Of a DNA stretch of 64,000 nucleotides, positions 1-64,000 are shown in pieces. Each line of letters begins with the position of its first letter. Positions within the stretch are counted from its first letter, which is position 1. The translations under genes and the position numbers were made by a program. The stretch is from an uncultured bacterium. GTDB lineage: Bacteria > Planctomycetota > Phycisphaerae > Phycisphaerales > UBA1924. The stretch covers positions 62,001 to 126,000 of the forward strand of contig CAILKP010000047.1 in the NCBI GenBank assembly GCA_903834785.1, given 5' to 3'. Below the pieces are notes generated by a model. That model worked only from the letters and a program-made list of their open reading frames with translations, was not told the origin of the DNA and made no database searches.

Positions 1-1
1 C

Positions 2-274
2 GGCTCCATGCTCGACGGATTCGCCAAGGACCGTGCGAACATCCGCAAGAACGTGCTGGGGATCGCCGGCTCCATTTCCGGTGGCCGCGCCGTTGCGTCC
101 CGCACCAGCCCCGCCCCGGCAGCCCCCAAGCCGCGTCCGGCCCCGCAGCCGGCGCCGGCCAGCGAGAACACGGTTTCTCCCGGTGGCTACGCCGGTGCAG
201 ACTACCGCGCCGAACTGCGCCGCCGGGCAGGCGAGCCGAACAAGGCTCCCGGAAGTCGTCGCAAGGCCGGTTGA
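2..274 (+). CDS. C-terminal part of an unknown protein (cut by the window edge)
   Basis: The reading frame is open from the window edge to a TGA at 272-274, giving about 90 residues of a protein whose start lies outside. The visible part begins with a mixed charged/hydrophobic stretch, passes through a Pro/Ala-rich linker and ends in a basic tail rich in Arg, Lys and Gly. I do not recognise a family. A strong terminator follows at 311, so this gene closes a transcription unit just before the gas-vesicle operon. It could belong to the same gvp locus, but nothing in the visible residues proves that. Confidence 0.55.
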   Translation, partial: GSMLDGFAKDRANIRKNVLGIAGSISGGRAVASRTSPAPAAPKPRPAPQPAPASENTVSPGGYAGADYRAELRRRAGEPNKAPGSRRKAG

Positions 275-310
275 AGTTCCCGACTGCTTCACTTCGCATC
301 TGAGTACTCC

Positions 311-337
311 AGGCCCCGAATACGGGGCCTTTTCTGT
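311..337 (+). terminator. Rho-independent terminator after the first gene
   Basis: An 8-bp perfect GC-rich stem (311-318 with 323-330) closes on the tetraloop AATA and runs directly into TTTTCTGTTT. It lies 37 bases past the stop of the first gene and before gvpN, so it separates the two units. Confidence 0.85.
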
Positions 338-429
338 TTACTGTGCCCGCGTTTTCCACAGCGATCGCCGCCTGCCGGAGTTCTCCCGCTGTTCTGCTCG
401 AATTCCCTTGCTCTCTGACTGAATCGCCT

Positions 430-446
430 GATCGGACCGTCCGATC
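430..446. promoter_or_regulatory. 17-bp palindrome just upstream of gvpN
   Basis: GATCGGAC and GTCCGATC flank a single C, a perfect 8-bp inverted repeat ending 9 bases before the gvpN ATG. No Shine-Dalgarno is visible there, so the palindrome occupies the ribosome-binding region. It may be an operator or an RNA hairpin that limits gvpN translation. A site with the same outer arms (GATCGG, CCGATC) lies at 56034-56049. Confidence 0.45.
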
Positions 447-455
447 ACCTTGGCC

Positions 456-1460
456 ATGGCAACCGCACAAGCTCACGCGCTCATCGAGGCCCTTCCCCAA
501 CGCGAGTCCACCACCAGCGTGTTGCTGCCGCAGGCCAGCCCCACGTTCGTGCTGACCCCGGCCGTTCACGCCGTCACAGAGCGTGCCCTTGCTTACCTCG
601 ACTGCGGTTACGCCGTTCATCTGGCAGGCCCGGCCGGCACCGGAAAGACCACCCTGGCCTTCCACATCGCCGCCCAGCTCGCCCGCCCGGTCACGCTCAT
701 CCACGGTAATGACGAGTTTGGTTCCTCCGACCTCGTCGGCAAGGACGCCGGATACCGCAAGAGCTCCGTGGTCGATAACTACATCCGTTCGGTGCTCAAG
801 ACCGAGGAGAACATGCAGGTGCACTGGCAGTCCAACCGTCTGACCACCGCGTGCGAACACGGCCACACGCTCATCTATGACGAGTTCAACCGTTCGAAGC
901 CCGAAGCCAACAACGCCCTGCTTTCGATCCTGGAAGAAGGCCTGCTGAACCTGCCCAAGGGCGGCGGCAACGACGGCTACCTCCAGGTGCACCCCAGCTT
1001 CCGCGCCATCTTCACCAGCAATCCCGAGGAGTACGCCGGCGTCCACAAGACGCAGGACGCCCTGCTCGATCGCATGGTCACCATCGATGTCGGTCACTAC
1101 GACACCGCCACCGAACGGGACATCGCCCACGCCAAGAGCCACCTCCCGCTGGAGGACTGCAGCGTCATCGTCGAGCTCGCCAGTCTGCTCCGCGGCATGG
1201 GCTCGGGCCACCGGCCGACCATCCGCTCGTGCATCGCCCTCTGCCGCGTGCTGGCCCACCGTGCCCGCCGCGTCGATGTCAAGGACGCCTTCTTCCGCGA
1301 TGCGGCGTGGGACGTCTTCGGTGGCATCCTTCGCGATGTCTCGGGCAAGGGACCCAAGCCCGGAGTTGACGATCTCATGGCCCTGATTTCTGAACTGCAG
1401 TCTGGCGGACGCAAGGGCCACATCCACTCCGCCGCACACTCACAAGCGACCGCGTCCTGA
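456..1460 (+). CDS. gvpN: Gas vesicle protein GvpN (MoxR-type AAA+ ATPase)
   Basis: GvpN is an AAA+ ATPase of the MoxR branch needed for gas vesicle assembly. It is known to help vesicles mature from small bicones to full-width cylinders. The 334-residue product has a Walker A motif GPAGTGKTT near residue 58, a Walker B segment LIYDEFNRS near 138, and the family-typical FTSNPEEYAG sensor region followed by LLDRM with the arginine finger. Length fits the family. I chose the ATG at 456; a TTG two codons upstream is also possible. It is the first gene of a co-directional run with short gaps to an ArsA-type ATPase, and gvpF/L and gvpG downstream confirm the identity. Confidence 0.93.
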   Translation: MATAQAHALIEALPQRESTTSVLLPQASPTFVLTPAVHAVTERALAYLDCGYAVHLAGPAGTGKTTLAFHIAAQLARPVTLIHGNDEFGSSDLVGKDAGYRKSSVVDNYIRSVLKTEENMQVHWQSNRLTTACEHGHTLIYDEFNRSKPEANNALLSILEEGLLNLPKGGGNDGYLQVHPSFRAIFTSNPEEYAGVHKTQDALLDRMVTIDVGHYDTATERDIAHAKSHLPLEDCSVIVELASLLRGMGSGHRPTIRSCIALCRVLAHRARRVDVKDAFFRDAAWDVFGGILRDVSGKGPKPGVDDLMALISELQSGGRKGHIHSAAHSQATAS

Positions 1461-1495
1461 TCCGACCGCACGCCGATACGTCCGGAGCCGTACCG

Positions 1496-1849
1496 ATGAA
1501 ACAGCCGATGACCCTCAAGGGCTTGCAGGAGATGCGCACCAATGCCGACACCTCGGCGTTGGTCTCCGGCCTGCCGCACAAGCTGCACATGCGACTGTGC
1601 TGCCTGGAAATGGAGCGCCACCGCCGCGACCAGGAACGCCGCGTCGCTATGGAACGGGCGAATAAGTGTCAGGCCCGCTGCGAGCAGATCGAGCAGGAGG
1701 TACGCCGCCTTCTGGAAGCCATCTACAAGCAGAGCGGCATCATGCCCGTGCAGACCGAGGTCAAGCCTTTTAACGATCGTCCCCACGGCTCCCGCTCCAC
1801 CGCTGCCGCCGGCCAGCAGACCAGCAAGCCGTTCATGCACCGGTACTGA
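1496..1849 (+). CDS. Small coiled-coil gas vesicle protein, GvpV-like
   Basis: A 117-residue basic, largely helical protein. Its centre (about residues 28-78) contains a hydrophobic-charged heptad run beginning HKLHMRLCCLEMERHRRD, followed by Glu/Arg-rich helix. Small proteins with a leucine/methionine patch running into a coiled coil, lying beside gvpN and gvpF/L, are annotated as GvpV-type accessory proteins in other Gram-negative clusters. I infer the relation from that layout and pattern, not from a diagnostic motif. A GGAG Shine-Dalgarno sits 9 bases before the ATG, 35 bases after gvpN. The C-terminal 30 residues look disordered. Confidence 0.6.
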   Translation: MKQPMTLKGLQEMRTNADTSALVSGLPHKLHMRLCCLEMERHRRDQERRVAMERANKCQARCEQIEQEVRRLLEAIYKQSGIMPVQTEVKPFNDRPHGSRSTAAAGQQTSKPFMHRY

Positions 1850-1913
1850 TCCACCCCGCCGAAGTCCGCATCCACCGACGTGCCAACGTCCGCATCTGTC
1901 TCGAGATTCCGAT

Positions 1914-2321
1914 ATGAAGATCAACTGCATCCACTGCGGCCACAGCTTCCCCCTCAGCGACGCGTACGACGATTTTGAAGGTCCCGTCAAGTGTCCCACC
2001 TGCCGTGGGATGCTCGAGATCCGCGCCCAGAACGCCACGCTCAAGATGGTGCGTCCGTTCTCGTTCGCTCAGATGGCCGCTCCGGTCGTTCAGACTCCGG
2101 CCCCGCAGCCGGTGCCCGCGCCCGCTCCGCTGACGATGACGTTCCCCGCTCCCGCCGCCCCGGCGCCGCGGCCGCAGATGTACCCGCAGGAACCCGCTGC
2201 GGCCGAGACGGCTCAGCAGGCCCTTACCCCGGCACAGCGGGCGCAACTCGCCAGCGATGAGCCGGCTGGCGTGATCGGTCCCGGCGACGCCTCGGGCCAA
2301 TCGCCTCGCGCCGCGGCCTGA
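1914..2321 (+). CDS. Zinc-ribbon protein with Pro/Ala-rich tail in the gvp operon
   Basis: The 135-residue product opens with a zinc ribbon: CIHCG near residues 4-8 and CPTC near 26-29, spaced as two CxxC knuckles. The remainder is a low-complexity Pro/Ala/Gln tail. Such a ribbon resembles the MJ0042 or FmdB type found at the N-terminus of many bacterial proteins and could bind zinc and a partner protein. It sits between the GvpV-like gene and gvpF/L on the same strand, so it is probably cotranscribed with them. I know of no standard gas vesicle protein with this architecture. The ATG at 1914 is chosen because it places the first CxxC at the very N-terminus, as usual for this ribbon. Confidence 0.75.
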   Translation: MKINCIHCGHSFPLSDAYDDFEGPVKCPTCRGMLEIRAQNATLKMVRPFSFAQMAAPVVQTPAPQPVPAPAPLTMTFPAPAAPAPRPQMYPQEPAAAETAQQALTPAQRAQLASDEPAGVIGPGDASGQSPRAAA

Positions 2322-2391
2322 TCGCCGTCCCCCGAGCCCGTTGTCAACTCTCGCGCCCTTCGATTCTCCCCGTCCTCGCCGGTAACCCGCC

Positions 2392-3195
2392 ATGTCGCTC
2401 TACTGCTACGCCGTTGTTCCCGCCAGCACCGCCTTGCCGCAGGGCCTTACCGGGCTCGGCGGCCAGCCGCTGGAAGTTCTCTCCGCCGGCCCGCTCGCTG
2501 TGGTGTACAGCAGCATCGCCGGCCGCATCCGACCGCAGCGGAGCAACCTGGCGATTCACCAGAAGGTGCTGACCGACCTGTGCCGCACCGCCGACGTGCT
2601 GCCCATGAGCTTCGGCACCCTGGCCGACGATGCGGCCGGCATCACCGACCTCATCCGCAGCAACGCCGAGCCGCTGGCCGAGGCGCTTGCTCGTGTCGGC
2701 GGTAAGGTCGAGATGACCCTTCGTCTCTCGCTTGCTGTGGAAAATGCCTTCGCTCATCTTGTCTCGATGGATCCCGACCTCCGTGAGGCCCGCGACGCTA
2801 TGCTGGACGTGCCCTCGCACGACAATAAGGTGAGCGTCGGTCGCCTCTTTGAGAACAAGCTCGGCCAGCTTCGCGATCAGGCCGCCGAAACCGTCGCGTC
2901 GCACCTTGACCCGGTCATCGCCGAAACAAAGAGCAATCCGCCCCGCAGCGAGAAGCAGATCCTCGCTCTGGCGCTGCTGATCAGCCGGGATGCGCAAGAG
3001 GCCTTTGATGCCGCCGTCGCCCGCGCCGCCGAGGCCTTCGACGACAACTACACCTTCGAGATCTCCGGCCCCTGGCCCCCCCAGAGCTTTGTTGATGTCC
3101 GCCTCGATGCCAGCGAACAGGACGATGCTGACGACACCGCCGAGCCTGCCCTCAGTGAGGTCAAAGCCGCAGCACAGCCCAGCGAGGCCGCCTGA
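2392..3195 (+). CDS. gvpL: Gas vesicle protein GvpF/GvpL
   Basis: GvpF/GvpL proteins are minor gas vesicle components that bind GvpA and are thought to start or chaperone assembly. The product is 267 residues, the family's usual size. It begins with the hallmark strand MSLYCYAVVPA, followed by a region around AVVYSSIAG, the HQKVLTDLC helix and the conserved LPMSFGTLADD loop near residue 65-75. The second half carries the family's YTFEISGPWPPQSF segment near 220-235, with an acidic tail after it. It ends with a TGA placed directly against the GTG of gvpG, so translation of the two is probably coupled. Confidence 0.95.
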   Translation: MSLYCYAVVPASTALPQGLTGLGGQPLEVLSAGPLAVVYSSIAGRIRPQRSNLAIHQKVLTDLCRTADVLPMSFGTLADDAAGITDLIRSNAEPLAEALARVGGKVEMTLRLSLAVENAFAHLVSMDPDLREARDAMLDVPSHDNKVSVGRLFENKLGQLRDQAAETVASHLDPVIAETKSNPPRSEKQILALALLISRDAQEAFDAAVARAAEAFDDNYTFEISGPWPPQSFVDVRLDASEQDDADDTAEPALSEVKAAAQPSEAA

Positions 3196-3747
3196 GTGTT
3201 TATCGTCGACAACATCCTGTTCTCCCCCGTCAAGGGCGTGCTCTGGATCATGAAGGAGCTCCACAAGCACGTCCAGCAGGAGCAGGCCGCCGAGGCCGAG
3301 CGCCTGACAACCCGCCTCAGCGAGTTGTACATGCTGCTGGAGACCGGCCAGCTCACCGCCGAAGAGTTCGACGAGCAGGAAACCCAGATCCTCGACCGCC
3401 TTGACGAGATCCAGGCCCAGGCCGATGCGGCGACCGCCGCAGGCGAGGACCCGGAAGATGTGGCCGAGGACCAGGAGGACGGCCAGGAGGATGACGACCT
3501 CGAAGCGGATGAAGACGACGAGCTTGACGACTCGGACGACGAAGCCGATTCGGAGTCGGAGTCCGACGAACTCGTGGAGGTCAATCAGATGCAAACCGCC
3601 GAAGCCGCCGCACCGGCTACCGCCGCCGACCCTGACCACGATGACGTTCTGGCCGCGATGGAGGCGGAACTCGAGCAGAACCGCCTCGCCCGTGAGGCAC
3701 GCCAGAACCCGTCCCAGCACCCATCGGCCTCTCGCGATGCCGCCTGA
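3196..3747 (+). CDS. gvpG: Gas vesicle protein GvpG with long acidic tail
   Basis: GvpG is a small accessory protein required for vesicle assembly in archaea and bacteria. The first 75 residues match the family: the opening FIVDNILFSPVKGVLWIMKE and a helix with QLTAEEFDEQETQILDRLDEI. Bacterial GvpG proteins are usually about 80-100 residues. This one is 183 because of an Asp/Glu-rich stretch (about residues 85-130) and a further helical segment. The GTG start immediately follows the stop of gvpF/L with no gap, a clear sign of translational coupling. The acidic tail may bind calcium or the basic coiled-coil partner upstream; that is inference. Confidence 0.9.
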   Translation: MFIVDNILFSPVKGVLWIMKELHKHVQQEQAAEAERLTTRLSELYMLLETGQLTAEEFDEQETQILDRLDEIQAQADAATAAGEDPEDVAEDQEDGQEDDDLEADEDDELDDSDDEADSESESDELVEVNQMQTAEAAAPATAADPDHDDVLAAMEAELEQNRLAREARQNPSQHPSASRDAA

Positions 3748-3793
3748 TCCCCTCTGCAGCACCCTGACAGGCCACTGACCGCCGGAGCCGCCC

Positions 3794-5839
3794 ATGTCCA
3801 GCAACCCCGCCACCCCCGCCCAGCCCGGCTTCCTGACCGATCAGTCCCTGCGGCTCATGCTCTTTGGCGGCAAGGGCGGCGTTGGCAAGACCACTGCGGC
3901 CTGTGCTGCGGCCATCGCCATCGCCGACAGCCGCCCTGCCGGCTCGTTCATCCTCATCTCGACCGACCCCGCCCACTCCGTGCGCGATGCGCTCGATGGC
4001 CCCGGTTCACTGCCCAAGAACCTTAAGGTCATCGAGTTTGATGCCGCCAGCAGCCACCAGAGCTTCATGGCCGAGCATCTGGAGCACTTCCGCACCCTCG
4101 CCAGCCGCGGCACGTTCTTTGATAACGAGGATGTCGACAGCTTTCTGGCCCTGGCCCTGCCCGGCCTTGATGAACTCATGGCGTTCCTGCAGATCGCCAC
4201 CTGGGCTCATGATGAGACCATCGACGGCATCATCGTTGATACCGCACCCACCGGGCACACCCTGCGTCTGCTGCAGATGCCGGAGATGTTCACCCAGTGG
4301 ATGGACGCCATCGACGCCCTGATGGCCAAGCACCGCTACATGGCCAACCTGTTCTCCAAGGCCCGCAGCAAGGACGAGCTTGACACGTTCCTGGAGCACC
4401 TCCAGTTCCTCTTCTCCGCCGCCCACGAGCTGCTGACCGATCCTGTCCGCTGCCGCTTTGTGCCGGCATGCAATGCCGAGGTCATGTCCATCGCCGAGAC
4501 CACCGATCTGGTCTGCCACCTCTCGGAACTTGGCGTTCCTCACGCCGAGATCATCATCAACCGGCTGATCACCCCCGGCCACTCGGGCTACCTGGACATG
4601 CTGCGTTGCCAGCAGGCCACGGTCCTGTCCAAGCTCATCGAACCGCTGGCCAGTGCCGAGCACTGGGGCCTGCCCCTGACCCAGCGGGAGCCCGTTGGTC
4701 CCGATGCGCTCCGCTCGCTGCTGCCGATCCTGATGTCGCCGGCCGAGGTGTGCTCCCTGGCAGCGACCTGCCCGGCGGTAGCACCTCGCATCGATCTGGC
4801 CGAGCCCGTCCACGGCCACATCACCCTGGAACTCTCCGCTGCCGCTCAGATCATGTTCTTTGCCGGCAAGGGCGGCGTCGGCAAGACCACAATGGCCTGC
4901 GCCGCGGCGTGCGAGATGGCAACCGCCGGTATCGGCAAGGTCCTGCTGGTCTCGGTTGACCCCGCCCACTCCGTGGCCGACTGCATCGACCAGCCGCTCG
5001 ATGCCACCGCCCGGCAGATCGCCCCCAACCTCTTTGCAATGGAGCTCGATGCCGCCAGCGAGTTCCAGCTCCTCAAAGACGAGTACCAGCAGGAGCTGGA
5101 GGCCATGCTCCAGAACATCCTCGGCGGCGCTTCGCTGGCGTTCGATGAGGATGCCATGCGGTCCCTGCTGGATCTGGCCCCTCCCGGCATCGACGAGGTC
5201 ATGGCCATCGTCAAGATCATCGATCTGCTCGGCCATCACGACTTCGACAAGGTCGTCATCGACACCGCGCCCACCGGCCATCTCCTCCGCCTGCTGGAGC
5301 TGCCTCACCTTGCGACACAGTGGCTCGATGCCACGTTCAAGCTCCTGCTCAAGTACAAGAGCATGATCCGACTGCCCAAGGTCACCAAGCGGCTCGTCGA
5401 ACTCAGCAAGGGCGTCAAGCGGCTCTCCGCCATGCTCACCGATCCTGCCCAGTCGGCCATCGTTCCGGTAGCCATTCCAACCAAGCTCGCGCTGGATGAA
5501 ACGGGCGACCTCATCCGCGCCTGCAGCGGCAAGGCAACGCCCGCACCGACCGTGAATCTTGGCGGAACGCCCGCCCCCGCGCCGGCACCGATCCGGGTCT
5601 ACATCCCCGGAATCATCGTCAATCAGATCAGCACGCCGCCGGACGGTGAGCCCCGTGATCCGCTCCTGTCAGCCCTGATCCGTCGTGAAACAGCGATGGT
5701 CGAGCGGTTCCGCACGCTTGCCGGCGCAACCCCGCTGGCTCTGGTCTCACGCCACGGGCCACCCCGCGGCCTGGACCGCCTCTCGGTGCTGGGTCATCAG
5801 TTATTCACCGTCTCGACGCGCAGCCCAGTCAAGCACTGA
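3794..5839 (+). CDS. Tandem ArsA/Get3-type ATPase at the end of the gvp operon
   Basis: The 681-residue protein holds two ArsA-family ATPase halves. The first has GGKGGVGKTT near residue 20, DPAHSVRDAL near 57 and VDTAPTGHTLRLL near 148. The second repeats these as GKGGVGKTT near 358, DPAHSVADC near 389 and IDTAPTGHLLRLLELP near 490. Family members either energise arsenite export (ArsA) or deliver tail-anchored membrane proteins (Get3). No arsB, arsR or arsC is nearby. It follows gvpG by 46 bases with a GGAG ribosome site, so it probably acts in the same operon, perhaps handling the very hydrophobic vesicle proteins. That role is inferred. Confidence 0.88.
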   Translation: MSSNPATPAQPGFLTDQSLRLMLFGGKGGVGKTTAACAAAIAIADSRPAGSFILISTDPAHSVRDALDGPGSLPKNLKVIEFDAASSHQSFMAEHLEHFRTLASRGTFFDNEDVDSFLALALPGLDELMAFLQIATWAHDETIDGIIVDTAPTGHTLRLLQMPEMFTQWMDAIDALMAKHRYMANLFSKARSKDELDTFLEHLQFLFSAAHELLTDPVRCRFVPACNAEVMSIAETTDLVCHLSELGVPHAEIIINRLITPGHSGYLDMLRCQQATVLSKLIEPLASAEHWGLPLTQREPVGPDALRSLLPILMSPAEVCSLAATCPAVAPRIDLAEPVHGHITLELSAAAQIMFFAGKGGVGKTTMACAAACEMATAGIGKVLLVSVDPAHSVADCIDQPLDATARQIAPNLFAMELDAASEFQLLKDEYQQELEAMLQNILGGASLAFDEDAMRSLLDLAPPGIDEVMAIVKIIDLLGHHDFDKVVIDTAPTGHLLRLLELPHLATQWLDATFKLLLKYKSMIRLPKVTKRLVELSKGVKRLSAMLTDPAQSAIVPVAIPTKLALDETGDLIRACSGKATPAPTVNLGGTPAPAPAPIRVYIPGIIVNQISTPPDGEPRDPLLSALIRRETAMVERFRTLAGATPLALVSRHGPPRGLDRLSVLGHQLFTVSTRSPVKH

Positions 5840-5862
5840 ACCGCGTCCACCCGCATCGCCGG

Positions 5863-7008
5863 TCAGTGTGACTTCAACCGGGAGACCATGCCGGTGGCTC
5901 GGACCTGGACGCCCTTGACCATCGCGTCTAGAGCATCCCGGTTCGGTGCGTACTCCATCGCGACACGTACGTTGACCATCTCCTTGCGGACCAGCTCCGC
6001 CAGCGACATGGTAAACGAGCACATGCCGTCGGCCACGCTCGAGGCGATGATCGTCGGCATGTCCGCCTCGCCGCCCGGCTCTCGGATGCGATCCCGCACC
6101 ATCGGTGTTGACAGCAGCACCTCCACCGCCGGCACGATGCCCGCCGGCTTGCCCTCGGCGTTCATGAACTGCAGGTCCGCCGGCAGCAGCCGCTGGGCGC
6201 AGATCGCCTTGAGCGAAGTCGACAGGGCCCCGCGCACAAACGCGTGCTGCGTGATCGGGAAGAACTCCAGAATGCGTGAGAACGCGTTCTGCGTATCGGC
6301 CGAGTGCATGCTGGCGAACACCAGGTGCCCGGTCTCGGCCGCCTGAATCGCCGCCAGAATCGTCTCCTGGTCACGCAGCTCGCCGATGAACACGATGTCC
6401 GGATCCTGCCGCACCACCGCCCGCAGCGCAGTCGGGAAGTCCGGCACATCAATGCCGATCTCCCGCTGCGAGACATACCCACGCCCGCCTGCAAACCGGA
6501 ACTCCACCGGATCTTCGATGGTGATGATGTTCTCCGCCCGCTGCAGGTTGATGTGCTGCAGCATCGCCGCCGCCGTCGAGCTCTTGCCCGAGCCCGTCAC
6601 GCCGACGATCAGGATCAGCCCCTCGCCCGTCGTATCGGCCAGCTTCCGGTAGATCGGCGGCAAGTTCAACTGATCAAAGTCCGGGATCTCGGCCCGCACC
6701 CGACGGATCGCGGCGTGACTGTGGCCGCCGGCATGGAAGATGTTGACGCGGAACCGGTCCCCATGCTCATCAAACGTTGCAAAGTCCAGCGAGCCATCCC
6801 TTACCAGTTTGGCCTGCAGCGCCTCAGGAATGATCGGTGCCAGCAGATGGTCCGATTCCTCGGCAGTCAGCGGCTCCATTTCGATGGCACGCAGCAGCCC
6901 GCCCACGCGGTAGCAGGGGGGCTTGCCCGGTTTGACGTGCAGGTCGCTTGCGTTAGTCCGCCTCATCCCGGCCATCAATCGTTGGATCGACAGGGTCGCA
7001 GGTAGCAT
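5863..7008 (-). CDS. pilT: PilT/PilU-type pilus retraction ATPase
   Basis: A cytoplasmic hexameric ATPase of the GspE/PilT family that powers type IV pilus retraction. The 381-residue product shows Walker A GVTGSGKSS near residue 137, the Asp box EDPVEF near 167, Walker B IVFIGELRD near 204 and the His box HLVFASMHS near 229. The N-terminal domain carries the family's SDLHVKPG segment near residue 21. The C-terminal part has STPMVRDRI and a TMSLAELVR element in place of the classical AIRNLIRE motif, which makes it PilU-like rather than a standard PilT. It stands alone, convergent with the gvp operon at a 23-base gap. No other pilus gene adjoins, though a pseudopilin lies at 32.2 kb. Confidence 0.9.
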   Translation of the reverse strand: MLPATLSIQRLMAGMRRTNASDLHVKPGKPPCYRVGGLLRAIEMEPLTAEESDHLLAPIIPEALQAKLVRDGSLDFATFDEHGDRFRVNIFHAGGHSHAAIRRVRAEIPDFDQLNLPPIYRKLADTTGEGLILIVGVTGSGKSSTAAAMLQHINLQRAENIITIEDPVEFRFAGGRGYVSQREIGIDVPDFPTALRAVVRQDPDIVFIGELRDQETILAAIQAAETGHLVFASMHSADTQNAFSRILEFFPITQHAFVRGALSTSLKAICAQRLLPADLQFMNAEGKPAGIVPAVEVLLSTPMVRDRIREPGGEADMPTIIASSVADGMCSFTMSLAELVRKEMVNVRVAMEYAPNRDALDAMVKGVQVRATGMVSRLKSH

Positions 7009-7062
7009 GATCCAGTGTAACCGACGTCAGATCACCCCGGTGTGCGGCATACCGTTTTCCGC

Positions 7063-7860
7063 ATGAACTCGCCCCTGACTTCCAAGTTCATCTCCCGCCT
7101 CAAATCCCGCGATGAGACCGCATGGTTTGAGCTCTGGGAGACTTTCGGCCCCGTACTTCGGGGGCAGCTCACCCGTTGGGGGAAGGGTCGCGTTGGCCCC
7201 GAAACTGTCCGCGATCTCTCGCAGGAGACGCTGGCCGCCCTTTCTGACTCAATCGACCGGTATGACCCCGCAAAGGGGGCTCGTTTCTCCACCTGGCTGC
7301 TTGCTATCGCAAGGCACGTACTGGGCGACGAAATCGACCGCCGGGCTGCCCAGAAGCGGGGGGGGTCCGGCCTCAGCGTCGGCGATGGCGAATCGATCAA
7401 ACTTGGCAAGTCCATGGAGTTCGATGAGTCCTGGATGGCCGGTCGCGCCGGCGGCGGAAACGCTGCGGCCTCCTCAAAGACCGGCATGACCGCCGATGAG
7501 CACTACGAGGCGGCGGTCTTCCGCGCCAAGGTCCACGCTGCCTTGCGACTGGCCGAGAAAGACAGTGACTTCGGCGACTTCGAGGTCTATCGCATGCGTG
7601 TGCTCGAAGGCCGCCCGGGCAAGGAAGTCGCCGATGAACTCGGCCTCTCCGAGCCCACCGTCTCCCGGCGGCTGGCCCGCGTCCGTGTTGTAGTCCGGGA
7701 CCGCCTCTCCGAGGTCATGGAGACCTATTCGTTCACCCCCGAAGAGTTCGCCGAGATGAAGGCGGCCGGGCTCAAGCCCGACCAGGGCCCCCAGGCGGAC
7801 GCAACCTTCGATGATGCCGTCGGTGAGATCTACCGGCTGGCCAACCGGGAACGGGACTGA
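7063..7860 (+). CDS. ECF-type RNA polymerase sigma factor
   Basis: The 265-residue protein has the two conserved sigma regions. Region 2 (about residues 10-90) includes ETAWFELWETFGPVLRG, the DLSQETL motif and the RFSTWLLAIARH helix. Region 4 (about 155-205) includes VYRMRVLEGRPGKEVADELGLSEPTVSRRL, a helix-turn-helix (quoted in parts: VLEGRPGKEVADELG then LSEPTVSRRL). A glycine-rich insert of about 35 residues separates them. The C-terminal extension after region 4 (about 55 residues) is longer than usual. I chose the ATG at 7063 over a GTG at 7042. The next gene downstream, 110 bases away, is a membrane Ser/Thr kinase, a pairing known in planctomycetes, where the kinase may control the sigma factor. 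Confidence 0.88.
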   Translation: MNSPLTSKFISRLKSRDETAWFELWETFGPVLRGQLTRWGKGRVGPETVRDLSQETLAALSDSIDRYDPAKGARFSTWLLAIARHVLGDEIDRRAAQKRGGSGLSVGDGESIKLGKSMEFDESWMAGRAGGGNAAASSKTGMTADEHYEAAVFRAKVHAALRLAEKDSDFGDFEVYRMRVLEGRPGKEVADELGLSEPTVSRRLARVRVVVRDRLSEVMETYSFTPEEFAEMKAAGLKPDQGPQADATFDDAVGEIYRLANRERD

Positions 7861-7970
7861 ATCGCCCACCGGGTCAACCCGTTGTCTTTGGAAACACGGG
7901 CCACCGGTTTCACTGCCATCCCGGGCGGCGGGATACCGCTTTGACACGTACCCTCTCCCCGGCTTGAGGT

Positions 7971-10900
7971 GTGATACCCGCAAGGCCGTTTTCCGAGAGT
8001 ACCCGCGACGTGACGGTCACCGAGTTCATCCTGTACATTCTGCTCCCGCTGGCGATCCTGATCCCGATGGGGATCCTCGTCTTCGGATACGGCGTGCCCG
8101 TCGCCTTTCGTGCGATCCGCTGGCTCCTGCGCCACATCTGGCTGTACCTCCGCTTCACCGCTATCGATGCCGTCCGCCTGCTCGGGCACGCAGTGACTGC
8201 CATCGCGTTCTCGGCCCTTGTCGCCGGCAACGTCATTTTCTCCAAGCCGGAGAAGGCGGAGTACTACGGCCAGGCTTTCCTCAAGGAAGCTGCCAGCGCA
8301 GGGGTGTACTGCTATCGCGTGCTGCTCGGCCATCCGATGCGGCTGCTCTACCTCCACGGCGTTCTTGACGGTGTTGAACGCCGGCTGCCGCAGGTTGTCA
8401 ACTCCGAGCCCGGGCGTCCGTCCGGTGTCGCCGCTCAGCCCGAGACGGCCCAGACCGGTGAGCCCATCGGCATGACTGGCCAGACCCTTGCCGGACCGGG
8501 CGAACCTACTGCCACCGCTCCCCGCATCCGCCGCCGTTACACGCCCACCTTTGAGGGCTACGCGATCCTGGGCACTCTGGCCGGTGGTGGCTCCGGCGGT
8601 CGGCTCTACGTCGGCCGGCCCGACGAGAAAAAGCTTGCCTCGCTCGCCGCCGAGGGCCACATGCAGGTCGGCGATGTGGTGCTCAAGTCGTTCTCGATCC
8701 GTGAGGGGTCAAGCCTTCCGCAGATCATCCGGGAGTCTCGCTCGCTGGAAGCCGCGCACCGCCTCGGCCTGATCCTGGATCACCAGCTCACCGGCGAACG
8801 ATTCTACTACGTGATGCGGTACGTCCCCGGTGACAGCCTCTCCCTTGTCACCCAGCAACTGCACGCCGCCAGCCCGCCGGAGCTTGGCGGCCTTGGTCAC
8901 GCCCAGCTCATTCGCGTGGTCGAGCACATCTCGGATCTGATCGCAACGCTGAGCGTCTACCACCAATCTGGCCTCTGGCACAAGGACATCAAGCCCGACA
9001 ATATCATCATTCACGCGGTCGATAGCCGCGCGCATCTGGTGGACTTCGGCCTGCTGACGCCGCTGCGTTCCTCGATGACGCTGACCACCCACGGCACTGA
9101 GTACTTCCGCGATCCGGAGATGGTCCGGCTCGCACTCAAGGGTGCCAAAGTCCGCGATGTCGATGGCAGCCGCTTTGACCTCTATGGCGCTGGCGCCGTG
9201 ATGTACGCGATGCTGGAGAACTCGTTCCCGGCCCACGGCGCACTGTCAAACATCGGCCGTCGCTGCCCCGGCACACTCAAGTGGATCGTCCGTCGTGCGA
9301 TGACCGATTACGACAAGCGATACCCCAGCGCCCAGGCCATGCTCGCGGACTTGGAGGTGGTGCTCGCCGCACTCAACGCCGGTCCCGAGGCCATCGACAA
9401 ACTCCGCCCCGCCGATCTGCCCAGCGTCCGCATCGCCGACCGGGAAGAGATGCTCGCGGCCGGTGAACCAGTTGGTCCGCCGATCGAACTGGTCGTCACC
9501 CGCACGGCACCCCAGCCGCTGCCGGGCACTTTCACCGGTCGCCGTGCCGACGGCCAGCTTGCCGAACGTTTTGATTCCGATACCCGCGGCCTGGCACTTG
9601 ACGACAGCGTGGACCTTCGCCTCGTCCCCGAACTGGCCGATGCGGACTCCGCCGTTGAGCAACTCGAGTTCGACCCCGTTGCCGCGACCGAGCGGAACGC
9701 ATCGACGGCCAGCATCGCCGATGCGGACACCGGTGTTTCGCCCCGCGCAGGTGCCGCTGGCTCACCGCCGCCGATCGCCGGCCCCGACACCTTCGGCGTC
9801 ACCATGCTGGACACGGACGCCCCCGCGTCACCGGTCGCTTTCGCCCAGCAGTCGACCGAAGCTGGTGCGCCCCGTCAGCACGAATCCGCGCGTCGCACGC
9901 CCGGCGTTTCCGCTGCCAGCCGCTCAAACTCCGGACCTCAGCCCGCCGCAGTGTTTGGCGGCCCCGCGGTTCCTCCGACCTCGCCAGCTCCGGACAAGGG
10001 CTTTGCCAGCCGCTCGCCGGCGGTCAAGATCGCCACCGTTCTGTTCTTCATCTGTGCCTTTACCCTCCTCAACTGGGCCCTGTCCAAGCCCAGTACCCCC
10101 AAGCCGAAGTCATCCCTCGTCACCCGCACGGACACTCCCGCAGCCAACGGCTCGTCATCCCGTGCCGGGATCGAGCCCGCGCTGCCCCCCAACTTCGATG
10201 GCAAGGTGTTCGCCGACTTCGGCAAGAATGTCGAGGAGCAGATCAAGCGGGCGTTCGGTCCCGACTTCATGAAAGAAGGTGGAAAGCCCGCGGCTGATGC
10301 GGACGCGAAGCCGGCCAAGCGCTCGATCGGCCAGGACCTCATCCGCGGTCTGGCATCAGGCTTCAAGGCCGACGGCAAGCCTCAGCCCGCACCCGCCGCC
10401 CCCGCACCCTCCGAGCCCGCATCCTCCGGCCTTGACCTCAGCGTTGATGCGATCGCCATCGACCTGCACGAACTGCCCAAGAACCTGATGTACGCCGCGA
10501 TGGGTGCCTCCATGGAACCCACCGCCGCGGCGGATGTGCAGCGGGTCCAGGCCCGTGCCCGCGAGCTGATGCGTAACCCGCTTGCAGCCCTCAACGTCCG
10601 CACCCGCCTGCTCATGCTCACCGATGAGGACCTGCACTCCAGCCCCGCCGGCGAACGCCTCATCGAGCAGGTTGATATGGCCCTGCGTGCCGAGTCCATC
10701 GTGACCATCCGTCAGCGGCTTGATGATCAGCCGGTGTATCCCAACATCGAGAGCACGCTTGAGGCCGTTGAGGATGCGACCTTCGGCCAGCGCGAAGACG
10801 CCCCGAAGATCCGTCTGGCAATGCGTGACCTGCCGGGCTCGCCCTTCTGCTGCGGCTTCGTCTGGCTGGTCCCCGATCCCGATAAAAAGTCACCCGCCAA

Positions 10901-10997
10901 GGCCTGGCTCGTCCTTCAGCCCGACACCGATCCCGCCGTGGCGACGGCCATCATCCGCAACCTGCGGCTGGTGATGCAGGGCAAACTCGGCCGTTGA
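7971..10997 (+). CDS. Membrane Ser/Thr protein kinase (PknB-like) with extracytoplasmic domain
   Basis: A 1008-residue Hanks-type kinase. The N-terminus has one or two hydrophobic segments (about residues 15-45 and 65-85). The kinase domain spans about 188-465: a glycine loop GTLAGGGSGGR, the lysine in VVLKSFS, a catalytic loop HKDIKPDN near 337 (HKD in place of HRD), DFG near 360 and a DPE in the APE position. A long Pro/Ala/Ser linker follows, then a transmembrane helix near 683-701 and about 300 residues probably outside the cytoplasm. It likely senses an envelope signal and phosphorylates cytoplasmic targets. The neighbour upstream is an ECF sigma factor. The start is uncertain: GTG at 7971 or GTG at 8010. 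Confidence 0.87.
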   Translation: MIPARPFSESTRDVTVTEFILYILLPLAILIPMGILVFGYGVPVAFRAIRWLLRHIWLYLRFTAIDAVRLLGHAVTAIAFSALVAGNVIFSKPEKAEYYGQAFLKEAASAGVYCYRVLLGHPMRLLYLHGVLDGVERRLPQVVNSEPGRPSGVAAQPETAQTGEPIGMTGQTLAGPGEPTATAPRIRRRYTPTFEGYAILGTLAGGGSGGRLYVGRPDEKKLASLAAEGHMQVGDVVLKSFSIREGSSLPQIIRESRSLEAAHRLGLILDHQLTGERFYYVMRYVPGDSLSLVTQQLHAASPPELGGLGHAQLIRVVEHISDLIATLSVYHQSGLWHKDIKPDNIIIHAVDSRAHLVDFGLLTPLRSSMTLTTHGTEYFRDPEMVRLALKGAKVRDVDGSRFDLYGAGAVMYAMLENSFPAHGALSNIGRRCPGTLKWIVRRAMTDYDKRYPSAQAMLADLEVVLAALNAGPEAIDKLRPADLPSVRIADREEMLAAGEPVGPPIELVVTRTAPQPLPGTFTGRRADGQLAERFDSDTRGLALDDSVDLRLVPELADADSAVEQLEFDPVAATERNASTASIADADTGVSPRAGAAGSPPPIAGPDTFGVTMLDTDAPASPVAFAQQSTEAGAPRQHESARRTPGVSAASRSNSGPQPAAVFGGPAVPPTSPAPDKGFASRSPAVKIATVLFFICAFTLLNWALSKPSTPKPKSSLVTRTDTPAANGSSSRAGIEPALPPNFDGKVFADFGKNVEEQIKRAFGPDFMKEGGKPAADADAKPAKRSIGQDLIRGLASGFKADGKPQPAPAAPAPSEPASSGLDLSVDAIAIDLHELPKNLMYAAMGASMEPTAAADVQRVQARARELMRNPLAALNVRTRLLMLTDEDLHSSPAGERLIEQVDMALRAESIVTIRQRLDDQPVYPNIESTLEAVEDATFGQREDAPKIRLAMRDLPGSPFCCGFVWLVPDPDKKSPAKAWLVLQPDTDPAVATAIIRNLRLVMQGKLGR

Positions 10998-11016
10998 GTG
11001 GTGGCCGCGGGGCGAC

Positions 11017-11835
11017 CTAGAAGCCGATGCGGTACTCCATCACAATGGCATTTCGCCGCACGCTGCCGCTCCGGTCCAGCACCGGCAGCGTCCCCGAAAG
11101 GTGCTGCCAGCCGACCGACAACTCCCCGCCAGAACTCAGGCGCCAGACAGCTTGAACTTTCCCTTCCACATATGGGCTGCCCGCCAGTGACTCAATCGCC
11201 GTCACGGCCCCGCCTCGCACCTGGATCGACTCGCTGAGTGTCAGCGCCAGCCCGCCGCCGGCCACCGCAATCGGAGTCGCTGTTGAGCTCCCCGCTCGAT
11301 TGGCCACATCCAGCAGCGCACCGCGCCCGCCCGCCATGGCCACCAGCGTCAGCGGTCCCGCAGCGACAGCATCAAGCTGAAACGTCGCATCGGCCAGCTT
11401 GGAGTCCACCGCCCGCTCCACGCCACCCACGTTCAGCGTGCTCACGGTGCCGCCACGGTTCACGCTCACATCACTCAGGCCAACATCCAGCCGCAGCCCT
11501 TTGATGAGACTCAGCTCGCCCCCCATCCGTCCCAGCAACGTGCTCTCGCCAGAGAGGAACCGCACCGTCCCGCCAGAGCCGCTGAGTTGCACGCTCGTCA
11601 GGTTCTCCAGCGTCAGCGCCGTCTTGCCCAGGTCAGAGTGAAACATCACCCATCCGCCACCCGGGTCGATCCGCCCCGTCACCCCATCGGCCACCGGCTC
11701 TGCCACCGCAGCCGTGGCTGATGCAGCAAGCACCGCCGCAGCCGGCCAAGCCAGACGCGCCAGCCAATGCCGTCCATGCGAAGTTCGTTCATCCTCGCCT
11801 TGCCTGCTCCAAGTTGTCCCCGGCACAGTTCTCAT
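11017..11835 (-). CDS. Secreted protein with outer-membrane beta-strand features, function unknown
   Basis: The 272-residue product has a signal peptide (hydrophobic run LAWPAAAVLAASATAAVA, cut near AVA-EP at about residue 46). The mature part is rich in alternating hydrophobic/polar segments and Gly/Ser. It ends in EYRIGF: a terminal aromatic residue after alternating residues is a typical beta-signal of outer membrane proteins. The strand count is low for a large barrel, so it may be a small barrel or a beta-rich surface protein. No named family is recognised. A 10-bp palindrome GTTGCGCAAC sits at 11852-11861, just upstream of the start. Confidence 0.65.
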   Translation of the reverse strand: MRTVPGTTWSRQGEDERTSHGRHWLARLAWPAAAVLAASATAAVAEPVADGVTGRIDPGGGWVMFHSDLGKTALTLENLTSVQLSGSGGTVRFLSGESTLLGRMGGELSLIKGLRLDVGLSDVSVNRGGTVSTLNVGGVERAVDSKLADATFQLDAVAAGPLTLVAMAGGRGALLDVANRAGSSTATPIAVAGGGLALTLSESIQVRGGAVTAIESLAGSPYVEGKVQAVWRLSSGGELSVGWQHLSGTLPVLDRSGSVRRNAIVMEYRIGF

Positions 11836-12013
11836 ACATTCCTGACCAACCGTTGCGCAACCTCCCGTCCGCCTCTTCTACGTTCACCATCCCGCCAGGT
11901 TCAGCCCTCCGGGCTGCCTCTCATGGCCGTGCATTCGCCCTTTGGGCAGATTGGGATTCGCATCGGCTCCCGTTCACCCCACCGTTATCGTGCCCCGCCG
12001 TGGCGGCCGCGGC

Positions 12014-13330
12014 GTGCCAATCCTTGAAACTCTGGAAACCGCCTTATTCATCTTGCTGGCCGTCTTCGCGGGGGCCTCGGGGCTTTGGTTGCTCTACCGG
12101 GGCATCCGTTACAGCCCGTCCGCCGGCCAGCCCCGCTGCCGCCGGTGCTGGTATCCGTTGGTCCTGTCTCCCGCTGGGCAGGCCGCCGCGATGCCCGATG
12201 GTCTGTCACTGCCCGCCACCTGCCCAGAGTGCGGCTGTCAGCACACCTCACGAGCCCAAACGCTCCGTACCCGCCGCTCTCGCTGGCGAATCGCCTTGGC
12301 CGTGCCGCTGCTCCTGCTCGCCGCGGCACTGCCCTACGGCCCACGCATCCGCCAGCAAGGCCTCTGGCCCTCGCTGCCGGAATGGGTCGTGTACAGCTCA
12401 GCCGCGCTGGCCGGGCCGGATTCCCGCCCCTGGCTCGAACTGCAGACCCGCGTGCTGCTCAGCGAGGCCCGTTCCGCACCCGTCATGGACGCTTCGACGC
12501 GCCTCATCGCCGCCCGCTACATCGTCACGCGTGAGCGCTGGCCCGCAGGCATCGCACCCCGCGTCCGCACCAGTGGCATCCCGTTCTGGCGCAGCCTTCC
12601 CAAGCACTTCGCACGCGCCGTGGAGCAGGCCTCACTCATCTTCGACGACGTTCCCACCCCGTCCATGCTCGCCCTGCCCAGCCACGAGCAGTACTGGCGT
12701 GAGCCCACGTGGCCGGTAGCCCCGCCCCGCGGCACAGGAGGTCACACGGACCAGTTCGAGTCCATCCTGACCGGCTCCTTTTCCGGCCGCGCCGGGCAAC
12801 TCAACCGGACGTTGACCTGGACCCTGCGCGGCACGGCCGATGATCTCGTTACGCCCGTCAGCGGCCCCGCCGTTGATCTGCAGTTGCTCGCCTACCTCCG
12901 GCCACAACTCATCCGCGGCATGACAACCAACGTGCCCGCCGTCAGCATCATCCGCGGCACGCCCCGCCCCGTGGCCCTCCGCGACCTCGCCCTGGGCCTG
13001 CGGCTGACCATCACGTCCGGTGATCAGCCCGTCGCCTCCGCCTGGTGCTGGCACGCCGGCTCTGAGACCCGCCCCAACGGCAACGCCGACCTGCCGCCAC
13101 TGCTGCTGGAAGCAATGCCGGACCAGTCGAAGTTGTGGGACGAGTTCCTCGCCTTCAGCCCATCGAACCCGCCCGGCCCCAAGTGGAAGTTGACCATCAC
13201 CGCCGATCCGCTTCTCGCCCTCCGCGATTTCGAGGCCACTTCCTACTGGAAAGGCACGATATCCATGCCCCTCACCGATGCACTGGCGGTGCCCGCCGCT
13301 CCCACCTTCCCGCTGTCGCCTGCCCGCTGA
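12014..13330 (+). CDS. Uncharacterised membrane protein with zinc-ribbon-like insert
   Basis: The product of about 438 residues starts with a transmembrane helix (ALFILLAVFAGASGLWLLY). A four-cysteine segment follows (CRRC near residue 38 and CPEC near 71) that could bind zinc, then a second membrane helix (ALAVPLLLLAAALPYG). The remaining ~320 residues have no motif I recognise and probably lie outside the cytoplasm. This helix-ribbon-helix-exodomain plan recurs in planctomycete genomes without a known role. Start choice is uncertain: GTG at 12014 puts the helix at the N-terminus; GTG at 11990 or TTG at 11942 are alternatives. Confidence 0.62.
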   Translation: MPILETLETALFILLAVFAGASGLWLLYRGIRYSPSAGQPRCRRCWYPLVLSPAGQAAAMPDGLSLPATCPECGCQHTSRAQTLRTRRSRWRIALAVPLLLLAAALPYGPRIRQQGLWPSLPEWVVYSSAALAGPDSRPWLELQTRVLLSEARSAPVMDASTRLIAARYIVTRERWPAGIAPRVRTSGIPFWRSLPKHFARAVEQASLIFDDVPTPSMLALPSHEQYWREPTWPVAPPRGTGGHTDQFESILTGSFSGRAGQLNRTLTWTLRGTADDLVTPVSGPAVDLQLLAYLRPQLIRGMTTNVPAVSIIRGTPRPVALRDLALGLRLTITSGDQPVASAWCWHAGSETRPNGNADLPPLLLEAMPDQSKLWDEFLAFSPSNPPGPKWKLTITADPLLALRDFEATSYWKGTISMPLTDALAVPAAPTFPLSPAR

Positions 13331-13333
13331 AGC

Positions 13334-15664
13334 TCAGCCCACATCCGCCAGGCCCAGCCACTGCCCGTGGCTCTTGAGCATGCGCCGCCGTACAAGTGCC
13401 TCGCCCGGCTTCTCCAGCGTCGGAGAGGCCTCGATCCATCCCGAAGCATCCCGCCGGGCCATCAGCAGCAGATCCATGTCCTTGGCCAGGTCCGCCACCT
13501 TAAACGGCGGCATACCCGACTGCCGCACGCCCAGCACATCACCAAAGCCGCGGAGTTCAAAGTCCTTCTCGGCCAGCTTGAAACCATCGCCCGTCGCCTT
13601 CATCACGCTCAATCGCTCGATTCCCAGCGGCGTCACCGGATCGGCGATCAGCACGCACGCCGATGCCTTCGACCCGCGGCCCACACGACCCCGCAACTGG
13701 TGCAGCTGCGCCAGGCCGAAGCGGTCCGCATCCTCAATCACCATCACCGTGGCGTTCGGCACATCCACGCCCACTTCAATCACCGTCGTGGCCAGCAGCA
13801 CGTCGATGGTCCCGGCCCGGAATGCGTCCATCACCTGCTCGCGATCCTGTGTGCTCAGCCGTCCGTGCACCACGCCCAGCCGCACGCCCGCCAGTGGCGA
13901 TCCCGGCCGGGTCAGCTCTGCCTGCACGCTCTCGACGCTCGCAAACACCCGCGCCGCCCCAACGCCCGGGCCGCCCGCGGCATCCGCCTCGACCAGCTCC
14001 TCACCTTCCTCAAGGCCGGCCCCGCCGCCGCTGCCATCGATCATCGGCACCACCACATACGCCTGTTCGCCCGCATCGACCCGCTTGCGCACAAACGCGT
14101 ATACCTCGTCGCTGACCTGATGCGAGACGACCCGCGTCGCAATCGGCTGCCGCCCCGGCGGCAGGTGCCGGATCACCGAGACGTCCAGATCTCCAAACAG
14201 CGTCATCGCCAGCGTCCGCGGAATCGGCGTCGCTGTCATCACCAGCGTGTGCGGCGTCATCGGCTGCACCTGCTTGGTACCGCCCGATGCCGCATCGGTC
14301 AGCAGCATCTGGCCGTCACCAGCCGCAGGCATAATGCCCTTATCCCGCAGTACCGCCCGCTGGTGCACACCGAAGCGGTGCTGCTCGTCAATGACCGCAA
14401 CCGCCAACGACTTGAAGGCCACCTTCTGCGTCAGCACCGCGTGCGTGCCGATGACCATGTCCACCTCACCGCTGGCCAGGCCCCGCAGGATCTCCGCTTT
14501 CTCCCCGGCACCCAGCGCGCCAACAAGCAGCTCGATCCGCAGCTTGCTGCCCGCCAGCAGCCGGCTGACTGCATTGAAGTGCTGCTCGGCCAGAATCTCC
14601 GTCGGTGCCATCAGCACACTCTGGTGCTTGTGGGCCGCCGCCAGCAGCATGGCGTACACGGCCACGGCAGTTTTGCCAGAGCCCACATCACCTTGCACGA
14701 GCCGGTTCGCCGGGACCGCCTTACCGAAGTCCCGCACCACGTCCCGCAGGACCGAGTCCTGATCCGCCGTCAGTTTGAACGGGAACCGCTCCCGGATGTG
14801 CTTGTTGATCGCCGGCGTGCACGGCAGCGGTGCAGCAGCAAAAATCGCCGCCCGCTCGCTCCGCTTCATCGCAATCGCCAGTTGCAGCAGCAGTAGCTCG
14901 TCGTACGCCAGCCGTCGCCGAGCCGAGACAATCTCCTGCTCGCTCTGCGGATGGTGCATCATCCGATATGCCGTCGCCAGCGTGGGCAGTTCCCGCGGAC
15001 CGCGGTACTCAGGCGAAAGGTGATCCTCGATCAGCGTGAGCGCCGGCTCCAGCACGGCCCGCACGCACCGCTCCACATCAGCCGATGCAATGGCCTCACA
15101 CGCCGGATACACCGGCCGCAGCCGCTCCTCCCGCTTGCCCGGTTCGCTCCCGTCGGCACTCGGTGCAATCACCGTCCATTTCGGGTTCGCCATCTGCAGG
15201 CCATGGCCGTACCGCGTCAGTTTCCCCTGCACCGCGATGCGCATCCCGGGGTGCAGCTTCTGCCGCAGATAGGGCTGATTGAAGAAGACCAGGTCGAGCC
15301 GCCCAGTGCCGTCGACCAGTGCCACATTCAGCCGTCCCTTGGGTCCGCCGCTGAAACGCACCAGCGTCACCTCGCCCCGTGCCGCGGCAATGCTCCCCTC
15401 CACCAGTTCGCTGATGCTCGCCTCCGCATGCTCGTGCTCATGCCGCATCGGCAGATGTGCCAGCAACTGCCCAACGTTGCGAATGCCCAGCTCCAGCAAC
15501 GCTTCCGCCCGCCGCGGGCCGATGGCCTTGACATCGCTCAACACTGTCACCAGACCCTGCGGTAGTAGTTTTTTCACCGCTGCGGCATCCAGCGCCGGCG
15601 CGGCAACAACCGCAGGCTGTTCGCCCGCTGCCGCGTCCCGAGCTGTGCCGTCACCCTCAGCCAT
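13334..15664 (-). CDS. recG: ATP-dependent DNA helicase RecG
   Basis: RecG remodels stalled replication forks and branch-migrates Holliday junctions. The 776-residue product carries the N-terminal wedge/OB domain (about residues 30-200) and superfamily-2 helicase motifs: Walker A GDVGSGKTA near 328, the DEQH box VIDEQHRFG near 424, MTATPIPRTLAMTLFG near 475, and the C-terminal TTVIEVGVDVPNA with QLRGRVGRG near 640-670. An insertion of about 25 residues lies between the DEQH box and the TATP motif. Length otherwise fits the family (about 690). It is followed 6 bases upstream of its ATG by the end of the DUF971 gene, so the two are probably cotranscribed. Confidence 0.96.
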   Translation of the reverse strand: MAEGDGTARDAAAGEQPAVVAAPALDAAAVKKLLPQGLVTVLSDVKAIGPRRAEALLELGIRNVGQLLAHLPMRHEHEHAEASISELVEGSIAAARGEVTLVRFSGGPKGRLNVALVDGTGRLDLVFFNQPYLRQKLHPGMRIAVQGKLTRYGHGLQMANPKWTVIAPSADGSEPGKREERLRPVYPACEAIASADVERCVRAVLEPALTLIEDHLSPEYRGPRELPTLATAYRMMHHPQSEQEIVSARRRLAYDELLLLQLAIAMKRSERAAIFAAAPLPCTPAINKHIRERFPFKLTADQDSVLRDVVRDFGKAVPANRLVQGDVGSGKTAVAVYAMLLAAAHKHQSVLMAPTEILAEQHFNAVSRLLAGSKLRIELLVGALGAGEKAEILRGLASGEVDMVIGTHAVLTQKVAFKSLAVAVIDEQHRFGVHQRAVLRDKGIMPAAGDGQMLLTDAASGGTKQVQPMTPHTLVMTATPIPRTLAMTLFGDLDVSVIRHLPPGRQPIATRVVSHQVSDEVYAFVRKRVDAGEQAYVVVPMIDGSGGGAGLEEGEELVEADAAGGPGVGAARVFASVESVQAELTRPGSPLAGVRLGVVHGRLSTQDREQVMDAFRAGTIDVLLATTVIEVGVDVPNATVMVIEDADRFGLAQLHQLRGRVGRGSKASACVLIADPVTPLGIERLSVMKATGDGFKLAEKDFELRGFGDVLGVRQSGMPPFKVADLAKDMDLLLMARRDASGWIEASPTLEKPGEALVRRRMLKSHGQWLGLADVG

Positions 15665-15670
15665 CGCGCA

Positions 15671-16111
15671 TCACCCCCTGGGTCCGCTCTCGCCCGCCGC
15701 GGCGTGACCGGACCCCGCGATTCCACCCGTCCCGCCCTTGCCGCCAGTCACTCCCGCTCCGCCGCCCGTCCCCTCAGCCAGCGATCGCTCGCTGCTCAGC
15801 GCAGGATCAATCTCACGCAAGTACTGCCACGAGTAAATCCCCGTGTTGTGCCCGTCGTTAAACGAGATTCGCAGTGCGTAGTTGCCCACCAGCTCTGCCC
15901 CGGTTGCCGCGATGGCCCCGGAGGACGCCGCCGAACTGGGCAGAATCGCCAGCGGATTCTTCTTCTGCTGGTCCCGCAGTTCCCGTGCCTCGGCCGAGGG
16001 CGACATCTTCCGCAGATACGCGATTGTGTAGTACGACGTCGCGCCGTCCGCCCACTGCACCGTCAGGCCGCGGTCTTTCTTCAGGTCAATGGCAGTGGGG
16101 GAGGTTTCCAC
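15671..16111 (-). CDS. DUF971 domain protein
   Basis: A small protein of about 146 residues matching the DUF971 / gamma-butyrobetaine-hydroxylase N-terminal-like fold. It starts with a segment TAIDLKKDRGLTVQWADG, continues with YTIAYLRKMSP and ends the domain with GNYALRISFNDGHNTGIYSW, the family's characteristic closing strand. Family members occur alone or joined to iron-sulfur assembly proteins and may bind metal. The last 45 residues are Gly/Ala-rich and probably disordered. The start is uncertain: GTG at 16111 gives the compact domain; GTG at 16150 is possible. It precedes recG by 6 bases on the same strand and is divergent from the DUF72 gene. Confidence 0.75.
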   Translation of the reverse strand: METSPTAIDLKKDRGLTVQWADGATSYYTIAYLRKMSPSAEARELRDQQKKNPLAILPSSAASSGAIAATGAELVGNYALRISFNDGHNTGIYSWQYLREIDPALSSERSLAEGTGGGAGVTGGKGGTGGIAGSGHAAAGESGPRG

Positions 16112-16234
16112 ATTCCAGTGTACGCGCGGCCCAACGTACAGATCCCGCACGGCTGCTTTCGGGACCGTTCTGTGCGCACAAATCAGGCTCTCCCGCCCGG
16201 CCCGACCCAGCGGGGTGTTTGTACCATCGCCTCT

Positions 16235-17358
16235 ATGGCAAAGCGGGCCAATCTCGCCCAAGGCATGCTCTTTGGAGACTCCCCGGCGGCACGGCTGCAC
16301 GATGTCGTTGGCCCGGCGGAGCCCGATCCCTCCGTCGCCCGCCTCGCGGCTGCCCTTGCCAGCCGCACCCGTGGCTTGCTCCATCTCGGCACCAGTTCAT
16401 GGTCCTTCCCCGGCTGGCAGCAACTTGTGTGGGATCGCCCGGTGACCAAGGACAACCTCGCCCGCTTCGGCCTGGCCGCGTACGCGGCCCACCCGCTCTT
16501 CCGCACCGTGGGCCTGGACCGCACGTTCTACGCCCCAATGCCCCAGCACGAGCTTGCGGACCTGGCGGCCATGACGCCGCCGGACTTCCGCTTTCTGGTC
16601 AAAGCTCACCAGGTCTGTACCCGCCCGGCCACCGATGAGCACGGCCGAACCTTCGGTGCCACCGGCGGCATGGACAAGCCCAACCCCGAGTTCCTCGAGC
16701 CAAGCTACGCCCTTGCCCGGGTCGTCGGCCCGTCGGTCCTCGGTCTGGCGAGCCGTTGCGGCCCGATCGTCTTCCAGTTCCCGCCCATGGATCTCTCGCC
16801 GCGAGGCCAGGTTGCCAGCGTGCTGGGCCTTTCCGCAAAGGGTGGTCTTACCGCCGCTGGGGTTGTATCCCACCTGCTGGATCGGCTGGAGCGTTTCCTG
16901 GCCGCCCTGCCAGCCGGCCCCCAGGGCCCGTGGTCCATCACGCCGCTTTACGCGGTGGAGGTCCGCAACCGCGAACTCCTCACGCCGCGGTACATCGAGA
17001 TTCTCCGTTCCCGCGGCATCGTCACGGCCCTGGCCGGCCACCCCAGCCAGCCGCCGCTGGCAGATCAGCACACGATCCTCCAGCCCGCCGCCGGCTCCGC
17101 CCTGGTCATTCGCTGGCTCCTGCACCCAAGCGAGAAGTACGAGTCCGCCAAGAGCCGCTACGAGCCGTTTGACAACCTCGTCGACCCCGACCCGCCCGCA
17201 CGCTCGGCGATCGCCACACTGTGCATCGAAGCGCTGGCAAAGGGCCTTCCCACCTACGTCGTTGCCAACAACAAGGCCGAGGGCTCGGCTCCACGATCGA
17301 TTGAAAAGCTTGCTCGCAGATCGCCGCGGTGCTGGATGTCCCGGCCGATCAGCTCTGA
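16235..17358 (+). CDS. DUF72 (YecE-like) protein with a frameshift near its 3' end
   Basis: A TIM-barrel-like DUF72/YecE protein of unknown reaction. It has LLHLGTSSWSFPGW near residue 50, FRFLVKAHQVCT near 117, PIVFQFPPMD near 175, VEVRNRELLTP near 240 and YVVANNKAEGSAP near 340, all family landmarks. After the codons for LeuAlaArg (17309-17317) the frame should continue as QIAAVLDVPADQL and stop at 17356, but one base is missing. The obvious candidate is a C lost from GCTCGCCAG. As read, the protein instead runs on through foreign sequence antisense to nth, ending at 17671. The coordinates given are the inferred original gene. It could be a sequencing error or a real mutation that adds about 105 residues. 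Confidence 0.8.
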
Positions 17359-18215
17359 GCCTTGCCCGCTGACTTGGGCCCGGCCTTCCCGCCGCCCTTG
17401 GACTTGGCCGTCACCCGCAGTTCGCACCTGTCTCCTAGTCCGCGGCAGATCTGGTGCTGGCTGCAGCAGCCCGTCGGCATCCCTCGAGCCGGGCAGCCCC
17501 GCCGCCCGTGAAAAATCAGCCGGTGCGAGAGCATGCACCACTCGTCCTGATACGCCGCAAAGCAGGCCATCAGCAGCTTCTCGCACTGCGCTACCGGTGT
17601 CCCCACTGGCACCAGCCCCAGCCGCTGGCTCAGCCGGTGCACGTGCGTGTCGACCACGAACCCGACGTTGATGCCAAAGGCGTTGCCCAGCACCACGTTG
17701 GCCGTCTTGCGGGCTACTCCGCGAAGCGTCAGCAGTTCATCCATCGTCCGTGGCACCTGGCCGCCAAACTTCTCGGTAAGCTCCTTGGTGGTCTGGCAGA
17801 TGCTTTTGGCCTTGGAGCGAAACAGTCCGATGGTCCGGATGTACGGCTCGATTTCTTCGGGCGTGGCCTTGGCGTAGTCCGCCGGTGTGGGATACGCCGC
17901 AAACAGCGCGGGTGTGCACTTGTTCACGCCGACATCTGTGGTCTGCGCCGAGCAGATCGTCGCGATCAGCAGCTCATGCGCGTTGCTGTGGTTGAGTTCG
18001 CAGTGGGCGTCGGGGTACGACTCCGCCAGCATGTCCCGCAGGGCGGCAGCCCTGCGAAGCTGTTCCGCGTTGACGCGGGGGAGGTCAAACGGCACGCCAG
18101 GGAGCCGATTTGCTGTCTTGGCGGCCTTTGGTCGCCCGGCCCGAACGCGATTTCCGCCGCCGGCACTGGCTGTCGCACCCATCGCCTTGCTGGTTGTGCT
18201 TTTCTTGCTGACCAT
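17349..18215 (-). CDS. nth: Endonuclease III with an altered iron-sulfur loop
   Basis: Nth is a DNA glycosylase/AP lyase that removes oxidised pyrimidines. The 288-residue protein has an unstructured basic N-terminal extension (about 45 residues), then the HhH-GPD core: LLIATICSAQTTD near 87, the hairpin with the catalytic lysine LRGVARKTANVVLG near 168, and the catalytic aspartate in VVDTHVHRLS near 188. The C-terminal cluster loop is unusual. The cysteines follow HGRRGC as C-x8-C-C-x5-C, whereas the family pattern is C-x6-C-x2-C-x5-C; a Thr stands at the second ligand position. The tail is Lys/Gly-rich. It converges on the DUF72 gene, overlapping its true end by 10 bases. Confidence 0.9.
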   Translation of the reverse strand: MVSKKSTTSKAMGATASAGGGNRVRAGRPKAAKTANRLPGVPFDLPRVNAEQLRRAAALRDMLAESYPDAHCELNHSNAHELLIATICSAQTTDVGVNKCTPALFAAYPTPADYAKATPEEIEPYIRTIGLFRSKAKSICQTTKELTEKFGGQVPRTMDELLTLRGVARKTANVVLGNAFGINVGFVVDTHVHRLSQRLGLVPVGTPVAQCEKLLMACFAAYQDEWCMLSHRLIFHGRRGCPARGMPTGCCSQHQICRGLGDRCELRVTAKSKGGGKAGPKSAGKAQS

Positions 18216-18262
18216 GAGATGGCCTCATCGTTGGCACCAATGCCGGCGGTATCCTTGCTTCC

Positions 18263-18760
18263 ATGGTTCCGGCCCTATTCGCACTCCTCCGTTTCAGCCT
18301 GCCCCGTTGCCCCGGGGCTGTCGCACTGGGCCTGGGTTGCGTCGCCGCGTGCCTCTCTGGGTGTGCCAGCAGTTTGCCGGAGGACGACTTTGACCTGGTC
18401 ATCACCCGTGGCGGGCAGCCCTGGGGTGGCGCAGTCGTCATGGTTCAACCCATGGACCGTCGCAACGCTCCGGTCAATCCTGTTGATGTCAGTCAGGCCA
18501 TCGATTACATCTCCCGGCCCGCGCCCGAGGCCCGGCTCGGCGGCCGCACCGATGCGTCGGGCCGTGTTCGCATCCGCACCTTTTCCGAGCTCTCCAGCCA
18601 GCTGTGCATCCTCGGGCCCGGCGGCACTTCCATCATCGCCATGCTGGAACCGATGGAAGATGAAGCCGCGGATTCTGCCCGGCTGCTCGTTCCGTTTGTT
18701 TACAACGACCCCGCCACGCCGCAGGTCGCCATCACGCTGACGCCCGCCGCGTCACGATGA
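18263..18760 (+). CDS. Small lipoprotein of unknown function
   Basis: The 165-residue product has a lipoprotein signal: a hydrophobic run ending in the lipobox LSGC with the acceptor Cys at about residue 34. The mature part is mostly beta-like and contains GGRTDASGRVRIRTF, a pattern seen in transthyretin-like or carboxypeptidase regulatory folds (Gly-x-Thr-Asp-x-x-Gly). This suggests a small envelope-attached Ig-like domain. No partner gene adjoins: nth diverges upstream and iscX converges downstream 24 bases away. Confidence 0.7.
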   Translation: MVPALFALLRFSLPRCPGAVALGLGCVAACLSGCASSLPEDDFDLVITRGGQPWGGAVVMVQPMDRRNAPVNPVDVSQAIDYISRPAPEARLGGRTDASGRVRIRTFSELSSQLCILGPGGTSIIAMLEPMEDEAADSARLLVPFVYNDPATPQVAITLTPAASR

Positions 18761-18784
18761 TGCGGCCGGGCGACATCGGCCTGG

Positions 18785-19027
18785 TTATTCCTCGTCATCT
18801 TCCGTGCGCCGCGTTCCTTGCCGCAGAGCGATCCAGCCTGCCTGGATGTGCTCCAGAATCTTCTCATTGACCGGGTGCTCCGGATCCGGCTCAAAGTCCG
18901 GCAGTGCCTCCACCAGCCGCCGCAGCTCGGTAAAGCGGATCCGCAGCGGGTCGATCTTGTCCGGGTGCTGCTCATGCAGCGCTTCGGCAATGTCCTCAAC
19001 ATCCAGCCAGCCAAATCCGCCTGCCAT
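18785..19027 (-). CDS. iscX: Fe-S assembly protein IscX
   Basis: IscX is a small acidic protein that binds the cysteine desulfurase IscS and modulates iron supply to the ISC system. The 80-residue product shows the family core: [31 protein letters not shown] and a final [12 protein letters not shown] with an acidic end. E. coli IscX is 66 residues. I chose the ATG at 19027, which starts three residues before the conserved FGWLD; an upstream start at 19096 would add a poorly conserved lead. It follows the ferredoxin gene on the same strand with a 75-base gap, echoing the fdx-iscX order at the end of the classical isc operon. Confidence 0.88.
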
Positions 19028-19102
19028 GAGTTCGTTCCCGTTAGCGGCACTCGTCGCCGCGATGTTGCCACCGGCATTCCGCTCCCCCCGCCACATTCCC
19101 GC

Positions 19103-19495
19103 TCAGTGCGGCACTTCCTTGACCGCGTTGCGGTTCCACGACGGGATGCGGATCTTGATCGGTACGCTCCCCTTGATCAGGCACTGGCAGCTCAGCCGGC
19201 TGTTGCGCTGCAGCCCGGGCGCCTCCTCCACTCGGTCCTCTTCAGCCTCGGTGGACTCGCTGACGCAGTCCTCGCCCTGCTCCAGATAAATGTGGCACGT
19301 GCTGCACGCACACACGCCGCCGCAGGCGTGCTCAATGTTGATCCCGTTGGCCATCGCCACCTCCAGCAGGCTCATTCCTTCAGGCCCCTTGATGACCACA
19401 TCGTGATCCGATTTGCCCGTGAGCCCTTCCGGATCCTCCATGTGCACGTGAATCTGAACGTTGGCCGTAGCGGGATCGATGGGACGGACATGCAT
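19103..19495 (-). CDS. fdx: ISC-type [2Fe-2S] ferredoxin
   Basis: Adrenodoxin-type ferredoxin that supplies electrons for iron-sulfur cluster assembly. The 130-residue protein has the cluster-binding pattern [18 protein letters not shown] (C-x5-C-x2-C) near residues 55-65 and the distal cysteine in SRLSCQCLI near 103. Both segments are nearly those of ISC ferredoxin. The N-terminal 20 residues and the last 15 extend slightly beyond the usual 110. The ATG at 19495 is preferred because the upstream extension is low-complexity. A TACAAT -10-like hexamer for this strand lies at 19567-19572, about 75 bases upstream. iscX lies downstream; iscS, iscU and hscA are not in the window. Confidence 0.92.
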
Positions 19496-19825
19496 GGAGG
19501 TAACTCTGCAAAGAAGAGGCAAAACGCATATCGGCTCGGGCTTTGCGCCCGGCCGCGGATCGTCCCATTGTATGGGCGTGGACACTTCCTCCGACGGATG
19601 TCGGACCTGACTGGCACCACGCAATCGCGGGCCGCGACATCCGGACCCGCAGGTCATCAGCAGCGGGCGGCGTTTGAACTCTCGGCGGTCTTGCCCTCTG
19701 CGTCCGTTCCGCTCCCCGACCCGAATCCCCAGCGGCGTCGTAGCATGCTCGGGTCGCGTCCCTCTCCGCCCGCTCGGCCACCGCCTGAGTCCTCCAGTCC
19801 CACGCCCCTGCCAGATCGCCCCACC
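19496..19825. other. Divergent intergenic region between fdx and the AAA gene
   Basis: About 330 bases with no convincing gene. For the minus strand a TACAAT hexamer is seen at 19567-19572 but without a good -35. Nothing clear drives the plus-strand AAA gene. Confidence 0.5.
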
Positions 19826-21277
19826 ATGTCCACCCGTACCCATCATGCCGCATTCCCCGCCGGGCTCCCTGCCACCGTGGGGGCCCTCAAGGCCTCCGGC
19901 TGGGCTTCCCGAACCGTCAAGGCGGAACTGCGGGCCAACATCACCGCCGCCCTCCGCTCTGGCGATGAGCTCTTCCCCGGCATCGTCGGCTACGACAGCA
20001 CCGTCATTCCGGAGATCATCACCGGCATCCTCTCCGGCCACGACATGCTGTTCCTTGGCGAGAAGGGCCAGGGCAAGAGCCGCCTGATGCGATTGCTGGC
20101 CCGCTTCCTCGATGAGTGGACCCCGTATCTTGCCATCCCCGGCGACTACCTCGGTGGCAGCCCCGTACACGAGGACCCGCTCAAGCCGATCACCCGCGCC
20201 GGCAAGGCCTTCCTGGCTGAACACGCCGACAACGCGCCCATCGCCTGGTGGCATCGGGCCGACCGCTACGCCGAGCGCCTCGCCCCCGGCACCAAGTTCG
20301 CCGACATCATCGGCGAGATCGACCCGGCCAAGCTCGCCTCGGGCGTCTCGATGAGCACCGAGGACTCGCTGCATTTCGGCCTCATCCCCCGTATGCACCG
20401 CGGCATCTTCGCGATGAACGAACTGCCCGACCTCGACGATCTGGTGCAGGTCGGGCTGTTCAACATTCTCGAGGAGCGCGACGTTCAGATCCGCGGCTAC
20501 CCCGTCAGCTTCGAGATCGACGTCATGGTGCTCTTCTCGGCCAACCCCGCGACGTACAACCGCTCCGGCAAGGTCATTCCCCAGCTCAAGGACCGCATCG
20601 GCACCACCGTCGTGACCCACTACCCGCGTGAGCGTGACCTGGGTATCGATATCACCCAGCGCGAGGCCGATCTCGACCTCGGCGGCGAGTTTCCAGTCGT
20701 GGTTCCCCGATTCATGGTCGAGATCAACGAGCAGATCGCCATCGCCGCCCGCAAGAGCAAGTACGTTGATCACCAGTCCGGCGTTTCCGCCCGGTTCAGC
20801 ATCGCCAACTACCGGACGATGGTCTCGTCGGCTCGGCAGCGCGGCATCCGCCTTGGTGAGCGCCCGGCTGTGCCCCGCATCAGCGATCTGGCCCACATCC
20901 ACGCCTCATCGACCGGCAAGCTCGAACTCGACTTGATGGGCTCGCACCAGATGAGCGAGAAGCAGGTCATCGACGCAGTCATGGCCGAGGCGATCAAGGT
21001 GGTCTTTGAGGAATACGTCACCCGCCACGGCCTGGAGGAGATCGCCCAGATCTTCTCCAAGGGCGTCCGCATCGAAGTGGGGGACATGCTGCCCAGCACC
21101 CACTACGAGAAGCTCATCCGCCGCGTGCCGCCGATCTGGGACAAGGCCTTCGAGCTCAACGCCTCGGCCGATCCCGCCGTTCGCGCCAGCTGCATCGAGT
21201 TCGTCCTCGCCGGTCTCCACGCCAGCGACCGTATCAGCCGCGCGACCAAGCACGGCAGAATCAGCTACGAAACCTGA
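19826..21277 (+). CDS. Magnesium-chelatase-like AAA+ ATPase
   Basis: A 483-residue AAA+ protein of the chelatase-I/MoxR branch. Residues about 48-75 read [18 protein letters not shown] then [13 protein letters not shown] (Walker A). The helix-2 insert is large, with [13 protein letters not shown] near 155-170. Walker B/sensor elements lie at [11 protein letters not shown] near 195 and [12 protein letters not shown] near 237. These ATPases work with a VWA-domain partner to pull on or insert metals into target proteins. The VWA gene follows 36 bases downstream on the same strand, so the two form an operon. No porphyrin synthesis gene is near, so true Mg-chelatase activity is unlikely. Confidence 0.85.
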
Positions 21278-21313
21278 TCCACCGCCCGGCCACACCGCCC
21301 CAGATCGCCATCC

Positions 21314-23089
21314 ATGCCGCCAACCGACCCAACACCGCCGCAGAACGCGCCCGATGAACCCGGGCCTGAGGCCGTTGCACCGCCGGGGCTCATCCACGCG
21401 TACCAGGCCTTCGACCCCAAGAGCTTCCCCTCGCCCACGCAGCCCCCGCCGGACCTGGCAGGCATCGCGATGGAGCACATGCTGGCCTACGGCTCTCTTC
21501 GTGAACTCACGCCCGAGGAACTGGCTAACGCCATTCGCCTCGACCCCTCGATGATCGCCAGCCTCGGCCCATCGCTCGATGCTCTGGCCGCCATGCTCGA
21601 GGATCGCAAACGCAAGATTCTCGAGAAGTTCGAGACCGACTCGGTGCAGAAGCTCGCCGAGAGCGAGTTCCGCGAAGTTGCCGATGCGGCCCGACCTCCG
21701 AAGGACAGCCGCGGCGACTACACCCGTGCCATCCGGTCACTGCAGATCAGCGAGCTCGAACGGCTCTGGTACGCGCAGCGTGACGAGCAGTCCGATTTCT
21801 CCCGGGACCTTATGGCCGTGATGAACGCCCTGGGGAACCGCTACCAGGTCGACGAGCTCTCCAGCAAGTACGCCTTCACCGGTCACGATCCCCTGACCGT
21901 CGAAGAAGCCCTGGAAGTCAAGGCCGAGCTCGAAGCCATCGACAAGCTGCAGGATCAGATCAAGCAGGCTGCCCAAACGGCGCAGCTCGCGATCATCGAC
22001 ATGGAGCAGCTCGCCGAGTTCGCCGAGTCCGCTCAGATCGAAGAACTCAACCGCCTTCAGCAGCAAATCGAGGAGTACGTTCGCCAGGAGGCCGAGCGGC
22101 AGGGAATCGAGAGTTCCAAAGGCGGCTTTAAGATCACGCCGCAGGCCATGAAGCTCTTCCAGTCCCGCCTGCTCACTGAGATCTTTGCCGATCTTCAGGC
22201 CTCCCGCTCCGGCCGCCACTCCGGCCCCATCGTTGGCGAAGGCCCGACCGAACTGCCCCGAACCCGGGCGTATCAGTTCGGCGACTCCGCGGCCAACATG
22301 GACGTCACCCAGTCGTTCATAAACGCCATGATCCGTCAGGGGCCGCCGGCTGCTGGCTCCGCCCACGGGAGCGGCCCGCGCATCCGCCTGCGGCCGGACG
22401 ACATCGAGATCTTCCAGACCCGCAACAACCCCAAGGCCGCGACCGCAGTGCTCATGGACATGTCCGGCTCCATGCGTCACGGCGGCCAGTACATCAACGT
22501 CAAGCGCATGGCTCTGGCCCTCGATGCCCTCATCCGCCGCGAGTACCCCGGCGACTTCCTCAAGTTCGTCGAGATGTACAGCATGGCTCGCCTGCGTGAG
22601 CCCTCCGAAATCGTCGCCATGATGCCCAAGCCCGTGAGCATCCACAACCCTGTGGTGCGGCTGAAGGTCAACATGGCCGACCCCGACATCTCCGAGCTGC
22701 GCATCCCCCAGCACTTTACCAACATCCAGCGGGCCATGCAACTGGCCCGGACGATGCTCTCAGCCCAGGACACGCCCAATCGCCAGATCATCCTGATCAC
22801 CGACGGCCTGCCGACCGCCCACTTCGAGGGCCCCGAGCTCTTCCTGCTCTACCCGCCGGACCCGCGGACCGAGGAGGCCACCATGCGTGAGGCCAACCTG
22901 TGCGCCCGCGAGGGAATCACGCTGAACATCTTCCTCCTGCCCAGCTGGAGCCAGTCCAGCGAGGACATCCAGTTCGCCCAGCGCATGGCCATGGCCACCA
23001 GCGGCCGCGTCTTTTTCACCGGCGGCAGCGATCTGGACCGGTTCGTGCTGTGGGATTACGTGGCGATGCGCCGCAAGATCATCGCCTGA
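21314..23089 (+). CDS. VWA-domain protein, partner of the AAA+ ATPase
   Basis: A 591-residue cytoplasmic protein with a C-terminal von Willebrand A domain (about 370-585). Its metal-ion adhesion site is DMSGSM near residue 382, followed by a second motif around HFTNIQRAMQLA near 465 and LITDGLPTAH near 495. The first 370 residues are helical with a Glu/Gln-rich coiled coil (about 190-265) and a Pro-rich head. Such VWA proteins bind the AAA+ hexamer encoded directly upstream and present the substrate. It is the last gene of this pair. Confidence 0.87.
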   Translation: MPPTDPTPPQNAPDEPGPEAVAPPGLIHAYQAFDPKSFPSPTQPPPDLAGIAMEHMLAYGSLRELTPEELANAIRLDPSMIASLGPSLDALAAMLEDRKRKILEKFETDSVQKLAESEFREVADAARPPKDSRGDYTRAIRSLQISELERLWYAQRDEQSDFSRDLMAVMNALGNRYQVDELSSKYAFTGHDPLTVEEALEVKAELEAIDKLQDQIKQAAQTAQLAIIDMEQLAEFAESAQIEELNRLQQQIEEYVRQEAERQGIESSKGGFKITPQAMKLFQSRLLTEIFADLQASRSGRHSGPIVGEGPTELPRTRAYQFGDSAANMDVTQSFINAMIRQGPPAAGSAHGSGPRIRLRPDDIEIFQTRNNPKAATAVLMDMSGSMRHGGQYINVKRMALALDALIRREYPGDFLKFVEMYSMARLREPSEIVAMMPKPVSIHNPVVRLKVNMADPDISELRIPQHFTNIQRAMQLARTMLSAQDTPNRQIILITDGLPTAHFEGPELFLLYPPDPRTEEATMREANLCAREGITLNIFLLPSWSQSSEDIQFAQRMAMATSGRVFFTGGSDLDRFVLWDYVAMRRKIIA

Positions 23090-23319
23090 GCACGGCCGCA
23101 GCGTTGTCGGGTACCGCTTCGGCCACCCAACTGATACGACTGGAAATACCTCCAGACGCCCGTAACGACCCCTCCTGCGGCCCACTGGATCTGCCACGCG
23201 GGCCTTGTAAGGGAGGAGTGGGGGGGCTGCAGGCGTCGGGCCTGCGGCTGCGAGATCGGTCGCGCTCTCAAAGAGACCGGCGTGCGGCACACCCCGCTTA
23301 GCACAGGCCTGAATCCTGT
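23090..23319. other. Intergenic region after the VWA gene
   Basis: About 230 bases with no open frame that looks coding and no RNA gene I can support. Several short GC-rich repeats are present, and a 5-bp stem with 7-base loop at 23303-23319 resembles a tRNA T-arm but lacks the other arms. Confidence 0.45.
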
Positions 23320-23356
23320 CAAAATCAAAACCGCCCGGGCCTGCGGGCCCGGGCGG
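23320..23356 (-). terminator. Rho-independent terminator of the porin gene
   Basis: An 11-bp GC stem (CCGCCCGGGCC with its complement, 23331-23356) is followed, on the minus strand, by TTTTGATTTT. It lies 80 bases past the porin stop codon. Confidence 0.88.
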
Positions 23357-23435
23357 TCGGAGTCGTAGTTGAGTTCTAGAGCCGTTTATCGGTCAGCTTT
23401 CGCTGGCCGGAACGGCACTCAGGCAAGGGCCTGAT

Positions 23436-24746
23436 TTAGAACATGACCTGGAGCTGAGCACGCAGGGCGATTTCAGCGCCCTTGTTGGCGCCGGTCAGGC
23501 CCAGGGTGTTGCCGTCGAAGCCGCCACCGATGAGGGTGGTGCCGACAAGGCCGTCGGAGTGGTTCAGACCGAAGACGCAGTCAACGGTCAGCTTGGCAGC
23601 GTTGCCGGCGAAGTAGTGGTTCGCACCGACGGTGACGAACTGGTAGTTCTTCTGGATGTTGCGGTCGCCATCGAGCATCATGAGCTCGTACTTGGCGAAG
23701 AGGTCAGCGTCGGGCAGGACGCGGTAGTTGCCCTGAGCAACGAAGCCGAAGTCGTCACGCTTGATCTTGTCGGTGGTGGTAGCGCCCGAAGACTCGGTGT
23801 GTGTGCCGACGAAGGCCAGGAAGGCGCCGAAACCGCCGCCCTCGATCTGAGCGTCAACGGTGTAGCCGAGCAGGGTGGTGTCGGTAGCGGTGATGGCCTG
23901 AGCGTTGTTGGCCTGACCCTGGACGTGGAAGGCGGCGCCGATGTTGCCGGCGTACTTCTCGTCCTGGCGGCTGGTGTAGTCACGCAGCTGAGCGCGGGTG
24001 CCGGCAAAGCGGAACTCGCCACGGCCGGTCAGGGCCCAGTCAGCGGCCAGAGCGCTGGTCGAGACAGTGTCGCTGCCGGAACCGAAGGTCTTGCGACCCT
24101 CGCCACGGGCGCCGTCGGAGAAGTCGAAGCTGCCGTCGAAGTTATCCGAGAGGTAGTACAGGCTGACAGCCTGGCTACGGCCCTGAGAGAAGAAGGAGTT
24201 CACGATACCGCGGTCAGCGGCCATCGTATTGACGTCGCTGTTGAGCTCTTCCTTCAGGAAGCCGACCTTGTACTGGCCGGCCTTCAGGCCCCAGCCCCCG
24301 CCGAGCTCGTAAGCAACGAACGCATCGTCCATGACGACCGCATCGCCGTTCTTGGAGATGATGCGGACGGAGTACTTCAGCGACTCGCTACCGGCGTTAC
24401 CGGTGAAAGCGATGGCCGTGCGGCGGATGTTGAAGCCGTGGCCGAAGTCAGAACCCGTGCCAGCGCCACCACCGTTGAGGGTGTTGTCGTTGTCAGCGAA
24501 ACGGGCGGTATAGCGGAACTGGGTGAAGCCGCTGACGTTCAGGCGGTACTTGTTGTCGGCCGAGGCCAGGAAGAAGTTCTTGTCGTAGCCGGCCGTCGCG
24601 CCACCCTGCAGCAGGGAGGAACGCGTCTCGGCATCAGCCATCATCTCGGACACCATCGAACGGACCTCGTCGCGGCTGACCGGCTCAGCGGCAACAGCGG
24701 GGAGGGCCAGACCAGCAACCACGATCAGAGCAAAAGCGTTCTTCAT
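23436..24746 (-). CDS. Outer membrane porin (OprO/OprP-like)
   Basis: A 436-residue outer membrane channel protein. It has a signal peptide cut after AVA-AEP near residue 20, a short helical stretch (SRDEVRSMVSEMMADAE) that may trimerise or bind peptidoglycan, then a barrel of amphipathic strands such as YRLNVSGFTQFRYTARF and ends ALRAQLQVMF with the terminal Phe of outer membrane proteins. Segments FNIRRTAIAFTG and WGLKAGQYKVGFLKEEL match phosphate-selective porin O/P family features. Codon use is strongly biased, as for a highly expressed gene. A GGAG site lies 8 bases before the ATG, a promoter is at 24915-24943 and a terminator follows. The divergent neighbour is a PhoB-like regulator, which fits phosphate control, though no Pho box was seen. 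Confidence 0.88.
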   Translation of the reverse strand: MKNAFALIVVAGLALPAVAAEPVSRDEVRSMVSEMMADAETRSSLLQGGATAGYDKNFFLASADNKYRLNVSGFTQFRYTARFADNDNTLNGGGAGTGSDFGHGFNIRRTAIAFTGNAGSESLKYSVRIISKNGDAVVMDDAFVAYELGGGWGLKAGQYKVGFLKEELNSDVNTMAADRGIVNSFFSQGRSQAVSLYYLSDNFDGSFDFSDGARGEGRKTFGSGSDTVSTSALAADWALTGRGEFRFAGTRAQLRDYTSRQDEKYAGNIGAAFHVQGQANNAQAITATDTTLLGYTVDAQIEGGGFGAFLAFVGTHTESSGATTTDKIKRDDFGFVAQGNYRVLPDADLFAKYELMMLDGDRNIQKNYQFVTVGANHYFAGNAAKLTVDCVFGLNHSDGLVGTTLIGGGFDGNTLGLTGANKGAEIALRAQLQVMF

Positions 24747-24914
24747 AACAGGCTCCAGATAACTTGAGACGACTCCTTACACGTAAACTGCCGCTGGCGT
24801 CGAACCGTCTCACTTCGATGCGGCGGCCTTGGTCACTGCTCAGGCTCCAAGCCGTTGCAGCGTCGCAGGCGTTGCTCGCCAGATCGCGGATTCATCCGCT
24901 GACTGGCACCCCTA

Positions 24915-24943
24915 AGTATACCCCGCTGAGTTAGCAAGTGCAA
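24915..24943 (-). promoter_or_regulatory. Sigma-70 type promoter of the porin gene
   Basis: On the minus strand TTGCAC (24938-24943) and TATACT (24915-24920) are separated by exactly 17 bases, a near-consensus -35/-10 pair. The expected start of transcription is about 160 bases before the porin ATG, leaving a long leader. It is the best promoter in the window. Confidence 0.8.
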
Positions 24944-24959
24944 ACTCACTTGCGCTAAC
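24930..24959. promoter_or_regulatory. Inverted repeat overlapping the porin -35 box (candidate operator)
   Basis: GTTAGCAAGTG (24930-24940) pairs with CACTTGCGCTAAC (24947-24959); the arms match except for a 2-base bulge, around a 6-base centre. The repeat covers the -35 hexamer, where a bound regulator would block or recruit RNA polymerase. It does not resemble a Pho box. Confidence 0.6.
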
Positions 24960-25207
24960 CCCGTCTATCGGCGGTCGTCCAATCCGTTCTGGATTCTTTT
25001 CGACAGCTTTTCCACACCCCCATCCGCCCCCAAAATGACCATCTTTGCGCTTTTATGAGTTATTGGCACATTGCAACGCCTTTATCCGCCTCCCGTCGCC
25101 CCTGCCTTCACGCAATCTTTGCCCATCACGTTGGTGATGTCTCGCCATCCGTCTCTAACCTTGTTTGCTTCGTCCAAACGTCGGTTTTGTCCATGGAGTC
25201 CCCGAGT

Positions 25208-25939
25208 ATGACCCCTGATCGCACGGTCCTGGTCGTCGAAGATGAGCGAGACCTCGCCGACCTGATCTGCTTCAACCTCCAGCGCGGCGGCTATGCAGCA
25301 ACCGCCGTCTACGACGGCCATGCCGCCGTCGCCGCGGCAGCCGCAAACGCCCCCGATCTGGTCATCCTCGATGTCATGCTCCCCGGGCTCAGCGGCCTCG
25401 ATGTCGCCCGCCAGATTCGCACCAACCAGCGCTCCCAGACCGTTCCGATCATCATGCTCACTGCTCGCGGCGAGGAAGCCGATCAGGTCGCCGGGTTATC
25501 GGCCGGTGCCGACGATTACGTCACCAAGCCCTTCTCCATGAAGGTGCTCATGGCCCGCGTCGCCGCCAAACTCCGCCGGGCCCCCGTTGCCGCTGAGCCC
25601 ACTGGAAAGCTTGAGCTAGGACCGATCGGGATCGATCTTGACACGCACTCAGTAACCTGCGAAGGTGCGGCTGTCGTGCTGACCCTGACGGAGTTCAAAC
25701 TCCTCGCCGCGCTCCTGGCCGCTCCCAAACGCGTGCTCAGCCGCTCAGACCTCATCGAACGCGTCATGGGCCCGGGCATCGTGGTCACCACGCGCACCAT
25801 CGATGTCCACATCGCTGCCATCCGCAAGAAGCTCGCCCACAACGGCGGCATGATCCGCACGATCCGCGGTGTCGGCTACCAGGTCATGCCCGAGCCGGCG
25901 ATGCAGCCCGAAAGCGACGAGCCCGTCACGGCAGACTGA
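25208..25939 (+). CDS. OmpR/PhoB-family response regulator
   Basis: A 243-residue DNA-binding response regulator. The receiver domain (about 5-120) has the acidic pair VVEDERD, the phospho-acceptor Asp in LVILDVMLPGL near residue 52, the Thr in IMLTAR and the Lys in YVTKPFS near 102. The winged-helix domain (about 140-230) has TLTEFKLLAALLAAP, LSRSDLIERVMG, TRTIDVHIAAIRKKL and IRGVGYQ, all PhoB-type landmarks. I chose the ATG at 25208 because a GGAG sits 9 bases before it; ATG at 25193 is in frame. The histidine kinase gene follows after a tandem-repeat spacer, and the porin diverges upstream. It probably governs phosphate or envelope response. Confidence 0.9.
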   Translation: MTPDRTVLVVEDERDLADLICFNLQRGGYAATAVYDGHAAVAAAAANAPDLVILDVMLPGLSGLDVARQIRTNQRSQTVPIIMLTARGEEADQVAGLSAGADDYVTKPFSMKVLMARVAAKLRRAPVAAEPTGKLELGPIGIDLDTHSVTCEGAAVVLTLTEFKLLAALLAAPKRVLSRSDLIERVMGPGIVVTTRTIDVHIAAIRKKLAHNGGMIRTIRGVGYQVMPEPAMQPESDEPVTAD

Positions 25940-25940
25940 G

Positions 25941-26060
25941 CACTCGCCGCTCCGCCCCGGCACTCGCCGCTCCGCCCCGGCACTCGCCGCTCCGCCCCGG
26001 CACTCGCCGCTCCGCCCCGGCACTCGCCGCTCCGCCCCGGCACTCGCCGCTCCGCCCCGG
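25941..26060. repeat. Six perfect 20-bp tandem repeats between regulator and kinase genes
   Basis: The unit CACTCGCCGCTCCGCCCCGG is repeated six times without a mismatch from 25941 to 26060; a decayed seventh copy follows. The array begins one base after the regulator stop codon. Because 20 is not a multiple of 3, the array has no constant reading frame. Perfect identity suggests recent expansion by slippage or active copy-number change. Confidence 0.97.
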
Positions 26061-26141
26061 CACCCGCCAAACCGCGTCCCCCCGGTTGCACGCCCCCTCT
26101 CCCCTCAGAGGCGACGGTGCGAATGATCACATCGCCCCTCA

Positions 26142-27563
26142 ATGCCCGCCCGCACGCTTGAATCCGTCGTCCTGGCCGTTCTGGCTGTGGCACTCGCCGT
26201 CGCCGGCTCGCTCTACGCGCCCTGGTTCGGCGGTCTGCTCGGCCTGCTGGCGGTGCTGATCCTCGCCATGCTCGCCGTTTCCCGCCAGCGGCGGCTCCAG
26301 TCCGCGGCTGACGACCTCTCCCGCGACATCGAGCGGCTTGCCGATGCCGGCCTCGCCGAGACACCAGCGGCCCGCCCCAACTCGACCGACGAGGTCCCCG
26401 ATGAACTCGACGGCCTCGCCCGGCAGGTTCGGGAACTCCGCCGACACCTGGCCGCCCAGGTCAAGGAGCTGGCCAAGAAGACACGCAACCTTGAGTCTCT
26501 CATCGATGGCATGGATGAGCCCGTGCTCGTGACAGGCGATCAGGAGACCGTCCTGCTCTGCAACCGTGCCGCCGAGGCCATGCTTGATGCTCGCGCCAGT
26601 TCCCTTCTCGGCCGCAGCATCCGCGAGTTGTTCACCACGGCCGACCTGCTGGCGATGCACCGGCGTGCACGCGCTGGCGATCCCCAGCGGGCCCGCGTTC
26701 GACTCACTACCCCCGCTGGTGTCCGGACCTTCCAGACCTCCGCCTCACCACTGCCCGCGGCATGGGGCGAGGGTATTTTCGGTGTCATCATCGTCCTGCG
26801 TGATGTCACGGAACTCGCCCAGGCGATCCAGTTGCAGACCGACTTTGTCGCCAACGCCAGCCATGAACTCCGCACGCCGGTCGCCGCGCTCAAGGCCTCG
26901 ATCGAGACGCTCCAGGACGGTGCCAAAGAACAGCCAGAGCTGCTCGACAAGCTCTTGGGCATCTGCGACAGCAATGTCACGCGGCTCGAGGAGATGGTTC
27001 GCGATCTGCTGGATCTCTCACGCCTGCAGTCCGCGGACATGCCCGTGCGCCTGGGAATCGTCCCCGTCGACGACCTCAAGGCCACGCTTCTGGTCAGCTT
27101 CGAGGTCGTCTGCCAGCGTCGCCGGCTGCAGCTTGACATCACCGTCGACCCTGCTCTCGGCACCATGAGCAGCGACGTCAAGCTCCTCTCGCTGGTCCTG
27201 CGCAACTTGATCGAGAACGCCACCAAGTTCGCCTTCGAGAACACCGTCATCCGCGTCCGCGGCCAGCGCATCGAGGCGCCCGCCGGCCCCATCGCCCGCT
27301 TCACTGTCGCCGACCGTGGTATCGGTATCCCCCTTGACCAGCAGGCCCGCGTCTTCGAACGCTTCTACCAGGTCGATGCGTCTCGAACCGGTCACAAGCC
27401 TCAGGGCCGTGGCAGCGGTCTGGGCCTTGCGATTGTCAAGCAGGCCGTCGATGCCCTCGGGGGCAAGGTCACGATGGATAGCGTCTATGGCGAGGGCACC
27501 ACAGTCGTCGTCGAACTGCCGACAAACGAAGGTTCCGCCCGCCCCCCGACGCCGGTGAGTTAA
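26142..27563 (+). CDS. PhoR-like membrane histidine kinase
   Basis: A 473-residue sensor kinase. Two short hydrophobic helices near residues 8-24 and 28-46 anchor it with almost no periplasmic loop, so it likely senses the membrane or a partner protein. A HAMP-like helical stretch (50-110) is followed by a PAS domain (about 115-225, LIDGMDEPVLVTGDQE). The HisKA helix has the phospho-histidine in NASHELRTPVAALK near 243. The ATPase domain has LRNLIENATKFA near 352, DRGIGIPLDQQARVFERFYQ near 390 and GSGLGLAIVKQ near 425. It follows the response regulator across a 200-base spacer that includes the tandem repeats, so the array could alter the ratio of kinase to regulator. Confidence 0.9.
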   Translation: MPARTLESVVLAVLAVALAVAGSLYAPWFGGLLGLLAVLILAMLAVSRQRRLQSAADDLSRDIERLADAGLAETPAARPNSTDEVPDELDGLARQVRELRRHLAAQVKELAKKTRNLESLIDGMDEPVLVTGDQETVLLCNRAAEAMLDARASSLLGRSIRELFTTADLLAMHRRARAGDPQRARVRLTTPAGVRTFQTSASPLPAAWGEGIFGVIIVLRDVTELAQAIQLQTDFVANASHELRTPVAALKASIETLQDGAKEQPELLDKLLGICDSNVTRLEEMVRDLLDLSRLQSADMPVRLGIVPVDDLKATLLVSFEVVCQRRRLQLDITVDPALGTMSSDVKLLSLVLRNLIENATKFAFENTVIRVRGQRIEAPAGPIARFTVADRGIGIPLDQQARVFERFYQVDASRTGHKPQGRGSGLGLAIVKQAVDALGGKVTMDSVYGEGTTVVVELPTNEGSARPPTPVS

Positions 27564-27569
27564 TCCAAA

Positions 27570-28550
27570 TCAGCTGCCCGCCGCACCCGACTCGCACCGC
27601 AGCACCCGTACCTGATTCCGGACCACATTGATCCGCACTTCACAAAGCGGCTTGGTCATCGTGCCGGTCCGCGGCAGCATGTCCCCATCGGCCTGCAGTG
27701 TCAGCCCGGCAGGATCGTCCGTGCTCACTCGCACGTTGCTCCCGCGAAGCCGCCTGGCACCGGGCATGTGCCCCGCGCCCTGGCGGGTAACTTCCGTGAC
27801 GAGTTCCAGGCTCTGGCCCAGCCCCTGCCGCGGAACGAACAGAACGTCCAAGAGCCCGTCATCAGACTTTGCCTGCCCGCACGGGTTGAGGCCCAACGCA
27901 TAGTCCGCCATATTCGCCACCATCAGCCATCCCGCTTCATCCTCGGCCAGCAGGCTTCCGTCGACCTCCACCTTCAGCCGGGGAAGTCTCATCGCAGACA
28001 GCCCGCCGAGCACCGGTACGACGTACGCCAGATGCCCGGGCAAGCCGCGAGCGGCGCTATCCAGCCTCCGGACAACGATCGAGTCCGGCCCTGAACTCAG
28101 CATGATGCACGCCAGTTCACGCCTCAGCCCGCCGGCAGCGTCCGAGAGATCCAGTTCCATCAGGTCAAGCCGGTGACTTCTCTCAAGATCACCGCGTCGT
28201 GCCACTGCCACTGCAACTGCCCGTGCAAGTTCGTCCGGTCCTCGCGGCAGTCCAAAGCCCCGGGCGAACAGGTTCTCGTTGCCCGCCCCCAAGTGTGCCA
28301 GCACCACGTTGGGCTGTCGTGCCCAGGTAAGCAGCCGCCGCACCGTCCCGTCGCCGCCGACCGCGATCAGCATGCACCGCCCGGCACCAAGGTTTGTCAG
28401 ATCGTCCAGCCGCTGATCCCCATCGGCCGCCGCGACATCCACCGGGGTCGCTGTGATGCCATGTTCGTGCAGCGAGCACGCTAGACTGCTCGCCAGCAAC
28501 CTGGCCCGTCCAAGGCCCGACTTCGAGTTAAACGCAAGCACGGTGCGCAC
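27570..28550 (-). CDS. Diacylglycerol/sphingosine-kinase family protein
   Basis: A 326-residue lipid-kinase-fold protein. The catalytic domain starts MRTVLAFNSKSGLGRAR and contains the nucleotide-binding motif AVGGDGTVRRLL near residue 63, then LAHLGAGNENLFARGFGLP where family members usually have P-x-GT-x-N-D-x-A-R. Here AGNENLFAR keeps the asparagine and arginine but changes neighbours. The C-terminal beta-sandwich has VANMADYALGLNPCGQAKSDDGLLDVLFV near 225-255 (quoted in two parts: VANMADYALGLNPC and AKSDDGLLDVLF), typical of the family. Substrate could be diacylglycerol or another lipid. It converges on the kinase gene with a 6-base gap. Confidence 0.85.
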   Translation of the reverse strand: MRTVLAFNSKSGLGRARLLASSLACSLHEHGITATPVDVAAADGDQRLDDLTNLGAGRCMLIAVGGDGTVRRLLTWARQPNVVLAHLGAGNENLFARGFGLPRGPDELARAVAVAVARRGDLERSHRLDLMELDLSDAAGGLRRELACIMLSSGPDSIVVRRLDSAARGLPGHLAYVVPVLGGLSAMRLPRLKVEVDGSLLAEDEAGWLMVANMADYALGLNPCGQAKSDDGLLDVLFVPRQGLGQSLELVTEVTRQGAGHMPGARRLRGSNVRVSTDDPAGLTLQADGDMLPRTGTMTKPLCEVRINVVRNQVRVLRCESGAAGS

Positions 28551-28724
28551 GGGCCGAGGGTAAACACCCCCCCCGCCCGCCGTCGTGCGTCGGCGTCAAC
28601 ATTTCCATCCCCGGCTCGTCAGGCCACGGACACCGGTGCCGTTTCAACCGCCCGCGCCCATCGGCCTTTCCGCTGGCAGGCTGATTGCATGGGTTCAGCC
28701 AACCCCAATCGCGGAGCGATGACC

Positions 28725-29036
28725 ATGCAGATCTCACGCACTTCTCAGGCAACCATTGCGCACGACGTCGGCTCAGCCGCTCGCCCTGCGCAGAATCCAG
28801 CACCCGGCGTCCACCAGGCTGCCGCCGCGGCATACGGCGCCTCGGCACAGCGGACCCCGGCTGCCCCCGACACCGTCTCCGTCCCCGCCATCCCCGATCC
28901 CGCGCTGGAGTCGCCCTCCATGCAAGCCGCCCTCAAGGCAGCTGAGGAGGTTCGCGACTCCCTGCTTGCGCAGGGGATCACGCCGACCATGTCCGCGATC
29001 GATGCGGCCAAGCTGATGGCGCTGCTGTCGGACTGA
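28725..29036 (+). CDS. Small hypothetical protein
   Basis: A product of about 103 residues with no recognised domain. The N-terminal two thirds is Ala/Pro-rich and probably flexible. The last 40 residues form a likely helix pair (SMQAALKAAEEVRDSLLAQG and MSAIDAAKLMALLSD). I chose the ATG at 28725 because a GGAG lies 8 bases upstream; ATG at 28719 and 28689 are alternatives. It stands alone between divergent and convergent neighbours. The alanine-rich helix with a spaced linker might be a small regulator or adaptor; nothing shows which. Confidence 0.55.
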   Translation: MQISRTSQATIAHDVGSAARPAQNPAPGVHQAAAAAYGASAQRTPAAPDTVSVPAIPDPALESPSMQAALKAAEEVRDSLLAQGITPTMSAIDAAKLMALLSD

Positions 29037-29107
29037 GCCGGAACCGGTTGCCCCCTCCCCCCTTGCCCCCCCGAACTTCCGTCCGCCAACCCTCACCCGC
29101 TGAAACA

Positions 29108-29142
29108 AAGCGGGCGGCAACGCTCACGCGATGCCGCCCGAT
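29108..29142 (-). terminator. Likely terminator of the lamin-tail gene
   Basis: A 9-bp stem (CGGGCGGCA at 29111-29119 with TGCCGCCCG at 29132-29140), followed on the minus strand by CTTTGTTTC. It lies 50 bases past the stop of the large secreted protein and may also serve the plus-strand gene before it. Confidence 0.7.
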
Positions 29143-29189
29143 TCTGTTGCGCTCCGGCCGGGGCCGGAATGTCACCCCTCCCAAATCAG

Positions 29190-32045
29190 TTAGCAGCCAG
29201 CGCCAAACGCGTTAATGAACGCGATGAAGTCGCTGCCGTCGATGGTGCCGTCGGGCTGATCGCCGTTGGTGCCGCCACCAGCGACGTCGGCCAGGGGGTC
29301 CACGGTCGCATCGCCGATGCTGAAGCTGTTGATGAACGCGATGAAGTCGCTTCCGTCAACAGTGCCGTCGGGCGAGTTGCCGGTGGCGCCGCCGCCAGCG
29401 ATATCAGCCAGGCACTGCGGGCCGCCCGGGCAGGGGGCCGCGGGCGTGGAGCCGTTGCGGGGAGTGGCGTTCAGGCCGGCCGCCAGCAGAACCTCAAAGT
29501 CGATGGCGTTCTGGTTGGTGTCCTGGCAGCCGCCTTCCTTGCGGGCTGCGTACAGGATGTCCGAGAGCGTCGCCGTCGGGCCGACGCCTTCGAACGAGGG
29601 CGTCGCCGAGCCGTATCCGACCAGGTCAACCACATCGCTGCGGCTCAGGTCGTTACCGACAAGCGTGGTGCTGGCCACCAGAACCACGCGGCCGAAGCTG
29701 CTCTCAATGCCGAACAGCGTCGCGGGCACATAGTCTGCCGCCGGCAGCGGGATGCCCGTCGCCGAGACCTGATTCGTCACGATGAGACGGTACTCGCCGG
29801 GGTTGATCACGCCCGAAAGGAAGCAGATGCGGTTGTTGAACCCGTCCGCATCGGTGATGCGGGCCGACTGCAGGCTCCATCCGGTCAGGTTGACCGGAGC
29901 GTTCGAGCGATTGAAGATCTCCGCGAAGTCACCCGTGAAGCCTGATCCGGCGTTGCCGCCGCCGCCGAACACGCGGCTGATGACAACCGGCGCGTTCGAG
30001 TTGAAGCAGTTGCCGATGGAAATCGGCAGCGTGCTGGTATCGCTGCGACCCTGCGCATCAGACGCGGTGAAGGCGACCGTGCGGTTGGCCTGAGCCGTAG
30101 TCACCGGAACGGTGTACGTGGCCGAGTAAATGCCGTCGCCGGCAAACGCATCGCCGTTGCTGCCGTTATCCAGCAGCTGCACCGTCGCCGGGGAACCGAC
30201 GATGCTGCTCACATCGACCGCGACGGTGATCCCGGTGCTGCCCGCCCCGGGCACGACGCGGCTGAAGAACGTCACGTCCGCGCCCGAGCACACCGCTGAG
30301 AGCGACGCCGACGGATACGCCGCGAGGAACCCGCCATCGGCGCGGTTCCGCGGGTTCACCGCACCGGAGACGAAGTCGTTGAAGTTCTGGTTGCTGTCCT
30401 GCACGCCGTCAAGCTTGCGCAGCAGCGCGGAGGTAAGAACGGGCGAGGCCGTCGCCGCCGGGCCGTTGCCCTCAAAGCTGATCGCCCCGCTGCCGTATCC
30501 GACGAAGTCCTCGATGCTCGCATCGTTGTAGTTGGTGCCCAGCAGCGTGGTCGAACGCACCAGCGCCACGCGGCCGCCGGTGTTGCCCATACCACCGAAG
30601 TTCGGCAGCTGCGCAAAGTCCGGCTCCGGCAGCGGATTGAATCCCGGCACCGGATCGCTCATACGCACGAGCATGCGCTGTCCCGGTCGGATGCTGCCAC
30701 GCAGCGGAACGCGGTCGCCCGTGTCGGCGAAGCCCGCAGCCGAGCCCTGACTGGCGTACTGGACCGACCAGCCTTCAAGGCTGACAGCCGTCGCCGAGCG
30801 GTTGTACAGCTCAACGTAGTCTGCATCGAACGGCGCAAAGCCGCCGGTGAACAGATCGACGTTGCCGCCGGAGCTGAAGATCTGGCTGATCACCACGCGC
30901 GAGTTCGAGTTCGCTGCGCAGTTACCCACCGTAACCGGGATGGTTGTCGTCCCCGAGCGACCCTGCGCGTCTGAGATCGTCGCCGTGATCGTCGCAGGAC
31001 CCAGCGTTTGCCCGTCCGGAATCGCGGCGACATATGTATAGACACCGTCGCCGGCGAACAGATCGCCGTTCGTCCCGTCATCGCGGAACGCCTGGGTGGA
31101 GTTCAGCCCCAGAGCCGACAGATCGGCCGCCACGGTGATGCCTGTGCTTACCGGGCCTGCGCCACCCTGCGCCGTGACGGTGAAGGTCAGCGGACCGCCG
31201 CTGGAGCAGACCGCCGGAGGGTTGACCTCGCCCGTCCCGGCCGGACCGACCGATCGCAGGGCGTCGCCGCGGAATGTGACCATATCGAACCGCCAGTTGC
31301 CTGATGCGTTGTTGTAACGGCCGCCCGAGGCACCGCCATACGCCAGCGGGCTCAGCGTCGAGTCGTAGACCGAGACCATCCGAACCCGGAAGTTCGGGTT
31401 GTCGTTGACCGCAGGGATGCCCGTGAAGTCAATAGACAAACCGTTGGTCCATGCGTTCGGAACCGCGGTTAACACCTGCACGGTGCCCGTCGGTGTCGTC
31501 GTTGCGATGTTGTTCCACGTCGCGCCCGCATTGGTGGAGTACTGCACCTGCATGTTCCTGACGCTCTGGTTGGTGTTGAACCAGTCAAAGGTCAGCACAA
31601 CGTTGGCGAAGTTCTGGGTGCTTACTTCAAACTGGGCGCCCTGGGTGTACTGCGGGGCCGCCAAGGCGTAGCCCACGCCAGCGCCCGCCAGAGTGCCGTC
31701 AAAGCCGCCACGCACGCGCCAGAACTTCGAGTTCGTCGGGTCCGAACTGCCCGTGTTGCTGCTCGTGACATCGCACGTCGTAAACGAGCCCACGATGTTC
31801 CGCGGCGGGGTGGAGCCCGGCACCGTCGCCGAGTAGGCGTAGTTGTTGGTCATGCCCAGCGGCACCGCCGCACCGCGGCCGGTCGAGGGAGCCGGGTTGT
31901 TGACGATCTGCCCGGTGGCAAGGTTGTTGAATGTCCACTGGGTGAACACAACCGGCTGGGCAGCGGCCATCCCGGCCAGACAAACCAAGGCGACGGCGGC
32001 GGCAGCCGCCTGGAACGGAACAGTCACGGAGCGTGGGCGCATCAT
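29190..32045 (-). CDS. Large secreted protein with two lamin-tail domains and dockerin-like C-terminus
   Basis: A 951-residue exported protein. A signal peptide ends near AAAQ-P at residue 30. The first 380 residues are beta-rich and include repeated Ig-like segments. Lamin-tail domains lie near 380-560 (VVISQIFSSGG, ADYVELYNRS, VSLEGWSV) and near 682-860 (VVISRVFGGGG, FAEIFNRS, VNLTGWSLQ). The last 75 residues carry two EF-hand-like repeats, PDGTVDGSDFIAFINSF and PDGTIDGSDFIAFINAF, and end AGC. This C-terminus is common in planctomycete exported proteins and probably serves cell-surface attachment or sorting. A Shine-Dalgarno AAGGA lies about 9 bases upstream. A paralogue is at 60918, and a prepilin gene lies directly upstream on the same strand. 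Confidence 0.88.
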   Translation of the reverse strand: MMRPRSVTVPFQAAAAAVALVCLAGMAAAQPVVFTQWTFNNLATGQIVNNPAPSTGRGAAVPLGMTNNYAYSATVPGSTPPRNIVGSFTTCDVTSSNTGSSDPTNSKFWRVRGGFDGTLAGAGVGYALAAPQYTQGAQFEVSTQNFANVVLTFDWFNTNQSVRNMQVQYSTNAGATWNNIATTTPTGTVQVLTAVPNAWTNGLSIDFTGIPAVNDNPNFRVRMVSVYDSTLSPLAYGGASGGRYNNASGNWRFDMVTFRGDALRSVGPAGTGEVNPPAVCSSGGPLTFTVTAQGGAGPVSTGITVAADLSALGLNSTQAFRDDGTNGDLFAGDGVYTYVAAIPDGQTLGPATITATISDAQGRSGTTTIPVTVGNCAANSNSRVVISQIFSSGGNVDLFTGGFAPFDADYVELYNRSATAVSLEGWSVQYASQGSAAGFADTGDRVPLRGSIRPGQRMLVRMSDPVPGFNPLPEPDFAQLPNFGGMGNTGGRVALVRSTTLLGTNYNDASIEDFVGYGSGAISFEGNGPAATASPVLTSALLRKLDGVQDSNQNFNDFVSGAVNPRNRADGGFLAAYPSASLSAVCSGADVTFFSRVVPGAGSTGITVAVDVSSIVGSPATVQLLDNGSNGDAFAGDGIYSATYTVPVTTAQANRTVAFTASDAQGRSDTSTLPISIGNCFNSNAPVVISRVFGGGGNAGSGFTGDFAEIFNRSNAPVNLTGWSLQSARITDADGFNNRICFLSGVINPGEYRLIVTNQVSATGIPLPAADYVPATLFGIESSFGRVVLVASTTLVGNDLSRSDVVDLVGYGSATPSFEGVGPTATLSDILYAARKEGGCQDTNQNAIDFEVLLAAGLNATPRNGSTPAAPCPGGPQCLADIAGGGATGNSPDGTVDGSDFIAFINSFSIGDATVDPLADVAGGGTNGDQPDGTIDGSDFIAFINAFGAGC

Positions 32046-32175
32046 CTCTCATTCCTTCTGCAAAAGGGGTGTCAGGTCATCAGGTGTTTCAACCAAGAGC
32101 CCGTCTCCTCGCGTAGCGAGACCACGGACCCGTCTGTTTCAGGGCTGCGACCTTCCGGCCGCGATTTGGCGATGT

Positions 32176-33156
32176 TCAGAAGTCCAGACCGTTCTTGCCC
32201 AGCCAGCCGCCGAAGACCTTCGGTTCAAGCTCGTCGTACTTGATCGTGTTCACACCGTTGATCAGCCCGGCGGTATAACCGAACTGGCCGTCACCCCTGG
32301 TGTCCCTGAACAGCTCGACGTGCCCGTCAGCAAACGCGATGTTGCCGTACTCGGCGTTCCCGCCCAGCGAGTTGGTTTGCCGGCTGCGCCCGTGCGACGG
32401 GCCGAAGTCCGTGTAGTTCTGCCGTCCCCAGACCGATCCGAAGGGGGCGATCACTCCCTGCACCGGCCCATCGGTCACGGACTTGGCGCCAACCACCCGC
32501 GCCCCGTCTGGCATCACAACAAGGTCCGGATTGGCCGAAACGTCCGAGGTAGCGTCACCGAACAGCGGAATCTTGGCCGTCGAGGCACTGCCGGTGATCC
32601 GTGACTCCCGCAGTGGTCCTTCGACAAAGTTGCGGTTCTTCGGGTCGGGGGCCCGGGTTGGATAGATCGACACCATGCCGGTGTAGGCCATGTACCAGGA
32701 CTGGCAGTAGTTCGTGTTGAGCCCGCGTGCAATCAGGGCTGCCAGCTCCTGCTCGGTGTAGGTCCCGTACACCGATGCGCTCCCGCCCACGCCAACCCGG
32801 CCCGGGGCCAGATTCTGGTTCGACCGCGACTGGCTGCTCCCGCACAGGAGGTTGCCGGGGATGGAATAGCCGCCATTGAGGTGGTCGGCAACCCATCCCA
32901 CCTGATCGATCGCGCCGTACCCGCTGATCCGCCGGTTGTCCATCGGGCCGGAACTGAAGTACCCCTTCTGGTCGTTGGCGTAGGCCATACTGCCGATGGC
33001 CAGTTGCCGCAGGCCCGACCCGCAGGCCTGGGTCCGCGCACTCTCACGGGCAGAGGACAATGAGGGCAGCAGGATGCCCACCAGCAGTGCGATGATCGCG
33101 ATGACGACCAGGAGTTCGATGAGGGTAAACGCCGAGCTGTGATTGTTAAGACGCAC
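32176..33156 (-). CDS. Type II/IV pseudopilin-like prepilin with planctomycete processing tail
   Basis: A prepilin of about 326 residues. After a short leader comes the cleavage site and hydrophobic stalk [20 protein letters not shown], where Ala rather than Gly precedes the Phe. The conserved Glu at +5 is present. Next come [21 protein letters not shown] and a large globular part. Near the end [15 protein letters not shown] matches the H-x9-DG tail described in planctomycete prepilins. The start is uncertain: GTG at 33156 gives a 9-residue leader; ATG at 33225 would add 23. It precedes the lamin-tail gene by about 130 bases on the same strand, so both could be expressed together. Its secretion system genes are elsewhere. 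Confidence 0.87.
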
Positions 33157-33393
33157 AAAAAACAATACCGGCGGGAGCCTCTGTTTGAAAGTAAAGGTGT
33201 GGTAAAGGTTGTGTGAAGCCGCCACGACAAACTGGTCATCTAGTGCGCAATGGCACTATTGGTGTCGCTAAACGACAGGGCGGGCACCCGTCGCAATGCA
33301 TCAAGATTCTGTAAGCGTTGATAAAGAAGCTTTCTGGAAATCGTCTCCTTGCATAGCCGATGCGGCCCCGCCGAAGACCCGTACCATCTCCAC

Positions 33394-34542
33394 ATGCCCC
33401 GCGCGACCATCAAGTCGAAGCAGACTCGCTCTGCCGCCCGCTCCGGTTCATCTGCCGCGGCGGCAATCGGATCCTCGCCCTCCAGCCAGGCGCCCTCCGC
33501 CCCGTCATACCCCAACACCGGCCTCTACGCCGAGCTTCATCTACATCTCGGCGGCGCGATCCTGCCCAACATCCTCTACCACCACATGCAGCGCGATCAG
33601 CACGCGCTGCTCAAACGCTTCCCCACCTTCGATCGCTTCGAGCGGTTCTTCACCCGCCGTCGTACAGATCTGGCTGACTACCTCAAAATGCACAAGCTCG
33701 TCGAGTCGCTCCAACGGCCCGCCGAGGAGCATCTGTTCTACTACGTCACCCGGCTCGTCCGAGGTGCGTACCTGTTTGACAACCTGGCGTACATGGAGCT
33801 CCGCCACACGCCGTACAACCGGACCGACCCGGATCTCGATCAGCCCCGCCGCATCGATCAGATGCGCAGCATCGTCGAGCTGATCGCCGCCGCGGCCATG
33901 TCGCAGACGCGTTACCCGCTGGTGCTGCGGCAGATTCTCTGCATGCACACCGAGCTCCCCTTCGAAGTTAACCAGGCCATCGTCCGCCTCGCCGCGGCAC
34001 CGGAGCTCCGAAACTTCATCTGCGCAGTCGACCTAGCCGGTCCGAATCACCTGTACCGCTCCCGCATCGATCAGTGGGTCCGCCTCTTCCGCCTCGCCCG
34101 CTCGCTCGGCCTCCGTACCACCGCCCACCTCTACGAGACCGAGACCGGCTGTGAGCCCAAGCTGCTGCCATATCTCGACCGCATCGGCCACGGCGTGCAG
34201 ATCCCGCTTCGCCACCGAAAGCTGCTTGCCTCCGTCGCCCGCCGCGGGCAGTGCCTTGAGCTCTGCCCGACGACCTACCTCCGCACCGGCACGCTCAAGG
34301 ACTACACCGACCTCCGCGATGTCTTCAAGGCCTGCGATGATGCCGGTGTGGATGTGTCCATCTGCACTGACAACGCCGGCCTGCACAACATGCGACTGCC
34401 CGCGGAGATGGAAAACCTCCTGGTCCGCGACGTCATCAACGTCGATCAACTCGCCCGCTACCTCAAGGCCAGCTTCAAGCACGCCTTTGCCTGGAGCGGG
34501 CCAATGCCCGAGCCCCTGCGGCGGCTGACGCTTCCTTCCTGA
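33394..34542 (+). CDS. Adenosine-deaminase-like enzyme with changed substrate residues
   Basis: A 382-residue amidohydrolase of the adenosine deaminase family. The metal ligands are kept: ELHLHLGGA near 51, HLYETETG near 234 (the HxxE of the HAGE site), RIGHGV near 253 and VSICTDNAGLHN near 322. Two family residues differ: the Asp of HxHLDGA, which contacts the ribose, is Gly here, and the second Asp of TDD, which contacts the purine ring, is Asn. This suggests a deaminase acting on something other than plain adenosine. The first 45 residues are a Ser/Ala-rich lead. It stands alone, divergent from the prepilin and convergent with an AlkC-like gene. Confidence 0.82.
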   Translation: MPRATIKSKQTRSAARSGSSAAAAIGSSPSSQAPSAPSYPNTGLYAELHLHLGGAILPNILYHHMQRDQHALLKRFPTFDRFERFFTRRRTDLADYLKMHKLVESLQRPAEEHLFYYVTRLVRGAYLFDNLAYMELRHTPYNRTDPDLDQPRRIDQMRSIVELIAAAAMSQTRYPLVLRQILCMHTELPFEVNQAIVRLAAAPELRNFICAVDLAGPNHLYRSRIDQWVRLFRLARSLGLRTTAHLYETETGCEPKLLPYLDRIGHGVQIPLRHRKLLASVARRGQCLELCPTTYLRTGTLKDYTDLRDVFKACDDAGVDVSICTDNAGLHNMRLPAEMENLLVRDVINVDQLARYLKASFKHAFAWSGPMPEPLRRLTLPS

Positions 34543-34605
34543 CAGCTTCCACGACCCGCAGCGGTGTTGCTGACGCCGTGCGTTATCGACACAGTGCTCC
34601 TCGGT

Positions 34606-35406
34606 TTACCCTTGGGCGAGCGTCCGCAGACCGCGTTTGATGATTGCCTCCGTCGCCTGTCTGCTCGCAGCATCCCCGGCCCGCTTCCGCCAGTCCGCCA
34701 CCACGCGTTTCACCCACGCCGGGTTGTCCTTTGAGGCGTCGTTGAGCCAGTTGCCCACCGAGAGTTGCACATACTTCTCAGGATCCGCCCGCAATGGCTC
34801 CAGCAGCCGCAGGCCCAGTTGCGGGTCCTTGACCAGCGTTACAAGCCGCTTGCACCACACGCCTCGAGGCCGGGTGATCTCACTGGCAAACCGCCGCAGG
34901 CCGGTCGATGGTTCCCGTGTCCACGGTTCCAGAAGCTCAAGTGCTTGCTCTAACTCCGCATCCACCCGTGGCCGCAGCCCCAGCCACGCCCACTCGCGCA
35001 CGCCGAAGTGGTGGTGCTCGGCCAGTGGCCGAATCGCCGCGAGCCGTTCTTCCAGCGTCACGCCCGCGGCAGCCCCGGCCTTGTCCCCATCCATGCCCCA
35101 GGCCATCGCCACATACCCAAGCACCGTGTCCGAGGGTGAGGCCATCAGCTCCGCCAGCAGCGGGGGGCCGCCATACTCCAGAATTAACTCCGCCCCGCCC
35201 CGCATCTTCGGAAGGATGCCCAACAGTGCATCGACCTCGTCCCGCCGTTTCTTCGGGGCTCTCGGGCACACGACCCCCAGCAGCACCGAGTGCCGGACCA
35301 CCAGCGACTCGCTGAGCGTCCGCGCCGCGACCTCTCCGCGTGAGAGCCGTGCGACCAGTTCAGCGGGTACATCTGCCCTTCGGCTGTGGCCCTTGCCTTC
35401 AGCCAT
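34606..35406 (-). CDS. DNA alkylation repair protein (AlkC/AlkD-like)
   Basis: A 266-residue all-helical HEAT-repeat protein. The C-terminal signature around YVQLSVGNWLNDASKDNPAWV near 220-240 matches AlkC/AlkD-type DNA glycosylases, which remove 3-methyl or 7-methyl purines by capturing the damaged base. The middle has HFGVREWAWLGLRPRV and RRFASEITRPRGVW, also family-like. The start at 35406 lies inside the last codons of the upstream methyltransferase gene (8-base overlap), so translation is likely coupled. Linking a DNA-repair protein with an rRNA methyltransferase is unusual but may only reflect a shared housekeeping operon. Confidence 0.78.
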   Translation of the reverse strand: MAEGKGHSRRADVPAELVARLSRGEVAARTLSESLVVRHSVLLGVVCPRAPKKRRDEVDALLGILPKMRGGAELILEYGGPPLLAELMASPSDTVLGYVAMAWGMDGDKAGAAAGVTLEERLAAIRPLAEHHHFGVREWAWLGLRPRVDAELEQALELLEPWTREPSTGLRRFASEITRPRGVWCKRLVTLVKDPQLGLRLLEPLRADPEKYVQLSVGNWLNDASKDNPAWVKRVVADWRKRAGDAASRQATEAIIKRGLRTLAQG

Positions 35407-36046
35407 TGCGGTTCTCCTGCGTTGCCAGCAGCACCAAGGTCTCCAGGTTTCCCGCACCCTCTTTCTTCCCGGCTGAGCCGCGGACCGGCGACTCCACCTC
35501 GCCGAGCACCTTCATCCCAAGCTCGCCCATGCGGTCAATCGTCCTCCGCGAGATCCTGCGGGCATCCTCATCACTCAGGACGCCCTTGACCAGCAGGTGC
35601 TTCTCATCGCCCGCGACCTCGTAGTGGGGCTTGACAAGGCTGATCATCCGCCCTCCGGGCTTCATCCACTTCGCCGCCGCCGGTACCGCCAGTCGCTGCG
35701 GCGTCCAACCCAGGTCCATCACCACCAGATCAACTCCGCCCCGCACCGCGGCTTCGGCGTGTATCGCCACGTGCAGCGCGTTGCTCCGCTCAATCACCGT
35801 AACGCGATTGTCCGTCCGCAGCTTGTAGGCAATCACGCCGTAGCCGGTATCCACGCTGAAAACCCGCTCCGCACCCGCCTGCAGCAGGCAGTCAGTAAAT
35901 CCGCCGGTTGAGCACCCCAGATCAGCGCACCACAGCCCCGTCGGATCGACAGTGAAGGCATCCAGCGCGTGCCGCAGCTTCTGGCCACCACGCGAGACGA
36001 ACACCGGTCCGCCTGCCTCCGAGTTGGCCTTGCCGCTCTGGCTCAT
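35399..36046 (-). CDS. TlyA/FtsJ-like RNA methyltransferase without S4 domain
   Basis: A 215-residue Rossmann-fold methyltransferase. It has SRGGQKLRHALDAF near residue 18, the SAM site CADLGCSTGGFTDCLLQAGA near 40, VDTGYGVIAYKLR near 65, VVMDLGWTPQ near 108 and LVKPHYEV near 138. These order as in TlyA, a 2'-O-methyltransferase of 16S and 23S rRNA. TlyA normally carries an N-terminal S4 RNA-binding domain; here the protein starts directly at the catalytic domain. It may need a separate RNA-binding partner or act on another RNA. It overlaps the AlkC-like gene and follows lpxI by 31 bases, giving a three-gene run. Confidence 0.82.
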   Translation of the reverse strand: MSQSGKANSEAGGPVFVSRGGQKLRHALDAFTVDPTGLWCADLGCSTGGFTDCLLQAGAERVFSVDTGYGVIAYKLRTDNRVTVIERSNALHVAIHAEAAVRGGVDLVVMDLGWTPQRLAVPAAAKWMKPGGRMISLVKPHYEVAGDEKHLLVKGVLSDEDARRISRRTIDRMGELGMKVLGEVESPVRGSAGKKEGAGNLETLVLLATQENRNG

Positions 36047-36077
36047 GGCTGTTGGCCGCCTCCCTCTTCCGGCATTG

Positions 36078-36959
36078 TCACGCCGCCGCCGGAATACCCA
36101 GCACCGTGATCCCCAGCTTGTCGGCCAGGGCCAGCATCGCCTGCTTGTCGACCATGATCACATCACCAGCTGCAAGTGCCAGGCACCGTCCGCCAGAGGT
36201 GTGCAGGTTCTCGATCGTCTTGAGGCCCACCGTCGGCACGTCCGACCTCCGGTCGTGACCCACCCGCGCACCCTTGCACAGCGTCCACCCGCCGCCACGG
36301 CACAGCGGGCCGACACGCTCGATCATGCGGTCCGTGCCCTCCACACCTTCAACGGCGATCACGTCGCGCTGCTTGATGGCGATCGCCTGGCCGATGTCCA
36401 GCCGCAGCAGTTCATTGAGCAGCGGCCAGGCGAAGGCCACGTCGCCGCGCTGTTCAGTCGTCGGTTCCAGACGGGTCATCACACCCGCGTGCGCCATGGA
36501 GTCTGCGATCGGTGCGGTCGAATCCAAGAGCTGTACTCCCGATAGTTCCAGTTCGCGGGCCACCACCCCCAACAGCACGTGGCTGCGCCGGTCGTGCCGC
36601 AGGTGGCGGTACCAGGCCAGCGCCGTCGTCAGGTCCGGCAGGTTGCGGATGGCCCGCAGCGGGTCGAACATGACCCGCGCTTTATCCACCCGTCCCACCA
36701 TGATCGCGTGCCGGACACCCTTGACGCGCAGCTTGCGTCCCCAGCTGCCAAGCCGCAGCAGTCCCACGGGCTCGAAGGTGTCGCACAGCCCCGCCAGTTC
36801 CGGTTCCTGCTGGTCACCCAGCCCCAGCCCGTGCACCACATGGCCCTGCCGCTTGAGTCCCTCGGCGATCACCACCGGCAGGCGGCCACCGCCAGCGATC
36901 AGGCCGATCGGTGTCGGCGGCGGCGGCGGATCGGCCAGAATGGTCAGCGGTGCGGACAT
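36078..36959 (-). CDS. lpxI: UDP-2,3-diacylglucosamine pyrophosphatase LpxI
   Basis: LpxI (DUF1009 family) hydrolyses UDP-2,3-diacylglucosamine to lipid X in lipid A synthesis, replacing LpxH in many bacteria. The 293-residue product has the N-terminal IGLIAGGGRLPVVIAEG near 17, VGRVDKARVMFDP near 85, a central helix with HDRRSHVLLGVVARELE and the C-terminal catalytic half with GVEGTDRMIERVGPLCRGGG near 195 and SDVPTVGLKTIENLH near 230. These are the standard family blocks. The ATG at 36959 is chosen because the earlier part lacks conservation. It is the first gene of a likely run with the TlyA-like and AlkC-like genes. Its presence implies LPS synthesis. Confidence 0.9.
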   Translation of the reverse strand: MSAPLTILADPPPPPTPIGLIAGGGRLPVVIAEGLKRQGHVVHGLGLGDQQEPELAGLCDTFEPVGLLRLGSWGRKLRVKGVRHAIMVGRVDKARVMFDPLRAIRNLPDLTTALAWYRHLRHDRRSHVLLGVVARELELSGVQLLDSTAPIADSMAHAGVMTRLEPTTEQRGDVAFAWPLLNELLRLDIGQAIAIKQRDVIAVEGVEGTDRMIERVGPLCRGGGWTLCKGARVGHDRRSDVPTVGLKTIENLHTSGGRCLALAAGDVIMVDKQAMLALADKLGITVLGIPAAA

Positions 36960-37112
36960 CGCGGGCAGGAAATGGGCGGCAGCGGGGGCCAGAGCGGGCG
37001 AACAATCCAAACAAGCCCCATCCACCATTCCGCTCAACGATACCGGCTCGCATCGGCCACGTCTACATCTCTTGTCCGGACCAGCCCGAGAGGATTTGCG
37101 AAACGGTCCTCC

Positions 37113-39677
37113 TCAGGGGGCTTTGCCCGCCGGGGCTTCCTCCACCGGCTGCGTCGAAGCTTCCAGCGAGAGTTCAATGGTCGAATAACCGTCGAGCTCG
37201 AAGTACTCGACCTCGATAGCCACCGGCACACGATCGGTCAGTATGTTCCCGGTTGGCTGGGCCAGTGGTGGAACGGTGAAGGTTCCGATGTCCTTGGTGG
37301 GCCCGTGCTGGGTCCAGCGGGTGATCACGGGCGTCGCCTCACCCTGCACGCCGCCCAGCCCGCCCCCGACCTTTACGTTCACACGGATGCCGTCGTCGCT
37401 CGTGGTCGTCAGCACGTAGCGGCCGGGTGCCAGCGGCACCACCGTGCTGGCCAGCATGCCGAAGCGGTCGGCCGGCAGCTTCGCGGCCGCCAGCGTGGCC
37501 TGGGCCTCGGTGGCTTCGGGGTTGCCGTTTGCCGCATCGTCCAGCTTTACCGAACTCGGGCCGCCGTAGCCGAAGCGAAGATTCAGGTTGGGGATTGTGA
37601 CCGTCACCGCGCGGGCACCGCCCGCCTCGGCCCGCCAGTTCATCCTGGCCTCATTGGTGGCCCGCGGGTCGATGATCCACGGGAAAAACGTGGCCTTCCA
37701 CGAGGCGTTGAGCAGCGTGCCCCGAACGGTCTGTACAAAACTCGGCGAACTGACCGAGAGCGTGTACGGCCAGGCGCCGGCGACGGCCGACCGCACCGCG
37801 ATCTTCACCGGCTGGCCATCGGCGTCCGGCGGCGTCACCGCGGCAAAGACCTGCTGCTCGGTCACTCCGTCGGGCAGGATGAGCTGCAGGTTGCAGCCGT
37901 CGGGCGGATTGAACAGGTCGTAGCGATCGGCCCAGTTGGCGTTGGGCTTGCTCGAACTGGACCGCAGCAGTGGTGACTGGTGGTCCCACGGTCCCCAGTT
38001 GGTCATGACGATGTTGTGCCGGCCTGCGAGACTGGCTCTGGCCCCGACCGGCTTGGTGGTGCCCAGAATCGGCCGGCCCTGCCGCAGGGCAGGCACCGGA
38101 GGGAAAATCAGATGCGACGGCGGGCGGGCATCGCGGATGTCACTGTGAGCATCGGTCACAAAGATGTCATCGGCCTCCGCTCCGGCCCGGGTGTTGTCGC
38201 GGGCATAACTCGAGCGTGTATCGCGAAGAACCACCGGGCGGGTGTCGGCCTCGAAGCGATTGGCCACGAACACGTTGTCGATCGAGCCGCGGTGATTGGC
38301 CTTGTGCCACGGGAGTTTGGCCATCTGAGCGCTGGGATTGGCCCACATCGCCACGGCCTGACTGTTGCGAGCGAAGCGGTTGCCGATCAGGGTGTTGGCA
38401 AAGCCGTGTTCGATGTTGATGCCGCCGCCCTCGGCCTGACCGGGCAGGCCGTTGTCCTCGATGGTGTTGTCATCGATCACGGTCATCTGCGAATAGCCGC
38501 CCCAGATGCCGCAGATCGCGTTGCCCACCATCCGGTTGCCGGCGATGCGGTTGCCGAAGCTGAACGTCAGCTCAAGCCCGTGTGCCGCGGCGTAGGACAG
38601 GTCGTTGCGGTAGAAAACATTCTCGTTGCAGCCCGCACCCTGCCGCGGCAGGTCGGCCGGACCGTCCTCACCGAGGGCTTCCTTGCCGGCGAAGGCGAAC
38701 ACGCCGTCGCCGCCGTGGGTCACGGAGTTCTCGGCGATCAGATTGCCCGAGCACTGCTCGAACATCAGGATGCCCGCGGAATCCTGCCCGCGGTTGTAGA
38801 CGCCGTGCGAGTAGCCGCGGATGCAGAAGTCAAAGGCGTTGCGGCTGATGGTCGACCCCGTCACCCGCCAGAGTGCCAGACCCCAGCCGGAGAGAAACGA
38901 CGCGTCGTTGTCGAAGACCCGGGCTCCTGCGACGCGGGAAAGGCAGATCCCGTTCTGGCCCTCGCGGACGGTGCAGCGGGAGATCTCGACATCCTTGCAG
39001 CGCTCGACCCAGATTGCCGCGCCGTAGGTGCTCTTCCACTGGCCCTGGTCGTTGCTGTGCGGCCAGAGCCAGTCGCGCTGGTCCTCGGCCGACGGGGTGC
39101 TGGCCAGCTTCTGGCGGTAAAGGTTGCGGAAGCTGCAATCGGTGATCTTCAGGCGGTCGGCACCAGCGGCGGCGATGCCCACCTTGTAGCCCTCGATGCG
39201 GGCACCTTCGATGGTCACGCCAGCGTGGGCATCGACGGCGATTGCCGTGCCGACGAACTCATCGGGCGGACGGTTGTCCGGCGGCAGCGTCGTCTCATCA
39301 CCTCGGAGAACCGAGCCGGGGGCGAAGCGGAGGTGCACCTCCGAAGCGGCGATGCGAATCACCGGCAAGTCGCCCTTGGTGGCGATGATCACGCCCTCAG
39401 GGATCTCGATGATGCAGGATTGCTTGATGATCAGGCCGGGCTCACGCAGGACGATGGTCGGCAGGGCCTCGACGGGTTTGGAGGCGTCGCCTGCCGCCGG
39501 GGACGGAGTGCTGGTCGTGCTTGGAGCAGGATCGGCCGTGGCCGTCGCAGCAGCCGCGGCGAGGGTTCCTTCGGGGGAGACCGCAAGCTGGGCGGCAACC
39601 AGAACAGCGACCTTTGCAGCAACCAGAGCGGGGGCGGCGGCGTTTGGCATCGGCAAGCGTAACGCTCCGCCGGCCAC
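37113..39677 (-). CDS. Secreted parallel beta-helix protein with PA14-like C-terminal domain
   Basis: An 854-residue exported protein. A hydrophobic N-terminal segment (about 15-45) probably acts as a signal peptide, followed by an Ala/Thr/Pro linker. Residues about 75-480 form a right-handed parallel beta-helix: repeated short units such as VTIEGARIEGYKVGI, DVEISRCTVREGQNGI, NLIAENSVTHGGDGVFAF and NRIAGNRMVGNAICGIWGG, the pattern of NosD and pectate-lyase-like carbohydrate-binding proteins. Residues about 690-850 resemble a PA14 carbohydrate-binding domain (PGRYVLTTTSDDGIRV). It may bind or cleave an outside polysaccharide; the catalytic residues are not identifiable by eye. DUF3293 follows upstream after 24 bases on the same strand. 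Confidence 0.8.
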   Translation of the reverse strand: MAGGALRLPMPNAAAPALVAAKVAVLVAAQLAVSPEGTLAAAAATATADPAPSTTSTPSPAAGDASKPVEALPTIVLREPGLIIKQSCIIEIPEGVIIATKGDLPVIRIAASEVHLRFAPGSVLRGDETTLPPDNRPPDEFVGTAIAVDAHAGVTIEGARIEGYKVGIAAAGADRLKITDCSFRNLYRQKLASTPSAEDQRDWLWPHSNDQGQWKSTYGAAIWVERCKDVEISRCTVREGQNGICLSRVAGARVFDNDASFLSGWGLALWRVTGSTISRNAFDFCIRGYSHGVYNRGQDSAGILMFEQCSGNLIAENSVTHGGDGVFAFAGKEALGEDGPADLPRQGAGCNENVFYRNDLSYAAAHGLELTFSFGNRIAGNRMVGNAICGIWGGYSQMTVIDDNTIEDNGLPGQAEGGGINIEHGFANTLIGNRFARNSQAVAMWANPSAQMAKLPWHKANHRGSIDNVFVANRFEADTRPVVLRDTRSSYARDNTRAGAEADDIFVTDAHSDIRDARPPSHLIFPPVPALRQGRPILGTTKPVGARASLAGRHNIVMTNWGPWDHQSPLLRSSSSKPNANWADRYDLFNPPDGCNLQLILPDGVTEQQVFAAVTPPDADGQPVKIAVRSAVAGAWPYTLSVSSPSFVQTVRGTLLNASWKATFFPWIIDPRATNEARMNWRAEAGGARAVTVTIPNLNLRFGYGGPSSVKLDDAANGNPEATEAQATLAAAKLPADRFGMLASTVVPLAPGRYVLTTTSDDGIRVNVKVGGGLGGVQGEATPVITRWTQHGPTKDIGTFTVPPLAQPTGNILTDRVPVAIEVEYFELDGYSTIELSLEASTQPVEEAPAGKAP

Positions 39678-39701
39678 CTGGACCAGCGGAACAGGCGATC
39701 T

Positions 39702-40166
39702 CTAAACGATCGGCAGGCCCACCGGCTTGCCCCCGGCGGTGACCGGGACGATCCAGAACCGCTCGCCATCGAACCAGAACATGGCCAACTGGTCAAACTG
39801 CTCGGCCACATCGGCGGCCTCGGGCTCCTCGACGACGATCGCCAGCCCCGGCTCAAAGTGGGTCATGTCGGCCGAGCAGCCGGTGCATGAGACCGAGGTA
39901 TCGACTTCATTGGCTTCCAGAACCTCCTTGAGTTCCGCGGCCAGTTCGTCGTTCTCGTCCTCGCTGAGGACCTCGCCCCCCGGGTTGCAGGCGGTGATCA
40001 CGGCGAAGGGCTTGCCCAGGCCCAGATCACGAAGCCAGCGGACCTGCGTCGGGCCGACGGCCTGGCGGAGGTCGATGGTGCACTTGCTGACCCCGTCCTT
40101 TTCCCAGCGGGTAAAGGCCAGCTGGGTGGAGGCGTACTGGGCAAGGAGCTGGTCAGTCAGGGGCAT
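39702..40166 (-). CDS. DUF3293 domain protein
   Basis: A 154-residue cytoplasmic protein with the DUF3293 pattern: a segment around GKPFAVITACNPGG near residue 52, then an acidic helix LSEDENDELAAELKEVLEAN, and a closing part with FEPGLAIVVEE, LAMFWFDGERFWIVPV. The role of this family is unknown; members are small single-domain proteins. Two cysteine-rich turns, SCTGCS near 94, may bind metal. It is divergent from the methyltransferase gene and co-directional with the beta-helix gene. Confidence 0.78.
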   Translation of the reverse strand: MPLTDQLLAQYASTQLAFTRWEKDGVSKCTIDLRQAVGPTQVRWLRDLGLGKPFAVITACNPGGEVLSEDENDELAAELKEVLEANEVDTSVSCTGCSADMTHFEPGLAIVVEEPEAADVAEQFDQLAMFWFDGERFWIVPVTAGGKPVGLPIV

Positions 40167-40246
40167 CGGTCAGTTTATCCCACGCCGGGAGAGCTTCCAG
40201 GGGGCCACGCTCCCGCACGCCCGCTGCGCTTGGTACCCTCGGCCCT

Positions 40247-41107
40247 ATGGCCGAAGCAAAGCGTCCGTATGTCCTTGGCACCGGTGATGATGAAATGGCC
40301 CGGCTTGGCCTGCAGCACCAACTGTGGGGCGATGCCGCGCGGGCTGCGTGGCGGGCGGCGCGGATCGGGCCCGGCCAGCAGTGGCTGGATGTGGGGGCAG
40401 GTCCGGGATACGCGGCCTTTGACCTCGCCCAGTTTGTCACCGGCTCGGGCCGCGTTGTCGCGGTCGACGAGTCGGCCGAGTTCATCGAGTTCGCGGCGTC
40501 CCAAGCGGCAGCACGCGGGCTGGCCCATCTCACCGCCGCACGGGGTGATGCGCTTGCCCTGGAGGACTCCCCGGCGATCCGGTCGGTCATGGAGGCCGGG
40601 CCGGGGTTCGACGGGGCGTACATCCGATGGGTCCTGTGTTTCCTTCGCGAGCCCGAGCGGGTCATCGCTTCGCTGGGCAAGCTGGTCCGGCCGGGCGGGC
40701 GGGTGGTCATCCATGATTACTTCAACTACACCTCAATGACCATGGCCCCGCGCAGGCCCGCCTTTGATCGCGCGGTGGCTGCAACTGCGGCGAGTTGGCG
40801 GGAACGCGGAGGCGACCCCGACGTGATGGCCCACGTTCCGGCGATGCTCGCGGCCCATGGTTTTTCCATCGAGCACCTGGGGACTCACTCGCGACTGGCC
40901 CGGGGCAGCCGCAGCGGGCCGCCGGAGAGCATGATGCACTGGATGGCGAGCTGGTGGCGGACGTACACGCCCAAGCTGGTGGCCATGGGCAAACTCTCTC
41001 AGGCGGACTGCGAGCAGTTGATGGCCGATATCGCCCGCTATGAGCAGGATCCGGATCTGTTTGTGGTCTGCCCGCCGGTCTTTGAGATCATCGCGCGGCG
41101 GGCGTGA
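40247..41107 (+). CDS. Class I SAM-dependent methyltransferase
   Basis: A 286-residue methyltransferase. The SAM-binding site is WLDVGAGPGYAAFDLA near residue 46, the acidic residue that binds the ribose is in VVAVDESAEF near 75, and the later motifs are GAYIRWVLCFL near 124 and LVRPGGRVVIHDYFNY near 147. The remainder is helical. Motif order matches UbiE/CoQ3-type enzymes, but the substrate cannot be read from sequence. It is a single gene between divergent DUF3293 and convergent lptE. Confidence 0.85.
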   Translation: MAEAKRPYVLGTGDDEMARLGLQHQLWGDAARAAWRAARIGPGQQWLDVGAGPGYAAFDLAQFVTGSGRVVAVDESAEFIEFAASQAAARGLAHLTAARGDALALEDSPAIRSVMEAGPGFDGAYIRWVLCFLREPERVIASLGKLVRPGGRVVIHDYFNYTSMTMAPRRPAFDRAVAATAASWRERGGDPDVMAHVPAMLAAHGFSIEHLGTHSRLARGSRSGPPESMMHWMASWWRTYTPKLVAMGKLSQADCEQLMADIARYEQDPDLFVVCPPVFEIIARRA

Positions 41108-41133
41108 ACGGTGGGGGCGTGAACGACGGCCGA

Positions 41134-41685
41134 TTACCAGCCGCTGCGCATCTCCGCCACGATGTCGCGGGCGAGCTTGGAGATGCTGGCGTTCTGGCCG
41201 ACTTCGATTCGCTCGCCCACGCCGCGGCTGGGGGTGAAGCTCTCCGAACTCACGAAGTTTCTGCGAGCGACGAGCACCTTGCCGGTGCGGGTGTTCTTCC
41301 AGGAAAACTCAACGGTCAGCTCAACGGCGAGAGTCTCGGACAGGCCGGTATCGCGAGCGGTCGAGAGCTTGCGGAGCTTGGAGTCGGTGATGGTGCCGGT
41401 CAGCTGCGTTTGTGCGGCATCGACATCGAGGATCTTGTACGGCGTGGTGCGCCGCAGTTCGCTGACGACCGCGGCGGTGAGCTCCTGCTCGAGGCCGTAG
41501 GTCTGGGTGTTGTTGCCGAACATGGGGACGGCGATGGAGGTCACATCGGTCCGGTGCGTTGTCGCAAACGAGTAGCCGTCCTGCGGGTTGTCGCTGCAGC
41601 CGGCGACGACCGCCAGCATCGATGCGCAGGCGGAGAGCACGATGGTGGACACGAAGCGGGATGAGCAGCGCGGCATTCGGTTCAC
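41134..41685 (-). CDS. lptE: LPS-assembly lipoprotein LptE-like
   Basis: LptE plugs the LptD barrel and helps place LPS in the outer leaflet. The 183-residue product has a lipoprotein signal with the lipobox VAGC (acceptor Cys near residue 30). The mature domain contains the family pattern: VTSIAVPMFGNNTQTYGLEQELTAAV near residue 48 (quoted as IAVPMFGNNTQTYGLEQELT), SELRRTTPYKIL and a later strand LAVELTVEFSWKN. Length fits. The GTG start overlaps the TGA of the bamD-like gene (GTGA, 41682-41685), so the two are translationally coupled, fitting shared envelope biogenesis. lptD is not in the window. Confidence 0.82.
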   Translation of the reverse strand: MNRMPRCSSRFVSTIVLSACASMLAVVAGCSDNPQDGYSFATTHRTDVTSIAVPMFGNNTQTYGLEQELTAAVVSELRRTTPYKILDVDAAQTQLTGTITDSKLRKLSTARDTGLSETLAVELTVEFSWKNTRTGKVLVARRNFVSSESFTPSRGVGERIEVGQNASISKLARDIVAEMRSGW

Positions 41686-42950
41686 TTGTTGCCCTCCGCC
41701 GGTGTGGTGGCCGCGGGGGCCGCTGGCGTCGCGGGCTTGGTGTCGGCCTTCGTGTCGGGCTTGGCTTCGGCCTTGGGTTCTGGGGGCTCGACCACTGGCG
41801 GGGGGATGAGCGCGGGCTCGTGCTTGATGGCCCAGCCGCGCTTCTCGAGCTCCGCAAGGGCCTGCCCGGCGGCGGCGGATTGCGGGTGGAGGCGCACCAG
41901 ACGCTGGAGGGTGGCGCGGGCGGCGACGAGGTCGTCGCGGTCAAAGTACCAGTTGGCGACCTCGATGAGCTGGAGTGCCGCGGACTCGTCGATTCGGTTG
42001 AGCAGGGCCTGATCGAGTCCGGCCTGATTGGCCTGCGACGGATACAGCGACATGTAGCGGCGGATAAGCACGCCGGCATCAACCAGCGCCGAGCCGTCAT
42101 ACCGCGGGCCCTTGAACCGGCCAATGTTGGCGTAGATCCGGCGCTGCATGGCCTTGTTGCGGTACGGAGAGTTGGGGAAGTTGGCCAGGAACAGCTCGTA
42201 GGCCTCACCGGCCAGCGAGAGGTCGCGCTGGCGGTAGTAGTGGTCTGCAAGTTCGATGCCCGCCCGCTCGGCCAGGCGGCTGCCGGGCAGACGCTCCTGC
42301 ACGCGGATCAGCAGTTCCTCGCCTTCCTCAAACGCCGTGACAAAGCGCATTCCCAGCCACTTGCGATCGAGCCCGGTCACATAGCGAACCGCGATGTCCA
42401 GCTCACGCTCCAGGGCCGTCACAAACTCGGGCGAGGCGGCATAGCTCTTGATCACCGTCTCGTAGTCGTAGAGCGCCTTGTACTCATCTCCTGAGGCGGT
42501 GATGGCATCGCCTCGCAGCAGATACGCCTGGGGGAGCAGCGGGTTGTTCGTGTCCTCGGTCCGCTCGATGAAACTGTCGAGCAGCTTCTTGGCCTGCTCG
42601 GGCTGGTCATCGGCCAGGAGCTTGCGAGCATCGGCGATGAGCGCGGCATCGGTACCGTCGGCGGGACGGGAAGCCTCCACCCAGCGGCCCTGCTCATCGA
42701 GCTTGAAACGCGGCGTTGTGACAGTGCTGGCCGGAGCCGGCGCAGCTTCCGGTACTGGGGCGGGTGTGGTGGGAGCTGGGGCGGGGGCGGCGGGAGCGGG
42801 CGCAGGAACCGGCGGCGGTGTCGGTGCCGTACCGGCGGGTTGAGCGGCCCCAGCGGCCAATGCGAGCGACATGGCACCGGCGCAAGCGGCGAGCCGAGCC
42901 AGGACAAGGGGGCCACACGTGCGGCGGAGCGTCTGGGGCGTGGACTTCAT
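41682..42950 (-). CDS. bamD: BamD-like outer membrane assembly TPR protein
   Basis: A 422-residue envelope protein with TPR-like helical repeats (about residues 110-375), including ELADHYYRQRDLSLAGEAYELFLANFPNSPYRNKAM, which is the canonical BamD/YfiO repeat (quoted in parts: ELADHYYRQRDLSLAGEAYE and LFLANFPNSPYRNKAM). BamD supports folding of outer membrane proteins by the Bam complex. A signal-like N-terminus is present without a clear lipobox, followed by a long Pro/Ala linker (about 37-80), and the C-terminus has a second Pro/Ala/Lys-rich tail. Such extensions may reach across the wall. It is translated before, and coupled to, lptE. Confidence 0.78.
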   Translation of the reverse strand: MKSTPQTLRRTCGPLVLARLAACAGAMSLALAAGAAQPAGTAPTPPPVPAPAPAAPAPAPTTPAPVPEAAPAPASTVTTPRFKLDEQGRWVEASRPADGTDAALIADARKLLADDQPEQAKKLLDSFIERTEDTNNPLLPQAYLLRGDAITASGDEYKALYDYETVIKSYAASPEFVTALERELDIAVRYVTGLDRKWLGMRFVTAFEEGEELLIRVQERLPGSRLAERAGIELADHYYRQRDLSLAGEAYELFLANFPNSPYRNKAMQRRIYANIGRFKGPRYDGSALVDAGVLIRRYMSLYPSQANQAGLDQALLNRIDESAALQLIEVANWYFDRDDLVAARATLQRLVRLHPQSAAAGQALAELEKRGWAIKHEPALIPPPVVEPPEPKAEAKPDTKADTKPATPAAPAATTPAEGNK

Positions 42951-43002
42951 CGGCCAACATTACTCCACACAAGGCCCCGCGGCGCGGCTTCAATAGCACC
43001 AG

Positions 43003-43890
43003 ATGGAACTCACCCCGCTTCGCTACTTCCAGGCCATCGCCCGACATCAGCATCTGACCCGGGCGGCCCGCGAACTGGGGGTGACCCAGCCAGCGCTTTC
43101 GGCGATGCTCAAGAAGCTTGAGAAGCACGTGGGGACGCCCCTGGTGCACCGCTCCGGGCGCGGGGTGGCACTGACGGAGCCCGGCAAGGCGTTTCTGGCC
43201 CACGCCGAGGAGGCGATCCGGCGGGCGGAGCAGGCCGTGCAGATTGCCCGCGAGATGGCCGGGTTGCAGCAGGGGCACATCCGGGTAGGGGCGGGTGCGA
43301 CTGCCACGGGCTACCTCCTGCCCCGGGTCATTGGTGCCATGCGGCAGGTGCACCCTGGTCTGCGGTTTTACATTCGCGAGGCCGGCTCTGCCGCCGTTGC
43401 CGAGGCGGTGGCCAGCGGCGAACTGGACCTTGGCATTGTCACCCTGCCGGTGCACACCACCGACGACCGGGCGGTGACCACCCGGCCGCTGATTGATGAT
43501 GATCTTCGTCTGATCGTGCCCCCCGGCCACGGGCTGGCCGGGAAGCGATCGTTCCGCTGGTCGGACCTGGCTGGCCAGCCTGTCGTGGCTTTTGAGGCCG
43601 GCTCGGCGGTGCGCGAGCTGATCGACGCGGCTGCGCTTGCAGCCGGGGTCGAACTGACGGTCGTGATGGAACTCCGCAGTATTGAGGCCATCCGCGCCAT
43701 GGTCGCGGCGGGGATCGGAGTCGGCCTGGTGAGCCGCTTTGCGATTCCGGCCAGTGAGGGCCTGACTTGCCGCGATAGTGACCTCAAACGCAAGCTGGCG
43801 ATCATCAAGCCAGCGGGCCGGCGATTGTCCCCCGCGGCGGAGGCATTTGAAGGGATGCTGCTCAAGGCGGTGCGGAGCGCGGAGAAGTAG
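43003..43890 (+). CDS. LysR-family transcriptional regulator
   Basis: A 295-residue LysR-type regulator. The winged helix-turn-helix spans residues 1-60: LRYFQAIARHQHLTRAARELG then VTQPALSAMLKKLEKHVG and LVHRSGRGVALTEPG. The effector domain (about 90-290) has IRVGAGATATGYLLPRVI, LDLGIVTLP, VPPGHGLAGK and GIGVGLVSRFAI. This resembles CysB/CynR-like members that bind small anions or aromatics. The target gene is not obvious: the upstream neighbour on the opposite strand (bamD) starts 53 bases away, so the two share a short divergent promoter region, and the gene may also control itself. Confidence 0.88.
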   Translation: MELTPLRYFQAIARHQHLTRAARELGVTQPALSAMLKKLEKHVGTPLVHRSGRGVALTEPGKAFLAHAEEAIRRAEQAVQIAREMAGLQQGHIRVGAGATATGYLLPRVIGAMRQVHPGLRFYIREAGSAAVAEAVASGELDLGIVTLPVHTTDDRAVTTRPLIDDDLRLIVPPGHGLAGKRSFRWSDLAGQPVVAFEAGSAVRELIDAAALAAGVELTVVMELRSIEAIRAMVAAGIGVGLVSRFAIPASEGLTCRDSDLKRKLAIIKPAGRRLSPAAEAFEGMLLKAVRSAEK

Positions 43891-44099
43891 AGCCGGGGAC
43901 GAGGCCAGTTCATGGGATAGCGGGCACCGTGCGGTTGTGCCGGTGGGGTGGCGGGGTGATTTATCAGACGCGGCTGGCTGAGGAGGAGCAACCCAACGCG
44001 CGATGCCGCGCGGCGGAGCCTGGGCGTTGGCCCGTGGCGCATCTCGTAGGGCTTGGGCGTGGGGGCAGGGAATGAGTCGGTGTGGCCGGATACGCGAGT

Positions 44100-44744
44100 T
44101 GAGCCCGGAGGCGGTAGGACAATCCTCGCGGATGACCCGCGTGGGAACTGGTGCGGGGTCGGTCGGTGGCGGTGGGGGCGTCGCTCCGGGGGCCTCGACT
44201 GCAGATGGAGCAGTGGGGGCTGCAAGCGCGGTGATGGCGGTCGATGGCGTTGGGTGGGCCGCCGGAGGAGTCTCACGGTGCGGGGTCGATTTGGGGGGCG
44301 CTCTCGGCGCGGCGGGGGCGTGGGCGGCGGCAACCTGCCGGTCGCTGGCAGGCTGCGGCTGGCGGGCGGCTGAGAGGTCGCTCGTGGCGTGGCCGGGCGA
44401 TCGGCGAGTGGTCCGGGCTTTGGGCAGCGCGGGGATGCGGAGGAGTTTGGCCTCGCGGAGGAGGGTGCGGGCGACTTTGTGCCGCAGGGTTACCTCCGCG
44501 GAGGTGTCGCCTTTGGTTTCGGCGAGGAACTGCTCGGCATGGTCACGGGCCTGCTGGATGACCCGGTTGGTGTGGATGGTGTCCTGGCGGTCTTCGAGAT
44601 AGGTATCCCACGTGGCGGCGATCGCGCGGCCGCGTGATCGGGTGCGGCGGCGGTGGTTGGGATGGCGGGGGTGCGTTCCACGTGTGAGGGGTGCTCTACA
44701 AGTGGGCCCAGCGCGCTCGTCTCGTGCGCAGTCTGCTGCGCCAT
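44100..44744 (-). pseudogene. Frameshifted gene of unknown function
   Basis: A GGAG ribosome site precedes an ATG at 44744. The frame codes for MAQQTAHETSALGPLVEHP and onward through PTTAAAPDHAAA, then turns to low-quality sequence and stops at 44490. In another frame, starting at about 44629, the sequence continues as AIAATWDTYLEDRQDTIH and further helical, charged residues with EQFLAETKGDTS and RHKVARTLLREAKLLRIP, then a long Ala/Pro-rich region. The second frame has no start codon, so the two pieces look like one protein broken by a single-base loss (or two-base gain) near 44629. No stop of the second frame was found before the LysR gene, so the end is unknown and I set it roughly. The family is not recognised. 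It could be a real mutation or an error. Confidence 0.55.
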
Positions 44745-44759
44745 ACGGCTCCGTTGGAG

Positions 44760-45080
44760 GTGAACGAATGCAGAGGAATCGGCGATTCTGGCTCAGAAAC
44801 GGGGATCAAAAATCCGCCAGATCTTGCGACCTCGTGTCATCTGTGTGCGCGCTGGCCGATTTGGTGCGGGCGGTTTGGACGGAAATGCGATCGGAGCTAC
44901 AAAAGCCGAGTTGGGATGCATGTCAGCGCAAAGTTGCTGCCGCACTTTCAGGGCTTTTTGGCAGAAGATGAAGCTGAGGTGGCGAGTCGCCTGAGGTTTG
45001 GAGGGCGAGATCTCGCAGTGGGATTCTCATGGTCGTTCGTGGCTGGAGCGGGCTGAAGGTGCAACCCGGGGGGAGTGCTA
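44760..45080. other. Non-coding stretch, AT-richer than its surroundings
   Basis: About 320 bases with a lower GC content than nearby genes and no reading frame that looks coding on either strand; short frames here have composition unlike neighbours. Together with the disrupted gene beside it, the block 43.9-45.1 kb may be remnants of acquired DNA. No RNA gene was identified. Confidence 0.4.
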
Positions 45081-45113
45081 GCCGATACACTCGGCGGCAG
45101 CAGTTCTGCTGCC
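45081..45113. promoter_or_regulatory. Two hairpins directly upstream of a start codon
   Basis: GCCGA/TCGGC (45081-45085 with 45091-45095) is followed at once by GGCAGCAG/CTGCTGCC (45096-45103 with 45106-45113), an 8-bp stem. The ATG of the next gene is 7 bases later and no Shine-Dalgarno is visible, so the RNA may fold over the ribosome site. Confidence 0.45.
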
Positions 45114-45120
45114 AAATCTG

Positions 45121-46521
45121 ATGGCTATCGCGCCGTTCGTCCTGCCACTGAGTCCCGAGTGCTTTGCCGCCGCGCTGCGGAAGGGGCACGGTCGCGCCCT
45201 GATGCACGCCACGCGGTACGGGCTGGACGGACTGGCGGAGTATGTGATTGATGCGTGCCAGTACAACCGGGCGTACGACCCGCAACTGGAACCGGAGCGG
45301 ACGGACTGGCTCGTGGAACTGCTGGCTGAGGGCGGAGCGGAGGATGTGGTGGGGCGGGCGATGATCAGGCGGGCGGATGAGCCGGCGGAGCGGTACTGGG
45401 ATGCGGTGCACCGAGCGGCGGTGCTGCGGAGGTTTGCCGAGCGGGGTATCGCGGGTGCCGCGGCAGCGCTGCACGGGTGCCTGAGGCGGTGGCCGGAGAC
45501 TGCGGACTTTGTGGCCGATGACGAGATCGTGCTGCTTGAGGGGGCGCGTGGGTTGCGGCTGGTGGCGGCGTACGTGGGCCGGCTGCTGGCTGAGGATGCC
45601 GATGCGCCGGTGCCGGAGACGGCGATGCGGGTGTACGACCGCAAGCACGGGGACGGGGCTGCGCGGCGGGTGCTGGAGGACGCGGCCCAGACCAGCGAGG
45701 ATGTGGGCCGGTACCTGCAGGCACTGGACGCGGCGGCGGCCGAGGCGGCGCGAGCCGATGCGGATGCACGGGAATCGCAGGAGGGTGAGGACGACGGTGC
45801 TGCGGGTGGCGAAGAGGACGCTTCGGACACACCCGATGGGCTCGGGAGCGACCGGGTGGCTCGGATCGTCGAGCAGATCGACTGCGCGGATGATGAGGAG
45901 GATCCGCACGGCATCATGCTGCTGATGGAGCAGCCGACTGATGCGGATCTGCGAGCGCTGTTTGAACTGATGCTTGCGGAGGATCAGCCGGGCCGGCTGC
46001 GGCGGTTCCTGCAGGTCTTTGCCTATTACCGCATGGAGCGATTCGACGAGCGGCTGTTGTCACTGGCCGGGCATGACGATGCGGACATTCGCTGGCTGGT
46101 CAATGCGACTGCTGGCCGGTATCAGCACGCTGCGGTGCGAGCACTCGGACTTGCCGAGCTGAAGCGGCTGGCCGCGGGCGGTGCGTATGAGGGGCAGTTC
46201 AAGCTGCTGGTGCAGAACTTTGAGCCGGGCGATGCGGCACGGATTGAGACGGTGCTGCGCGTGCCGGAGGTTGCCGAGGAACTGCACTCGGTGTGCCTGG
46301 ACCTGGTCATGCTTGGCGAAGCGCGGGTGGAGCCGGAGCTTGGACCACTGGGGATGTTTGTGTATGAGCACTCACCGTGCACCAACTGCCGCGAGCGTGC
46401 GGTGCGGCTGCTGCGCGGGACGGGCACGGCACCGGACTGGGTGCTGATGGAGTGCCGCTACGACTGCGTCGATGCAATCCGCGGGATGGTTCTCGGCGAG
46501 TTTGACGTGACTGTGGAGTGA
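45121..46521 (+). CDS. Uncharacterised helical repeat protein
   Basis: A 466-residue, mainly helical, cytoplasmic protein with no recognised domain. It reads as HEAT-like helical pairs on both sides of an acidic Asp/Glu/Ala linker (about residues 205-245). The C-terminal part has TGRYQHAAVRALGLAELKRL-like repeats (here ATAGRYQHAAVRALGLAELK), LMECRYDCVDAIRG and CTNCRERAVRLLRG near 420, with a CxxC pair. Coding signature is strong (regular codon use). It stands alone between the non-coding block and the fumarylacetoacetase gene. Hypothesis only: a scaffold or adaptor. Confidence 0.7.
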   Translation: MAIAPFVLPLSPECFAAALRKGHGRALMHATRYGLDGLAEYVIDACQYNRAYDPQLEPERTDWLVELLAEGGAEDVVGRAMIRRADEPAERYWDAVHRAAVLRRFAERGIAGAAAALHGCLRRWPETADFVADDEIVLLEGARGLRLVAAYVGRLLAEDADAPVPETAMRVYDRKHGDGAARRVLEDAAQTSEDVGRYLQALDAAAAEAARADADARESQEGEDDGAAGGEEDASDTPDGLGSDRVARIVEQIDCADDEEDPHGIMLLMEQPTDADLRALFELMLAEDQPGRLRRFLQVFAYYRMERFDERLLSLAGHDDADIRWLVNATAGRYQHAAVRALGLAELKRLAAGGAYEGQFKLLVQNFEPGDAARIETVLRVPEVAEELHSVCLDLVMLGEARVEPELGPLGMFVYEHSPCTNCRERAVRLLRGTGTAPDWVLMECRYDCVDAIRGMVLGEFDVTVE

Positions 46522-46566
46522 GGTCGGCGGCGTTCGGGGGCGGCAGGAAGCCGGGGGGTGGTGCTC

Positions 46567-47934
46567 TCAGCCGACGATGGTGCCACGGCACTGGCCGAAA
46601 CCGATGGGCGGCAGGCCGGGCTTGCTGCAGACGGCATCGAAGATCACCTCGTCGCCGTCTTCCAGGAAGACGCGGGTTTCGCCGGTCGGCAGGGTGATCG
46701 GCTTGCGCGGCTTGGGTTTGCCGTCGGGGCCGTTGTGTGGCGGGCCGTCCCAGGTCAGTTCAAGCATGCAGCCGCGGGTCTCGGGCTCGGGGCCGGAAAT
46801 GGTGCCGGAGGCCAGCAGGTCACCTGGGATCAGGTTGCATCCGCCGGAGGTGTGGTGGGCGATCATCTGACCGAACGTCCAGAACATGTCCTTAAACGAG
46901 CCGGAGCTGATGCGGTGGGCGGGGAGTTTGGCTTCGGCCATCTTGCGCGTGCGGATTGAGACGTGCAGTTGGATGTCGAACCCGGCCTTGGCGGCGAGGG
47001 CTGCCTGCGGGGTCAGGTAGGGCAGCGGCGTGGGGTCGCCAGCGCGGCGGGTGGGGCCGGCGACGCGATAGGGCTCCAGGGCATCGAGCGTGACGATGAA
47101 CGGGGAGACGCTGGTGGCGAAGTTCTTGGCCAGGAACGGGCCGAGGGGCTGATACTCCCAGGCCTGCATGTCGCGTGCGGACCAGTCGTTGACAACGCAC
47201 AGGCCCAGGATGTGCTGCTCGACATCGTCGATGCCGATGGGCTCGCCGATTTCGTTGCCGGTGGCGATGACGCAGCCCATCTCAAGCTCGTAGTCCAGGC
47301 GTTTGCAGAGGCCGAAGACCGGCGGTGACTGCGGGTCGGGCTGGGTCTGGCCGCTGGGGCGGGCGACTGGGGTGCCGGAGATGACCAGCGAACTGGCCCG
47401 TCCGTGGTAGCCGATGGGGATGTGCTTGTAGTTAGGGAGCAGGGGATTGTCCGGCCGGAACATGCTGCCGACGTTGGTGGCGTGGTGCACGGAGGCGTAG
47501 AAGTCCGTGTAGTTCATCATGGTCGCCGGGAGGTACCACTCGGCGGTGTCCAGCGGCGAGAGGCACTTTTCACGCAGACGCTGGGTCTGCTTGCCCGAGG
47601 CGCCGGTGCCGGGGCTCGCATCGGCGAAGAACTTCTGGAGCACCTTGCGGACTTCACGCAGCGCATCGCGGCTGAGGCCGTCGGGCGGGGTCCAACTGGA
47701 CTCCTCGAAGGCGGCCTCGAGTTCCTCGATGTGCTTGCACTCGGCAAACAACCCGGCCTCGATGAGCGGCGTCAGGTCGACGGCGCGGTCGCCGACGACG
47801 GTGGCCAGCACGCCATACTCGCCCTGCTCATCGACCTTGCGGAGGATGGCCAACGGGAGGTTGGCCAGGGAGAACGGGCAGTCGGGGGCGTTGGCGGATT
47901 CAAGCCAGGATGCGGGCGCGTGCGTGGATGCCAT
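46567..47934 (-). CDS. fahA: Fumarylacetoacetase
   Basis: Fumarylacetoacetase splits fumarylacetoacetate into fumarate and acetoacetate, the last step of tyrosine and homogentisate breakdown. The 455-residue product is full length (animal enzymes are near 420). It has the N-terminal SH3-like domain, then MMNYTDFYASVHHATNVG near 138, PIGYHGRASSLVISGTPV near 165 with the catalytic His, the metal-binding ELEMGCVIATGNEIGEPI near 210, VNDWSARDMQAWEY near 245 and the closing GTISGPEPETRGCMLELTWDG near 390 (quoted as GTISGPEPETRGCMLELTW). Start at ATG 47934. hmgA and other steps are not nearby, so it is an isolated gene. Confidence 0.95.
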   Translation of the reverse strand: MASTHAPASWLESANAPDCPFSLANLPLAILRKVDEQGEYGVLATVVGDRAVDLTPLIEAGLFAECKHIEELEAAFEESSWTPPDGLSRDALREVRKVLQKFFADASPGTGASGKQTQRLREKCLSPLDTAEWYLPATMMNYTDFYASVHHATNVGSMFRPDNPLLPNYKHIPIGYHGRASSLVISGTPVARPSGQTQPDPQSPPVFGLCKRLDYELEMGCVIATGNEIGEPIGIDDVEQHILGLCVVNDWSARDMQAWEYQPLGPFLAKNFATSVSPFIVTLDALEPYRVAGPTRRAGDPTPLPYLTPQAALAAKAGFDIQLHVSIRTRKMAEAKLPAHRISSGSFKDMFWTFGQMIAHHTSGGCNLIPGDLLASGTISGPEPETRGCMLELTWDGPPHNGPDGKPKPRKPITLPTGETRVFLEDGDEVIFDAVCSKPGLPPIGFGQCRGTIVG

Positions 47935-48043
47935 GATGCTGCAGCGTAGGGTGTTGGGCTGGTCAAATGGCACTGGAGCCCAGACTCCACCAGGGACACG
48001 CATGTAAAGATTGGACAGGACGTGAGTTGGGGCGGTACGATGG

Positions 48044-50086
48044 ATGGTGACACCCGAACTACGTTCAAGCAGCCAGCGGTACGCCGCGTGGCTGGAGGCC
48101 CGCAAGCAGGACGACCGCAAGGACGATGCAGCCAAGCTGGCCAAGGCAGGGGCGGAGGTGAAGGGTGCCAAGGCAAAGAAGGACTGGACGGAGGACAGCA
48201 GCGGAAACCGAAGCCGAAAGGCCGGGCGGCCGGTGAAGGTGCTGGTTGTTGAGCTGCTGCGTGTGCTCAAGGGGCACTACGGCAAGGCGGTGCTTGCGGT
48301 GACCACGCTGACGGTGGTGACGCTGCTGGGGCTTTTGCTGCCGCTGGCGACGAAGATCGCGTTTGACTACATCCTGACAGACAACCCTGGTCCAAAAGGC
48401 CTCAAGGCGGTCTGGCCGGCGTGGCTGCCGGTGCTTCCCGAAAGCCGAGTCGCTCTGCTCTGGTGGCTGGGGGCGGGGATGGTCGGGCTGACGCTGCTGA
48501 CGGCGGCGATCGGCACGGTGGGCCGGTATCAGATGACGCGGCTGGGGCAGATCGCCCGGGCCACGGTGCGGCGGCGGCTGTTCAAGCATCTGCTCACGCT
48601 GCCGCTGCACCGCATTCAGGGGCTCAAGTCCGGCGGCGTCTCGTCGCTGCTGCGCGAGGATGCGGGCTCGGTCGGTGACATGCTGTTTTCGGTGATCTAC
48701 AACCCGCTGCGGGCGATCATCACGTTCGCGGGCGGGCTCGCCGCGATGGCGATGCTGGACTGGCGGATGGTCGTTGGTGGTGTGCTGATGGTGCCGGCGG
48801 TGTACTTCACGCACCGGACGTGGATCGGCAGGATCCGGCCGGTGCACCGGAGCGTGAAGCAGGACCGGCAGAACAGTGATGCCCATGCGACCGAGACGTT
48901 CTCAGGCATTCGCGTGGTGAGGAGCTTCGGCGGGCACTATGCCGAGAGCAGGCGGTTTGTGGTGGCCACGCACCTGATGGCCCGCAAGGACATGCTGATC
49001 TGGTTCTGGTCGCGGTACATCGAGACGGCGTGGATCATCCTGATTCCGGCGGCTTCTGCCGCGGTGATGGTCTACGGCGGCTCACGCGTACTGGCAGGGA
49101 CGCTGACCATCGGCGATGTGGCGGCGTTCACGGCGTACCTGCTCATGCTGCTGGGGCCGATGGAGGTGCTGGTTTCGACCGCGAGCTCGCTGCAGAACTC
49201 GCTGGCGGCGTGGGACCGCGTGCTGGATGCGATGGGTGAGAAGAGCGAACTGAGCGATGAACGTGCGGCAGCGGGAGCCGGCAACGCCGGGCTGCGGTCG
49301 ATTGCCAAGGAGTCATCGGCCGGCGCGGTGCGGATCGAGGGCTTGAGCTTCAAGTACCCCGGGCATGAGAAGGTGGTGCTCGCAGAGATCAATCTCGAGG
49401 TCAAGCCGGGCACCATGGTTGCGCTGGTCGGGCCGAGCGGCTCGGGCAAGACGACGCTGTGCAATTTGATCGCGCGGTTCTACGACCCGGTGGCGGGTCG
49501 GATCGTCGTTGACGGTCACGACCTGCGGACTATCGAGCCGGAGAGCTATCGGCGGCTGCTGGGCATTGTTGAGCAGGAGGTGTTCCTGTTTGACGGCAGT
49601 GTTGCGGAGAACATTGCCTACGGCAACCCCAAGGCGACGCGAGGGGATGTTGAAGCGGCGGCACAGCAGGCCAATGCGGCGGGGTTCATCGGCCAGTTGG
49701 AGAAGGGCTATGAGACGCTGATCGGCGAACGCGGCGTGCGTCTCTCAGGCGGGCAGAAGCAGCGGCTGGCGATTGCCCGGGCGATTCTGGCTGACCCGCG
49801 GATTCTGATCCTCGATGAGGCGACGAGCAATCTCGACAGCGAGTCCGAGCGTCTGATCCAGCGGTCGCTGGCCAAGCTGATGAAGGGCCGGACGAGCTTT
49901 GTCATCGCCCACCGGCTCAGCACGGTCCGCAATGCGGACATGATTGTGGTCATTGAGAACGGGCGAATCCTGGAGACCGGCACGCACGGTGAACTGACGA
50001 CGCGCGGCGGGCGATACGCGGCGATGCTCAAGGCGCAGATTGACCCGCTGGCGGTGACGGAAGACGAGCCGGGGATGCTGGCCTGA
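48044..50086 (+). CDS. ABC exporter, MsbA-like half-transporter
   Basis: A 680-residue fused membrane/ATPase exporter that works as a dimer. After a basic hydrophilic lead of about 70 residues come six membrane helices (about 85-385). The ATPase domain has IRIEGLSFKYPGHEKVVL-like start (VRIEGLSFKYPGHEKVVL), Walker A VGPSGSGKTTLCN near 462, the Q-loop IVEQEVFLFDG near 507, signature RLSGGQKQRLAIARA near 567, Walker B RILILDEATSNLD near 588 and the His switch VIAHRLSTVRNADMI near 620. The product may export lipid A or another lipid; the LPS genes nearby make that plausible but not proven. The long basic lead is unusual for MsbA. Confidence 0.88.
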   Translation: MVTPELRSSSQRYAAWLEARKQDDRKDDAAKLAKAGAEVKGAKAKKDWTEDSSGNRSRKAGRPVKVLVVELLRVLKGHYGKAVLAVTTLTVVTLLGLLLPLATKIAFDYILTDNPGPKGLKAVWPAWLPVLPESRVALLWWLGAGMVGLTLLTAAIGTVGRYQMTRLGQIARATVRRRLFKHLLTLPLHRIQGLKSGGVSSLLREDAGSVGDMLFSVIYNPLRAIITFAGGLAAMAMLDWRMVVGGVLMVPAVYFTHRTWIGRIRPVHRSVKQDRQNSDAHATETFSGIRVVRSFGGHYAESRRFVVATHLMARKDMLIWFWSRYIETAWIILIPAASAAVMVYGGSRVLAGTLTIGDVAAFTAYLLMLLGPMEVLVSTASSLQNSLAAWDRVLDAMGEKSELSDERAAAGAGNAGLRSIAKESSAGAVRIEGLSFKYPGHEKVVLAEINLEVKPGTMVALVGPSGSGKTTLCNLIARFYDPVAGRIVVDGHDLRTIEPESYRRLLGIVEQEVFLFDGSVAENIAYGNPKATRGDVEAAAQQANAAGFIGQLEKGYETLIGERGVRLSGGQKQRLAIARAILADPRILILDEATSNLDSESERLIQRSLAKLMKGRTSFVIAHRLSTVRNADMIVVIENGRILETGTHGELTTRGGRYAAMLKAQIDPLAVTEDEPGMLA

Positions 50087-50132
50087 CCGCAGGGTGCGGC
50101 GGCTGGTGCTGCCGGCCGAGGACGCCGGTGGA

Positions 50133-51728
50133 TTACTTGTTCTGGTCGATGATGCCGGGCGTTGCCGGTTTCGCCGGTGCGGCATCGCGGAGGATTGCTG
50201 CGGCGGGTTCCAGAGCGGGAGTCAGCAGATAGTCCAGCAGCGGTGACAGCTTGGGGTATGCGCGCCAGATGGCGGGGGAACCTGCGGCTGGGGCGTTGGG
50301 CGGCGTGGTGATGAGTTCGCCCGGTGCACCGGAGGCTGGTGGAGTTGAGCCGGGGCCGATGAAGATGTTGCTGCCGCCGCCGTTGGCTGCGACGATGTCG
50401 AGCACGGCGAGCGGTTCGCCGGAGAGGTTGGTCAGCGTGATGGAAGCCAGCGGTGCGGCGGGCTGGGGCTTGCTGAGCGTAACAGAGCTGGCGCGGGTGG
50501 TTGTGAGGGCGGCGAGTGCTTCCTCGACGTCCTTGCCACGCTCGCGGGTGAGCAGAACCTGCTGGCCGGTACCGCGCTGTTCCGTCCAGCCCTCAATCGT
50601 GCGGCGAAAGGTCACACGCTGGGTGCCTTCGGGCGTACTGGCGGTGGCGAGCTGGAGTGACAGGCCTCCGATCTCACCGGCGGGCAGGGAGACAGCAGTC
50701 GCGCTGACGTAGCGGGCGGGGTCGATGGTCAGGCCCAGCAGCGGTGCGGCCTCGACGGCGTAGACGAAATCAGTGTCATCAAGCGTGGCGAACATGGTCT
50801 TGCGATCAGGATCGGCCGGGGTGGTGCCGAGGCGGAGCTCACGGGTGATGGTTGTTGCCGGGGTCGGCTTGGGATCACCCGGCGGGCTGGCGGGCACATC
50901 GCGCTCGATGATCAGGCGCGCCTGCGGAGAAGCCAGGGCGTCCTTTGCGGCGGCGGGGGGGCCATCATCAAAGTGGCGGGCGATGGTGACCAGGTCCAGG
51001 GCCTTGAGCAGCCGGGTGACCATGTCGCCATCGGCGGGGGCGGTGACGGGTTCAACAAGGGACCAACTGCCGCCGGTGCGGGCCAGGGCGATGGAGCCGG
51101 CGGGCATGATGACGCGGACGCGTGAGGGCGAGGCGACGAGTTCGCTGAGGGGGCGGGCGAGGCGCCAGGTGAGGACGGCCTCGGGATGGAACATGGACTC
51201 GAGATCGGCCGAGACGATGGCGAAGCGGGGGGGCGTGGTCCGCGGGGAGGTCACCGCATCGGGGCCGGTGATCATGAGCTTGACTGTGCCGCCGACGCCG
51301 CGGGGGCCGAAGATGAGGGTGGTGATGCGGTGCTCGGTGTGGTAGAGGCGGACGGTGGTGCCCTTCATGCTCTGGGCGGCCTCGTCGGCGGTCAACGCGG
51401 GCATGGTGCCCATGGCGGTGGTGGATGCCAGGATTGCCAGGGCGGCGCGGACGCGAGCGGGCTCCGCCGGGAAGGCGTGGTTGCGGTTCTTGAGGGTCCA
51501 TGCGTCCGGGACGGTGGCACTGGGTGTTCGGGACAGGGAGATGCCGTTGGTTTCGACCGGATTTGGGGCAATGGAGAAGGCGGTGACATCGCCGGTTTGC
51601 AGGCCCAGTGCTGTGCCACTGGTGATGGTGGTCGCGGGGCTGGTGCCGGGGAGCAGAAAGCTCCCGACGGTCAGCAGAGCGAGCACGGCTGCGACGAGCA
51701 GGGCGAGGATCACGGAGCGGCTGGACAT
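50133..51728 (-). CDS. DUF4340 domain membrane-anchored protein
   Basis: A 531-residue protein with one N-terminal membrane helix (about 7-29) and a long extracytoplasmic beta-rich part. The DUF4340 pattern appears near 60-330, e.g. AWTLKNRNHAFPAEPARVRAALAIL, SSTTAMGTMP and FAIVSADLESMFHPEAVLTWRLARPLSELV (quoted in parts: AWTLKNRNHAFPAEPARVR and VLTWRLARPLSELV). In other genomes DUF4340 proteins pair with ABC transporters of the GldA/G type. Here the ABC exporter lies next to it but on the opposite strand and is of another class, so a direct partnership is uncertain. Confidence 0.75.
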   Translation of the reverse strand: MSSRSVILALLVAAVLALLTVGSFLLPGTSPATTITSGTALGLQTGDVTAFSIAPNPVETNGISLSRTPSATVPDAWTLKNRNHAFPAEPARVRAALAILASTTAMGTMPALTADEAAQSMKGTTVRLYHTEHRITTLIFGPRGVGGTVKLMITGPDAVTSPRTTPPRFAIVSADLESMFHPEAVLTWRLARPLSELVASPSRVRVIMPAGSIALARTGGSWSLVEPVTAPADGDMVTRLLKALDLVTIARHFDDGPPAAAKDALASPQARLIIERDVPASPPGDPKPTPATTITRELRLGTTPADPDRKTMFATLDDTDFVYAVEAAPLLGLTIDPARYVSATAVSLPAGEIGGLSLQLATASTPEGTQRVTFRRTIEGWTEQRGTGQQVLLTRERGKDVEEALAALTTTRASSVTLSKPQPAAPLASITLTNLSGEPLAVLDIVAANGGGSNIFIGPGSTPPASGAPGELITTPPNAPAAGSPAIWRAYPKLSPLLDYLLTPALEPAAAILRDAAPAKPATPGIIDQNK

Positions 51729-51827
51729 ATCGGAAGGTTAGTGGGGGATTTGGGGCCAGCGGGGCCGGAAGGTTCCGGGTGCTGTAAGGATGCAGGGTGT
51801 GCGGGTTCGTTACTAGAATGGCGACCT

Positions 51828-53035
51828 ATGACCGCCACCCAGCCGGACTCCGCCCATACCGACCCAGCCCATGCCGCCCATGCGGGCCACACCGGGGGCG
51901 TGATGCACACGCCGACGACCGAGTTTGAGAAGCTGGACCGGTGTGTGGGGCTGGACCACCGGCCCCGCGTGCTGCTGGGCAAGATGGGTCTGGACGGGCA
52001 CGACCGCGGGGTGAAGGTGATCGCTCGGGCACTGCGCGACTCGGGCGTGCACGTGATTTACTCGGGACTGTGGCAGACGCCGCGGTCGCTGGCGATTTCG
52101 GCCCGCGATGAGGATGTCGACGTGATCGCGGCGTCGATGATGAGCAACTCGCACCTGGTGCTGGGGCCGCGGCTGATTGAGGAGCTCAAGAACCTCGGGC
52201 GGCCGGACCTGCCGGTGTACATGGGCGGGATTCTGCCTCAGGAAGACATCCCGCTGCTCAAGGCGGCTGGGATTCGCAACTGTTTTACGACTGGCACCGG
52301 CCTGCTGGACATTGTCGAGGCGGTCAAGGGTTGCGTGCAGCCGTACGGGGCGGTGATTGCCGGCGGTGATGTGACGGCGCAGCTGTCGCGTGATATCTCG
52401 CTGGCCAACGCCGGGCGCGGGTTGCGGGCGGATGTCAAGCGGGCCCGGCCCAAGCGGGTCTTCGGAGTGACGGGCTCACCGGGTGCGGGCAAGAGCACGC
52501 TGGTAGCGCAGCTGGCGGCGGAGTATTCCCGCCGCGGCAAGCAGGACAAGTCGCTGGGCCGGGTAGCGGTGGTGGCGTTTGACCCGATGAGCCCGCTGAC
52601 CAGCGGCGCCCTGCTGGGTGACCGCCTGCGGGTGGACTTTAACAACCTGGATACGTCGATTTTCTATCGTTCACTGGCGATTCAGAGCGAGGATTACGCG
52701 ACGCTCAACGCGATTGTGGAGCTCATCGGCGGCGTGACGTTTGCCGATGGCTCGAAGTTTGACACGCTGTTTGTTGAGACCGTCGGTGCGGGACAGAACG
52801 AGACGCGGATCCGCTCGCACGTGGACAAGACGCTGGTGGTGATGACGCCGGGCATGGGCGATGCCGTGCAGATGGACAAGGCCGGCATCCTGGAGATCGC
52901 CGACACGTTCGTGTGCAACAAAGCCGACTACCCGGGCCAGAACGAGCTGGTCAAGAACCTGCGGGAGATTGCCGGCAGGCGGCCCGTTGTTGAGACCGTC
53001 GCGACGATGGGCAAGGGCATCCCGGAGCTGCTGGA

Positions 53036-53051
<16 letters not shown>
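51828..53051 (+). CDS. B12-binding domain fused to a MeaB-type GTPase (IcmF-like, no mutase domain)
   Basis: A 407-residue two-domain protein. The N-terminal domain (about 40-175) is the B12-binding domain of methylmalonyl-CoA-type mutases: RVLLGKMGLDGHDRGVKVIA with the DGHDRG histidine loop near residue 57, and VYMGGILPQEDIPLL near 135. The second domain (about 205-405) is a MeaB/ArgK GTPase: Walker A GVTGSPGAGKSTLV near 212, VVAFDPMSPLTSGALLGDRLRV near 247 (quoted as FDPMSPLTSGALLGDRL), FVETVGAGQNETRI near 313 and NKAD near 364. MeaB guards B12 mutases. IcmF joins these two domains and then a mutase; here the mutase part is absent, so it must be a separate subunit elsewhere. Its end overlaps the convergent kinase gene by 16 bases. 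Confidence 0.85.
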
Positions 53052-55849
<2,798 letters not shown>

Positions 55850-56033
55850 GGGGCGAGCTTCCTGAATCCTTGGGCTCGCGTCGCGGCGGGCGGTGAATTG
55901 ATCGGCTCCTGGGACTTTGGAGCACCGCAATCTTCAGGCGGTTTCGGGAGTTCGAGCGATCCGGCTGACTTGCTCCCACAGTGGTTCGGGCTCTCGGCCA
56001 GCCCGTGGGAAACCGCGGAGTAAGGTTACCCCC

Positions 56034-56049
56034 GATCGGCCGACCGATC
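56034..56049. promoter_or_regulatory. GATCGG-CCGA-CCGATC palindrome
   Basis: Six-base arms GATCGG and CCGATC around a four-base centre. The same arms, with a five-base centre, occur at the gvpN upstream palindrome (430-446), so a common DNA-binding protein could recognise both. High GC content makes chance matches possible. Confidence 0.35.
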
Positions 56050-56071
56050 CGCAAGAGGTACCCCGCGGAGT

Positions 56072-56116
56072 GAACTCGTCGGGCTGGCGGCATCGGCCAG
56101 CCGTGCCGGCGAGTTC
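56072..56116 (+). promoter_or_regulatory. Nested stem-loop in the leader of the phosphatase gene
   Basis: GAACTCG (56072-56078) pairs with CGAGTTC (56110-56116), and inside it GGCTGGC (56082-56088) pairs with GCCAGCC (56096-56102). Both helices are perfect 7-bp. It ends 47 bases before the phosphatase ATG and may be a regulatory RNA element. Confidence 0.45.
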
Positions 56117-56163
56117 GCCGTCACCGGCGGGGCCTGTTCGGCCGTTGGTTTGTCAAGGGGGGC

Positions 56164-57189
56164 ATGAATGGAGTTCACATGCGTCCGGCAGCCCATCACA
56201 TGCAGTGCCTGGAGTTTTGGGGTGGCAACGGCGCGGCAGATGCAGGTGTTGTGATGCCCGGGCTGGACGTCTGGGTGTTTGCCAAGCCTCACGGTCAGGC
56301 CGGCGGTACCGCCAACTCGGGTGAAGGCGGCGATGTGCACTACGTCTCCTCGTGCGGCACTGGCCGGATCAGCCGCGTTCTGCTGGCGGACGTGGCCGGG
56401 CACGGACCGGCAGTAGCGATGCTGGCCAGAACCCTCCGCGACCTCATGCGGCGGCACGTCAACACCGTGAATCAGGCCGGTTTTGTTGGCCGGATGAACT
56501 CCGAGTTCCTTGCGGCGGCGGAAGAGGCCGGCGGCCGATTCGCGATCGCGGTGGTTGCGACGTTCTGGGCTCCGACGGGCTACCTGGTGGCCTCCAATGC
56601 CGGCCACCCCCGGCCGATGGGCTACAGCAGCCGCAGCAAGCAATGGCGGACGGTCGAAGGCGGAGTGGATGTCGAAGCTGCAGGTCCGAGCAATCTGCCT
56701 CTCGGCATCGCGGACGATGCCCAATATACCCAGTTTGCCGTGCGGCTGGTTGCAGGCGATGTCGTGGTGCTGTATACGGATGCTCTGCTTGAGTGCCGTC
56801 TGCCTGACGGGCGCATGCTTGGCGAGGCAGGGCTGCTGGACTGCATCCGGCAACTGGACGCCAGCCGCCCTGAACTGCTGGCCAGCGGCCTGTACAACGC
56901 GGTGGCCAGCAAGTGCCCGAACCCACCGGATGATGATGCGACGGTGCTGGTGCTTCGTTGCAGCGAGGGGTCCCGGGCGGCTTCGTTCGCATCGCGTGCG
57001 GTCGCCGGTCTCCGGTTTCTCGCCATGGTCGCCGGGGCGGCGGCTTCGCGCCTTTGGCGAGGGCAATCGACGCCCGTTCCCTGGCCGGAGTTCTCGCTGG
57101 AGAACATCGGCGGCGGGATCATCCCGGCCTTCGGGATGGGACTGGGGCGAGATGCCCGTGGCTTGGACGAGCAGAAGCCGGTGGTGTGA
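56164..57189 (+). CDS. SpoIIE/RsbU-type PP2C phosphatase
   Basis: A 341-residue serine/threonine phosphatase of the SpoIIE branch, which dephosphorylates anti-anti-sigma factors or similar partners. It has the metal-binding EGGDVHYVSSCG near residue 55, LLADVAGHGPAVAMLA near 72, FWAPTGYLVASNAGHPRPM near 138 with the conserved AGHP, LPLGIADDAQYTQFAVRLVAGDVVVLYTDALLE near 180-210 (quoted in parts: LPLGIADDAQY and AGDVVVLYTDALLE) and PPDDDATVLVLR near 260. No kinase or sensor domain is fused to it. The C-terminal 70 residues are hydrophobic/Ala-rich. A purine-rich AAGGGGGG lies before the ATG. The divergent hybrid kinase may share its control. Confidence 0.88.
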   Translation: MNGVHMRPAAHHMQCLEFWGGNGAADAGVVMPGLDVWVFAKPHGQAGGTANSGEGGDVHYVSSCGTGRISRVLLADVAGHGPAVAMLARTLRDLMRRHVNTVNQAGFVGRMNSEFLAAAEEAGGRFAIAVVATFWAPTGYLVASNAGHPRPMGYSSRSKQWRTVEGGVDVEAAGPSNLPLGIADDAQYTQFAVRLVAGDVVVLYTDALLECRLPDGRMLGEAGLLDCIRQLDASRPELLASGLYNAVASKCPNPPDDDATVLVLRCSEGSRAASFASRAVAGLRFLAMVAGAAASRLWRGQSTPVPWPEFSLENIGGGIIPAFGMGLGRDARGLDEQKPVV

Positions 57190-57282
57190 CGTCGACCGGG
57201 CGACAGCGGACCGGTGGCTTGCTACGCTGGGGGCTTGCCGCCGCGGGAGTGTTGCCGCCGGGGGCTGAAAGTAGAAGCGTTT

Positions 57283-59004
57283 GTGAGCAGTTCGAACCAA
57301 CGAGATGATGGGGCGGCATCGCCGGATGCGGGGGCGTTCGCCTCCGACACGGCACAGTCCGGTGCTGTACGGCCGAGCATCGCTGTCGTCACCGATCCGT
57401 ACTCGCTGGATTGCAGCGAGGAGGTTGGCGATGGCGTTGCCCAGGGCGGCGGACGGCGGCAGGCGGCCATGGCCGCCCGCGATGCCGCGGGCATGCTCGA
57501 GCCCGAGGAGAAGGTCATCCGTAGCGGGCGGCTGGCCGGATTGACCATGGGTGCGGCGGTCATCGCCGTCGCATGGCCGGTGCTTGTCGAGTCTCTGCTG
57601 AACTCTACCGTGGGCCTGGTAGACACCATGATCGCCGCCGGGCTCTCGCAGGCCGCGACCGATGCGGTGGGCGGTGCCGCGTACATGCTGTGGTTCCTTG
57701 GCCTGATCACCATGGCCATCGGCGTGGGCGCTACCGCGCTGGTTTCCCGGGCGATGGGTGCCGGCCGCATCGCCGTGGCTCGCGCCGTGTTCGGCCAGTC
57801 CTTCTCTCTGGCCGCAGGATCCGGACTGATTCTCGCCGTCGGGATCTATCTGCTGACGCCGATGCTGGCGCATCTGCTGTCGCTCGAGGGCCCCGCGGAG
57901 GCCGAGTTTGTCCGCTATCTCCGGACGATGTGCCTGGGTGTGCCGTTCTCAACGATCATGTTCGCGCTGATGGCCGCCAGCCGCGGCGCGGGTGACACGC
58001 TGCGCCCGCTCTGGGCGATGGGCGTGGTCAACATCGTGAACCTGATCGCCGCGTGGCTGCTGGCCGGCAGCGACCTGCGTCTGGGCAGCCTGGTCATCAG
58101 CAACCCCGTCGGGCTGAACCTGGGTGTGGTTGGCATCGGCCTTGGCACTTCGCTGGCCCACTGCGTGGGGGCCGGCATGATGCTGGCCTTCCTGCTCCGC
58201 GGCCGCAGCGGCGTCAAGCTCAGCGTCTTTTGGATGCGTCCGCACGCGGTGACCATCCGACGCATGGTCCGCCTGGGCCTGCCCAACTTCGCCGAAACTT
58301 TCGGCATGTGGCTGGGCAACCTCCTGGTGATTGTCATCGTCGGCTGGCTCGCCGCCGATGCCGCCCGGGCTGGCGTGCCCGCGGGCGACTCGGCCGGGCT
58401 CATCGGTGCCCACCTCATCGGCATCCGCATCGAAGCGTTCAGCTTCCTGCCCGGATTTGCCATGGGCGTCGCAGCCGGTGCGCTGGCCGGACAGTACCTC
58501 GGTGCCGGGCGGCCGGACCTGGCCAAAAAGGCGGCGGTCCGATGTGCGGTCATTGCCATGGGCATGATGGGCACCATGGGGCTGGCGTTTGTGTTCCTCG
58601 GCCGCACCTTTGTCGGCATCGTCAGCCAGCAACCGGCCCACCTGGAACTGGCCCCGCAACTGCTGCTGATCACCGGCCTGGTGCAGATTCCCTTTGCGCT
58701 GTCCATCGTGTTCCGCTCCACCATGCACGGCGCAGGAGATGTGCGGGCCGTCATGATCATGACCTGGATCAGCACCTGGGGCATCCGGCTTCCCGCGGCA
58801 TATCTGATCAGCGGCGCGAGCATCCACGTTCCCGAGGGGCTCGCGGCTTGGCTCGGGCTCAAGTCCGCGATCATCGCGAACCCCAGTCCGATCGCTCTGG
58901 GCCTGCCGGGGCTGTGGATCGGCCTGTGCGGCGAGATCGTGCTCCGCGCAATCATCTACGGGACGCGGTTCGCGGGCGGTGGTTGGATGCGGGCGAGGGT
59001 GTGA
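57283..59004 (+). CDS. MATE-family efflux transporter
   Basis: A 573-residue multidrug/toxin exporter with twelve membrane helices, driven by H+ or Na+. The first ~85 residues are a polar, Ser/Ala/Gly-rich lead that most MATE proteins lack. Then come AVIAVAWPVLVESLLNSTVGLVDTMIAAGL near 95 (quoted as WPVLVESLLNSTVGLVDTMI), the family PxxG-like motif TALVSRAMGAGR near 155, and in the second half LPGFAMGVAAGALAGQYLGAGRPD near 390 (quoted as FAMGVAAGALAGQYLGAGRP). Length beyond the lead is normal. The start is uncertain: GTG at 57283 or GTG at 57214. A strong terminator follows at 59040. Confidence 0.88.
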   Translation: MSSSNQRDDGAASPDAGAFASDTAQSGAVRPSIAVVTDPYSLDCSEEVGDGVAQGGGRRQAAMAARDAAGMLEPEEKVIRSGRLAGLTMGAAVIAVAWPVLVESLLNSTVGLVDTMIAAGLSQAATDAVGGAAYMLWFLGLITMAIGVGATALVSRAMGAGRIAVARAVFGQSFSLAAGSGLILAVGIYLLTPMLAHLLSLEGPAEAEFVRYLRTMCLGVPFSTIMFALMAASRGAGDTLRPLWAMGVVNIVNLIAAWLLAGSDLRLGSLVISNPVGLNLGVVGIGLGTSLAHCVGAGMMLAFLLRGRSGVKLSVFWMRPHAVTIRRMVRLGLPNFAETFGMWLGNLLVIVIVGWLAADAARAGVPAGDSAGLIGAHLIGIRIEAFSFLPGFAMGVAAGALAGQYLGAGRPDLAKKAAVRCAVIAMGMMGTMGLAFVFLGRTFVGIVSQQPAHLELAPQLLLITGLVQIPFALSIVFRSTMHGAGDVRAVMIMTWISTWGIRLPAAYLISGASIHVPEGLAAWLGLKSAIIANPSPIALGLPGLWIGLCGEIVLRAIIYGTRFAGGGWMRARV

Positions 59005-59039
59005 TCCATCAGGCGTGCCGCCAATGACAGCGCAACAAG

Positions 59040-59074
59040 AAAGGCCGCGACGGAGAGCGTCGCGGCCTTTTCAG
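59040..59074 (+). terminator. Bidirectional rho-independent terminator
   Basis: An 11-12-bp perfect stem (AAGGCCGCGAC with GTCGCGGCCTT; 59041-59051 and 59059-59069) with a 7-base loop is followed by TTTTC on the plus strand. On the minus strand it runs into CTTTCTTGTT. It ends both the MATE gene and the convergent phosphohexomutase gene. Confidence 0.9.
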
Positions 59075-59102
59075 TTGGTCTGAATAGTTTCACTCCAGCC
59101 GA

Positions 59103-60524
59103 TCAGTGGTCGACCTTGTGGCCCAGCATCGGAGCGATCCGGGCCATCATGGTGTCCAGCGTCGCCTTGTCCTTGGCCTCAAGGTTCAGGCGAAGCAGTG
59201 GCTCGGTGTTGCTCTTGCGGACGTTGCACCACCAGCCCTCGGTGTTGAAGCAGTCGATGGTGACGCCGTCGAGGTCGTCGACCAGCGCACCCTTGCCGAA
59301 CTCCTTCTTCAGCCGCACCAGCGCAGCGTCCTTGTCCTCGATGTTGAAGTTGATCTCGCCGGACTGGAAGTATCGGGCCAGGGGCGCAACCAGCTCGCTC
59401 ATCTTCTTGCCGGTGTTGGCCAGCACGGTCAGCACGGTGCACATGGCGATGACGCCGGAGTCGGCGTTGAAGTTCTGGGCAAAGTAGAAGTGGCCCGAGA
59501 GTTCGCCACCGAAGCAGCCCTTGTTCTCCGCCAGCGCGGCCTTCATGAACACGTGGCCCACGCGCCCGCGGACCGGCTTGCCGCCGGCCTTGCGGATTTC
59601 TTCCTCAACGGCCTTGGTGGAGCGCAGGTCGTAGACGACCGCCGCCCCGGGGGACTTCTCCAGGAAGTGGCGGCACAGCACACCAGTCAGCAGGTCGCAG
59701 CCGACGATGTTGCCCAGCTCGTCAACCACAACGCAGCGATCGGCATCACCGTCGTAGCAGAAGCCCACATCCGCCTTCTGGCGAACGACTTCCTCGCAGC
59801 ACTGGCGCACGTTGCTGGCCACCAGCGGGTTCGGCTCATGGACGAACTCGCCCTTGGAGTTGTCAAAGTTGATCTCGATGATCTCGACGCCCTCGACTGA
59901 GGCGCCCTTCTTGCCGAAGATCTTGGGGATCATCGTTCCGGCCATGCCGTTGCTGGCATCGATGACGACCTTGAACTTCTTGCCCTTGCGCTTCGAGAGG
60001 TCCATGAACGCCAGGACATGCTTGCGATAGGCGTCCCACAGGTCACGCTTGTCGCTCCGGCCGTTGGCCGAGACGAAGTTGTTGGAAAAGTCCACCGTCG
60101 CTGCGAACTTGCGGATATCCGCCAGACCGGTGGACTCGCCAACGGGCTTGGCCTTGCGCTTGGAGATCTTAAAGCCGTTGTACTGCGGCGGGTTGTGGCT
60201 GGCGGTGACCATCACGCCGCCGGCACAGTCCAGATGGTTGATCGCAAAGTAGATAAAGCTGGTGTCCACCATGCCCAGGTCCAGAACGTTGCCGCCCTGG
60301 TCGTTGATGCCCTTGATCAGCTGCTCGGTCAGCGCCGGTGAGCTCTTGCGCATATCCCGGCCCACGACGATGTTCTTCATCATCGGGTTGTCCTCACCGG
60401 CGGCCGTCGCGTCACCCAGCAGGTAGCGGCTGGCACCAAACCCGATCTGACGGGCCATCGCGTCGGTCAGCAGGTCGGGATAGGTGCCGCGGATGTCGTA
60501 CGCCTTGAAGATCTTGCCGAGCAT
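59103..60524 (-). CDS. Phosphomannomutase/phosphoglucomutase family enzyme
   Basis: A 473-residue phosphohexomutase that moves phosphate between C1 and C6 of mannose or glucose, feeding nucleotide sugars for LPS and polysaccharide. It starts MLGKIFKAYDIRGTYPDLL. The active-site serine loop is VMVTASHNPPQYNGFKISK near 102, the metal site DGDADRCVVVDELG near 238, the sugar-binding loop FGGELSGHFYFAQ near 318 and the phosphate loop RKSNTEPLLRLNLEAKD near 440. Length and order match PMM/PGM. The ATG at 60524 has a GGAG six bases upstream. Substrate choice between mannose and glucose cannot be settled by eye. Confidence 0.92.
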   Translation of the reverse strand: MLGKIFKAYDIRGTYPDLLTDAMARQIGFGASRYLLGDATAAGEDNPMMKNIVVGRDMRKSSPALTEQLIKGINDQGGNVLDLGMVDTSFIYFAINHLDCAGGVMVTASHNPPQYNGFKISKRKAKPVGESTGLADIRKFAATVDFSNNFVSANGRSDKRDLWDAYRKHVLAFMDLSKRKGKKFKVVIDASNGMAGTMIPKIFGKKGASVEGVEIIEINFDNSKGEFVHEPNPLVASNVRQCCEEVVRQKADVGFCYDGDADRCVVVDELGNIVGCDLLTGVLCRHFLEKSPGAAVVYDLRSTKAVEEEIRKAGGKPVRGRVGHVFMKAALAENKGCFGGELSGHFYFAQNFNADSGVIAMCTVLTVLANTGKKMSELVAPLARYFQSGEINFNIEDKDAALVRLKKEFGKGALVDDLDGVTIDCFNTEGWWCNVRKSNTEPLLRLNLEAKDKATLDTMMARIAPMLGHKVDH

Positions 60525-60608
60525 GAAACACTCCGAAGCGGCCTTTGGGCCGCGGGTTAGGACCGTTTGACCGACCGCTGGCGTGCCGGCGTCATGGCCG
60601 GGCCAGGT

Positions 60609-60628
60609 CATGGGGCCTCCGCCCCATG
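60609..60628. promoter_or_regulatory. Hairpin in the phosphohexomutase leader
   Basis: CATGGGGC (60609-60616) pairs with GCCCCATG (60621-60628) around the loop CTCC, a perfect 8-bp stem about 85 bases before the mutase ATG. No T-run follows, so a terminator is unlikely; it may stabilise the leader. Confidence 0.35.
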
Positions 60629-60799
60629 GGCGGGCCGCTTTGGCACGCCCGTGAAGGCCGCAAGGGTAGGCGGAAGGTTGGGTTATTCAAGAGCCATCCA
60701 GTCAGGGCTGCCCCTTCCGTCCACCTGTTCTTGCCGCAGAAACCGGGTTCGACGCACCCTCAGCGGGCATGCATCGGGCTGGAGTATTCATGGACGGCT

Positions 60800-60845
60800 T
60801 GTGCGCAAGAAACAGGGCGGCACCGAGTGACTCGGCACCGCCCTG
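60800..60845 (-). terminator. Likely terminator of the second lamin-tail gene
   Basis: A 15-base arm (60813-60827) pairs with 60831-60845 except for two central mismatches, leaving a 3-base loop. On the minus strand it is followed by TTTCTT. It lies about 70 bases past the stop of the lamin-tail gene. Confidence 0.65.
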
Positions 60846-60917
60846 AGGTTGGAAGAGCTGTGTTGTGCGCTGGCCCGGCAGCCGGGTCAGCCGCCAGCAG
60901 TTGCTGGCTCACGGAAC

Positions 60918-63794
60918 TCAGCAGCCAGCGGCGAAGGCGTTGATGAAGGCGATGAAGTCAGAGCCATCGATCGTGCCGTCGGGCTGGTCGCCGTTGGTGC
61001 CGCCGCCAGCAACGTCAGCGATCGGGTCAATAGCGGCATCACCGATGCTGAAGCTGTTGATGAAGGCGATGAAATCGTTGCCGTCAACCGTGCCGTCGGT
61101 GACAACATCAGCCAGGCAGCGAGCCGGGACGCAGCCTTCGCCGGCGGGAATGATGGTGCCCGGGGCGGTGATGCCCTCGACGTAGCCGGGGGAGCCGTAG
61201 GTCGAGCGGTTGAAGAGGCCCGTCGGGTTGCCGGCGGCGTTCAGCGTGGTGTTGATGATGGACTGGCGGCCACCATCAAAGCCGGTCAGCGATGCGGCCC
61301 AGTTGGTGCCCAGATCGTTGCCGCCCTGGGTGTAGTTGCCCGGAAGGGTGTAGATGCTCCAGTACACGCTGATGCCAGCGACGGCATCGCCGGGCCAGCC
61401 GAAGGGCGGCTGCGCGATGGCCGTGGGCGTCGAGTCATCGTCATAGTTGGCCACGTCCGAAACCGAGCCGTCGGGCTTGACCAGCCGCAGAATCTCGTTG
61501 ATGAAGCTTGGGCCGTCAGCCAGGCGATCCAGGCCCAAGCCGCGATTGGAGGTGTACCAGTCGGTGACGGTGAAGATCGGGTAGCCGCAGCCCCAGGCGT
61601 CCTTGAACTCCTGAACGAAGTCGTTGGTCAGCGGGGCCAGGCCCGGCGGGAAGTTGGTGCCGGTCGGGGTGAAGGTGTCCACGCCGAGCACGACGGCGGC
61701 CTGCCCGGGCAGCAGCACGCTGCCGGCGGGGAATCCGCTGGTGCGGCCGTCCTCATCCTGCAGGTACCAGCCGGTCATGTCGATCGTCTGACCGGTGGTG
61801 TTGAGGATCTCAACCCACTCGTCGCGGCCGGCGACGGTGACCGTCGGGGCAGCGGGAACGGGGATGGAGCCGGGGTACACGGAGTTGGTCGTCGCGCTGA
61901 TCTCGGTGATGAGCACTTCGCCGCTGGGCTGCTGGACCGTCGCGGGGACGAAGCCGGGGGAGCCGAAGTCCTCGCCCAGGTCGCGAGCACCGTACGGGAA
62001 GTTGGGCTGTCCGGTCAGGTCGTTGGACTGACGCACGCCGTCCAGGCCGGAAATCGCGGCACGCCAGTTGGTGCCGCTGTTGTTGCTGATGACATCGCGA
62101 GCGCCGGGCAGGAGGTAGAACGTGGAGTGGCTGTCAGAGCCGGGCCAGCCGTTGAGCGGCTCGTTGTTGCTGTTGGCGTTGGAGTAGTTGGCCATGTCGA
62201 TGATGAAGCCGCGATTCGTAACCCAGGTACCGATGGTGCCGGGGCCGTTCAGGCGGGTCGGGTGCGGGCCGCTGACGGTGGGCTGGGTGGCGGGGACGAC
62301 GGCGTCATTGACGATCGCGCCCTTGACCAGAGTCAGAACCTCAGCGGTCTGCGTGGCGTTAAAGGCGCGCGGTGACCAGCGAGCCAGCGGGATCCAGCGG
62401 ATGTTGACGCCCTGCGGGGTCGTTGCGCCCCACAGGTTCTGGTACAGCGTCACGGCCTGTGCGGCCGTGTAGTTGGCGCCGCCCTGGGCGGTGGGGAACG
62501 CGGGCAGCTGGCAGAGCACGGCGATCTCGCCCGGAGCCATGATCGTGCCGGCGGGCACGGGCAGGGAGTAACCGTCGCCGCCGGTTTCCAGGTCAAGGAT
62601 GCGGTAGCCGGAGATATCAACCGTACCGCTCGAGACGTTCTGAATCTCAACCCACTCCAGCGACGAGCTGACCGCAGTCAGCGGGGCGGCCTGCACCAGC
62701 GACGCAAACGGGTCAATCATGAACTCGGTGATGATGATCTTGCCGAAGTCCTCGGCGCCGTCGAGGATGCCGTTGTTGTTGGTGTCCAGCGTGCCGCCGC
62801 GGCCGTTGCTGCCGCCAGCCAGGTTGATGTCGATGGAGTCGAGCACGTTGTTCATGTTGCGATCGGTCCCCTCACGGTCGAGGAGAATGTCGCAGTCATC
62901 GGGGGTGCCATTGCCGTTGAGGTCGGGCTCGCAGGCATCGGGAATCAGGTTGCCGTTGCAGTCGGGCGAGGTCGCCAACGCACCGCAGGTCTCAACGGCG
63001 TCATCGATCCCGTTGCCGTTGCAGTCTTGTCCCGCCGGGCTCACGGTCAGCACGATGCCGGGCGAGCAGACGTTGCCGGGCTCGGCCATCCGGTACGGTG
63101 TGCTGCCCTGGTAGGAGAAGACGACCTCGCTGGAGGCCTGCGCGATCGAACTGAGCTGAGGCGATGTGGAGTTGGCCCACGAGCAGCCGCGGTCGTTGTC
63201 CACGCTGTTGAGGAACTGCGGGCGGAGCTGGATCGAAACGCCCGAGGTGACCGCCGGCCAGCCGTTGACGGCGTTCTCGTAGTTGGCCACATCAACGACG
63301 GTCCCGGAGTTGTCCACCAGGAAGGGGATCTCGTTGAACAGCGTCGGCGTGTTGGCGATCGTGATGTTCAGATCCAGCACGATGAAGTTCTGGTGCGCGT
63401 TGGGGATGTTGGGGAAGGCAGCATCCAGACGCTCGTTGATCCAGGTCTGCGAGGAGGGCAGGAACTGACCGGGGTTGTTCGGGTCGTTCGGCGGCACGCC
63501 CTGGAAGAGCTTGCCGATCACGGCCTTGGCCGTACGCGGCGGAAGGATGGTGCCGGCCGGGAAGGAGTAGCTGCTGGTGGAGTCCTCATCGTCGATGTAC
63601 CAGCCGGAAATGTCGATCGGCTCGTTGGTGGTGTTGAAGATCTCGATGAACTCGATGTCATCGTTGCCTGCGGGGTTGCAGAAGATCTCGGTGATGATGA
63701 CCTTGCCGATGTTGGCCGGATCGGCCAGGGCAGGGGTGGCCAGACCGGCGCAGGCAATCAGACCGGCCGCGAACAGGGACGTGCGAAGTTTCAT
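60918..63794 (-). CDS. Large secreted protein with lamin-tail, Ca-binding repeats and dockerin-like C-terminus
   Basis: A 958-residue exported protein, paralogue of the one at 29190. The signal peptide ends near ALA-DP at residue 25. A lamin-tail domain follows (27-130: KVIITEIFCNPAG, IEFIEIFNTTNEPIDISGW). Thrombospondin-3-like calcium-binding repeats lie near 255-350 (DCNGNGIDD, DCNGNLIPDACEPDLNGNG, NNNGILDGAEDFG). Further lamin-tail domains start near 350 and 626 (GEVLITEISATTN, DEWVEILNTTGQTIDMTGW). The C-terminus has two dockerin-like units, TVDGNDFIAFINSF and TIDGSDFIAFINAF, ending AAGC. An AGGAG ribosome site lies six bases before the ATG. It probably decorates the cell surface or a surface-attached complex. 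Confidence 0.9.
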   Translation of the reverse strand: MKLRTSLFAAGLIACAGLATPALADPANIGKVIITEIFCNPAGNDDIEFIEIFNTTNEPIDISGWYIDDEDSTSSYSFPAGTILPPRTAKAVIGKLFQGVPPNDPNNPGQFLPSSQTWINERLDAAFPNIPNAHQNFIVLDLNITIANTPTLFNEIPFLVDNSGTVVDVANYENAVNGWPAVTSGVSIQLRPQFLNSVDNDRGCSWANSTSPQLSSIAQASSEVVFSYQGSTPYRMAEPGNVCSPGIVLTVSPAGQDCNGNGIDDAVETCGALATSPDCNGNLIPDACEPDLNGNGTPDDCDILLDREGTDRNMNNVLDSIDINLAGGSNGRGGTLDTNNNGILDGAEDFGKIIITEFMIDPFASLVQAAPLTAVSSSLEWVEIQNVSSGTVDISGYRILDLETGGDGYSLPVPAGTIMAPGEIAVLCQLPAFPTAQGGANYTAAQAVTLYQNLWGATTPQGVNIRWIPLARWSPRAFNATQTAEVLTLVKGAIVNDAVVPATQPTVSGPHPTRLNGPGTIGTWVTNRGFIIDMANYSNANSNNEPLNGWPGSDSHSTFYLLPGARDVISNNSGTNWRAAISGLDGVRQSNDLTGQPNFPYGARDLGEDFGSPGFVPATVQQPSGEVLITEISATTNSVYPGSIPVPAAPTVTVAGRDEWVEILNTTGQTIDMTGWYLQDEDGRTSGFPAGSVLLPGQAAVVLGVDTFTPTGTNFPPGLAPLTNDFVQEFKDAWGCGYPIFTVTDWYTSNRGLGLDRLADGPSFINEILRLVKPDGSVSDVANYDDDSTPTAIAQPPFGWPGDAVAGISVYWSIYTLPGNYTQGGNDLGTNWAASLTGFDGGRQSIINTTLNAAGNPTGLFNRSTYGSPGYVEGITAPGTIIPAGEGCVPARCLADVVTDGTVDGNDFIAFINSFSIGDAAIDPIADVAGGGTNGDQPDGTIDGSDFIAFINAFAAGC

Positions 63795-63848
63795 GCTGGG
63801 CTCCTATGGAAATGCAAAGGGGTCTCTCTCGAAAACATGAAGGACAAT

Positions 63849-63881
63849 GCCCGGGAACCGGCTCTCGCCGGTGCCGGGCTT
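63849..63881 (-). terminator. Possible hairpin after the last partial gene
   Basis: GCCCGG and ACCGGC pair with GCCGGT and CCGGGC with a small bulge around a TCTC loop. It lies just past the stop of the minus-strand gene at the window edge, but no T-run follows on that strand, so termination is doubtful. Confidence 0.35.
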
Positions 63882-63897
63882 TCAGCGGGTTCTGGTT

Positions 63898-64000
63898 TCA
63901 CGGAGCCGGCCGGACGATGACCCACTTCACCGCGTTGGAGCGGTCGATGCGAGTGGTCTGCTGCTCGACGCCGGCGTGGAAACGGCGGCCGGTGATAATG
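63898..64000 (-). CDS. C-terminal end of an unknown protein (cut by the window edge)
   Basis: The minus-strand frame enters from the right edge and ends with TGA at 63898-63900, giving about 33 residues: IITGRRFHAGVEQQTTRI, then DRSNAVKWVIVRPAP. This is too short to assign. It precedes the second lamin-tail gene by about 100 bases on the same strand. Confidence 0.45.
   Translation of the reverse strand, partial: IITGRRFHAGVEQQTTRIDRSNAVKWVIVRPAP

Follow-up and report, generated by a model that had tools for sequence, protein, structure and literature searches.

In classical contingency loci, repeats work from a position between promoter elements or ahead of the first gene. SenX3-RegX3 is a phosphate system. 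Its intergenic region in M. tuberculosis carries MIRU repeats, which comprise three 77-bp units in H37Rv and two 77-bp units plus one 53-bp unit in CDC1551, as summarized in PMC4213456 (citing Supply et al. 1997). The same spacer has promoter activity for regX3, and its precise role needs further study according to the authors (PMC4213456). In lake Planctomycetota, long-read work reports that noncoding deletions are frequently linked to intergenic tandem repeats (PMC9426551), which supports the instability of such repeats in general and not specifically that of the array described here. Our literature search for intergenic repeat arrays in two-component operons returned nothing closer than senX3-regX3, and the search combining Planctomycetes with tandem repeats returned one useful paper, PMC9426551.

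Results

A perfect tandem array between a regulator gene and its kinase gene

Here, we found six identical 20-bp tandem copies of GCACTCGCCGCTCCGCCCCG at 25940-26059 of the window (the whole 64,000-nt stretch of DNA that was analysed), in the spacer between a PhoB-like response regulator gene and a sensor histidine kinase gene. The features of the locus, in window coordinates, are as follows:

23436..24746, minus strand: divergent outer-membrane porin, Porin_O_P (phosphate-selective porin family; Pfam PF07396, E 4.7e-07)
25208..25939, plus strand: PhoB-like OmpR-family response regulator (Pfam Response_reg 1.9e-28, Trans_reg_C 3.7e-21)
25940..26059, plus strand: six-copy array of the unit GCACTCGCCGCTCCGCCCCG, exact identity; the exact periodicity extends to 26063
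26060..26079, plus strand: decayed seventh copy GCACCCGCCAAACCGCGTCC (13/20 identical to the unit, by eye; TRF extends the array to 26068)
26080..26141, plus strand: remaining spacer, including the kinase leader
26142..27563, plus strand: PhoR/PnpS-like sensor histidine kinase (PAS, HisKA and HATPase_c, Pfam)

The original prediction of six identical 20-bp copies between a response regulator and its kinase was confirmed by the sequence, by TRF and by the domain matches. Its start needs a small correction, from 25941, one base past the regulator stop, to 25940, as the array begins directly 3' of the TGA at 25937-25939. Exact periodicity up to 26063 corresponds to 6.2 copies and an exact array of 124 bp, and the TRF call covers 25940-26068 with 6.4 copies, 99% matches and a score of 251, compared with a score of 65 for the second-best array within the window. 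With at most three mismatches allowed, the unit matches the window seven times, where shuffles predict 0.13 matches, so the array is not a product of chance. In minisatellites (VNTRs), a unit of 10-100 bp is repeated head to tail with little or no difference between copies, and the locus has six perfect copies of a 20-bp unit.

Both flanking genes are intact and have the domain layout of PhoB and PhoR, that is, a receiver with an OmpR-type winged helix in the regulator, and PAS, HisKA and HATPase_c domains in the kinase. The regulator start at 25208 was picked by homology and is approximate, with the frame open from 25055; the kinase ATG lies at 26142, and an in-frame stop at 26124-26126 bars any start upstream of 26127. 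The best NCBIfam model was TIGR02154 (PhoB) for the regulator (246.6 bits, cut-off 296.2) and NF046044 (PnpS) for the kinase (272.3 bits, cut-off 400), with the PhoR model in third place for the kinase (217 bits, cut-off 334.2). The curated PhoB and PhoR models are thus best or among the best, with both proteins scoring under the cut-offs, so the system is phosphate-type by resemblance rather than by model membership. By this resemblance, the pair is probably phosphate-sensing. The named matches to the regulator include a Planctomycetota MAG as the best and a Planctomycetaceae MAG as the third, which makes a planctomycete the probable source. The context of the Porin_O_P gene fits a phosphate-type two-component system, and PhoU-domain genes lie elsewhere, on contigs C50 and C9 of the same genome. 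It is worth mentioning that this porin gene (23436-24746, minus strand), which is divergent from the regulator gene, is a plausible target of the regulator.

The array was found in one genome only and makes the spacer over twice as long

No exact tandem array of greater length was found in 1.26 Mb of its own genome (window included), nor in the approximately 2.5 Mb sampled from this genome and three related genomes together. Outside the window, 1.2 Mb sampled from the same genome contained 13 exact arrays with at least three copies and units of 7-14 bp, and the longest exact arrays in three family relatives (400-kb samples each) were 56, 77 and 55 bp, as compared to 124 bp here. Given these shorter exact arrays, the one described here is an extreme member of a common class, and looks like an ordinary, known kind of bacterial slippage-type repeat.

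The unit itself occurs at a single locus. Allowing three mismatches, we found five matches outside the array in its own genome, compared with four for a reversed control pattern. None of 149 other genomes of the family, one other species of the genus among them, contained two tandem units (at most three mismatches); genome_contigs gave no exact match to two tandem units, and viral contigs gave none to one and a half units. A dispersed repeat family of the MIRU, REP or BIME type was rejected because the unit is single-locus and its weak matches appear to reflect base composition along short stretches; a mobile or phage origin was rejected because the viral contigs gave no exact match to one and a half units.

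Other repeats were observed in the genome. A large Lamin-Tail-Domain protein (29190-32045 of the window, minus strand) has two copies of a DVAGGGxxGxxPDGTxDGSDFIAFIN-like motif at its C-terminus, and 117-bp duplications at L077:13554-13766 and L065:6710-6922 appear to encode similar motifs; this is perhaps a shared surface-anchoring or sorting tail. A 126-bp tandem array of 7.4 copies with 75% match at L065:14775-15701 (G000 contig C61) possibly belongs to a repeat protein gene.

The gene order of regulator and kinase is retained in relatives. Spacers were compared in the 17 family relatives in which both genes could be located by script. From the regulator stop to the first possible kinase start they measure -40 to 92 nt in these relatives, the same-genus relative having 92 nt, compared with 202 nt here. 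The distance from the regulator stop to the H-box is 919 nt here, 812 nt in the same-genus relative and 604 to 873 nt over the 17 relatives. The array more than doubles the spacer, and removing five copies, so that a single one is left, gives a spacer of 102 nt, close to that of the same-genus relative. The array accounts for the excess and is therefore best read as a lineage-specific expansion. The orthologous pair of another family member (L019, genome G015) has an exact 9-bp array of its own, CACCCCCAC, with 4.3 copies at about 82-120 nt past the regulator stop. It lies a short way 3' of the first codon from which the kinase could start and, if that start is right, changes in its copy number would preserve the frame.

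A probable recent expansion by slippage or unequal recombination

We consider it likely that the array is a recent, lineage-specific minisatellite of the VNTR type, produced by slippage or unequal recombination, with a probably unstable copy number and little or no selected function. Slippage during replication, or else unequal recombination, would have multiplied the 20-bp unit in the untranslated spacer that separates regulator and kinase, and the lengthening of the spacer would be a by-product of this expansion. The copies are identical, the family relatives tested have no such array, and the spacer exceeds even the longest among the 17 relatives by about 100 nt; these comparisons indicate that this lineage must have undergone a change in copy number and that the array is recent. 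The identical copies, with the sole decayed copy at the downstream edge, fit a recent expansion by either process. The array probably originated by slippage and is probably unstable at present. Selection could also explain perfect copies placed exactly in an operon spacer.

Discussion

Copy number and expression of the two genes

The array has no effect on either reading frame, as the regulator ends before it and the stop in the kinase frame at 26124-26126 lies downstream. Because of this in-frame stop 3' of the array, and because the unit contains no start codon (ATG, GTG or TTG), an on/off frame switch is impossible. It had been proposed that a change in copy number would alter both the spacing and the RNA folding, and thereby the kinase-to-regulator ratio, as a possible phase-variable switch. 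The first part of this proposal holds, with a spacing of 202 nt for six copies and 102 nt for one. In contrast, the calculation does not support the folding part: with anywhere from 0 to 10 copies, the region around the kinase start (-20 to +12) was unpaired at 0.48, adjacent copies pair with each other in the predicted fold, and the stability of the region was not above that of shuffles (z = 0.30). A phase-variation reading is possible, with the qualification that a graded change would be tuning and not an on/off phase switch.

Several other candidates for a function of the spacer were rejected. A scan of the spacer returned no sigma-70-type promoter, with the limit that such scans may miss planctomycete promoters, and no terminator-like hairpin, which removed an intrinsic terminator or internal sigma-70 promoter from consideration. 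A structured RNA was dismissed since no Rfam match lies in or near the spacer (one sub-threshold match lies elsewhere) and folding did not exceed shuffles, and a translated repeat was dismissed since the array lies between the regulator stop and the stop in the kinase frame. The ORFs running across the array (25869-26126 on the plus strand and 25876-26364 on the minus strand) are without support. At 26123-26126, the stop of the first of these ORFs shares an ATGA with the start codon of an ORF of 12 codons, which in turn overlaps the kinase start; this is probably chance.

If the array has any effect, the most plausible route would be lost coupling or Rho-type polarity. An untranslated spacer of 202 nt would do away with any translational coupling between regulator and kinase of the kind that short spacers presumably permit in the relatives. 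The spacer is rich in C (60%) and poor in G (24%). Of the 15 plus-strand positions in the window at which C exceeds G by at least 30 within 78 nt, almost all fall at the array; the genome has a rho gene. Such RNA, exposed after the regulator stop, could be used by Rho, and more copies would lead to at most a graded lowering of kinase expression. Rho-dependent polarity is possible on grounds of composition, with C-rich RNA being common in high-GC genomes and this stretch being an extreme of the window.

A selected role would make the array a contingency or tuning locus, in which copy number would vary within the population and be under selection because the kinase-to-regulator ratio depends on spacer length, by way of lost coupling, Rho polarity or RNA stability. 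The position between the two genes, the perfection of the copies, the clear change in spacer length relative to relatives, the coincidence of the array with the most C-over-G-rich RNA of the window and the presence of a rho gene would agree with such a role, and there is a precedent in senX3-regX3, where the intergenic MIRU repeats vary among strains and the region has promoter activity (PMC4213456). However, the array is found in one genome only, the predicted accessibility of the kinase start is independent of copy number with folding not beyond shuffles, and the spacer has no promoter-like site, so that we regard this role as unlikely. Its most specific form, a rheostat in which each added 20-bp unit would raise Rho-dependent polarity and lower the kinase-to-regulator ratio stepwise, giving heritable diversity of phosphate signalling in the population, seems to us quite improbable.

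The source is a fragmented draft assembly of 161 contigs, and the array is known from this one assembly. Because the exact 124-bp array is about as long as short reads or k-mers, the assembled number of six copies may be a collapsed value. The same proximity to the k-mer or read limit in a draft of this kind could suggest that the true array has another length or that the repeat was created by the assembler. However, assemblers tend to collapse repeats and not to invent them, a decayed seventh copy adjoins the array, and the genes on both sides are intact; we therefore give an assembly artefact little credence.

OmpR/PhoB-family regulators bind direct repeats of 10-11 bp, and the 20-bp period is about two helical turns, so the array might be read as 12 operator half-sites of 10 bp for the regulator itself, acting in feedback or as a roadblock within the operon; however, the halves of the unit agree at only 5/10 positions (by eye), copies of the unit in the genome do not exceed the control level, which speaks against a regulon, and the same-genus relative has no array with a regulator that is 62% identical, which makes this reading highly implausible.

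Comparison with known systems

Expansion by slippage or unequal recombination is thus our preferred reading, and we compared the locus with described systems. As in spacer-length phase variation at contingency loci, the number of repeats sets the length of a noncoding control region; unlike in the classical cases, the array is internal to an operon, and neither a promoter nor a changed structure at the start codon was found. Like senX3-regX3, the locus has tandem repeats in the spacer of a PhoR/PhoB-type two-component operon, whereas the MIRU units there are 77 or 53 bp long and strain-variable and the kinase comes first, and here a single-locus 20-bp unit occurs in one genome with the regulator first. 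If copy number tuned the kinase-to-regulator ratio, the array would be a simple genetic rheostat for nutrient sensing in a phylum that has been little studied, and would join senX3-regX3 as a second case. The repeats of lake Planctomycetota, probably of the same phylum, are likewise intergenic and in tandem, and slippage was proposed there as the cause, although that study took a genome-wide view in which this locus is not singled out (PMC9426551). If the array is a slippage product, which is likelier, it would be of use for marking strains and would illustrate the intergenic plasticity that has been reported in Planctomycetota.
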